From a virus, in the IMG/VR virus record IMGVR_UViG_3300032291_002962, positions 1-33,644 of that record: 33,644 nucleotides of DNA. One strand, 5' to 3'. This document shows positions 1 through 33,644 of the stretch, in pieces. The notes below the pieces were generated by a model that did not search any database, was not told the DNA's origin, and saw only the letters and a list, made by a program, of their open reading frames with translations. Position 1 is the first letter of the stretch; each line of letters opens with the position of its first letter. A program made the position numbers and the translations under genes.

Positions 1-46
1 AACGTCTCTCCACGTCTTCTTACCTACGCTTTGTAATTATATTTTG

Positions 47-118
47 AGGTCTTAAAAGGGATCGAACCTTTGTTCTATCGTTCGTAGCGATAAGTTTTTC
101 CAATTAAACTATAAGACC
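47..118 (-). tRNA. tRNA-Arg(ACG)
   Basis: Canonical cloverleaf. The acceptor stem GGTCTTA/TAAGACC pairs 7 of 7, the anticodon stem TATCG/CGATA carries the loop CTACGAA, and the T arm AAAGG/CCTTT carries the loop TTCGATC. Anticodon ACG would need A34-to-inosine editing by host TadA to read CGU/CGC/CGA. No CCA is encoded and the discriminator is U. It is the last tRNA of the array in the direction of transcription. Confidence 0.88.
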
Positions 119-124
119 AATTAA

Positions 125-254
125 AATTAAAGACAGGACTCGAACCTATACTGTGTACCCGTTGTGACGGACTAATTCTCCGGAGCAGTGCTATTTCACT
201 ACGCTTACCCTATTACTCACTTGCGAGATGCTCTACCAATTGGGCAACTTTAAT
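125..254 (-). tRNA. Interrupted tRNA-like gene (130 nt)
   Basis: The two ends are those of one tRNA. ATTAAAG at the 5' end pairs perfectly with CTTTAAT at the 3' end. The D arm (TTGCCCAATTGGTAGAGCA) is ordinary, and so is the T arm ATAGG/CCTGT with loop TTCGAGT. Between them lie about 87 nt instead of about 30, and no standard 5-bp, 7-nt anticodon arm could be found. The extra material folds into small hairpins: GTAGTG with CACTGC, CGGA with TCCG, and CCGT with ACGG. It is too short for a group I intron. It could be an intron-like insertion in the anticodon or variable region, a degenerate gene, or two fused tRNAs. The amino acid cannot be assigned. Confidence 0.5.
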
Positions 255-258
255 TTTG

Positions 259-331
259 TATCCCGAACAGGAGTCGAACCTGCAGCTTACGAGGCTTAAA
301 CTCGTTGTGTCTTCCATTCCACCACCGGGAT
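259..331 (-). tRNA. tRNA-Leu(TAA) with short variable loop
   Basis: Acceptor ATCCCGG/TCGGGAT (one G-U), anticodon stem ACGAG/CTCGT with loop TTTAAGC, and T arm GCAGG/CCTGT with loop TTCGACT. The discriminator is A and no CCA is encoded. The D arm (GGTGGAATGGAAGACAC) closely matches bacterial tRNA-Leu. The variable region is only AAGCT (5 nt), whereas bacterial Leu tRNAs carry a long variable arm, which makes this class I in shape. Leu identity follows from the anticodon and D arm. Confidence 0.78.
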
Positions 332-338
332 GTTTTTG

Positions 339-410
339 GATGTAAGGACGGTACTGCCCCGTCTTCTCAAGATTCACAGTCTTGCACTTCACTAAAAAGC
401 TTCAAACACC
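339..410 (-). tRNA. tRNA-His(GTG), degenerate
   Basis: A perfect anticodon arm CAAGA/TCTTG holds loop CTGTGAA, giving GTG (His). The D stem GCTT/AAGT and T stem GACGG/CCGTC also pair. A G at position -1 opposite C73 fits His tRNAs. The T loop is GGCAGTA, without the usual TTC, and the acceptor has two internal T-T mismatches (GTGTTTG against CTTACAT). It is either a diverged functional tRNA or a decaying copy. Confidence 0.55.
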
Positions 411-468
411 ATATTGCGATCTATAAGGTCAGATCGCCAACCAGAGCCTTCTCCCTTGGGAGATGCAG
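411..468 (-). other. Structured spacer between tRNA-like genes
   Basis: This 58-nt gap between the His-like and Met-like genes holds two clear hairpins. One is a perfect 7-bp stem, gcgatct (417-423) with agatcgc (431-437), around an 8-nt loop. The other is tctcc (450-454) with ggaga (459-463). Neither loop has a U33-type anticodon, so no tRNA is called. It may be part of a larger folded precursor or a remnant of another tRNA. Confidence 0.4.
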
Positions 469-537
469 TACCGACTACAAGTTACGCTCTTGTCTGAGAA
501 TACTTATGAGATATTCTCGATCCTAGATCAAGTCGGT
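469..537 (-). tRNA. Minimal tRNA-like cloverleaf, anticodon CAT
   Basis: A 69-nt segment folds into four perfect helices: acceptor ACCGACT/AGTCGGT (7 of 7), D stem GATC/GATC with a 3-nt loop, an 8-bp anticodon stem ending in loop CTCATAA (anticodon CAU; Met, or Ile2 if lysidine-modified), and T stem ACAAG/CTTGT with loop AGCGTAA. Discriminator A. The tiny D loop and the T loop without TTC would prevent normal D-loop/T-loop contacts, as in some organellar tRNAs. No other CAT tRNA was found in the window. Confidence 0.5.
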
Positions 538-671
538 AGTTGATAAGAACCCGTTAACTTATCGTTGTACTTTAGATTTTTTGATCAAGTGTCCTACCAC
601 TCAGGCCCCGAACGTACTATTCTACTCCTGCATTCCTTAGATGCGTTGTGAGGACGGGGAACAGGCTTTTG
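538..671 (-). other. Unassigned structured region in tRNA array
   Basis: This gap of 134 nt holds no convincing tRNA or ORF. It contains a D-arm-like string (CCTGAGTGGTAGGA), a 6-bp hairpin gataag/cttatc (542-547, 558-563), a 4-bp arm GCAT/ATGC with the 7-nt loop CTAAGGA, and distant complementary strings CCCCG/CGGGG and GTCCT/AGGAC. These look like pieces of one or more broken or interrupted tRNAs. Confidence 0.35.
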
Positions 672-757
672 CGGAAAGCAGAATATTCGAAATCCATCCA
701 TTTTACTGGACCACTCGCTTAGCAGGCGGTGACAATACCCTGATTGTTTTACTTTCC
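672..757 (-). tRNA. tRNA-Ser(GCT)
   Basis: Acceptor GGAAAGT/GCTTTCC (one wobble), D stem CAAT/ATTG, anticodon loop CTGCTAA giving GCT, a class II variable arm (TCCA/TGGA) as expected for Ser, and T loop TTCGAAT. Discriminator G, the normal Ser identity base. No encoded CCA. The anticodon stem pairs only in its inner three base pairs. Confidence 0.78.
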
Positions 758-764
758 ATTTTGT

Positions 765-835
765 AGGTACGGGGAGTTACGATCTCCCTACCTTTCGCGT
801 ATCAGGCGAATGCTCTACCGATTGAGCTACGTACC
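765..835 (-). tRNA. tRNA-Ile(GAT) with unusual T loop
   Basis: Acceptor GGTACGT/CCGTACC (6 of 7), D arm GCTC/GAGC with loop AATCGGTA, and perfect anticodon arm TTCGC/GCGAA with loop CTGATAC (GAT, Ile). The T stem GGGAG/CTCCC is perfect but its loop is ATCGTAA, without T54. The discriminator is U and no CCA is encoded. Confidence 0.8.
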
Positions 836-843
836 TATTTTAG

Positions 844-991
844 TGCTCATAGCTGGAATCGAACCAACCTTGTTAATTACTTGTACTATGCTGTTACCCT
901 TTTGCACCTAACTAGTATTTAGTGTGTAAAACCATATTACCACCATTAACCCACTTGATGCTTTTGGAGCGACCTCAACATCTATACGAGC
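844..991 (-). tRNA. Interrupted tRNA-like gene (148 nt)
   Basis: The 5' end GCTCGTA pairs over all seven positions (one G-U) with 3' TATGAGC. The T arm GTTGG/CCAGC with loop TTCGATT is canonical and the discriminator is A. The interior is about 73 nt too long. A GATG/CATC stem could be the D stem but encloses 18 nt. Inside are two 4-bp arms with 7-nt loops (GTAA/TTAC and CTAA/TTAG), neither with a clear anticodon. As with the gene at 125-254, an insertion or a two-tRNA fusion is possible. Amino acid unassigned. Confidence 0.45.
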
Positions 992-1000
992 ATTTAATTG

Positions 1001-1072
1001 CGGACTGAGGGAATTTCGAAATCCCGACCTCGATGTTAACAGCATCTTGCTCTACCTCTGAGCTACCAGTCC
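1001..1072 (-). tRNA. tRNA-Asn(GTT)
   Basis: Acceptor GGACTGG/TCAGTCC, D arm GCTC/GAGC, anticodon loop CTGTTAA (GTT, Asn) on stem GATG/CATC, T arm GGGA/TCCC with loop TTCGAAA. Discriminator G, as usual for Asn. No encoded CCA. Confidence 0.88.
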
Positions 1073-1085
1073 AAGGTTAATAAAG

Positions 1086-1158
1086 TGGATCCTGTAGGAA
1101 TCGAACCTACTCCTCTAGTTCTTCAGACTAGCGTACGCACCAGCTATACAAAAGATCC
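1086..1158 (-). tRNA. tRNA-Phe(GAA)
   Basis: Acceptor GGATCTT/AGGATCC, perfect anticodon arm CTAGT/ACTAG with loop CTGAAGA (GAA, Phe), T arm GTAGG/CCTAC with loop TTCGATT. Discriminator A, the Phe identity base. No encoded CCA. Confidence 0.9.
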
Positions 1159-1175
1159 TTGCCTTTTTTAGGATT

Positions 1176-1208
1176 TTTATAGAACCCAAGGACAGTACGA
1201 CCTATAAA
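1176..1208. repeat. Acceptor-like inverted repeat, tRNA remnant?
   Basis: A perfect 7-bp inverted repeat, tttatag (1176-1182) with ctataaa (1202-1208), encloses only 19 nt in the gap between tRNA-Phe and tRNA-Tyr. The length equals a tRNA acceptor stem, so this may be a tRNA that lost its arms. It lacks a T tract on the minus strand and so is a poor terminator. Confidence 0.4.
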
Positions 1209-1213
1209 CTATT

Positions 1214-1287
1214 TGGTGGGATAGAAGGGAATCGAACCCCCTCGCTAGGCTTTTACAGAGCCGGCCGATACCTTATCTGCCTATCCC
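1214..1287 (-). tRNA. tRNA-Tyr(GTA), short variable loop, CCA encoded
   Basis: Acceptor GGGATAG/CTATCCC (7 of 7), discriminator A followed by an encoded CCA (1214-1216). Anticodon loop CTGTAAA (GTA, Tyr) on GGCT/AGCC. T loop TTCGATT. The variable region is only AGCGA, whereas bacterial Tyr tRNAs are class II with a long arm. The T stem has two G-U pairs. Confidence 0.82.
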
Positions 1288-1293
1288 AATTTT

Positions 1294-1367
1294 GCTCATT
1301 AACGAGGTTCGAACTCTATCTTCCGGGCTTTTAAGACCCGGTGTGCTTCCGTTACACTATTAACGAA
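1294..1367 (-). tRNA. tRNA with anticodon TAA (Leu by anticodon)
   Basis: Acceptor TTCGTTA against TAATGAG (two wobbles), D stem GTG/CAC, anticodon stem CGGGT/GCCCG with loop CTTAAAA (TAA, reads UUA), T loop TTCGAAC on a weak stem (GAG/CTC only). The D arm (GTGTAACGGAAGCAC) is a class I type rather than Leu-like, and the variable loop is short. The amino-acid identity is therefore uncertain. It would be the second UUA-reading tRNA in the array. Confidence 0.65.
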
Positions 1368-1386
1368 ACTGTTACCTCAACAAGTC

Positions 1387-1439
1387 CGGCAAGACCAATC
1401 TTTCACAGTATGGCTATGAACTCATGTACCAGATTGCCG
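1387..1439. repeat. Inverted repeat in tRNA gap
   Basis: cggcaa (1387-1392) pairs with ttgccg (1434-1439), and aatct (1397-1401) with agatt (1431-1435), leaving a small bulge. The element sits in the 101-nt gap between the TAA tRNA and tRNA-Val and contains no recognisable T arm. It may be a decayed tRNA. Confidence 0.35.
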
Positions 1440-1468
1440 TCTAATACAAACTATCATTCCCATTTTTG

Positions 1469-1539
1469 TACCTCTGGATGGAATCGAACCACCACATATT
1501 GCATGTAAAACAACCGCCCTTCCATTAGACGACAGAGGC
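1469..1539 (-). tRNA. tRNA-Val(TAC)
   Basis: Acceptor GCCTCTG/CAGAGGT (terminal G-U), anticodon loop TTTACAT (TAC, Val) on a stem with two wobbles, T arm GGTGG/CCATC with loop TTCGATT. Discriminator A. No encoded CCA. Confidence 0.85.
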
Positions 1540-1651
1540 AAGCTTCAATGTCTATTCCAAAGTGTCAATTAAATTTTTCAAATTACATCTTTTGTGATCA
1601 GCAATGTTAGTAACTCTATTACAGAAGAAAATATAATAAACTCCTTTCTCG

Positions 1652-1723
1652 TACCCCCACCAAGAATCGAACTTGGATTCCCATGTTAAAAGCATGGTAC
1701 TTTAGCCATTAAGTTATAGGGGC
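1652..1723 (-). tRNA. tRNA-Lys(TTT)
   Basis: Acceptor GCCCCTA/TGGGGGT with two wobbles, D stem ACTT/AAGT, perfect anticodon arm CCATG/CATGG with loop CTTTTAA (TTT, Lys), T arm CCAAG/CTTGG with loop TTCGATT. Discriminator A, the usual Lys base. The gap before it (1540-1651) holds nothing recognisable. Confidence 0.9.
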
Positions 1724-1786
1724 AAATCTAATTCTATGTGTCGGTGCTTATTAGGCGGTGATCTATGAAGTAGTAACAGTCTTTTG

Positions 1787-1858
1787 TCGGGTAGAAAGGT
1801 GTCGAACCTTCCGCCTCTTGCTCCCAAAGCAAGCGTCGCACCTCGCGACTCCTACCCG
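1787..1858 (-). tRNA. tRNA-Pro(TGG)
   Basis: Acceptor CGGGTAG/CTACCCG (7 of 7), D arm GTCGC/GCGAC, perfect anticodon arm CTTGC/GCAAG with loop TTTGGGA (TGG, Pro), T arm GAAGG/CCTTT with loop TTCGACA. Discriminator A. Its 5' acceptor strand contains the stop codon of the HNH gene (1852-1854), so the two genes overlap by 7 nt. The gap on its 3' side (1724-1786) carries a Ser-like string (CACCGCC, TAATAAGC) but no full tRNA. Confidence 0.9.
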
Positions 1859-2256
1859 CTATGATGTGTTTTAATTTGATGGCAATTAGCACATCTCATT
1901 TTACATTTTTTTATTTCTATTTTTATGGTTTCTAATCCCATTCCCGTACCTACTAAATCTGATATATTATATTTTTTATCTGATAGATGGTCAAATTGTA
2001 ATACTCTCCAATCTTTTATTCCACAATCTATACATTGTCCATGTATTTTTTTGTATCTATTAACAAATTCTTTATTTCTAATTATTTGTTTCTTTTGATT
2101 TTCAATATGTTTAGAATTACCATGTTTTTTATAATGATTTTGGTCTCTAACTTTACAACATTCTTTACAATTAGGTTGTAAACTATCTTTTTTTAACTTA
2201 TTTTTGTGAAATTCAGTTGTTGGTTTTGAAATATCACATTTAACACATTTTTTCAT
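1852..2256 (-). CDS. HNH endonuclease, free-standing
   Basis: A 134-residue protein, probably a DNA-cutting homing-type nuclease. Two zinc-binding CxxC knuckles are visible near the N terminus (residues 4-7 and about 30-34). A third CxxC follows at about 75-78 before the core HNH signature: FDH, a spacer, then CxxNCHxxKTHH at the C terminus. The middle is a basic linker rich in Lys, Asn and His. It sits alone between tRNA-Pro and tRNA-Gln, and its stop lies inside the tRNA-Pro acceptor stem. This is typical of a small mobile nuclease inserted into a tRNA array. An ATATTTAT-type box (2263-2279) lies just upstream, so it may have its own promoter. The exact HNH subfamily is not certain. Confidence 0.85.
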   Translation of the reverse strand: MKKCVKCDISKPTTEFHKNKLKKDSLQPNCKECCKVRDQNHYKKHGNSKHIENQKKQIIRNKEFVNRYKKIHGQCIDCGIKDWRVLQFDHLSDKKYNISDLVGTGMGLETIKIEIKKCKMRCANCHQIKTHHSG

Positions 2257-2262
2257 AATATC

Positions 2263-2279
2263 TATTTATTATAAATATT
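2263..2279 (-). promoter_or_regulatory. ATATTTAT-type promoter-like box upstream of HNH gene
   Basis: The minus strand reads AATATTTATAATAAATA directly before the HNH start codon. It is a variant of the element found before the tail tube, endolysin and other genes in this window. Function inferred from recurrence only. Confidence 0.35.
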
Positions 2280-2317
2280 TGGACAAATGAAAAATATTCC
2301 AAAGCTTTTAATTATTG

Positions 2318-2389
2318 ATGGCTTATCAGGATTCGAACCCAAACTAAAACAGTCAAAGTGTTTTGTGCTAACCGTTACACTATAAGCCA
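2318..2389 (-). tRNA. tRNA-Gln(TTG)
   Basis: Acceptor TGGCTTA/TAAGCCA (7 of 7), D stem GTGT/GCAC, anticodon arm AAACA/TGTTT with loop CTTTGAC (TTG, Gln), T loop TTCGAAT on TTGGG/CCTGA. The discriminator is U rather than G. No encoded CCA. Confidence 0.87.
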
Positions 2390-2392
2390 GTA

Positions 2393-2489
2393 TGGCGGAG
2401 GATATAGGATTCGAACCCATACACCATTTTAATGATCGACGCATTTCAAGTGCGCTGCCGGTACCCAGAATCTTTCGGCTTAATCCTCC
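2393..2489 (-). tRNA. tRNA-Ser(TGA), CCA encoded, enlarged D loop
   Basis: Acceptor GGAGGAT/ATCCTCC (7 of 7), discriminator G then encoded CCA (2393-2395). Anticodon arm GCGCA/TGCG with loop CTTGAAA (TGA, Ser). A class II variable arm follows. The D stem GCCG/CGGC encloses about 15 nt, several more than normal. It is the first tRNA after the spacer that may carry the promoter of this sub-array. Confidence 0.87.
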
Positions 2490-2533
2490 TTAATTTTATC
2501 CAATATGTCAATGAACTATTTATCTTTTTAACA

Positions 2534-2557
2534 TTCGTAATATACGAAGTTTTTTTT
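2534..2557. repeat. Short palindrome next to a T run, upstream of tRNA-Ser(TGA)
   Basis: ttcgta (2534-2539) pairs with tacgaa (2543-2548), followed on the plus strand by eight T. On the minus strand the same DNA reads TTCGTATATTACGAA about 45 nt upstream of tRNA-Ser. This resembles the TTCGTATATTTA boxes in front of the genes at 3849 and 21289. It could be the promoter of the downstream tRNAs or a weak plus-strand terminator; no plus-strand gene precedes it. Confidence 0.35.
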
Positions 2558-2575
2558 ATGTATCCAAACTTTTCT

Positions 2576-2610
2576 ATAAAAAAAAACCCGAATCTTTTTT
2601 GATCCGGGTT
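2576..2610 (-). terminator. Rho-independent terminator (minus strand)
   Basis: Hairpin aacccgaatc (2585-2594) with gatccgggtt (2601-2610), one mismatch. On the minus strand it is followed by a run of about nine T (2576-2584). It lies just after the small gene at 2644-2784 and would stop transcription before the tRNA-Ser(TGA)/Gln group. Confidence 0.8.
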
Positions 2611-2643
2611 CTTGTTAGAATTTATATGTTATAATTTCTTATA

Positions 2644-2784
2644 TCATCCCAGATCTGTGTCTTGTTTCGGTTCGTTATTATACGTAAAGCCTACAATGAC
2701 ATCATTACATAACGAATCCGACCATATACTAATGGCTCTCTGCGCTGTGCTATTTGATTGATGTATGTTTTGAACTTGTATCAT
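2644..2784 (-). CDS. Small hypothetical protein (46 aa)
   Basis: A reading frame of 46 codons from ATG at 2784 to TGA at 2644. An A-rich leader (AAAAATTAAAATG) precedes it, as for most genes here, with an ATATATTTATAG box at about 2800-2815 and a strong terminator 34 nt downstream. The predicted product is soluble and polar, starts MIQVQNIHQ and ends KQDTDLG, with no membrane segment or motif that I recognise. The support is contextual (promoter-like box, leader, terminator) rather than similarity. It could be a real small early protein or a chance frame. Confidence 0.5.
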   Translation of the reverse strand: MIQVQNIHQSNSTAQRAISIWSDSLCNDVIVGFTYNNEPKQDTDLG

Positions 2785-2840
2785 TTTAATTTTTGTGGCT
2801 ATAAATATATAATAAAGATGGAAACCTTAATTTATTTTTT

Positions 2841-3190
2841 AACTACCGTTCTTTTTTGTTAATTTATCCTTTTAATAAATGTTTGTTATTTGTAATCTTT
2901 GAATCCAGTTTATCTGCTCTGGAGTCGATATAACTAATACTATCTTTATGTAAATTGTTTACTCTATCAATTTCTTGATCAATTCTACGATTTACGGATT
3001 CATCGTTTCTTGAAATCCAGTCTTCTGCATTTCGAATGCTTTCTTCATTTTGTTTTGCTAACTTTGTTGTTCTAAACGCCATTAAAACTCCAACTATGAT
3101 TAAACTCATAACTAAAGCTATAATAACACCTAAAACAAATGCTGCTATTTGTTCCATAATTTATAGTTTTTATTTCAAAGAACGGTAGTT
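2841..3190. repeat. 14-bp perfect inverted repeat flanking one gene
   Basis: aactaccgttcttt (2841-2854) and its exact reverse complement aaagaacggtagtt (3177-3190) bracket the single gene 2864-3157. The match stops sharply on both sides. It could be the ends of a small inserted cassette or a long-range mRNA stem. Neither copy matches a tRNA part. Confidence 0.75.
2864..3157 (-). CDS. Small membrane protein with coiled coil
   Basis: A 97-residue protein. Residues about 5-28 form one strong hydrophobic segment (AAFVLGVIIALVMSLIIVGV), followed by a basic stop (FRTTKLAK) and a long charged helix to the C terminus with coiled-coil-like spacing (ESIRNAEDWISRN, RRIDQEIDRVNNLH). It is probably anchored in the inner membrane with the helix in the cytoplasm. 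No enzymatic motif is visible. It stands alone in the tRNA array and is bracketed by a 14-bp inverted repeat. The leader before ATG (AAAACTATAAATTATG) is A-rich without a Shine-Dalgarno site. Function unknown; an envelope-remodelling or superinfection role is possible but unsupported. Confidence 0.75.
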   Translation of the reverse strand: MEQIAAFVLGVIIALVMSLIIVGVLMAFRTTKLAKQNEESIRNAEDWISRNDESVNRRIDQEIDRVNNLHKDSISYIDSRADKLDSKITNNKHLLKG

Positions 3191-3197
3191 TAATTAG

Positions 3198-3270
3198 TAG
3201 TCAGGGAGGACTCGAACCTTAAAGCAACCATATAGGACTCGGCAACCACGCCTCATTACGCCACCTGACT
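3198..3270 (-). tRNA. Leu-like tRNA paralogue, anticodon unclear (CCT?)
   Basis: Acceptor AGTCAGG/CCTGACT (or TAGTCAG/CTGACTA) pairs fully, and a TTCGAGT T loop is present on a weak stem (AGG/CCT). The 5' end AGTC..GTGGCG is shared with the tRNAs at 3311-3406 and 3492-3578. The best anticodon-arm reading is GCCGA with ATGGT, four pairs around GTCCTAT, which would give CCT (Arg). The arm is poor. Treat as a tRNA gene with uncertain specificity. Confidence 0.55.
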
Positions 3271-3310
3271 AACTGCATTCCTAAAAATGCAAGAGAATAT
3301 GTAACAATTG

Positions 3311-3406
3311 TAGTCGAGACAGGATTCGAACCTGTAATGTACTTTGCTAACCTCTTGTAACCGGCTACATTCTCTAGTTAAGCGTTACCAATTCCGCCAC
3401 TCGACT
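3311..3406 (-). tRNA. Leu-like tRNA paralogue with insertion (96 nt)
   Basis: Acceptor AGTCGAG/CTCGACT (7 of 7), Leu-type D arm (GTGGCGGAATTGGTAACGC), T arm ACAGG/CCTG with TTCGAAT loop, discriminator A. A stem TTAAC/GTTAG could be the anticodon stem, but it encloses 25 nt containing a small hairpin (TGTAG/TTACA) instead of a 7-nt loop, so no anticodon can be read. By its length it could pass for a class II tRNA, but no variable-arm stem fits. Confidence 0.55.
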
Positions 3407-3407
3407 T

Positions 3408-3490
3408 TAAGTTATACCTCCTACTTACACTATGTGACCTTTCATTAATGGCTGTCTTCGTTGACAGAATACTTCGGTCAATATAACTTA
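3408..3490 (-). other. tRNA-sized element with 9-bp terminal stem
   Basis: taagttata (3408-3416) and tataactta (3482-3490) form a perfect 9-bp end stem that fills the gap between two tRNA-like genes almost exactly. Inside are CTGTC/GACAG around a 6-nt loop, and GACC/GGTC. No T arm or anticodon arm is visible. It may be a degenerate tRNA or another small structured RNA. Confidence 0.45.
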
Positions 3491-3491
3491 G

Positions 3492-3578
3492 TAGTCAGGA
3501 CAGGATTCGAACCTGTAATCTCTCAGCTTTATTAGGAAAATTCCACAATGAGTGCGTTTACCATTCCGCCACATGACT
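3492..3578 (-). tRNA. Leu-like tRNA paralogue with insertion (87 nt)
   Basis: Acceptor AGTCATG/CCTGACT (6 of 7), Leu-type D arm (GTGGCGGAATGGTAAACGC), T arm ACAGG/CCTGT with TTCGAAT loop, discriminator A. CTCA/TGAG is the likely anticodon stem, but it encloses about 23 nt with a GGAA/TTCC hairpin. The variable loop would then be 5 nt. The anticodon cannot be read with confidence. Confidence 0.55.
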
Positions 3579-3669
3579 ATTTTTGCTCTTATTCTAATAC
3601 CCCTTTATTTCGAGCTAACCTGCTTATCTTTAAATACGAGTTTTTCAAGGGTACAGGTTATTTTGTAAA

Positions 3670-3849
3670 TTACTTTACAGTTTTAGTTGTATCAACTTCT
3701 GATACTTCTAATGAAGCTGAATCAACTGATATTGAATCAACTTGTACTGATGTTGAATCTACTGTTGATACTGAAGCTGGTGTTTCTACGTTTTTACAGC
3801 TTGCTACTACTAAAGCCATTACGGCTAATACTAAAATTACTTTTTTCAT
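3670..3849 (-). CDS. Small lipoprotein with VDS repeats (59 aa)
   Basis: An ATG at 3849 opens a 59-codon frame ending at TAA (3670). The N terminus is a textbook lipoprotein signal: MKK, a hydrophobic stretch (VILVLAVMALVV), then ASC followed by K, so Cys18 would be lipidated. The mature part is acidic, Ser/Thr-rich and repetitive, with VDS or VES-like units (STVDSTS, VQVDSIS, VDSAS, LEVSEVDTT). It resembles small repetitive lipoproteins of flavobacterial genomes. The box TTCGTATATTTAAG and an A-rich leader precede it. It may be outer-membrane or periplasm facing, with a superinfection-exclusion or envelope role possible. A frame on the opposite strand is a shadow. Confidence 0.8.
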   Translation of the reverse strand: MKKVILVLAVMALVVASCKNVETPASVSTVDSTSVQVDSISVDSASLEVSEVDTTKTVK

Positions 3850-3897
3850 GTTTTTGTTTTTATTAATTTCTATACTTAAATATACGAACTTTTTTTC

Positions 3898-4167
3898 TTA
3901 ATCCCAAACTTCTTCGTAAGTTTTTTCAAAAATATCTGGTTTACATGGATAAAATTCTCCATTTACTCCTTTGATGATGAAGTCACCTACATTAGCTGTC
4001 ATATCACCTTCAAGAGTCTCTATTGTGATTTTACCGTTAGGATTTCCTTCTTCTGGTGAAGTTTTTGTTCTGATTGGCGTTTTCATAAATTTAGCTATTT
4101 CACCTGAATTTGTTCCGTCCCATTGAATTGCTTCAATTACAACTGGCTTCTTTCTGTACATTCCCAT
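3898..4167 (-). CDS. Phage protein with MYRKKPVxIEAIQW motif
   Basis: About 90 residues beginning MGMYRKKPVVIEAIQW, a widespread N-terminal motif in small phage proteins of unknown role. The C-terminal half (GDFIIKGVNGEFYPCKPDIF) matches the usual end of that family, which in many members reads GDyIikG.nGE.ypckpdiF. I place the start at 4167, two bases past the upstream gene's TAA (4169-4171); ATG 4161 is equally possible. A longer frame to 4242 would overlap the neighbour by 74 nt and lacks the family's start. Last gene of the 7336-3898 operon. Probably a small soluble protein, function unknown. Confidence 0.8.
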   Translation of the reverse strand: MGMYRKKPVVIEAIQWDGTNSGEIAKFMKTPIRTKTSPEEGNPNGKITIETLEGDMTANVGDFIIKGVNGEFYPCKPDIFEKTYEEVWD

Positions 4168-4168
4168 A

Positions 4169-4582
4169 TTAGAACGTAACTGAGAAGATTTCTTTAATGA
4201 TTGTAGTACTTGGATCAAAGTCTTTATCCAATTGCTTAGCAACAGATAATTCTAATGATGCTCCGTTTTTAATCTCTACCCATAATTCTTTTACGAATTT
4301 TGAAGATACTACTTGATTTTTGTCGTTTCTCTCTACTGTAAATACAGCTACTTTTGTTTGTCTGTTCATATTGTTTGAATTTATTATTGCTTGTGATAGT
4401 AAAGTGTAGTCACTTCCGTTACTGTAAGTTAAACCGCTTCCTCCTGTAAGAGGCATTGTCCAATTTCCGTCATGGTATGTATTAACTGTGCCATTACAAT
4501 TTGTTGTAAGGGTTGTTGATGCATTACTTAGGCTAGTTCCTACTGCTTGACTATATCCTAGTAAATTTGTTTTATCGTTCAT
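4169..4582 (-). CDS. Hypothetical protein (137 aa)
   Basis: No family recognised. The N-terminal half is rich in Ser, Thr, Asn and Gly (about residues 8-65), with short motifs such as NCNGTVNTYHDGNW. The C-terminal half is more mixed, with alternating hydrophobic residues (KVAVFTVERND, FVKELWVEIKNG) that suggest beta strands, followed by a helix. There is no signal peptide or membrane segment. It lies 4 nt after queC and directly before the MYRKKP-type gene, so it is probably co-transcribed with the DNA-modification genes. The composition recalls a small structural or decoration protein, but that is only a guess. Confidence 0.7.
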   Translation of the reverse strand: MNDKTNLLGYSQAVGTSLSNASTTLTTNCNGTVNTYHDGNWTMPLTGGSGLTYSNGSDYTLLSQAIINSNNMNRQTKVAVFTVERNDKNQVVSSKFVKELWVEIKNGASLELSVAKQLDKDFDPSTTIIKEIFSVTF

Positions 4583-4586
4583 ACTT

Positions 4587-5465
4587 TTATTTGTTATGAT
4601 TATCTAATACTTTTGTTACTTCTGCTACTACATGTTCCCATGTTACTGGTCCTGTTTCGTCTGCATAAGGTGCTGGATCTTTTCTTCCTAATTTGATAAA
4701 TGCTTCTACTCTTTCAACTGATGAAGCTGATTTGTAGTCTGAGTACCATTTACCTGGTGTTGTATCTCCCAATGTTTCATAAGGGATAAAGATTGGCTTA
4801 TAAGAAGTATTAGTTCTTGAATATACTTCATCAAAATCCAGTCCTAATTCGTTACACAGCACTTCTCCGTCTTGTAAAATTGTAAATTTATTACCTTCCA
4901 TATATGGAGTAAAATAACCTACTCTTTCAGCATCCCAATTACCTACTCTAAAAGCATGATCATCAGCATCTCGAAAGGTTTCAGTGCAGTCCGGATAAAT
5001 TTGATGATCGCCACTGTGTACACCTAAAGCAATATCACAAGTCTCTCCTGTACGATTTGCAACTGATAAAGCTACTGCTTGAGTAATAGAAGCAAATATT
5101 TTGTTTCTGTTAGGAACAACAGTTGCTTTCATATTATCTTCTGCATAGTGACCTTCTGGTACATCTTCACCTCCTGTTACCAGGGCCGAATCTAATAGAT
5201 CAACTAATCCGTCTAGTTTGATTTGACGATAAGTTACTCCAGGGAATGAATCCCCATGAATTTGTATACTACTTTTAACTTCACCATTAATATAATCTAC
5301 TAATGATTGAGCTCTCTCTAGCTCTACTCTATGTTTTTGACCATAGTCAAAGCTAATAGCCGTAACTGTGTCATACTCTTTTAGACATCTAAGTAATAAA
5401 GTGCTGCTATCCATGCCCCCACTCAGTGAAAGGACTACATGTTTCTTATTTTTGTTCTCCTTCAT
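4587..5465 (-). CDS. queC: QueC-like 7-cyano-7-deazaguanine synthase
   Basis: QueC converts 7-carboxy-7-deazaguanine to preQ0 using ATP and ammonia. The PP-loop SGGMDSS follows the first strand, then FDYGQKHRVE (family DYGQRH), VPNRNKIF (family VPxRN) and GVHSGDHQIYPDC (family G...YPDC). At about 290 residues it is longer than typical QueC (about 220-230), with extra sequence near GGEDVPEGHYAED and at the C terminus. The zinc-binding cysteine cluster expected before the final RREAF-like helix is absent: the region reads SDYKSASSVERVEAF. Start 5465 gives MKENKNKKHVV; ATG 5489 is also possible. It overlaps the upstream gene and shares an operon with a DpdA-like gene, which supports a DNA-modification role. 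Confidence 0.88.
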   Translation of the reverse strand: MKENKNKKHVVLSLSGGMDSSTLLLRCLKEYDTVTAISFDYGQKHRVELERAQSLVDYINGEVKSSIQIHGDSFPGVTYRQIKLDGLVDLLDSALVTGGEDVPEGHYAEDNMKATVVPNRNKIFASITQAVALSVANRTGETCDIALGVHSGDHQIYPDCTETFRDADDHAFRVGNWDAERVGYFTPYMEGNKFTILQDGEVLCNELGLDFDEVYSRTNTSYKPIFIPYETLGDTTPGKWYSDYKSASSVERVEAFIKLGRKDPAPYADETGPVTWEHVVAEVTKVLDNHNK

Positions 5466-5769
5466 ATACTTTTTTTCCAAAATATTCATCTAAAAATTCT
5501 CTACGATACAAATGTACTGTCCCTTTGTAAGCAGGATTTTCAATATGTCTTTCGTGGATAGTTTCTTTAAGCTTTACAGCAACATTATTTACTTCTGCTC
5601 CTAATTGTTTCCCTGCTGCTCTGCCTAAATAGTCATAAAGCGACATCATGTAAGGTTTTTGTCCCATAACTGGTTCTTTAATTAAATTGATAATACCTAG
5701 CACATTTTCTTTTGTAAAAATTGAACTAGGAGATGATTTTACTAATAGTGATACTAATTTTTTGTCCAT
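5446..5769 (-). CDS. Hypothetical protein (107 aa) in 7-deazaguanine operon
   Basis: Not recognised. The protein is soluble and mostly helical in appearance, with a basic N terminus (MDKKLVSLLVKSSPSS), a central segment MSLYDYLGRAAGKQLGAEVN and a charged C terminus (YRREFLDEYFGKKV). No signal peptide or cysteine motif. Its 3' end overlaps queC, and its start overlaps the small gene 5754-5906, so translation is probably coupled through the operon. It may be a partner of the modification enzymes, but nothing in the sequence proves it. Confidence 0.7.
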   Translation of the reverse strand: MDKKLVSLLVKSSPSSIFTKENVLGIINLIKEPVMGQKPYMMSLYDYLGRAAGKQLGAEVNNVAVKLKETIHERHIENPAYKGTVHLYRREFLDEYFGKKVYEGEQK

Positions 5770-5906
5770 AACTTTAATTTATTTTTTATTTCAAATTTAA
5801 TATATGAAAAATATCCTGCTACTCCAACAAAAAGAGCAGAGAGGTTGAAAATGTGGGGATGATTTTCCCCACAAGTTCCACAAATATGATTTATAACTTC
5901 GGTCAT
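5754..5906 (-). CDS. Small CxxC/His membrane protein (50 aa)
   Basis: A 50-codon frame from ATG 5906 to TAG 5754. The N terminus holds a compact metal-binding-like motif, HICGTCGENHPH (residues 7-18). A hydrophobic segment follows (LSALFVGVAGYFSYI), then a basic tail. It looks like a one-span membrane protein with a small zinc-ribbon-like head. The start overlaps the stop of the gene before it as ATGA, and the end overlaps the next gene by 16 nt. Such packing supports it as real coding sequence. Function unknown. Confidence 0.65.
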   Translation of the reverse strand: MTEVINHICGTCGENHPHIFNLSALFVGVAGYFSYIKFEIKNKLKLWTKN

Positions 5907-6043
5907 TTTTTTAATTTTTCTAATTTCCAAGGATGATAAATTATTTCAAAGGTTTCAGGATCAAATTGAGCCATTCTTTGATAGCTATACCCAAACCAAC
6001 TTAGTGGTCGGTTTATTAATTGTATTAAATAAAATTTTATCAT
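5903..6043 (-). CDS. Small hypothetical protein (46 aa)
   Basis: A 46-codon frame from ATG 6043 to TGA 5903, linked by ATGA overlaps to dpdA upstream (stop 6040-6042) and to the next small gene downstream. The product is basic and aromatic-rich: MIKFYLIQLINRPLSWFGY, then YQRMAQFDPETFEIIYHPWKL. The hydrophobic N terminus might bind membrane but is short for a clear span. No family recognised. The precise start/stop overlaps on both sides argue that it is translated. Confidence 0.6.
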   Translation of the reverse strand: MIKFYLIQLINRPLSWFGYSYQRMAQFDPETFEIIYHPWKLEKLKK

Positions 6044-6828
6044 TGGTTACAAAATTCTTTAAATTTATTTACATTGAATATAATATCTTCTAATTTAGTA
6101 TCCAAATCCATTTCCATAAATTCTTCAATCTTTTCTTTAGGTTTTTCTAATAAACCTGTTTCAGTATATCTTATACCTAAAGCACCACAAATAATTGGAT
6201 TTGAAGTATCAACTGAATTTATAACAGTAGGTATTGCATCTCTATAGAATGTAAATTCTTGTGGAGTAGAAGCTCCTAATAAGTGAATATAATGATGATC
6301 CTTAATTATATTTTGAGATAATAAAAATTGTATAAGTAATACTCTCCCAACAGATTGATTAGCTAAAACATTTTCTGATCCTCCTAATTCTTGATAAACA
6401 ACAGAGGAATGATTAAATGCAAAATGAGTATAACCTAAATCAACACATTGTTGGTATAATAAATGTATATCACTCACGGTTTTTCCTTGCAATACTACCA
6501 TTAATTTGGTACGCATCGGCATCTTATATTGTAACCAATGTTTAGCGTTTTTAGCCGTGATTGTTGAATCATTCCACTCGTCAGGAACAATGAAGATATC
6601 TGGTTTAATTAAATCAATTTTTTCAAGTAAATCTTGAGTAGTGTGAGTTACTCCTTCAAAAAGACCATTATCACAAATTATAAATCTGTCTCTTTCTCGG
6701 GCATCTAAAAAATATTGTCTGTAATCAGAGTATTTATCCAACAAGTGAGGTAAACAATACTCATAATCATTCCAATCTGAGCTGTATTCTAATAAACTGA
6801 TTGGTAATTCATGTGAAATTTTAATCAT
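6040..6828 (-). CDS. dpdA: DpdA-like tRNA-guanine-transglycosylase family protein
   Basis: A 262-residue protein of the phage DpdA type. These TGT-fold enzymes exchange guanine in DNA for a 7-deazaguanine base. Supporting segments are FIICDNGLFEG near residue 50, PDIFIVPDEWNDS near 75, KLMVVLQGKTVSD, a strand with YTHFAFNHSS, and LLGASTPQEF, which together follow the barrel order of the family. The classical tRNA-TGT zinc cysteines are not visible, consistent with DNA-directed members. Its start overlaps the previous gene by 8 nt and its stop overlaps the next as ATGA. With QueC downstream, the likely product is preQ0 or a derivative in phage DNA. QueD and QueE are not in this window. Confidence 0.8.
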   Translation of the reverse strand: MIKISHELPISLLEYSSDWNDYEYCLPHLLDKYSDYRQYFLDARERDRFIICDNGLFEGVTHTTQDLLEKIDLIKPDIFIVPDEWNDSTITAKNAKHWLQYKMPMRTKLMVVLQGKTVSDIHLLYQQCVDLGYTHFAFNHSSVVYQELGGSENVLANQSVGRVLLIQFLLSQNIIKDHHYIHLLGASTPQEFTFYRDAIPTVINSVDTSNPIICGALGIRYTETGLLEKPKEKIEEFMEMDLDTKLEDIIFNVNKFKEFCNQ

Positions 6829-7336
6829 AACGTGATTGTAAATGTTTTAATGATTTTGGTAAATAAAATTTATTGTAAGGGTATTTTTGTTGTAAGTGAA
6901 TGTACAACTCTTCTAGTGTACCATCAAATTCTCCCATTAGAGTTTTTACTTCATCTTTAGTAATTTTAAAATTTTTAGATAATTCAATAGCAATAGATTC
7001 TAGTCTATTATCTTCTTCTTTGTAGTGATCTTCTAATAAACGTTTTCTACGTGAACGAAGTAATGAAGTTTCCTCTACATATCGTCCCATATCATCTAAA
7101 CCAAATTTATTGTAAATTTTATTCATTTCATGCTCACACCACATAGCTTGATAGTTGTAGTGAGAGTAATCAAAATCACCATTTTTAATCCGGTCTAATA
7201 TAAAGGATTGTTTAGATAATGCAGGTTTTGGATCGTCATACATTCTCCACCACCTGTAAGGATTGTAATTTAGTTTGCGTAACTTTTTAAATTTTTTCTC
7301 TAATTGTTCTTGTGAGCAAGAAGGATTGTATATCAT
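6821..7336 (-). CDS. Hypothetical protein (171 aa), first gene of modification operon
   Basis: Not recognised. It is a charged, helical, soluble protein. Residues about 10-35 are very basic and aromatic (KKFKKLRKLNYNPYRWWRMY), the middle has a segment MWCEHEMNKIYNKFGLDD, and the C terminus ends with LPKSLKHLQSRYD. The basic, Trp-rich N terminus could bind nucleic acid. It starts just after a terminator hairpin (7367-7383) and a TTCGTACATTTAGG box. It therefore likely opens the operon running through dpdA and queC, and overlaps dpdA by 8 nt. Confidence 0.7.
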   Translation of the reverse strand: MIYNPSCSQEQLEKKFKKLRKLNYNPYRWWRMYDDPKPALSKQSFILDRIKNGDFDYSHYNYQAMWCEHEMNKIYNKFGLDDMGRYVEETSLLRSRRKRLLEDHYKEEDNRLESIAIELSKNFKITKDEVKTLMGEFDGTLEELYIHLQQKYPYNKFYLPKSLKHLQSRYD

Positions 7337-7366
7337 AACTTTTATTTTAATACCTAAATGTACGAA

Positions 7367-7383
7367 GGCTCCCTTAGGGAGCC
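7367..7383 (-). terminator. Probable terminator after spanin-like genes
   Basis: A perfect 7-bp hairpin ggctccc/gggagcc with a 3-nt loop, 4 nt after the stop of the gene at 7388. The trailing T tract on the minus strand is weak (TTCGTACATTT), so termination may be partial. The same GGCTCCC/GGGAGCC stem recurs at 20731-20747. Confidence 0.6.
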
Positions 7384-7387
7384 AAAT

Positions 7388-7789
7388 TTATTTTATAAGT
7401 AAGTACGAAGAAGTAAGTATACCTACAAATGTTCCTGCCTTCCAAAGGAATGACTTAACCTTTTGCCCTTTCAATTCCTTTTGTAGATCATCTGTTAGAT
7501 GTTCATACTGACCTATTTGTAATTCTTGTTGGTGGATGATGTATTGGTTGTTTTCATCTTTAGTATTTAGTAGATCAATGATAATATCTTTTTGTTCATC
7601 TCTTTCTTCTAACTTATTTACCACACTTGATAGTAAGTCTACCTCTTGCTTACATCCATCATAACGAACTAAATCCTTTGCTACTTGTCTTGCAATATTA
7701 GTTGGGATGCAAACCTTGGTTGTATCTGTTTGTGAAAAACAGTTCAAGCTCAGCATTAGAAAACTTATTAACAGTATTAACTTTTTCAT
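7388..7789 (-). CDS. Secreted protein with C-terminal membrane segment, spanin-like
   Basis: A 133-residue protein with a clear signal peptide (MKKLILLISFLMLSLNCFSQ) whose end is typical of Bacteroidota. A helical, charged middle (about residues 45-105, KLEERDEQKDIIIDLLN and similar) and a hydrophobic C terminus (TFVGILTSSYLLI) follow. LNC before FSQ could be a poor lipobox. It overlaps the upstream gene by about 90 nt in another frame and follows the holin and endolysin. The nested arrangement recalls Rz/Rz1-type spanin pairs that fuse inner and outer membranes. Two further Cys (about residues 27 and 46) might form a disulfide. The spanin assignment is inferred from context. Confidence 0.6.
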   Translation of the reverse strand: MKKLILLISFLMLSLNCFSQTDTTKVCIPTNIARQVAKDLVRYDGCKQEVDLLSSVVNKLEERDEQKDIIIDLLNTKDENNQYIIHQQELQIGQYEHLTDDLQKELKGQKVKSFLWKAGTFVGILTSSYLLIK

Positions 7790-8051
7790 CTGTTTGTTTT
7801 TTTACGATTGTTATTGTATTATTTATTTCGTGAATTTCTTTTGTAATAGAAACTACATTTTGTTTTACTGAATCGATCTTAGTATCGATTTGTTTATTAA
7901 CTACTTGGGCTGAGTCTACTTTGGTTTGAATAGCTTCTATTCTATCTTTGTAACCTTTTACATCAGTTTTAATTCCTCTTGTAGTGAATAAGTTATAACA
8001 AAGTAGTAATGCTATTACAACTAGTAATATGTTTTGTTTATTCTGTAACAT
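7698..8051 (-). CDS. Inner-membrane coiled-coil protein, i-spanin-like
   Basis: A 117-residue protein with an N-terminal membrane anchor (NILLVVIALLLCYNLFTT, about residues 7-24) and then a long predicted periplasmic coiled coil with repeated Ile/Val spacing and Thr/Lys (TKIDSVKQNVVSITKEIHEI, VKKQTDEKVNTVNKF). This matches the general design of inner-membrane spanins. Its start overlaps the holin's end by 14 nt, and its last 92 nt overlap the signal-peptide part of the next gene. Position in a holin-endolysin-spanin cassette supports a role in the last step of lysis. No sequence family was recognised. Confidence 0.62.
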   Translation of the reverse strand: MLQNKQNILLVVIALLLCYNLFTTRGIKTDVKGYKDRIEAIQTKVDSAQVVNKQIDTKIDSVKQNVVSITKEIHEINNTITIVKKQTDEKVNTVNKFSNAELELFFTNRYNQGLHPN

Positions 8052-8463
8052 CTCTTTCTCCTTTATGACGATCTAGTTTATCTAGGATCTTAATTACTAA
8101 TTCATTTTTAATTATTCCAACCATCGAAGCATTTTTTAGTATTGATATTAATTGGAATACCATGAAAGGTGCCATAATGGTTTCACTTAACCAGCTTGTT
8201 CCTTGAAATCCTTTTTCAATTGAAAGGATACAAGCAAGCATCAAAGTCCAGAACCCGAAAGTTTTTAGTACCTTAATTGCTTTACAAGTTTGAAATCCTT
8301 CTCTTTTTATACCTGCCCACACTCCAAAGAATCCATCTGCAAATATGATCAGTGCTACTGATAGAAATTGCTCAGCATTATCTGCTGTTAAATGTAGGAA
8401 ATATGTACCTATAAAGGCTAATACAGTTGACAATGATAATGTAAGTGTTAAGCTAGTTTTCAT
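8038..8463 (-). CDS. Phage holin
   Basis: A 141-residue membrane protein with at least three hydrophobic segments: about residues 5-25 (LTLSLSTVLAFIGTYFLHL), 32-50 (LSVALIIFADGFFGVWAGI) and 68-85 (FGFWTLMLACILSI). It ends in a charged tail. The segment FADGFFGVWAGIKREGFQT, followed by a conserved helix, resembles the holin family with a D..GV..A motif common in Bacteroidota and Firmicutes phages (phage_holin_4 type). Holins form the inner-membrane lesions that release the endolysin encoded 8 nt upstream. Confidence 0.82.
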   Translation of the reverse strand: MKTSLTLTLSLSTVLAFIGTYFLHLTADNAEQFLSVALIIFADGFFGVWAGIKREGFQTCKAIKVLKTFGFWTLMLACILSIEKGFQGTSWLSETIMAPFMVFQLISILKNASMVGIIKNELVIKILDKLDRHKGERDVTE

Positions 8464-8471
8464 CTTATACT

Positions 8472-9083
8472 CTATTTTACGTACTCGTAGTACTTTTTAG
8501 TTTTAGCATTTCGATCCTCCAAACCATGAGTACCACCATTAATTCTTTTTGTAAGAGCTAAGATAGCAGCATCGTTTACTCCTTGATCACAAATTGACCA
8601 AAGTTTATTTTTATCAAAAAAGAACATAGCTGATTCAAAAGAGTAAGTAGTTGCTACTAAATCAGGAGTAGTCATGATTTCTGGCTTTTTCAAGTAATCA
8701 GAAAATGCTTTGTAGTTTTCTTTTCCTGTTAATTGAAGAGCTCCTCTTCCTCTGAATTTGAAACCATCTCCTGAAGCTTCTGCTCCATTACCCATTCTAG
8801 AAGCGTAAACTCTATTAGCAATCTTTTCGGGTTGTCTAGCATATGATTCTTCTAAGTTACCTGGAAAGTATTTTCCAAAGATGCCTTGAAGACCTTCTGC
8901 TGAATAGTTAAGATTTTCTGAGAAGGCTTTAAATCCTCCTGTTTCGTGTGCTGTTTGAGCAAAGAAGTGTGCTGCTCTAACTGGGGTTAATTTATAAAAC
9001 TCCATTGCTTTTTTCATTGTACCTGGACCAAAAGCACCATCTGCTGTTACTCCGATTTTTTCTTGTAAACTTTTTAAACTCAT
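8472..9083 (-). CDS. Endolysin, GH19 (chitinase-like) muramidase
   Basis: A 203-residue cell-wall hydrolase. Residues 1-30 (SLKSLQEKIGVTADGAFGPGT) are a short peptidoglycan-binding-like repeat. The catalytic domain follows with AHFFAQTAHETGGFKAFSENLNY, where HETGGF carries the expected catalytic Glu, then FRGRGALQLTGKENY and KRINGGTHGLEDR, all hallmarks of phage GH19 lysozymes. There is no signal peptide, so export depends on the holin encoded next. A box with TATAAATA (9093-9109 region) lies immediately upstream, suggesting late expression. Confidence 0.92.
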   Translation of the reverse strand: MSLKSLQEKIGVTADGAFGPGTMKKAMEFYKLTPVRAAHFFAQTAHETGGFKAFSENLNYSAEGLQGIFGKYFPGNLEESYARQPEKIANRVYASRMGNGAEASGDGFKFRGRGALQLTGKENYKAFSDYLKKPEIMTTPDLVATTYSFESAMFFFDKNKLWSICDQGVNDAAILALTKRINGGTHGLEDRNAKTKKYYEYVK

Positions 9084-9093
9084 AATTTAATTT

Positions 9094-9109
9094 ATTTATA
9101 ATAAATATT
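9094..9109 (-). promoter_or_regulatory. Late-promoter-like box before endolysin
   Basis: The minus strand reads AATATTTATTATAAAT, continuing as TATAAATAAATTAAATTATG into the start codon. It contains a perfect T4 late-type TATAAATA and matches the boxes before the tail tube and the gene at 28103. The 9-nt spacing to ATG would give a very short leader. Confidence 0.5.
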
Positions 9110-9112
9110 TAA

Positions 9113-9553
9113 CTAAAAATCCTTATTTAATCCAATACAAAATGCTGATGTGGTTGTGCCGAATGCACTTTGATTGTTGTAAGTAACTATAAGGGATAAT
9201 CTATCTTTTATATCAAATGCATAGTTAACATCATACTCCATTGTAATGTCTTTTTTAAAATAGAACCACCCAATTCCTGCTGATACTGAAAATCCACTAT
9301 CTGTAACAATAGGGACTGTTGCAATAAGTTCTGAGAATAAGTACTTACTGTCTAGTGAATAATATCCAGTTGTAATTCCTAAGGCTGTTGTGTTGATGTA
9401 TTTACCTACTTCTAGGTTAACTCCCATTAGATTACTAAAATCATTAGCAGGTGAATCAAATGCTACATTTGGTGCAAGACACACATAGTATCTTGGTTGT
9501 GAATATCCTAGTGTAGACATTAAAAGTAATAATATTAGAATAATTTTTTTCAT
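9113..9553 (-). CDS. Outer-membrane beta-barrel-like protein
   Basis: A 146-residue protein with a signal peptide (MKKIILILLLLMSTLGYSQ). The mature part is made of short alternating strands rich in Tyr, Phe and Gly (YYVCLAPNVAF, GITTGYYSLD, FSVSAGIGWFYFKKD, LSLIVTYNNQ) and ends in the classic C-terminal aromatic signature (FCIGLNKDF). This fits a small 8-stranded outer-membrane barrel. Its start overlaps the previous stop as TAATG. A phage-encoded porin-like protein in the lysis region could mask a receptor or affect the outer membrane. The function is inferred. Confidence 0.7.
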   Translation of the reverse strand: MKKIILILLLLMSTLGYSQPRYYVCLAPNVAFDSPANDFSNLMGVNLEVGKYINTTALGITTGYYSLDSKYLFSELIATVPIVTDSGFSVSAGIGWFYFKKDITMEYDVNYAFDIKDRLSLIVTYNNQSAFGTTTSAFCIGLNKDF

Positions 9554-10257
9554 TATTTACGAGGTGTTGTTGGTTTTCTTGTTGTTGGTTTTCTTGCTAC
9601 TGGTTTTTTAATAGGAGTTTTTCTGGTTGGTTTTATAGGTAGTGGTTCTTTTTTAAATTGTGAGTAGATTAGTGATCCTCCAAGTACAAATGACATTGCA
9701 AGTACTCCTATCATAAAGTTTGAGAATTTAGTAAGTAGTTCAATCATTTTAACTGTTTCCTGTTTACCTACCTCAGTTTGTAGATCCATTAATGCATTAG
9801 TATCATCAAGTACGGGTGTGATTTTTTCGTTTAGTATTCCAGTCTTTAGTACACTATCAACATATTCCCTATCTGTAACTGCTTTTTCTAATAAAACATC
9901 AACTAATTCATCAACCTCATCCATTGCTTCTTGAGCATGATCTACAAGTTTAGCTTCATCCGGGGTTAGGTAAGTTGCTTTGTATGCAACCCAGCCTTCT
10001 TCAGTTTCTTTCTTTATTTTTTGAATCTCACCTCTATTAGCTAGAAGTTGTTCATAATTGACAACACTACTTGAAAAATTATCCTGAACTGTAGTTCCAT
10101 AGTAATCAAATCTATGAGAAATAAGTGGAACTGGTTTAAGTCTATCCTCAAGGATGGTTGTTGCTGATGCTCTAATTTGTTTTTCGACATATACTCCAAA
10201 TGATGCTACTATAACCACAATCCCTGTGAGTAAGTACATGAATGTATTGTTCTTCAT
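9553..10257 (-). CDS. Four-helix-bundle chemoreceptor-like membrane protein
   Basis: A 234-residue protein with two membrane spans, residues about 7-24 (MYLLTGIVVIVASFGVYV) and 177-195 (FMIGVLAMSFVLGGSLIY). The periplasmic region between them is helical and resembles the 4HB_MCP sensor domain (EEGWVAYKATYLTPDEAKLVD, AMDEVDELVDVLL, LMDLQTEVGK). The cytoplasmic part has no HAMP or signalling domain but a short Lys/Pro/Thr tail (KKPVARKPTTRKPTTPRK). It might act as a decoy or modulator of host chemoreceptors, or simply be an anchored coiled bundle. The family likeness is from memory and moderate. Confidence 0.65.
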   Translation of the reverse strand: MKNNTFMYLLTGIVVIVASFGVYVEKQIRASATTILEDRLKPVPLISHRFDYYGTTVQDNFSSSVVNYEQLLANRGEIQKIKKETEEGWVAYKATYLTPDEAKLVDHAQEAMDEVDELVDVLLEKAVTDREYVDSVLKTGILNEKITPVLDDTNALMDLQTEVGKQETVKMIELLTKFSNFMIGVLAMSFVLGGSLIYSQFKKEPLPIKPTRKTPIKKPVARKPTTRKPTTPRK

Positions 10258-10262
10258 AAAAT

Positions 10263-10655
10263 TTATTTTTTAGTAACTCTTGGTTTCCTAACTGGTGCTT
10301 TTCTTTTTGTAGGAGGAACCTTACCTGATTTAACACTACTGATAAAACCTGATGGGTCATCAGAGAACTTTGTACTCAATTTTATAACTCCTCCTAATAA
10401 TTCAGGAGAGTTTAAGCCTGCCATTCCATAAATAATTGCCTTATAGATAGGTTCTATAGCAAATTGCTCCAACATAAACCAAGCAATCATAGAGGTAAGC
10501 ATAGCTGCCAATATGTTGCTCACAGCTTGTGCTAGAGTCTTTTCTTCTGGGTTCTTTGATGTTACTAATCGTGCAATCATTCCTGCGGCTCCGATAAGCA
10601 GAACAACCCAGCCCCCATTTAAAAATAGAGGTATAAATTTGTCTAAACCATCCAT
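10263..10655 (-). CDS. Holin-like membrane protein with basic tail
   Basis: A 130-residue protein with hydrophobic helices at about residues 14-32 (GGWVVLLIGAAGMIARL) and 44-66 (AVSNILAAMLTSMIAWFML), a third amphipathic stretch, and a basic tail (PPTKRKAPVRKPRVTKK). The layout resembles LydA-type phage holins. The tail has the same Lys/Arg/Pro style as that of the neighbour at 9553-10257, which hints that the two work together. With the second holin at 8038-8463, this could be an antiholin or an auxiliary holin. Start 10655 gives MDGLDKFIPLF. No SD sequence; an A-rich leader is present. Confidence 0.6.
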   Translation of the reverse strand: MDGLDKFIPLFLNGGWVVLLIGAAGMIARLVTSKNPEEKTLAQAVSNILAAMLTSMIAWFMLEQFAIEPIYKAIIYGMAGLNSPELLGGVIKLSTKFSDDPSGFISSVKSGKVPPTKRKAPVRKPRVTKK

Positions 10656-10672
10656 AATACTATACTATAATA

Positions 10673-10921
10673 TTATTCTTCAGATGATTCAGAACTCTTT
10701 TTTTGTGGAGCAAATTTTTCTAATCCTGCAATACCAAATGATCCTAAGGTGATATACATGAAAGCATTGAAGATGTACTCATTCAATAATAAAGCTTCAC
10801 CATAATATCCTGTTATTAAGTCTACGGCCATTGCAATGATCATTACTAGGAATGAAATAAACCCAATGATTGTTTTTTCATTGTAGTCGTTAGTGTCTTT
10901 AAAAATGTCTTTAAACGCCAT
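10673..10921 (-). CDS. Small two-span membrane protein
   Basis: About 82 residues starting MAFKDIFKDTNDYNEKT. Two membrane helices are clear: residues about 20-36 (IGFISFLVMIIAMAVDLITG) and 48-66 (YIFNAFMYITLGSFGIAGL), followed by an acidic-basic tail KKSSESSEE. The longer frame from 10978 adds an unlikely N terminus. I prefer 10921 because of the A-rich leader (TTAATAAAATATATTATG). It is the first gene of the lysis/envelope operon, just downstream of the nrdA terminator. A holin-accessory role is possible, but it is not recognised. Confidence 0.65.
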   Translation of the reverse strand: MAFKDIFKDTNDYNEKTIIGFISFLVMIIAMAVDLITGYYGEALLLNEYIFNAFMYITLGSFGIAGLEKFAPQKKSSESSEE

Positions 10922-11004
10922 AATATATTTTATTAAGTTAGTTAACTTAAAACTTATTAGCGATAACAATCTTTTCATAAACGTGATTTAACATAAATAT
11001 GAAA

Positions 11005-11025
11005 AGCCCCAATATTATTGGGGCT
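11005..11025 (-). terminator. Rho-independent terminator after nrdA
   Basis: A perfect 10-bp hairpin, agccccaata with tattggggct, around a single base, followed on the minus strand by TTTT. It lies 26 nt after the nrdA stop and separates the replication operon from the lysis block. An ATATTTAT-type box (10991-11001) follows. Confidence 0.85.
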
Positions 11026-11050
11026 CTTTTTCATAAAGTTAGATTAACGT

Positions 11051-12781
11051 TTAACCTTCGCACGAAATACAGGCGCTTTCAGCGGTTCTATTTAAATTAT
11101 CACCACGTAATACTGATTCAGTACGCAGGTAATATAACGTTTTTATTCCTAATTTATGCGCTTCTTTATGCACTGCACTAATGAATTTAGGAGTATCGTT
11201 TGGGTCAAAACATAAATTTAAAGACATTGCTTGATCCACATATTTTTGGCGAATGGCATTTTGTCTTACCAAATCCATTTGATTAATTTCTTTAAATGTT
11301 AAGAATACTTCTTTTTCTTCTTGAGATAAGATATAATCAGGTAATCCTAATACTGAACCTTGGTCTTTTAAGATTTGATCCCAAATACTATCAATGTTAA
11401 ATCCTTTAGATTCGAGCAATTGCTCTAATATTCGGTTTTTCTTAATGAATACACCTTTGGCTGTTTTTAAGTTATAAACATTTGCTGGAATTGGTTCAAC
11501 TGAAGGTGAAACACCACCTGAAATGTGAGCATTAGATACAGTTGGTGCAATTGCTAAGTGATGTGTATGTCTTAGTCCTGTTCCTTTACACCATTCTGGT
11601 TCTCCGTACAATTCTGCTTGTTCTTTAGAGGCTCTTAATGCTCCTTGTTCAATAAAATCAAACATTAATCTAGTGTAAGTATCAGCAGGAATACCTGTAA
11701 ATGGTAAGTTTTTAGATTGTAAAAATGTATGCCATCCTAGTACTCCTAAACCAATCGCTCTACCTTTAACAGCAGATCTTACAGTATTTTCAAAGAATTT
11801 AATGTTTTTAGCACGATCAATAAATTCTTGTAATGCTCCTTCTAAAAACCATGTAGATAATTCAGGTAAATCCATTCCATTTTCAAATTTGTAATCTTTC
11901 CATTCATCCCATCTAGCCAGATTTAATGAAGATAAACAACAAATAAATGAGTGTAATTCATCTGTGTAAAGTGCAATTTCAGAACAAATGTTCGTCATTG
12001 TTACTTTTAAATTATTATTTTTATATGGTTGAGGGTTAGCGTTATTGACATTATCTTCAAACATAATGTAAGGTTCACCTGTCTCTAAACGTGTTTTGAG
12101 AATTTCACCCCACAATTTTAATGATTTTGGGTCTCTTTCTTCAAGTTTATTCATAAAGACATCATCAATTACAACACATTGATGTAAATTTAAACATTGT
12201 CTATTAACATCACCTTTTGGTCGTCTAATTCCTAAAAATTCTTCAATATCAGGGTGATTAATTGATAAGTTTACAGATGCTGCTCCTCTACGTACTGAAC
12301 CTTGGTTTGTAGCTAAGATAGTTGAGTCAAACATTTTAGCCCAAGGTACAATACCTTCAGAAGTACCATTATCTTTGATCATTTTACCTCTACCTCTAAT
12401 ACGAGATAAACCAATACCAACTCCACCACCTTGTGAAGTTAATCTCATTAGTTCTGAATTAGAACCTGCAATTCCTTCAATTGAATCTTCTACATCAATT
12501 CCGAAACATGAAATGGGCATACCTCTTTCTGTCCCCATATTTGATAATACAGGAGATGCTAAACATAACCAGTTTTTAACTAGGGCTTCATAAAAGAAAG
12601 GTTGTAAATCTTTACGTTTTAATCTTCTAGCTGATGCTTTGCTTACTCTTAAAAATGCTTTAAATGCATCTTCTTCAGGTAAAAGATACCCTTTAGAGAT
12701 AATATCTAATCCTATTTGATCCATCCACTCTGGATAGTTTTTACCTTTAACCCAATGGCTAGTGTCTACGTGTACGCTCAT
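11051..12781 (-). CDS. nrdA: Ribonucleotide reductase class I, large subunit
   Basis: A 576-residue catalytic subunit that reduces ribonucleotides to deoxyribonucleotides with the NrdB radical subunit. Key parts are visible: SCFGID (redox Cys), NICSE (Asn-Cys-Glu active site), FICCLSSLNL (second redox Cys), APTVSNAHISGG (substrate phosphates), TLYYLRTE (paired Tyr of the radical path) and a C-terminal CISC for thioredoxin or glutaredoxin reduction. The protein is much shorter than host or T4 NrdA (about 750) because the N-terminal ATP-cone is missing, so dATP feedback is probably lost. The start overlaps the preceding gene as ATGA. A terminator follows. Confidence 0.95.
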   Translation of the reverse strand: MSVHVDTSHWVKGKNYPEWMDQIGLDIISKGYLLPEEDAFKAFLRVSKASARRLKRKDLQPFFYEALVKNWLCLASPVLSNMGTERGMPISCFGIDVEDSIEGIAGSNSELMRLTSQGGGVGIGLSRIRGRGKMIKDNGTSEGIVPWAKMFDSTILATNQGSVRRGAASVNLSINHPDIEEFLGIRRPKGDVNRQCLNLHQCVVIDDVFMNKLEERDPKSLKLWGEILKTRLETGEPYIMFEDNVNNANPQPYKNNNLKVTMTNICSEIALYTDELHSFICCLSSLNLARWDEWKDYKFENGMDLPELSTWFLEGALQEFIDRAKNIKFFENTVRSAVKGRAIGLGVLGWHTFLQSKNLPFTGIPADTYTRLMFDFIEQGALRASKEQAELYGEPEWCKGTGLRHTHHLAIAPTVSNAHISGGVSPSVEPIPANVYNLKTAKGVFIKKNRILEQLLESKGFNIDSIWDQILKDQGSVLGLPDYILSQEEKEVFLTFKEINQMDLVRQNAIRQKYVDQAMSLNLCFDPNDTPKFISAVHKEAHKLGIKTLYYLRTESVLRGDNLNRTAESACISCEG

Positions 12782-13452
12782 ATGTTTATGTCTCTAATTT
12801 TTTCTATTGATTGTGGGTTAATGTTATTTAAAGTGTAATACCCTGATTTATAATTAGGATCAGTGTACAATTTTAGATAATCCCCTGGTATTAATTCGGT
12901 GTTTATTCTTAATATTGTCCAGTCTCTTATTCCTGTTTTTTGGTAGAACATTCTTCCTAATTCTTCTATATCTTTTAAACTTTTAGATAAGAATACTCTA
13001 TCAGGATGGTACGAGGCTTTTGATCTTGATTTTGGTGCTAATCCTATACTTAAAATCTTGTTAACATTTTGGGTTGGTGTAATGTGGTATAGTAGTTGTG
13101 GAATATTCTCAACTACCTCCTCATCAAACTTAGCTTCAAATCTAATTTTAGATAGGTGATCATCATATAATTTTTCTCCCCATTTTCCCCTATATACCGA
13201 TGTGGTTATGTAGGATGGAAACCATCCTAAGTTATTAGTGTACTTTAAAAACTTATCCAAAGTATCTTTGCCAATGTTATGAAATGTTACTTCAAAAGTG
13301 TTATTATTTCTTTGATATTCAAACCCAAAGTCAAAAGAGGATCTTAGGAGGTTTATAGTTTTTCCTATATTTGTAGTTTTAATTAACCCTTCTTTAAGAT
13401 TTAATTCATACTCTTCTTTGTATATCTCTAATAAAATATTTAATAACTTCAT
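12778..13452 (-). CDS. Possible ADP-ribosyltransferase-fold protein
   Basis: A 224-residue protein between nrdB and nrdA. The C-terminal half (about residues 120-215) has the pattern of DarT/2'-phosphotransferase/ART-type folds: LYHITPTQNVNKILSIGLAP (the H of H-Y-E in a Y/LYH..T strand, then a helix ending GL.P), RVFLSKSLKDIEEL, WTILRINTELIPG and YKSGYYTLNNI. The N-terminal part is not recognised. Its first 21 residues (MKLLNILLEIYKEEYELNLKE then G) resemble T4 capsid-targeting sequences with an LxE-G cleavage site, like internal injected proteins such as Alt. The ART and injection readings are inferences. It overlaps nrdA (ATGA) and is 9 nt after nrdB. Confidence 0.55.
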   Translation of the reverse strand: MKLLNILLEIYKEEYELNLKEGLIKTTNIGKTINLLRSSFDFGFEYQRNNNTFEVTFHNIGKDTLDKFLKYTNNLGWFPSYITTSVYRGKWGEKLYDDHLSKIRFEAKFDEEVVENIPQLLYHITPTQNVNKILSIGLAPKSRSKASYHPDRVFLSKSLKDIEELGRMFYQKTGIRDWTILRINTELIPGDYLKLYTDPNYKSGYYTLNNINPQSIEKIRDINI

Positions 13453-13461
13453 ATGTTTATT

Positions 13462-14412
13462 TTATAGATCTGACCAATCAGATGTTGATTTTGAGTAATC
13501 TGTTACTCTACCTGCAAAGAAGTCTTGGTGTGTTTTACCTGAAGTTAAGTGACCAAACCATTCCATTTGTTTTAATAGATTTGGGTCAATATCATTATAA
13601 GCAGCGTGATAACCTAATTCAATCATTTTTTCGTTTGCTCTGGCTTTAATGAAGTTTTTTAATTGATCTACATTTAAACCTTCAACTGCTCCCATTTCGA
13701 ATGCTTTATCAATAAAATTAAATTCTAATTGAACTGATAAATGACATGCTTCTGTTATTTTGTTTCTTAGTTCGTCTGTGTTTAGTTCAGGTCGTTCACT
13801 TAGTAATGTTCTAAATAACCAACAGCCGGCTTGTGAGTGAAGTGATTCATCTCTCACACTCCATTCTACAATTTGACCTGTACCTTTCATTAGGTTTCTT
13901 AATTGAAAAGACATTAATATAGCGAATGAAGAGAATAGATTGACACCCTCCGTGAATGCAGAGAATATAGCTAAAGATTGCGCTCTTTCTTCGATAGTAT
14001 CGTTAGGAATTGATAGTAAACGCTCAATTTTAGCTGATGATGCTTCATCTTCTAAAAATGCTGCAAAGTCTTCTAATCCTAATTCTTCATTTAAACGAGC
14101 ATAAGCATGAGCATGGATAGCTTCAAACGATCCGAATGTAGAAGTCATTGCTACTATTTCAGGTTTTGGGAACCATTTAGAAACATTTGAAGACCAGTAA
14201 TCGTTTACGTGTACTTCAGTTTGAGCAAATCCTTTTAGAATATTACCTATTAGGTTTTTTTCAGATTCAGAAAGTTTTTGTTTCCAATCATTTAAATCAG
14301 AAGCTAATGGTACTTCATCTGCCAACCAGTGTACTCGTTGTTGGTTTAGATAATAGTCAAATGCTTCTTGATATTCAAATGGTTTGTAATAGTGACGTGG
14401 TTCAGTTAACAT
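13462..14412 (-). CDS. nrdB: Ribonucleotide reductase class I, small subunit
   Basis: A 316-residue radical-generating subunit. The metal and radical motifs read in order: TEVHVNDYW, EAIHAHAYARLNEE (Glu, His and the radical Tyr with E115/H118/Y122 spacing), EDEASSAKIERL, FTEGVNLFSSFAILMSF (core Glu) and VRDESLHSQAGCWLF (Glu and His ligands). The C-terminal tail binds NrdA. The normal Tyr is present, so this is a class Ia/Ib-type enzyme rather than the Tyr-less kind. It begins 35 nt after the helicase. A minus-strand AATATTTATAACCACG string overlaps the helicase stop and could be an internal promoter. Confidence 0.95.
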   Translation of the reverse strand: MLTEPRHYYKPFEYQEAFDYYLNQQRVHWLADEVPLASDLNDWKQKLSESEKNLIGNILKGFAQTEVHVNDYWSSNVSKWFPKPEIVAMTSTFGSFEAIHAHAYARLNEELGLEDFAAFLEDEASSAKIERLLSIPNDTIEERAQSLAIFSAFTEGVNLFSSFAILMSFQLRNLMKGTGQIVEWSVRDESLHSQAGCWLFRTLLSERPELNTDELRNKITEACHLSVQLEFNFIDKAFEMGAVEGLNVDQLKNFIKARANEKMIELGYHAAYNDIDPNLLKQMEWFGHLTSGKTHQDFFAGRVTDYSKSTSDWSDL

Positions 14413-14447
14413 AAGTTTTTTATTTTTTAAAGACGTGGTTATAAATA

Positions 14448-15833
14448 TTATTCAGTATCATTACTTAAACTAAAGTTTTTGAATAAATCACTCATTGCAT
14501 TCTTCTCAGTAGGTGAAATTCCTCCAAATTTAGATGCAGGTGTTTGTGGTTGGTTTTTGTAATCTTCAGTATCATCATACTCTCCTAGTACTTCAATATG
14601 ACCACAAGAAGTATCAATATTGACATTGTAGGTCATACCATCAGGTCCGTAACGGTTCTTTTGAATGTGCCATCTTCCTGTACCTTCTGTTTTGTCTTTC
14701 TTCAATCTTGATTGGGACATACCAAAGTCTACAATAGCTTGTTTTTCATATGAACCTGCTGATTTATCACCTTCTACAATCTCATCTTTAGCACCTGCTC
14801 TGTTTACTTGTGAAACAGACCAAATAGGTAAATTTAATTCTTTGGCTAAACCTTTAGTCCCGTAATGCAAGTCATCAATTTCTTCCTTTTTTTCCTTACG
14901 TCTTGAAGGTGGTTTTAACAAATCAACATAATCAATTAAAATCAAATCAGGTGTAAAACCTAAATCCATTGTTTTCTGAATATGTGATTTAATTGTGGTT
15001 AATGATGCTCCTTTAGATGGGTATTCTTTAATGATAATATTATCATCATATTCTTCTAATAGTTCTTTAATTTTGTCTTGGTAATTGTGAACATCACTCA
15101 CAGAAATACCTGTGTAATAGGCATCATATCTTTTACCAACGTAATCTTCACCTAATTCTAAAGTGTAATGAATTACTTTATAACCTAATGAACCTGCAAA
15201 TGCACCTAATGCTACTAAATCCCATGATTTACCACCACCAGGACCACCGTAAATTAAACCATAATCACCACCACCTAGTCCACCTTGTAATAATGTATTT
15301 AATACTGCCCAAGGTGTAGGTACTACTTTTCTACTTGATTCTCTATAACGAGATTCAATATCTTTTTTATACTCATGACCTAGATTTTTATCAGCACCTG
15401 CTTTTAAAGCATTATCAATTAATAATCTGATATCATCGTAATGACCACTTTTTAATAAGTCTACTGAATCGATTAGAGCGTTTTTTAATAATTGATTTTT
15501 ACAAAAATTAGCAAATTCTTCTTCAACATATTCTTGGTCATCATATTGAGTAGTATAAACTAACTTTAACTGTTCTTTTACAGCTGTTTGTAAAATATCA
15601 TTATCAATTTTTTTAACTTCAATTTTTAAAGTATCTAAAGTTGGACAACAATGATATTTATCAAAATATTTTAGTGTCTCAGTTAATGTCCATTTTATAC
15701 CAGGATGTTCGAAATGAGATTCATCTACAATATCTCTTACATTAAGTAAAAATGCTTTATTTTTAAGTAAAGAACTAATTACTTTTATTTGGAAAGTAGG
15801 ACCGTAATCCTTTAAGGACGAAAATGCAACCAT
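14448..15833 (-). CDS. Replicative DNA helicase, gp41/DnaB-like
   Basis: A 461-residue hexameric 5'-3' helicase. The RecA-like core has a Walker A YGGPGGGKSWDLVALG (about residue 195), a following HYTLELGEDYVGKRYDA, Walker B LILIDYVDLLKPP (about residue 300), and a Q/arginine-finger region (WSVSQVNRAGAKDE). The N-terminal 180 residues are helical, as in the primase-binding domain of DnaB/gp41. The length matches T4 gp41 (475). It sits between the 5'-3' exonuclease and nrdB in the replication operon. Primase was not found in the window. Confidence 0.92.
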   Translation of the reverse strand: MVAFSSLKDYGPTFQIKVISSLLKNKAFLLNVRDIVDESHFEHPGIKWTLTETLKYFDKYHCCPTLDTLKIEVKKIDNDILQTAVKEQLKLVYTTQYDDQEYVEEEFANFCKNQLLKNALIDSVDLLKSGHYDDIRLLIDNALKAGADKNLGHEYKKDIESRYRESSRKVVPTPWAVLNTLLQGGLGGGDYGLIYGGPGGGKSWDLVALGAFAGSLGYKVIHYTLELGEDYVGKRYDAYYTGISVSDVHNYQDKIKELLEEYDDNIIIKEYPSKGASLTTIKSHIQKTMDLGFTPDLILIDYVDLLKPPSRRKEKKEEIDDLHYGTKGLAKELNLPIWSVSQVNRAGAKDEIVEGDKSAGSYEKQAIVDFGMSQSRLKKDKTEGTGRWHIQKNRYGPDGMTYNVNIDTSCGHIEVLGEYDDTEDYKNQPQTPASKFGGISPTEKNAMSDLFKNFSLSNDTE

Positions 15834-15844
15834 TTATATAACTT

Positions 15845-16873
15845 TTATTTTTTATGTTTATAATTTGTAAGATATGAAAAATTATTCTGGATCCAAAATT
15901 CTATGTTGGGGGAGATTTGCCTCTCCAGTAAATCGGATTTGTGTAATTGTAAGAATCTTGCTTGGTTTAAAGTATAAGGATTTTCATCTATTAATCTTTC
16001 CAATACAATTTCATCAGGCTCAGGGATGTTTGGATTTTCTAAAGACATTAACTGCTCGTTAATCATTAATTGTCCTCTAAAAAGCCATACATTACCATAA
16101 ATCCCATTTTCATCATGTTTTTCTAAGCTTTTAGAAATAATTTCCTTTAATGTAACTTTTTTATCTCCTGTAATTTCAGGAAATAATTTGTATAATTTTT
16201 TAGGACCTAAACCTTTAACTCCAGGTAAGTTATCAGAACTATCACCCATTAGTACTTTATAATTAATGAAGTTTTGAGGCCATAATCCATACTCATCAAA
16301 TACTTCTTTAGGTCCATAGAATTTCTTTTTAATCGGAGAATATACTTGTACAGTATCACTACACAATTGCAAGAAATCTTGATCTGCGGACATTATAATA
16401 GAAGAATCAAATCTAGGAGCTAGATAACCAATTAAGTCATCTGCCTCTAATTTATCTCTAGTTATAATACTGATTGGTAATGTTTTTAGGTAATCAACTA
16501 ATCTTAACATTTGTTGGGATAACGAAGCAGATTCATCTGCTAAGTCATCAAATGAAGACCAATTTGTAATTCTTTTTAATTTACGATTACCTTTATAATC
16601 AGCATACAAATGTTTTCTATTTGTAGTATTTCCTTCACCATCAAAAACACATATTACTCTAGTGGGTTGTACTAAATTTACAACGTAAGCTAATGATCTT
16701 AAAAATCCAATCATACCCCCAACGTGTGTTCCTTGTGTGTTTGTACTGTTTATAACAGCGAATGACCTTAGGAAAGTATTCATACTATCCACCAATAAGA
16801 CCCTACTATTTAAATGTAGGGCCTCACTTTGTGAATCTTCTTTTATGTTGTTTAAAAGATCTTTATAATCCAT
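15845..16873 (-). CDS. rnh: 5'-3' exonuclease/RNase H (FEN family)
   Basis: A 342-residue flap-type nuclease that removes RNA primers, equivalent to T4 Rnh. The acidic metal sites can be traced: VLLVDSMNTF (first Asp), VFDGEGNTT, KLEADDLIGYL (Glu-Ala-Asp-Asp), MSADQDFLQL (Asp-x-Asp) and MGDSSDNLPGVKGLGPKK (the helix-hairpin-helix, also with the last Asp pair). The start is 3 nt after uvsX, so the genes are translated as a unit. Confidence 0.92.
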   Translation of the reverse strand: MDYKDLLNNIKEDSQSEALHLNSRVLLVDSMNTFLRSFAVINSTNTQGTHVGGMIGFLRSLAYVVNLVQPTRVICVFDGEGNTTNRKHLYADYKGNRKLKRITNWSSFDDLADESASLSQQMLRLVDYLKTLPISIITRDKLEADDLIGYLAPRFDSSIIMSADQDFLQLCSDTVQVYSPIKKKFYGPKEVFDEYGLWPQNFINYKVLMGDSSDNLPGVKGLGPKKLYKLFPEITGDKKVTLKEIISKSLEKHDENGIYGNVWLFRGQLMINEQLMSLENPNIPEPDEIVLERLIDENPYTLNQARFLQLHKSDLLERQISPNIEFWIQNNFSYLTNYKHKK

Positions 16874-16875
16874 AA

Positions 16876-17946
16876 TTAAATTTCAGATGTGTCCACTCCT
16901 AAGAAATCAAGGTTTTCTTCTTCAACGATATCAAAATCATCGCTTCCCAAGATACTAGCCCAATTTTTAGAATGTTCTTTTTTATATTTGTTTATCTCAT
17001 TAGGTGAATTTTTAATAAACCCGTGAGCAGTACTTACAATAGTACCTTTAGCTGTTACACCGGTTACGTGATTTTTATCACAAGATACTTTTGTTTTTAA
17101 GGCAAATTCAATTTCCTTACCGTTTTTAGTAGCTTTTACTTTTTGAGTACCAGGACTAGTTACGTTACCAAAGGTAATAATGAATGAGGCATCAAAAAAC
17201 ATACTATCGCCGCCTTTATTCCTGAGTTTAGGCTGAGCCATTGGCATAAGTGCTGGTTCAACCCATACTTTATTTACACAAAGCATTGTGTTAGTGTATG
17301 ATTGTGATTCTTTACGAGACATAATCAGTCTTTGATTGATAAAGTTAGCAAATTGTTGAGACATTGCTCCTGCATTCCACATTGGTGAATTAGTATTCTT
17401 ATCTATAGACATCTGACATGGAATTGATCCAATTGAATCCCATAAAAACAATAAATCATAAGGTAAGTTGCCTTTCTTTTGCTCGTCTAATAAATCAGCA
17501 ATAAATGCAGCTACGTCTTCAATAGATTGTAATGATTCTCTATCAGCGTAAATAAAGAAACCTTTATAGTCTTTATTCCCTTCTTCATCAAGAGTTTCAC
17601 CTAAATCAAATCCCATTGCAGACCAATGTTCCCAACTGTGTTTCATCTCAGTGATGATAATAACAGGTAGTACATTAGTTTTTTGAGCTTCAATTGCAGC
17701 TTCAATTAGTAATGTAGTTTTACCTGTATTACTGTGACCTCTAACTAAAGTAATATGTCCTTTAGGAATACCAGGCATTTCTAACATTTCAGAAACAGGT
17801 TCAGTAAATTTAATCCACGCTTGTGGTTTAAAATTAGATGAACTTTGTCCTAAATTTTTACCTTTTTTGAACTTATCAAGTGAGAAAGTCCCAGTAACTG
17901 CCTTTCCGACTTTGCCGGAAAGGCTTTCTGTTTTTTTACCGGCCAT
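16876..17946 (-). CDS. uvsX: RecA/UvsX recombinase
   Basis: A 356-residue strand-exchange ATPase. Walker A is GHSNTGKTT (about residue 70) in the segment KGHITLVRG, Walker B is LLFLWDSIGSIP (about residue 165), and the DNA-binding loop region includes NAGAMSQQFANFINQRL. The Lys-rich N terminus and acidic C terminus (EEENLDFLGVDTSEI) are like those of UvsX proteins. It acts with the gp32-like SSB encoded 7 nt upstream in recombination-dependent replication and repair. Confidence 0.92.
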   Translation of the reverse strand: MAGKKTESLSGKVGKAVTGTFSLDKFKKGKNLGQSSSNFKPQAWIKFTEPVSEMLEMPGIPKGHITLVRGHSNTGKTTLLIEAAIEAQKTNVLPVIIITEMKHSWEHWSAMGFDLGETLDEEGNKDYKGFFIYADRESLQSIEDVAAFIADLLDEQKKGNLPYDLLFLWDSIGSIPCQMSIDKNTNSPMWNAGAMSQQFANFINQRLIMSRKESQSYTNTMLCVNKVWVEPALMPMAQPKLRNKGGDSMFFDASFIITFGNVTSPGTQKVKATKNGKEIEFALKTKVSCDKNHVTGVTAKGTIVSTAHGFIKNSPNEINKYKKEHSKNWASILGSDDFDIVEEENLDFLGVDTSEI

Positions 17947-17953
17947 AAATTAA

Positions 17954-18805
17954 TTAATTGTCACCAAATAAGTCATCAAACTCATCAGCGGTTGGGATTT
18001 CTTTTTTAGCTGGGAATGCTTTATTCGCAGTTGGTTTTTTAGTATCTAATTCGAATTTAGATGGTGTTGGTGTTGTTGATGGTTCAAAATCCGTAGCAGG
18101 TCCGTCCATAATACTTCCTTCTTCTTTAGCTTCTTCTTCTGGATTTAGCCATTCAGCTAAGAATTGTTTAATTTCTTCAAAAGTATAACGTTTTGAAAAT
18201 GAAACAGGATCGGGTTGTGTTTCCAACCATTTATTTAACTCATCATTATCATTGCATAATGGTGTAGTTTTTAAAGCAGGCATGATACGAGATTTATTGT
18301 ACTCAGTTCCTGTAGTTTCAGGTCCTACTGTTTCAATTTTCATATCTCTACCTTCCATAATATCAGTAAAATCTCCGATATCCTCATCAGCAGCTAATGA
18401 TAGTAATGATTGATAAATTTCTTTACCAAATTCCCATAAACGTACTCCTTTGTCTTCCTCACCTCTAACTATAACAGGAGCAAAAACTCTCATTTTTGGT
18501 TCAAGTTTTTTAGCTAGTTTCCAGTTTTCAGGTTCTTTAGTTTTACGAAGTTCTTTAGAAAATTCGATGATTGGATCTTTTTCACCAAAGTTTGAAGGTG
18601 AAATAATGGTTCTTTTTCCAATTCCATAATGAAAATATAATTCTCTAAATGGATTTTCGGGGTTGTACTTTGAAGGAACAAACCTTACTAAGGCTTTTCC
18701 AACTGTGGGTTTCCAAAAGCTTAATGCTTTTTCATTGTTTTTCATGCCACCTCCTTTAGGTGCGGATAGGGCATTCAACTTGTTTTGAATCAAGTCTAAA
18801 TTCAT
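17954..18805 (-). CDS. Single-stranded DNA-binding protein, gp32-like
   Basis: A 283-residue SSB of the T4 gp32 type. It has a basic N-terminal cooperativity region (NKLNALSAPKGGG), the OB-fold core with WKPTVGKALVRFVPSKYNPENPFRELYFHYG, VFAPVIVRGEED, IETVGPETTGTEY, and an acidic C-terminal tail (PTADEFDDLFGDN) that recruits partners. The zinc-binding Cys and His set of T4 gp32 is absent; the core has only one visible Cys. The promoter-like string TTATATTTACGATCACAT lies in the 78-nt leader. It is the first gene of the helicase-SSB-recombinase group. Confidence 0.9.
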   Translation of the reverse strand: MNLDLIQNKLNALSAPKGGGMKNNEKALSFWKPTVGKALVRFVPSKYNPENPFRELYFHYGIGKRTIISPSNFGEKDPIIEFSKELRKTKEPENWKLAKKLEPKMRVFAPVIVRGEEDKGVRLWEFGKEIYQSLLSLAADEDIGDFTDIMEGRDMKIETVGPETTGTEYNKSRIMPALKTTPLCNDNDELNKWLETQPDPVSFSKRYTFEEIKQFLAEWLNPEEEAKEEGSIMDGPATDFEPSTTPTPSKFELDTKKPTANKAFPAKKEIPTADEFDDLFGDN

Positions 18806-18883
18806 AACTTTTTAAATTTAAATGTTAAAACTAATTTATGTGATCGTAAATATAATGAAGATAATTCAGGCAGCCAAATATTT

Positions 18884-19351
18884 TTACAAAGTAATTATTT
18901 TGTAAATTTTTGTATCTAAACGCTTTAAATCTCCTGCGTGTGTTAATAATATGCAATTTTTATAATCAATCCAATTGATTGTATATGAAGTATCCAATAC
19001 CCCACCATTTAATGATTTAATTAAATCGTTCAAAGCGTTAATAGTGTAAAGTGTATTTGATTCCTTTTTTCTATGTAATAAAATTGTATTGCCCAATAGT
19101 CCATTAGACATGTTGTTATGATCTATATTATAAGTACAAACGTATTCCTCTGTAGAGGCAACGTATAGGACAAATATCTTATTAAATAAGATTTTGTATT
19201 GGGATTGTATATTGGATAAAGTACTTTCCAAGTCATTCTTACTTGAAAATGTACAAAATAATTTGTTCATATCTTTTAAATCTGGGTAGGTGACATCCAT
19301 GTCATACTGGAAATAAATATATGAGGGGTCTATAATCTGTGTATTAATCAT
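18884..19351 (-). CDS. Hypothetical protein (155 aa) next to polymerase
   Basis: Not recognised. A soluble alpha/beta-looking protein starting MINTQIIDPSYIYFQYDMDV, with a central FVLYVASTEEYVCTYNIDHN and a C-terminal part YTINWIDYKNCILLTHAGDLKRL. There is no catalytic motif I know and no membrane segment. It follows the polymerase gene by 9 nt and precedes SSB after an 80-nt gap, so it is likely a replication-linked accessory protein. Similarity to RegA (the translational repressor found near T4 polymerase) was considered but no shared motif is visible. Confidence 0.65.
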   Translation of the reverse strand: MINTQIIDPSYIYFQYDMDVTYPDLKDMNKLFCTFSSKNDLESTLSNIQSQYKILFNKIFVLYVASTEEYVCTYNIDHNNMSNGLLGNTILLHRKKESNTLYTINALNDLIKSLNGGVLDTSYTINWIDYKNCILLTHAGDLKRLDTKIYKIITL

Positions 19352-19360
19352 AACTTTTAT

Positions 19361-20698
19361 TTATAATTTATTTAAATTATTGTAATCTGTTCCGTAACTC
19401 GCATTTACTTTAAATCCGAATTCATTTTCTAGTAAATTCTTAATTTCTTTTAATACCTCCTTCCCATCTTCTCTGCTATAATCCACTAAAATTGAATCAT
19501 ATGTGTAAAGTATAATATTGCTTTTCTTGTTCTCCAAATATTTTAACACATTTTTTATCGAATTCACATTATAAAAAGTCTCCCCTGATTGTATAATGTA
19601 ATTTAACAGTTTTTGAGGTGTAACGTTTTCAATACCTTGTGCAAATAATTTTCTCCCTCCAATTAACTCTATATATCCCAGGGAATTAAAATCTTGATAT
19701 ATTTTATCTGTATATTGTTTTACCTTAGCGAAAAACGGTATGTCTTTGTATTGCTCAAACACTCCTCCATATAGTTGCTTGAATGTCAAGTCTTTAGAGG
19801 CTTGATATTGCTCAAGGGTTAATTCCTCCGTTTTAAAATACATTTTTCCTAAATGAGTATGAACCGAAGCCTCTGTAAACTCGTATCCAATCAATTTTGC
19901 TAAAATACGTGGGTGGTACGAATCGTAATCAAATTCAAATAAAACATCATTTTGAGGTACAAAAGCGGCTCGTTGACCGTTGTTTTTACTTAAGGCCGCA
20001 AAGTTAATTCCATTGAATGAGTTTGAAGGTCTTGAGGTAAAATTATACAAGTTATATTGAGTATAAATTTTATCATCTTTTATATTGAATTTGGCGTTTT
20101 TAGACTTGAAATTCTCGCTAAAAACAGGCATATTCAACGCGATACCTTGTTTTTCGATATCATGGAACACCCTAATATATTCATGGTTATAATAGCTGTT
20201 ATAGTTTTTTAAACTTAAAAAATCTACTATTTTTTCATATATCTTTTCTTGGGTCTCATAGTGTTTAGAAATTGGGATAATCGAATTTAAATAAGGTTTA
20301 TCTTCATAAAGTCGTTCAAAATGAGTGTGTATATTGGTATTACAATCTTGTATATACGGAGTGGTTTGGGACGTGGATAGTGAAAGCAAATTTACATCTA
20401 AAACATGTTCACCTAAAAATTCTTTTCCTATTAAATGAGCAGTTGTTTTTTTATCTAAAACGTAGATTAATTTATGTTTTAGAAGAAATTCTTTTACTTT
20501 TTCTAAGCTTAAATAAAATCCTTCACTATGATTTATAGTTAGTATTAATCCTTTACCATGTTTTGGTTTATAGTAAATTAATGATACTTCTGTTAATATA
20601 GGATGGTAGTTTGATGATAGTGGGATAACATTAATATAGCATTCTTCCGATATATGAAGTTGTGATAATTGATCTTGAGTCTCTACTATATAAAACAT
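19361..20698 (-). CDS. Family A DNA polymerase, compact
   Basis: A 445-residue polymerase, short for the family. Polymerase motif A is FEFDYDSYHPRILAKLIGYE (DYS-type aspartate), preceded by RPSNSFNGINFAALS, the usual R.SS..NLQN-like stretch. Motif B is SKDLTFKQLYGGVFEQ (K...YG). Motif C is YTYDSILVDYS in place of VHDE. The N-terminal third follows the outline of a 3'-5' exonuclease domain, but the catalytic Asp and Glu set is not evident (YVLDKKTTAHLIGK, VLDVNLLS), so proofreading may be lost. T4 itself uses a family B enzyme, so this is a different replisome solution. A partner subunit might supply exonuclease. Confidence 0.85.
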   Translation of the reverse strand: MFYIVETQDQLSQLHISEECYINVIPLSSNYHPILTEVSLIYYKPKHGKGLILTINHSEGFYLSLEKVKEFLLKHKLIYVLDKKTTAHLIGKEFLGEHVLDVNLLSLSTSQTTPYIQDCNTNIHTHFERLYEDKPYLNSIIPISKHYETQEKIYEKIVDFLSLKNYNSYYNHEYIRVFHDIEKQGIALNMPVFSENFKSKNAKFNIKDDKIYTQYNLYNFTSRPSNSFNGINFAALSKNNGQRAAFVPQNDVLFEFDYDSYHPRILAKLIGYEFTEASVHTHLGKMYFKTEELTLEQYQASKDLTFKQLYGGVFEQYKDIPFFAKVKQYTDKIYQDFNSLGYIELIGGRKLFAQGIENVTPQKLLNYIIQSGETFYNVNSIKNVLKYLENKKSNIILYTYDSILVDYSREDGKEVLKEIKNLLENEFGFKVNASYGTDYNNLNKL

Positions 20699-20725
20699 AT
20701 TATAACCTTTATTTTTGTGTAATAT

Positions 20726-20747
20726 AAAAAGGCTCCCTATGGGAGCC
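20726..20747 (-). terminator. Rho-independent terminator
   Basis: Hairpin ggctccc (20731-20737) with gggagcc (20741-20747), followed on the minus strand by TTTTT. It ends the transcript of the two small proteins at 20771-21289 and precedes the polymerase gene. Confidence 0.82.
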
Positions 20748-20770
20748 TAATTTGTTTTAATATAATTTTT

Positions 20771-21055
20771 TTATTTTAGCGTATAAACAAGAGTATCTTC
20801 TCCTTCTTTTACTTTTTTTATAGTATCGGCATACTTATTTTTTACTAAAGAATTTATTGCTTTAATTACCATCTTAAAGTCACTATCTAAATATACTGTA
20901 ACTTTACCATTTTTTAAATATCCTCGAGCATCTAAATCAAATTCATCAGAACCGGGTTCTTTTAATTTTGCTATATCAGCAACAAAATCTTCTAATATTC
21001 CTTCGCTTAACAATATTCCTTCAGCAAGATATTTTTTTAAATTAAAGTTTTCCAT
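20771..21055 (-). CDS. Small protein with capsid-targeting-like N terminus (94 aa)
   Basis: A soluble 94-residue protein. Its first 19 residues (MENFNLKKYLAEGILLSEG) contain two consecutive LxE-G sites (LAE-G, LSE-G), which is the consensus cut by T4-type prohead protease in capsid-targeting sequences of internal proteins. The remainder is acidic then basic (DLDARGYLKNGKVTVYLDSDF, VIKAINSLVKNKYADTIKK). It may be an internal protein packed in the head and injected with DNA. This is inference: no protease gene is in the window. It lies 3 nt after the next gene upstream and ends at a terminator. Confidence 0.55.
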   Translation of the reverse strand: MENFNLKKYLAEGILLSEGILEDFVADIAKLKEPGSDEFDLDARGYLKNGKVTVYLDSDFKMVIKAINSLVKNKYADTIKKVKEGEDTLVYTLK

Positions 21056-21058
21056 TTT

Positions 21059-21289
21059 TTATTTTTTTAGTTTTGCTTTAAATGAAGATTGAATTGATAA
21101 TCTTCTTGCTTTTTCTTTAGCTTTTTTGATTGCATCTGTTTCAGAAGTTGCTTTTACTTCTATAGTATCAAAATCTGTATCATCTCCATCTTTACCATAA
21201 CGGTATGAATATTCAACTTCGTATGTTTTTTCCTCAGTTGATTCTGTTATTATAGTTTCTAGAATATCTTTTAATTTAATGCTACTCAT
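21059..21289 (-). CDS. Small protein with capsid-targeting-like N terminus (76 aa)
   Basis: A 76-residue protein with the N terminus MSSIKLKDILETIITES, where ITE-S is a weaker candidate for a prohead-protease site. The rest is an alternating strand (KTYEVEYSYRYGKDGDD) followed by an amphipathic, Lys-rich helix (SETDAIKKAKEKARRLSI) and a basic end. Adjacent to a similar small gene (20771-21055), and both may form an internal-protein pair. A TTCGTATATTTATTG box 13 nt upstream suggests that it starts a transcript. Confidence 0.55.
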   Translation of the reverse strand: MSSIKLKDILETIITESTEEKTYEVEYSYRYGKDGDDTDFDTIEVKATSETDAIKKAKEKARRLSIQSSFKAKLKK

Positions 21290-21301
21290 ATCTAATTTTT
21301 C

Positions 21302-21313
21302 AATAAATATACG
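21302..21313 (-). promoter_or_regulatory. TTCGTATATTTATT promoter-like box
   Basis: The minus-strand CGTATATTTATT string is shared with the leaders of the genes at 3849 and 7336 and resembles the Bacteroidota -7 box TAnnTTTG. Position 13 nt before the start codon at 21289 is consistent with promoter use. Confidence 0.4.
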
Positions 21314-21322
21314 AAAAGTATT

Positions 21323-21919
21323 TTACCTAGCAAACTGAGTTGGATTACTTAGGTATTGTTTTATGCCTATAAAATTCTTTTCTGCTTGGTTTAGTATTTT
21401 TTCATTAGTATCAATTATACCAGGTCTTACTTTAATTCCATTTACTAATTCATCATATAGTGGGCCTGAAATTTGCCATTGGATTGAAATTGCTCTCCAA
21501 ACAGAGTAATTAAGATCACCTCGTTGTTTGGTTAAGTTATCAAATGTGGGTTTGTCTATTTCCATTACTTTAAATTGAGTACCACCTTTTTGTCTTGCAA
21601 TATATCTTGTAATTCTACCTACTTTATAATCTGCTTCTGTGGGACGAGGAGTAAAAGGGGTAGGATCAATTAAATTAACATCTACACTAGAATTTAATTG
21701 TTTATAGGATTCAACTGCAACATCTCTAAAGCCACTGTTTGGTGGAATGTAAGTTAGCAAGGGCGTTGAGGAACCTTCATTGGGACTAATTCCTGTAAAA
21801 GATTCACCTGTAAAAGTAGTATAATAAGGGCCAGTATAGTCTGCACCATCAGGTGTTGTAAATTGACCAGGGTTAGCTGTTTGATTTGTTATAATACGGG
21901 ATTGAGGAAAATATTTCAT
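21323..21919 (-). CDS. Probable baseplate/tail structural protein (198 aa)
   Basis: A soluble 198-residue protein rich in Pro, Gly, Thr and Tyr in its N-terminal half (GQFTTPDGADYTGPYYTTF, LLTYIPPNSGFRDVAVESY), with a more globular C-terminal half that includes VGRITRYIARQKGGTQFKVM and WRAISIQWQISGPLYDEL. It is the last gene of the tail module, 14 nt after the hub-lysozyme gene, and the composition fits a virion component. I do not recognise the family. Candidates are a baseplate wedge or hub-end protein. Confidence 0.6.
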   Translation of the reverse strand: MKYFPQSRIITNQTANPGQFTTPDGADYTGPYYTTFTGESFTGISPNEGSSTPLLTYIPPNSGFRDVAVESYKQLNSSVDVNLIDPTPFTPRPTEADYKVGRITRYIARQKGGTQFKVMEIDKPTFDNLTKQRGDLNYSVWRAISIQWQISGPLYDELVNGIKVRPGIIDTNEKILNQAEKNFIGIKQYLSNPTQFAR

Positions 21920-21932
21920 TTTTAATTAATTT

Positions 21933-22877
21933 TTAACCCCAATATAATGGGTCTTTAGCATCATTAAATCTATTATAAAAGTTTGTAGCAAATTTACTTC
22001 TTTCAGCAGCTCCATATTTAGCTTCATTAAAATACACATCTGGGCCTTTATTGCAACCATAACAAACTTCAACAGTTTTAGCAAATAAATAAGCAGCATC
22101 ACTAGCATTTGGTGAATTTCTAACTTCTCTTAACCAAGTTTTATAAGTTGGGTATCTATTTAATAAATAATTAATTTGGGCTTCAACGGTATTTCCTATA
22201 ATACTAAAAACAGTATTAGCATCTTTAGTACCACCATTTATAAATTTACCATTCCATTGAATTAATCCTAATGATGGATACCCATTTGTATCTTTTTTAT
22301 TTATAGCTTTAGGATTAAATATACTTTCCTTTTGTATATTACCCATAGCACCGGCTGCTGCTATTTTACTTAATCCTGATTGTTTTAGTAGATTTTTTAC
22401 TTGCAATTGGTTAGCTGTAGTTTGGGCATTAGATATAGTGTTTGATTCACCTCCTACATTTTGAAAATCTGATAGAGTTTGAGATTTTTGTTTATCTTTA
22501 GCGTCTTGAATTTGTTTTTTTTCAGCTTCAGTTAAGGGTTCAAATCTAATATTAAGAGTTTGTCCTGTTATTCTAGTTGTCCATTTGTTTTCACTAAAAT
22601 TTTGCTCTATAGTATGTAAAATGAAAGCTATTTTTTGTTTTCCTTTATCAGTACCTGTTTGTATTATATAAGATGAAGGTAATGAATTGGAAGGTATAAC
22701 AAAGGCTGAGTGAGGGATTATTCCACTTAATCCATCCATTTCTAAACTGAAATCTAATGGTAATATGACTCCTGAATTAAAAGCATTATCATCTCCTGAT
22801 TTTAAAGGATCAGAAAATACTTCTCTGTATGAGTTTAAACAGGAGTCTGTTTTATCTGTGTTAAGTATTAAAGCCAT
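21933..22877 (-). CDS. Baseplate hub-associated tail lysozyme
   Basis: A 314-residue protein with two parts. Residues 1-115 contain GVILPLDFSLEMDGLSGI and form a beta-rich domain like the C-terminal hub of T4 gp27-type proteins. Residues about 150-310 are a lysozyme-type domain of the phage-tail-lysozyme kind: KNLLKQSGLSKIAAAGAMGNIQKES (catalytic Glu in NIQKES), GYPSLGLIQWNGK (family S.GL.QW), and a helical end with FAKTVEVCYGC. It would digest peptidoglycan during tail injection. The hub itself is the next gene upstream, 2 nt away, so hub and lysozyme functions are split as in a fragmented T4 gp27/gp5 unit. Confidence 0.8.
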   Translation of the reverse strand: MALILNTDKTDSCLNSYREVFSDPLKSGDDNAFNSGVILPLDFSLEMDGLSGIIPHSAFVIPSNSLPSSYIIQTGTDKGKQKIAFILHTIEQNFSENKWTTRITGQTLNIRFEPLTEAEKKQIQDAKDKQKSQTLSDFQNVGGESNTISNAQTTANQLQVKNLLKQSGLSKIAAAGAMGNIQKESIFNPKAINKKDTNGYPSLGLIQWNGKFINGGTKDANTVFSIIGNTVEAQINYLLNRYPTYKTWLREVRNSPNASDAAYLFAKTVEVCYGCNKGPDVYFNEAKYGAAERSKFATNFYNRFNDAKDPLYWG

Positions 22878-22879
22878 GT

Positions 22880-24982
22880 TTATAATCCTCCTCCTATGCG
22901 GCTATTATTAATTCTATTAGTTTCTTGTTGAGATTGTTGTTTAGAAGCTTCAGCAGCAGCGGCATTTTCTTTATCAGTTTTAGCTCCACCAACTCCATCA
23001 TATATGTTTTCTATATATGTTCTTAATTCTATATATCTTTGTTCTACAGTATTATCGGTACTAACATTTTTGTTAAGATCATTAGCAGAATCTACTACTA
23101 CAGTATCTAATCTGTTATATAAACCTTTATTTAAATGAGAAAAAGCTAAAGCATTTTCTGCTCCCTGTACTCCATAAGGTTGTGCTTGTGCTGCTACTAC
23201 AATCATAGCTGCAGTATTAGGGGAAATTTTAGAGGTGTAATTGAAATTATAAACTATGCTTTTTTTACCTAATATTGGTATTTCAGTATAATTTGGGATA
23301 AGTTGACCAGACCCTACTGTTCTTCTATCATCTAATATTCTTACACAAGATGTATCATCATCAGGGACTATTCTAAATTCATTATAACCACCAGTAGCTT
23401 TAGATATTCCATCTAAAATATCTTTAACTAAATCAACAAAATATACATCACCTTTTGTACTACTTGTTCTCCACTTTTTCATTAAAGATGCAACCCAATT
23501 AATGTTTACTAAAGTATACATAAATCTACCTCCAGTACCATCATTATCAAAAAATGGAAAATTAGTTTGTATATCTTCAAAAATTCTAGAAGTTATTCCA
23601 AAAGGTAATTGGTTTGAACCAATTAAACATATGGAGGGATCTAAAGAGCAATGTCCTTGAAAAGTGTAACACCTATTTGTATCAGGATTTACATCTATAT
23701 AAATGTAGGGTTTAGAATTGCTATTTTCATCTTGTTTTTGTTGTAGTCCTCCAGTATATTTTATTAGTAATAATAAATGACCTAAAGTAATATAAACTTG
23801 TTCTAATCCTGGTTTAGTAATATCATTTTGGTTTAAACTCTCTCCATTAATTTTATACCCCATAACTAATCTATTGAAAAAATCAGTGGGTACTATTTCA
23901 GAAACTTTAGAATCTACATTTCCCCCTGTATTTTTATTCATACCAGGTTCATTTATTAAACGGTAATTAAACCCCTTTCTAATTAATTCAGAATTTGATT
24001 GAAAATCGATAATATTAATATGAGGTTTAAATATATAATCTAACCATTTTTTATAGGTATCATCATAATCGGTTTTAGCTCCTGTAACATTACCTTGATT
24101 AACTACATTATTTTGATAGATATAATATAAAGCATTATTTAATAATGATAAATTAGAATCTGCTACAACCGGGTATATTGAACCTGTATTATTTGAGCCA
24201 GTAGCTGTAGATTTAAATTCTCCTGAGAGATTTACTTTTAGTGATTCTAGTATGTCTCCTGCTCCTACTAATTGTACTTGACATTTAAATTTTCCATTTC
24301 CATCAAGAGTATAAGAGAAATTTTTAACAGTACCCCAAGAAGCATCATAATTTCCACTATGTTTTTTTCGGTAAGTGGTTATTTCTTCCATTAGGTCTTC
24401 TTTAGTTTTAATACCATAGAAAGGAAGAGGTTGAGGAGTAGTTTCTATTTTCCCTGTAGTATTATCAATATAATTTGTATGACCCCATTCAACTAAAATA
24501 CCAAATCCTAATTTCATATAAAGGGCCTCCATTATATTGAGTTGCTCTATATTGTGACATACAAAATTAAATGTAGTTTCTTTTAAAGTACCTAATTTAC
24601 CTCCAGTTTTAATTGAAATATCAATTAAGCCAGGCATTGGGGCTAAACCAAAAGATGTTCCTCCTATACCATAAGCTCCATCAGGACCTACTCCTGCACG
24701 TAAAGTATAAGTGTCTGATCCTCCTAAGTGATTTAGTACTCCTCCTTGAAGGATGTACTTTTTAGATAGTTCGTCTCCTTCTAACCCTTGATATCTTTTA
24801 TTTCCGTATAATACATTAGCACCTGAGCTGATTCGAATCCAAACATTTCTGTTTGATAACCAATTTAGTTCTGAGGAAGATCTATAATCTTGGTTAAGTA
24901 AAGCTTTACGTTTTTCTATTTGGGTGGCAACATAGGGTTGGAAGGGAGAACCTGCGATATTAGTATAATCTAAATCGGTCAT
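22880..24982 (-). CDS. Baseplate hub protein (700 aa)
   Basis: A long hub subunit. Clues are its position between the gp53/LysM-type gene and the tail lysozyme, and N-terminal segments such as NVWIRISSGANVLYGNKRYQ and GFGILVEWGHTNYIDNTTGK that resemble hub proteins of diverse contractile phages. A domain follows with FSYTLDGNGKFKCQVQLVG, then a region with YIDVNPDTNRCYTFQGHCSL and IYIDVN-type strands. The C terminus (AAAAEASKQQSQQETNRIN) is a low-complexity helix. The exact correspondence to T4 gp27 is inferred from context. It begins MTDLDYTNIAGSPFQPY. Confidence 0.7.
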   Translation of the reverse strand: MTDLDYTNIAGSPFQPYVATQIEKRKALLNQDYRSSSELNWLSNRNVWIRISSGANVLYGNKRYQGLEGDELSKKYILQGGVLNHLGGSDTYTLRAGVGPDGAYGIGGTSFGLAPMPGLIDISIKTGGKLGTLKETTFNFVCHNIEQLNIMEALYMKLGFGILVEWGHTNYIDNTTGKIETTPQPLPFYGIKTKEDLMEEITTYRKKHSGNYDASWGTVKNFSYTLDGNGKFKCQVQLVGAGDILESLKVNLSGEFKSTATGSNNTGSIYPVVADSNLSLLNNALYYIYQNNVVNQGNVTGAKTDYDDTYKKWLDYIFKPHINIIDFQSNSELIRKGFNYRLINEPGMNKNTGGNVDSKVSEIVPTDFFNRLVMGYKINGESLNQNDITKPGLEQVYITLGHLLLLIKYTGGLQQKQDENSNSKPYIYIDVNPDTNRCYTFQGHCSLDPSICLIGSNQLPFGITSRIFEDIQTNFPFFDNDGTGGRFMYTLVNINWVASLMKKWRTSSTKGDVYFVDLVKDILDGISKATGGYNEFRIVPDDDTSCVRILDDRRTVGSGQLIPNYTEIPILGKKSIVYNFNYTSKISPNTAAMIVVAAQAQPYGVQGAENALAFSHLNKGLYNRLDTVVVDSANDLNKNVSTDNTVEQRYIELRTYIENIYDGVGGAKTDKENAAAAEASKQQSQQETNRINNSRIGGGL

Positions 24983-24988
24983 AACTTA

Positions 24989-25309
24989 TTATATATTATT
25001 TGATTGATCAAATTTTGATAAAACTCCTGCTAAATCTTTGGGTATTCTTAAATATACTGCTGTAGGTGGGTAAACTGAATCACCTGCTAAGTTATTAACC
25101 ATAGCTATAACCCACCATAAAGTAGCATCTCCATAAAAATCAAATGCTATATTGTCTAGTCTATCTGTTACTCCGGTTAAAATGTAAGTATCATCTTCCT
25201 TAGCTTCAATATTAGGATAGTATGTTGGAACATACATTGTTCTACCTGAAGTTGAAGTTATTCCTGTATTGTTTTTAGTAGTGGAGATAGTTTGATATCT
25301 ACTTGGCAT
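24989..25309 (-). CDS. Baseplate wedge protein, gp53/LysM-type
   Basis: A 106-residue protein. The segment GVTDRLDNIAFDFYGDATLWWVIAMVNNL followed by LRIPKDLAGVL matches the LysM-containing small baseplate proteins (T4 gp53/P2 gpX style), where the DxxA...yG...W..I...N pattern is characteristic. The N terminus is a Ser/Thr linker. A palindromic gatataaatatc box lies about 13 nt before the start. The next gene, 6 nt away, is the hub. Confidence 0.82.
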   Translation of the reverse strand: MPSRYQTISTTKNNTGITSTSGRTMYVPTYYPNIEAKEDDTYILTGVTDRLDNIAFDFYGDATLWWVIAMVNNLAGDSVYPPTAVYLRIPKDLAGVLSKFDQSNNI

Positions 25310-25321
25310 GGTTTATGTTTT

Positions 25322-25333
25322 GATATAAATATC
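25322..25333 (-). promoter_or_regulatory. Palindromic GATATTTATATC box
   Basis: The minus strand reads TTGATATTTATATCAAAAC just before the gp53-like gene. The ATATTTAT core is shared with other leaders. The palindrome could also bind a dimeric regulator. Confidence 0.4.
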
Positions 25334-25358
25334 AAAAGATAAAAAATTTTAATTTAAA

Positions 25359-27812
25359 TTATAAACCAGCTTCTTCAGTAGCTTCAATTTGTGCATCATT
25401 AATAACATTATTTACTAATGAAGAAGGTGAACCTGATAATACTGATCCATCAGGAGCAGTAACATCCCAATAGAAGAAGCCTTGTTGTTGAGCTCTTCTT
25501 ACTTCCCAACGAGCAGTTCCTGAGGGGCCTGTGACGCTATTTGAAGTATAAACTGAACCTGGTATCCAAGATTCTGCTGGAGCAGCTTGTGTTGTAGTTG
25601 TAGTAGATACCGGTGCAGTATTTACATCATTAGTTGTATTAGTAACTGGAGGAGTGTTTATGTTAGTATCAGCCCCGAAGGTAGTTGGAGATCCTGGGGT
25701 GTTAGGGGTTGTTAATGTTGAGGGTGTAGTTGTAGTTTGGGTTTGACCTTGTTCATCAAATTTAAAATCACCTCTTTGTAAATAATTATTAGCTACCTTT
25801 TCAGAAATTATAATTGGCTCTTTAAGACCTCTTTGTGGTAATTTATCCATTATAGGTTTAAAGCTCATTTGGATTTTTAATATTTGTGGAACTTCCATTT
25901 GTAATTGGTCTCCACTAGCATTAACATCACCATTATTTTCTTTTCTTAGCTCAGGTTGTCTTATTTTAATTTCCCAAGGATAATTATCATCTACACTTAT
26001 ATTCATAGAAGTAATAACACCTGTAGTTCTATAAAAATATTCTCCTATAGTTAATTTATGAAGACTACCTCTCATAAATCCTGTACCTTCTTGATAATCA
26101 GGATGTAAAGTAGAGGCTAAGTAATTTACTTTTTGGTAAATTTTCTCCATTTCTTGAACAGATTGAGCAGCCACTATAAAAGTAAATCCAACATCTCTTG
26201 TGAATCCTTGGTAAGTATAAAAGTTTTCACCCCTACCCATATATTTTTGCCCATTCCAATCAGCTCCTATATTATCTGAAAAATTAGTAATGTAGGCTCT
26301 GAAGTGCATTCTATTAGTTTCATCGGGGTAACCATTATCTATAACTTCTATGCAAAATTTAATTAAATCTCTAACAGCTGGGCTATCGTCTTCGACAGGA
26401 GAATCTATGCTTCTTCTATAGATAGGAGACATATTAATTTTGTCTTGTCCATCTTTGTATTCATCATAAAAACTATTTCTTAAGCTATTAGGTCTAGTTC
26501 CTGGATTACCAACTCCAATTCTAGATTCTATTTTGAATCCGTTTCCATTAGGACCTCCTGTATTATAACTAACAGTAGAAGCTAAAACTGAAGCATTAGT
26601 TTGGGCTCTAAAATCTTGAGTTTTTCCAAAGACTGCAAGATCATTATCTTTAGCAGCTAATAATTTACTATAACCCATAGTATTGCCAAACTGGTTTATA
26701 GTGTCTTCAAATATAGTTGGAGTTTGTTCAGGTCTTAAATAATCTCCTGCAGTAGGACCATATCCTTGTTGTGGGATATTTTTAGGAGAAATTGTACCAA
26801 ATGCATTTGTTTCAAAATCAAGAGATTCTCTATTATTGATTCTATCAAATTGAGGTGCAGGTGGTGGTGGTGGTAATTTATCAATAGTTTTTGGAGGTGT
26901 TGTTCCAAAACTAGGTGGTGTTTGTGTAAAACCAATTGAAGGTGCAAATGGATTTGCAGGCTTATTTAATTTAAAAGTATTTGTTTTAGATAAACCTGGA
27001 ATACCTGCTATTATAGCACTTTCTGAGGCTCCTCTAGTTCTATTATAATTTATACCTATTGTTGGAGAACTTTGCTCAAAATTTGGGCTATATTTAGAAT
27101 GAAGAAAGGTTTGGTTAGTGTAATTGTCAAATGAATCTTTAGTATTTGTAGTTCTAAAGATAGTTGTATTACCATCTCCATATAATGAATCAGGTCCTCC
27201 TACATAATCTAATAACACATTATCATCTGTAGCAGAAATTCCTAATTTATTTAAAGTAGTATCAAGTGATAACCCAGTTGTATCAGTACTGATTTTTGAG
27301 TTAAAAAGAGTTACTAATCTATTTTGGTTTGTATCTTTATGTGATACAATGTACTCGTATTTGGCTTGTGGGTTATCAGGTCCTAATTCGTTAGTGTTAG
27401 CACCAGGTCTTGGAATGTGAATTCCACTTCCTTGTTCAAGTACTTGTGCTAATAAATTAGCATTTAAGTTGTATGTTTGTGTGTTTAATCTAGAGGCTAA
27501 TCCTCCTGTTTCAATTTTAGGATTTGACTTCTGTAATTGAACTTGTTTTGTAGTAAATGTAGTACCCTTAGGAAAATCAGTTAAAAAACGGGATATTCTT
27601 ACAGCATCTTCAGTAGATGCTACGGTCCAATATGCTCCACCTCTTAATGGCCAATCCGCGCTATTTCTTGCGATACTAGCAAGATACTCACCCGCAGGTG
27701 AATCTTCGGGTAAGCCGGTTTGGATATAAGGTAGTCCACTAGCACCACCCCCTTGAGTGTCATTTCCAAACCTTAGTGATTTTAAATTTGTTCTAAGGTT
27801 AATTAAGCCCAT
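25359..27812 (-). CDS. Large baseplate/tail protein (817 aa)
   Basis: A virion protein of mixed design. The first 460 residues are glycine- and asparagine-rich with a Pro run (about residue 310, KLPPPPPAPQF). The region about 470-650 is a compact domain with RMHFRAYITNFSD, YQGFTRDVGFTFIVAAQ and ISVDDNYPWEIKIRQPE, reminiscent of tail-tube-like folds used by tube-initiator proteins of baseplates. A Thr/Pro/Asn linker then leads to a small C-terminal domain (GSVYTSNSVTGPSGTARWEVRR). Position between the tape measure and the wedge gene suggests a baseplate tube cap or wedge part (gp48/gp54-like role). No family is certain. Confidence 0.6.
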   Translation of the reverse strand: MGLINLRTNLKSLRFGNDTQGGGASGLPYIQTGLPEDSPAGEYLASIARNSADWPLRGGAYWTVASTEDAVRISRFLTDFPKGTTFTTKQVQLQKSNPKIETGGLASRLNTQTYNLNANLLAQVLEQGSGIHIPRPGANTNELGPDNPQAKYEYIVSHKDTNQNRLVTLFNSKISTDTTGLSLDTTLNKLGISATDDNVLLDYVGGPDSLYGDGNTTIFRTTNTKDSFDNYTNQTFLHSKYSPNFEQSSPTIGINYNRTRGASESAIIAGIPGLSKTNTFKLNKPANPFAPSIGFTQTPPSFGTTPPKTIDKLPPPPPAPQFDRINNRESLDFETNAFGTISPKNIPQQGYGPTAGDYLRPEQTPTIFEDTINQFGNTMGYSKLLAAKDNDLAVFGKTQDFRAQTNASVLASTVSYNTGGPNGNGFKIESRIGVGNPGTRPNSLRNSFYDEYKDGQDKINMSPIYRRSIDSPVEDDSPAVRDLIKFCIEVIDNGYPDETNRMHFRAYITNFSDNIGADWNGQKYMGRGENFYTYQGFTRDVGFTFIVAAQSVQEMEKIYQKVNYLASTLHPDYQEGTGFMRGSLHKLTIGEYFYRTTGVITSMNISVDDNYPWEIKIRQPELRKENNGDVNASGDQLQMEVPQILKIQMSFKPIMDKLPQRGLKEPIIISEKVANNYLQRGDFKFDEQGQTQTTTTPSTLTTPNTPGSPTTFGADTNINTPPVTNTTNDVNTAPVSTTTTTQAAPAESWIPGSVYTSNSVTGPSGTARWEVRRAQQQGFFYWDVTAPDGSVLSGSPSSLVNNVINDAQIEATEEAGL

Positions 27813-27815
27813 TTA

Positions 27816-28103
27816 TTATACTGGTAGATTGTCTATGTATCCTTGTCCTGAATTGCTTCGGTATTGAGCTGTATTGAGTGGATCTTTTTCTTCTAATTGA
27901 GAAGGAGAATATGTTACTGTAGGGGCTTGTAATCCATCAACTCCACCTACAATAATATTATGAGATACATTAGGTTGTCCTGTTGTAGAAAATAAATTAT
28001 GACGAGTGAATCCTGGTTGGTTATTTTGTACAGTTGAAGGAACTGGTCCTCCGCTGTATCCGTAATTGCTTACTCCTGAGTTTAATAAATTAAGTAATCC
28101 CAT
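27816..28103 (-). CDS. Small structural protein (95 aa)
   Basis: A 95-residue Gly/Asn/Ser-rich protein starting MGLLNLLNSGVSNYGYSGG, with no signal peptide and no membrane span. The start MGLxNL is similar to the start of the next gene (MGLINLRTNLKS), which hints at a shared N-terminal element in the two tail proteins. It lies 3 nt before the 817-residue protein and 40 nt after the tape-measure gene, with a late-type box (28122-28137) just upstream. Probably a small tail or baseplate component. Confidence 0.55.
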   Translation of the reverse strand: MGLLNLLNSGVSNYGYSGGPVPSTVQNNQPGFTRHNLFSTTGQPNVSHNIIVGGVDGLQAPTVTYSPSQLEEKDPLNTAQYRSNSGQGYIDNLPV

Positions 28104-28121
28104 TTTATGTTATGTTTTATT

Positions 28122-28137
28122 GTTTATAATAAATATT
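28122..28137 (-). promoter_or_regulatory. Late-promoter-like box
   Basis: The minus strand reads AATATTTATTATAAAC, identical to the box before the tail tube (32126-32141). The right half TATAAACA resembles the T4 late promoter TATAAATA. It lies about 18 nt before the start at 28103. Confidence 0.5.
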
Positions 28138-28143
28138 GTAAAA

Positions 28144-30483
28144 TTAATATTTTCGTGTAGCTATTCCCATTGGGGTTTGTAATTGTCTTGCTACACTAAC
28201 TCCATCTAAATAGGTTTCAACTTGTATTTGTACTTTAGATATAGCAGCTGCCATTTTATCATAATCAATTATAGCAGTGGATTGTGGTGGAGAGGATTGA
28301 GTTCTTATATTAGGAGATACAGCTATTCCATCACCTACACTAGTAATAGCAGTAGCTCCATAACGGTCAGTAACCGTAAAAGGACCTTTACTAGAAGGAG
28401 CCATACCATCTTGAACAGGTTGTGCTCTTTCTATAGCTAATTGTTCATCGCTTGTAACAGACTCATGAAGTCTAATAGCTGCAGCCTCCATACGAGAACC
28501 ACTAGCTCCTGAACCTCCTATTGTTAATAAATCAGTAGCAGCTGCTACTAAAAAACCAAAAGCATTAATAAAAGGATTTAATAATTTCATTATTTTTCCT
28601 ACTATTTCAAATATACCTGCAAATACATCTAGTATAGGCATTAAAGGATCAATTAAAGAAACAAATACTTCTTTTAATTTTTCAATAGAAGCATTAAATC
28701 TGTCTTGTATTGAAGCTGAGGCTTTTTGTCTATCAAATTCTTCTTGTCCTATTTCAGCAATAGCTTGAGCACTAAATCCTTTTTCTTTTAATAATGCTAA
28801 TTGTTTTCTATTTTCTTCAGTATCTCCTTTAGTTAATTTAGATAAAGCTGCTTGTTCTAATAACATTCCTCCTAATTGATCACGAGACAATCCCATAGCT
28901 TGAGCTACGGATTCCTGTTGTAGAACATTCATTCCTGCAAATGAAGCTTGAGTAACATTTTGTTTTGTTAACTCTTGTGAAAGACCTGCTATATTATTAG
29001 TTAAAGCATAATATCTTGCTCTTTCTAAGTTCATTTGTTTACCAGTTAATACTTCGGCTTCAAATTCAGATGCAATAGAGGATTCAATATTTAATAAAGA
29101 ATCTTGTACTCCTTTTATTTCATTTAATTCTAAACCTACTTTTTTAGCAGCAAAAGCAGCTTCAATTAATTTTCTAGGTTGAGCAGCAAAAGTTGCTAAA
29201 ATTCCTTTAGAAGTTTTTGATATACCTTCTATTAATTGTTTTTCATTAATAGCAGTATTATTAACTAGATTTAAAGCTTTAGCTTGACCTAAAAATGAAG
29301 TTACAATTTCTTTAGCAGGTTTTCCTGTAGCTAAAGATAATTTAGAAATTTGAGTAGCTGCCTCTACACTATAAAATGCTTGTTTAGTAAGTTCTGTTTG
29401 AGTTACTAATAATTCTTCACTTAAATCGGCATTAGTACCTAAAGCAGCATTTATTTGATTAAAAGATTCATTAATTCCTTTAGTAGTAACAAAAATATTA
29501 CCACTTTTATTAGCAATATTATTAAACTGTTGACTTAATTGAGCAGCTTCATTATAAGAAATACCTAATTGCTTAGCAGTATTACCTATAGAAGTATCTA
29601 AAGATAAAAAAGCATCTTTAAATTGTGTTATTAAAAATCCTATAACTACTAGAGGATCGGATAAAGATTTTTTAAGTTGAGTACCAATTTCTCCTATTCC
29701 TCCTTTTAATACTTTAAATTTATTTGAAAATTCAGAAGTATTTCCTCCACCTTCTTCAATTTCTTCAGCTATAGATTGCATTCTTTTTTGAACTTCATCT
29801 AGACCCATAGCTTTAGCTAATCCACTTAACCCCATTTTATTAAGGACAGTTTCCATACCTTTAACAGCATTTCCTCCTAATCCTAAGGCTTCATTAACTC
29901 TTTTTTGTTTAATTTCAGCTAAATCTAGTTGAATTAATAAATCTTTATAATTTTCATCTGTTGAATCTATTATAGACTGAGAATCTCTTAATGTACTGTT
30001 TATAAGCTCAATTTCTCTACGGTTTTTTTGAGCTTGGGTTATACTTAAATTACCAGATCTGTTACTAGCTATAAGTTGAGCTTTTTGTGTTTCAAGAGAG
30101 GCTTTTTGGATGGTTAAATTTACTTTCTCTTGTTCAGCTTTCTTTTTTAATTTTTGAATCTGCTCAAGAGTAAGTTTATTTGTTCCTTGTTGTTGGAATG
30201 ATAATTGTCTAGCTATATCCGTTAAAGAATTAAATGATTTTTTGACCCCATTAATCCCTATATTAGTTTTACTGATTTCTTGAACTACATTTCTAAAGGC
30301 AGCAGCTATGTCTGATGAACTGCGAGATATTGCATCTAGTTCATCTTCCCATTTAGCTAATAATTCAGAGATAAGAGATGCATCCTCAGCTACAGGACGT
30401 AAATTAAAAGACGAAAAGTCTTTTCTTAAAGATGATGCTAATTGTTGTAAACGTTGAAATTCTGCGTTAATATCTTGAGCCAT
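28144..30483 (-). CDS. Tail tape-measure protein
   Basis: A 779-residue helical protein of the kind that sets tail length. The N-terminal 240 residues are long coiled coils (SLRKDFSSFNLRPVAED, EQIQKLKKKAEQEKVN, KASLETQKAQL). The middle is Ala/Ser/Gln-rich helical. About residues 605-665 form a hydrophobic block (PLMPILDVFAGIFEIVGKIM, then INAFGFLVAAATDLL) that could cross the host membrane. The C terminus is a Ser/Pro linker then VQIQVETYLDGVSVARQL. The gene follows a tail-assembly pair in the usual order. Short for a myovirus, so the tail may be short. Confidence 0.85.
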   Translation of the reverse strand: MAQDINAEFQRLQQLASSLRKDFSSFNLRPVAEDASLISELLAKWEDELDAISRSSSDIAAAFRNVVQEISKTNIGINGVKKSFNSLTDIARQLSFQQQGTNKLTLEQIQKLKKKAEQEKVNLTIQKASLETQKAQLIASNRSGNLSITQAQKNRREIELINSTLRDSQSIIDSTDENYKDLLIQLDLAEIKQKRVNEALGLGGNAVKGMETVLNKMGLSGLAKAMGLDEVQKRMQSIAEEIEEGGGNTSEFSNKFKVLKGGIGEIGTQLKKSLSDPLVVIGFLITQFKDAFLSLDTSIGNTAKQLGISYNEAAQLSQQFNNIANKSGNIFVTTKGINESFNQINAALGTNADLSEELLVTQTELTKQAFYSVEAATQISKLSLATGKPAKEIVTSFLGQAKALNLVNNTAINEKQLIEGISKTSKGILATFAAQPRKLIEAAFAAKKVGLELNEIKGVQDSLLNIESSIASEFEAEVLTGKQMNLERARYYALTNNIAGLSQELTKQNVTQASFAGMNVLQQESVAQAMGLSRDQLGGMLLEQAALSKLTKGDTEENRKQLALLKEKGFSAQAIAEIGQEEFDRQKASASIQDRFNASIEKLKEVFVSLIDPLMPILDVFAGIFEIVGKIMKLLNPFINAFGFLVAAATDLLTIGGSGASGSRMEAAAIRLHESVTSDEQLAIERAQPVQDGMAPSSKGPFTVTDRYGATAITSVGDGIAVSPNIRTQSSPPQSTAIIDYDKMAAAISKVQIQVETYLDGVSVARQLQTPMGIATRKY

Positions 30484-30493
30484 AGTGTCTTAA

Positions 30494-30510
30494 TATATAA
30501 TATAAATATA
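30494..30510 (-). promoter_or_regulatory. ATATTTATATTATATA box before tape measure
   Basis: An AT-rich element in the 35-nt gap after the terminator at 30514-30537 and before the tape-measure start. It shares the ATATTTAT core with other leaders but its right half diverges. Promoter function inferred. Confidence 0.4.
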
Positions 30511-30513
30511 AAA

Positions 30514-30537
30514 AGTGCCTACTTTTTGGTAGGCACT
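30514..30537 (-). terminator. Rho-independent terminator
   Basis: agtgcctac (30514-30522) pairs with gtaggcact (30529-30537), followed on the minus strand by TTTTTATATTT. The stop codon of the gene at 30519-30752 lies inside the hairpin. It partly separates the tube/chaperone genes from the tape-measure gene. Confidence 0.8.
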
Positions 30538-30752
30538 GTTGCATTATATGTACTAGCAGTTGGAATATTTGGTCTAGCTACTTCTGTTGTACTTTTATTG
30601 GTTAACTGATTATTTTGTTTTTCTATTTGTTCTTGTTCTTTATCGTACCATTCTTTTAATTTTTGGAAGGTAAAATTTCGGAGCCAAATAGGCATTTCAT
30701 AAACAGTATCCCAACTATATCCTCCCTTACCATGAAATACTATTTCATTCAT
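30519..30752 (-). CDS. Small baseplate/chaperone partner (77 aa)
   Basis: A soluble 77-residue protein starting MNEIVFHGKGGYSWDTVYEM, then PIWLRNFTFQKLKEWYDKEQEQIEKQ and a Ser/Thr/Asn tail. In T4-like phages a gene of this shape follows the gp26-type gene (gp51-like hub assembly). The same frame is open upstream to 30839, overlapping the end of gp26-like by 68 nt in a +1 frame, with a run of seven T near the junction. It might therefore be made as a frameshifted extension of its neighbour, as in tail-assembly chaperone pairs. The stand-alone start at 30752 is the conservative reading. Confidence 0.65.
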   Translation of the reverse strand: MNEIVFHGKGGYSWDTVYEMPIWLRNFTFQKLKEWYDKEQEQIEKQNNQLTNKSTTEVARPNIPTASTYNATVPTKK

Positions 30753-30771
30753 TTGGGAGAATAAATTTATT

Positions 30772-31515
30772 CTATAGGTTGAAGTCAGGCCAAAAAAAGT
30801 TAAGAGAAATAGGTACTGTGATGTCCTCCCCGCCATCACCTTGAATTGTTAAATCCACATCAGGAGAAATTCGTTTAATTTCTTGACGTAATGATCTTGA
30901 GTCTCTAGCTAATAATTCATTATCAACAAATTCTCTAACTACTTTTCTGTCTGTGTTTCCACCAACCGAAGTAATCATGTATTTTAAACGAGTAGATAAT
31001 TCAGGTGCACCACCACTTGGGTATAGTTTTTTAAGCCCTTTTAATTCCTGTTCTATCGCGGATTCATCACCATGTGTTAATAGTTTGAATCCAACTTCTA
31101 CACCTGAGGATGGTAATGTGTAGTAAAAGTTGTTTCCTTTAGTGTAATCTACATCTTCAGGTAATTCTTTATCTTTTAATGTAGTTAAATCTACATTATA
31201 ATGTACTCCACCTGAATCGAATTCATAATCTTGACCGTATCCTAAAATACGAGAAGCAATTAGAATAGCATTTTTATCACCAATTACCATGTCTTTTAAA
31301 TCTACTTTAGAGACAATTAATGATTCTAGCAGTTTATCTAGAACAGTACCTTGTTGAATGTAGTTTTGATTAGTTAAGATATCTTCTTCTTTTGCTCGCA
31401 TATATCTCATTTCTATTTTTCCACTAGATAAAGGGTTTTCTTTAGAGTAAAGTAAACCTTTTGAAGGTAATTCTACAGTTTCTGTAGGGTACGTAACTTT
31501 GTTTTGTGATTCCAT
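30772..31515 (-). CDS. Baseplate protein, T4 gp26-like (T4_baseplate family)
   Basis: A 247-residue protein. It matches the T4 base-plate family pattern: VELPSKGLLYSKENPLSSGK near the start, then IEMRYMRAKEEDILTNQNYI, VLDKLLESLI, MVIGDKNAILIASRILGYGQDY, all in the right order. In T4, gp26 takes part in building the baseplate hub. The protein ends SLNFFWPDFNL, with the T7 run of its mRNA inside that segment. It starts 20-45 nt after a late-type box and follows the tube gene and a terminator. Confidence 0.82.
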   Translation of the reverse strand: MESQNKVTYPTETVELPSKGLLYSKENPLSSGKIEMRYMRAKEEDILTNQNYIQQGTVLDKLLESLIVSKVDLKDMVIGDKNAILIASRILGYGQDYEFDSGGVHYNVDLTTLKDKELPEDVDYTKGNNFYYTLPSSGVEVGFKLLTHGDESAIEQELKGLKKLYPSGGAPELSTRLKYMITSVGGNTDRKVVREFVDNELLARDSRSLRQEIKRISPDVDLTIQGDGGEDITVPISLNFFWPDFNL

Positions 31516-31531
31516 ATTTTAATTTATTTGT

Positions 31532-31548
31532 GTTTATATATAAATATA
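31532..31548 (-). promoter_or_regulatory. Late-promoter-like box before gp26-like gene
   Basis: The minus strand reads TATATTTATATATAAAC, matching ATATTTATNATAAAYA of the tail-tube and 28103 leaders. It sits between a terminator and the start at 31515. Confidence 0.5.
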
Positions 31549-31555
31549 GTAAGAC

Positions 31556-31583
31556 AAAAAAAGCTCACAAATAAATGTGAGCT
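31556..31583 (-). terminator. Rho-independent terminator after tail tube
   Basis: agctcaca (31562-31569) pairs with tgtgagct (31576-31583) with a T tract of seven on the minus strand. It lies 24 nt after the tail-tube stop. Confidence 0.87.
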
Positions 31584-31606
31584 CTTTCCTATTATTTTTA
31601 AATTTC

Positions 31607-32095
31607 TTAGAAATTCAAGATACAATAATCCATTGCGATTGTCATTCCAATTTCAGCTGCAGCTTCACCTTGTGACCAATCATAGTCTCCAAATGTTGCT
31701 TGTTTAATGAATGCACCTTTAATAATCCATTCACCTACTACATCACCTACAGGACCTAAAATATTCATTGTTAAGTCTTTTTTATAGAAATCTGAATATC
31801 CATCTCTACCTGTTACTGATTCGTGAGATAAACGCATCCATTCCATTACGGCTTGTGAACCAGCAGGAGCAATTGGATCGTATAGGGCTAAGGTCATATC
31901 GTTCCATTTTACTTTACCTTTAATTTTACGGTAAACATTGATATGATCTAGTGTGATTTCACCTGCATCGAATCCTGGGGCTGAAGCTTTCTTAATTAAG
32001 TAAGCTGGGATTCCATCTACATATAGAATAAAGCGATTTGATACTTTAGGTTCAAATGCAGTGAACATTATTTCGTTTGGGTTTAATACTGCCAT
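31607..32095 (-). CDS. Tail tube protein, T4 gp19-like
   Basis: A 162-residue tube subunit, the same length as T4 gp19 (163). The family pattern is clear: NRFILYVDGIPAYLIKKASAPG near residue 25, then ITLDHINVYRKIKGKVKWNDMTLALYDPIAP, a loop, WMRLSHESVTGRDGYSDFYK, and AEIGMTIAMDYCIL near the C terminus. It stacks into the inner tube through which DNA passes. Located directly after the sheath gene, as in T4. It has its own late-type box and terminator, suggesting strong separate expression. Confidence 0.93.
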   Translation of the reverse strand: MAVLNPNEIMFTAFEPKVSNRFILYVDGIPAYLIKKASAPGFDAGEITLDHINVYRKIKGKVKWNDMTLALYDPIAPAGSQAVMEWMRLSHESVTGRDGYSDFYKKDLTMNILGPVGDVVGEWIIKGAFIKQATFGDYDWSQGEAAAEIGMTIAMDYCILNF

Positions 32096-32125
32096 TTTAT
32101 ATTTTGTATTATTTTATTATTATCT

Positions 32126-32141
32126 GTTTATAATAAATATT
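32126..32141 (-). promoter_or_regulatory. Late-promoter-like box before tail tube
   Basis: The minus strand reads AATATTTATTATAAAC about 30 nt before the start at 32095. Identical in 16 nt to the box at 28122-28137. The TATAAACA half resembles the T4 late -10 element. Confidence 0.55.
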
Positions 32142-32148
32142 AGGAACT

Positions 32149-32170
32149 AAAGCCCTAATATAAGGGCTTT
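32149..32170 (-). terminator. Probable terminator after tail sheath
   Basis: A hairpin aaagccct/agggcttt with a 6-nt loop (32149-32170) lies 16 nt after the sheath stop. The T tract is weak, so efficiency is uncertain, but it separates sheath and tube as for the other tail genes. Confidence 0.6.
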
Positions 32171-32185
32171 GATCCTAAATTTTCT

Positions 32186-33644
32186 TTATTCAAAAGTTGC
32201 ACCTGTTGGTGTAACATTAAAGTCTAATATAATAAACTCAGCAGTTCTAGTAGGTTGGATGAAAATCTGTCCTAATAATTGATTTCTATCAATTACATCA
32301 GCAGTGTTATTTGAATCATCCATTACCACTTTATAAGCGTATAAACCTTGTCTTTGTTGGATTGAATCCAAGTATGGGTTTACTTGTCTTAAGAATCTGT
32401 TTCTTGTAGCAGCTGTATTTTGTTCGAATACTAATCCATTAGCTACTTGACCAATGTATGATTTTAATTCAATTAACAATCTTCTAACATTAATTCTATC
32501 TAAAGCAGATGCTTTTTTCTGTAATGTTTTCTGACCATATGCTACTACACCTTGTCCAGGGAATGTAGCTAATGAATTAACTTTACCAGCATATAAAGTA
32601 TCTCTATCAGATGGAGCTAGTTTTCTTTCAGCTTGAATTACACTTAATCCACCTCTTGTAAATCCTGCAGGAGCAAACCATGGAGCACCTACTCTATCAT
32701 TGTAAGCGTAAACACTTGGAATAATAGTTGATGGTGGAACCCATGTTAATTTTCCTGTATTAGGAGCACTAATTTGAACCCATGGGTAATAAGTTGCTGC
32801 ATATGAACTATCAACTGAAGTTGCATTGTTGATTACTGTAGCTACATTATTTCCAAAAGCAGACATATCTACAATAGCAATACAATCACCTCTATCAGTA
32901 GCCATATTAGTCATTGAAGTAATAATGGCATTTCCAGTTGTAGCTGTAATACCTGGAGTTGTAATAATATTAAATTTAAATTCATCAACGTTACCTAATA
33001 ATGTAATAGATGAAGTATAATCTGAATTTGATAAACCATAAACTCCACAGTTTGAACCTGCAGCTCCACCAAATGAACCACTAGCAACTACTGGGATTGA
33101 TGATGTATAAGAAGATACTGGATTTCCGTTATTATCAAAATAATTTGGAGTAGTTAAAGCAATTGATTTTACTCTTACATATCTTGATTTGTTAGTATAA
33201 TCTCCTGTTGTTTGAACATATCCATTATCTGTAGTAGTAGATTGGTTACCAATTACGGCTTCAATATAGTTTGGTTGATTAGGATCTAATGATAAATTAT
33301 TCCAAGATTCTAATATTACTTTAGAGTTTGGATTATCATCTCCTCTTCTAACTAATATACTAAAAGTACCACTTCCAGTACTTGGATTTACTACTTCCCA
33401 TCTTACATTCACTGAGGAACCAGAAGCTAATGTTCCACTAACTTCAGATCCTGTATTATTCATAATAATACCTGAAGATAGAGTTTCTAATGTAAAAGCT
33501 ACAATTGAACCTGAAGCAGCTATAGAACTAGATGCAGGTAAAAATGTACCATTTACAGCTCTTTGTACTAATAAAGTAGTTCCACCTTGTTGGAAGTAGT
33601 TATAAGCAGAGATTGATGTTAAGTATTCGTAAGATGCCCCACCA
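32186..33644 (-). CDS. Tail sheath protein (5' end outside window)
   Basis: The contractile sheath subunit, 485 codons visible, frame open to the window edge, so the start lies beyond 33644. The N-terminal visible part has EYLTSISAYNYFQQGGTTLL (family F..GG..l..V R). The C-terminal half is the conserved sheath end: PGQGVVAYGQKTL, RINVRRLLIELKSYI, FEQNTAATRNRFLRQVNPYL, ending FIILDFNVTPTGATFE. The middle is more variable, rich in Ser, Thr and Asn, with DNRVGAPW-like loops. This proves a contractile-tail phage. An internal Met at 33463 is not the start. Confidence 0.93.
   Translation of the reverse strand, partial: GGASYEYLTSISAYNYFQQGGTTLLVQRAVNGTFLPASSSIAASGSIVAFTLETLSSGIIMNNTGSEVSGTLASGSSVNVRWEVVNPSTGSGTFSILVRRGDDNPNSKVILESWNNLSLDPNQPNYIEAVIGNQSTTTDNGYVQTTGDYTNKSRYVRVKSIALTTPNYFDNNGNPVSSYTSSIPVVASGSFGGAAGSNCGVYGLSNSDYTSSITLLGNVDEFKFNIITTPGITATTGNAIITSMTNMATDRGDCIAIVDMSAFGNNVATVINNATSVDSSYAATYYPWVQISAPNTGKLTWVPPSTIIPSVYAYNDRVGAPWFAPAGFTRGGLSVIQAERKLAPSDRDTLYAGKVNSLATFPGQGVVAYGQKTLQKKASALDRINVRRLLIELKSYIGQVANGLVFEQNTAATRNRFLRQVNPYLDSIQQRQGLYAYKVVMDDSNNTADVIDRNQLLGQIFIQPTRTAEFIILDFNVTPTGATFE

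Follow-up and report, generated by a model that had tools for sequence, protein, structure and literature searches.

Two enlarged tRNA-like genes in a phage tRNA array, probably encoding tRNA-derived RNAs with an expanded or exchanged anticodon-side half

The presence of tRNA genes in phages is usually put down either to codon supply or to resistance against host nucleases that attack tRNAs. GOLLD and ROOL, which are structured non-coding RNAs, are often encoded near them. The GOLLD and ROOL phage RNAs have been the subject of a cryo-EM study (PMC12286853), and phage tRNAs with altered anticodon loops have been found to escape host anticodon nucleases (van den Berg 2023, PMC10264068). Another report (PMC11551756) states that every bacterial tRNA known so far is canonical. 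Two genes of the array described here, A and B, have the 7-bp acceptor stem and the 5-bp T arm with a T-T-C-R-A loop that are among the criteria for a tRNA; their interiors are oversized and lack a 5-bp anticodon stem with a 7-nt loop containing U33.

The window, that is, the whole stretch of DNA analyzed (33,644 nt), is a 33.6-kb piece of the genome of an uncultivated Bacteroidota myophage, which among named phages comes closest to Flavobacterium phage immuto when the NrdA proteins are compared (63% identity). The array is truncated at the contig end, and its downstream side is therefore missing from the window. The array and the two loci are as follows:

1–3600, minus strand: tRNA array including A, B and gene Z (11 ARAGORN tRNAs and further Rfam matches)
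126–254, minus strand: locus A, a tRNA-like gene between tRNA-Leu(UAA) and tRNA-Arg(ACG), recognized by its pairing and T arm and by alleles in relatives
248–254/126–132, 230–245, 133–149 and about 150–229: acceptor, D arm, T arm and interior of A
844–992, minus strand: locus B, a predicted 147-nt tRNA-like structured RNA between tRNA-Asn and tRNA-Ile, based on homologues, covariation and a covariance model
985–991/845–851, 957–982, 852–868 and 844: acceptor, D-position hairpin, T arm and discriminator of B
945–950 (GTTAAT)/872–877 (ATTAAC): closing helix of the enlarged arm of B
1852–2256: HNH endonuclease gene inside the array, assigned with PHROGs

Relatives were recruited through the window gene at 4587–5489, a homologue of immuto queC. 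This gave 80 loci, many of which share the array in conserved order, and further relatives were added through pattern scans; since the scans used exact patterns, more diverged relatives were missed. Neither A nor B had a match in 50,697 named-phage records, and both were left uncalled by ARAGORN and Rfam, each of which called the adjoining tRNAs. At E ≤ 1, Rfam gave no match to a group I or other intron, to tmRNA, or to GOLLD or ROOL in window positions 1–8000. Membership of A or B in a known RNA family was rejected, as Rfam gave nothing for either locus. We also rejected the idea that A or B fills in a missing isotype, because arrays without B have the same set of surrounding tRNAs. Antisense pairing between the interiors of A and B and the rest of the window was not above chance (P = 0.9 and 0.53).

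An earlier note, made from the sequence of this DNA, had described two loci with fully paired acceptor ends and canonical T arms that are held apart by 55–73 nt of extra interior. Both observations were confirmed, on the minus strand. In A, the 5' ATTAAAG (254–248) pairs with the 3' CTTTAAT (132–126) at 7/7 positions and the T arm is ATAGG-TTCGAGT-CCTGT (149–133); in B, GCTCGTA (991–985) pairs with TATGAGC (851–845), likewise at 7/7, and the T arm is GTTGG-TTCGATT-CCAGC (868–852). The lengths of 129 nt (A) and 147 nt (B) exceed the size of a tRNA by about 55 and 73 nt, respectively. The statement that no standard anticodon arm is readable was correct for both loci. On the D side, a D arm with 3/4 pairs can be read in A (GCCC-AATTGGTA-GAGC), and B has U8 and A9 as well as an enlarged D-position hairpin. 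Well-placed discriminators had been reported for both loci, and this held for B (A844); in A, the acceptor pairing continues to approximately 10 bp (AAAATTAAAG with CTTTAATTTT), which makes a free discriminator and CCA end doubtful. The pairing of the ends had further been considered unlikely to arise by chance. When the T arm was taken as given and the 224-nt upstream stretch was shuffled, the 7/7 match itself was weak (P = 0.11 for A and 0.07 for B), and thus the case for A and B rests on their conservation in relatives.

Viral contigs with a homologue of B, long in every case, number about a dozen, and the homologue nearly always directly precedes tRNA-Ile; in the arrays of several relatives this slot contains no B. 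The topology is that of a cloverleaf, in which the acceptor and the T arm are accompanied by the enlarged D-position hairpin and by an arm of approximately 65–75 nt enclosed by the GTTAAT/ATTAAC helix. In ten sequences, 93% of the cells of a 35-pair cloverleaf-like model were paired, and sliding the partners cut the pairing to 27–41%. Changes on both sides were seen in 6 pairs versus 1.6 in shuffles (0/500), a comparison of ten non-independent relatives with shuffles that ignore relatedness. The compensatory changes represent few events and fall in the acceptor, T-arm and enlarged-arm helices; the frame variants GCTCGTA/TATGAGC, GTTCGTA/TACGGGC and GTCCGTA/TACGGGC co-vary as pairs. A covariance model built for B gave 89–175 bits for the B copies (144 bits and E = 5e-33 for the one in the window), whereas ordinary tRNAs matched it weakly, at up to 28 bits and with the middle deleted. 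The middle occurs in several types, and L109 combines an L012-type D hairpin with a window-type middle. Judged from these alignments, locus B would encode a structured, tRNA-like RNA that has been maintained among the relatives.

The frame of A was found in the same slot, after tRNA-Leu(UAA), in five other contigs (L086, L093, L087, L108 and L115), the first two of which have an interior in common. The alleles of A were compared alongside those of another gene of the array:

3493–3578, minus strand: gene Z, a second tRNA-Leu-like frame (AGTCA..TGACT) with an allele-specific interior (Rfam tRNA, 48 bits; ten alleles)

The interiors of the distinct A alleles measure 39, 41, 41, 78 and 150 nt, and the acceptor and T arm are still paired in all five despite these very different sizes. 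The identity of the D- and T-side frame was 0.91, and that of the interior 0.77 compared with 0.75 for shuffled interiors. In the ten alleles of Z, whose anticodon region is oversized by 23 nt according to the Rfam tRNA model, the corresponding values were 0.86 for the frame and 0.67 for the interior (0.66 when shuffled). Except for near-identical strains and one 94% pair (L008/L042), the A and Z interiors are unique among the loci examined. The alignment with the arrays of related phages, which the earlier note had proposed as a check, showed that the genes recur at corresponding positions while their middles differ. As far as can be read from its alleles, locus A has a tRNA-like frame around a middle that is replaced freely. 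The fusion of two tRNA halves, another suggestion of the note, was not seen in A or B; the sole case was in a relative, L126, where the 5' part of A is fused to the 3' part of Z, a join that either exists in nature or arose during assembly.

A and B could be decaying tRNA copies or recombination debris, the ends of which have been kept only through recombination between neighbouring repeats. In favor of this, the A and Z interiors are unrelated across alleles, the interior of A folds no better than shuffled sequence (z = -0.2), a chimera is known, and the arrays are strongly mosaic, with whole genes exchanged between slots. Decay would, however, be expected to strike the frame as well, and the acceptor and T arm of A are paired in five distinct alleles. 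For B, decay is contradicted by a single structure that has been kept, with compensatory changes, throughout about a dozen contigs. We regard decay as unlikely, less so for A, whose frame is kept and whose interior is free. It is also conceivable that the elements are processing punctuation, that is, RNase P and RNase Z signals that aid the cutting of the precursor while the middles drift freely. An acceptor stem and a T arm suffice for RNase P, and the conserved part of A comprises just the acceptor, D and T sides, with the A and Z middles varying freely. Since the middle of B is itself conserved in structure, and B is missing from its slot in several arrays, such a role appears very unlikely.

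The possibility exists that A and B are functional tRNAs with small anticodon-loop introns, which would be cut by an endonuclease and joined by a phage RNA ligase, A being tRNA-Val(CAC). The intron mode of ARAGORN drew A as Val(CAC), placing a 55-nt intron at position 33/34 and giving the loop CUCACAA, and the 201-nt L087 allele was also drawn as CAC, with a 121-nt intron. However, shuffled interiors yielded intron calls too (33% for A and 93% for L087), the anticodon stem of L087 is mismatched at 2/5 pairs, and the 90–92-nt A alleles are incompatible with the intron drawing. With shuffled interiors, CAC appeared as the anticodon approximately 1% of the time, and the CAC shared by A and L087 is therefore a mild coincidence (about 1–2%) rather than proof. 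No intron-free allele was identified, and the unrelated interiors of the A alleles leave no shared exons. Nine copies of B gave no intron call by ARAGORN when introns of 0–250 nt were allowed, and the arm of B has a covarying helix of its own. The intron reading put forward in the earlier note is thus not supported for B, while A can be drawn accordingly, as can some of its shuffled versions.

In several relatives (L116, positions 4559–7455; L117, L118, L119, L120, L121 and L124), genes for a metallophosphoesterase, an AAA_33 kinase and an RNA ligase lie directly downstream of the array on the same strand. The kinase is a P-loop kinase with weak similarity to polynucleotide kinase, the ligase resembles Naegleria RNA ligase, and in several relatives the cassette lies 1.1–5.9 kb past the last called tRNA. 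The ligase is present in 11 array contigs (about eight lineages). It is absent from the 167-kb contig L008, though an array is present there. Most relatives that showed no array also lack it, with the exception of L047. No RtcB was found; a T4 Rnl1-type ligase (PF09511) gave no match, and as the PF09511 control matched nowhere, this does not establish its absence. We read these genes as an array-linked cassette for heal-and-seal RNA repair. Its presence would make the cutting and joining of tRNAs possible near the array and would leave room for splicing of A and B. On the other hand, the ligase also accompanies arrays in which neither A nor B was found (L031 and L017), which makes repair a likelier role for it than the splicing of A and B, and no splicing endonuclease was identified. 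Taken together, it is quite improbable that A and B are spliced tRNAs.

Other unusual genes were read in the window array:

339–409, minus strand: tRNA-His(GTG) with the unusual T loop GGCAGTA (Rfam tRNA, 28.5 bits, below the cut-off; His(gtg) called at this slot in relatives)
470–537, minus strand: reduced tRNA-Met(CAT)-like gene (D arm GATC-TAG-GATC, T loop AGCGTAA; read from the sequence)
673–757, minus strand: tRNA-Ser(GCT)-like gene with a short D hairpin (acceptor GGAAAGT/GCTTTCC over 85 nt, loop CTGCTAA)

Both the Met and the His gene have mitochondria-like D/T loops and are kept in relatives; the T stem of the former is ACAAG/CTTGT in some and CCAGG/CCTGG in others. The corresponding slots of L086 are canonical, that of the reduced Met gene being occupied by a canonical Met(CAT) tRNA. 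A conserved element of approximately 120 nt (CCTCACAACGYRTYTAAGGAAYRCAGGAG) lies between Ser(GCT) and Met in the window (538–672) and in relatives (18 stretches). Cassettes of about 50–65 nt with the constant ends GACTGTTACTAATTCATAG .. CATAGAATTAGATTT and variable centres were present in the window (1724–1785) and in L005, L007, L012, L020, L025, L033 and L042, sometimes two in one array. The Leu-Thr gap of L008, L025, L031, L033 and L104 contains a tRNA-like gene (ATTAGAGTTAGCTTATAG..) whose T loop is degenerate; most genomes share one anticodon arm in this gene, whereas in L033, L093 and L105 it has been replaced. Circularly permuted tRNA-like genes, composed of the 3' half, a short acceptor-closing loop and the 5' half with the termini at the anticodon loop, fill inter-tRNA space in L005 (11700–11782), L008 (11966–12043), L017 (12050–12125), L025 (11818–11892), L033 (12246–12320), L085 (near 3139), L087 (near 9413) and L108 (near 9892). 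Their acceptor pairing alone is only modestly significant (P = 0.01–0.3 each). When the gaps between called tRNAs were grouped into 102 clusters, a terminal helix of at least 7 Watson-Crick pairs was present in 31, compared with 3.4 expected, these counts being upper bounds because some gaps are tRNAs missed by ARAGORN or short ORFs. The mean folding z was -1.25 for the inter-tRNA elements, -1.58 for tRNAs and -0.08 for coding sequence.

We lean towards the explanation that A and B are tRNA-derived RNAs in which the RNase P/Z processing frame has been kept and the anticodon-side half expanded or swapped. Both appear to retain the parts needed by tRNA-processing enzymes, namely the acceptor stem and T arm and, in B, U8/A9. 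The array would be transcribed as a single precursor, from which RNase P and RNase Z would excise A and B like tRNAs, and the products would persist as non-decoding, tRNA-shaped RNAs of about 130–150 nt. The middle of B is a conserved, modular and structured arm, and the A and Z middles are replaced wholesale between relatives, probably via recombination in shared D- and T-arm tracts. The selective reason may, speculatively, be conflict with host tRNA-targeting defences, against which decoys or cleavage-resistant tRNA mimics could act; this suggestion is based on the repair cassette and on parallels in the literature (PMC10264068, PMC13096335). A broader proposal, a set of tRNA-framed RNAs in which a constant, processable frame is combined with an anticodon-side domain that is rapidly replaced, and which would serve as anti-defence decoys or cleavage-resistant mimics beside the repair cassette and the ligation-needing permuted tRNA-like genes of relatives, seems to us rather unlikely.

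If genes retain a tRNA frame and exchange the entire anticodon half, phage arrays would contain non-coding RNAs of a new kind. Such genes escape standard tRNA finders, as A and B did, and would allow a direct test of the arms-race idea. They would also extend non-canonical tRNA-like folds beyond mitochondria.

GOLLD and ROOL are much larger than A and B and are not known to have a tRNA frame. A and B share with tmRNA a tRNA-like acceptor/T-arm domain and a long interior, but they measure about 130–150 nt and tmRNA about 350 nt; weak Rfam tmRNA matches were seen elsewhere in L087 and L108 (E of about 0.001–0.002). Like intron-containing tRNA genes, whether with group I introns or with archaeal or eukaryal anticodon-loop introns, they have tRNA ends split by extra sequence; unlike these, they have interiors of 39–150 nt with no Rfam intron match and alleles with no shared exon structure, and B is not recognised as intron-bearing. 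The armless or reduced mitochondrial tRNAs are resembled by the Met(CAT) and His(GTG) genes of the window, with their reduced D/T-loop contacts, whereas A and B are enlarged. The phage tRNAs that escape anticodon nucleases (PMC10264068) likewise belong to phage tRNA arrays and vary on the anticodon side, but these carry loop mutations and are otherwise ordinary, whereas in A and B whole anticodon-side domains are enlarged or replaced.
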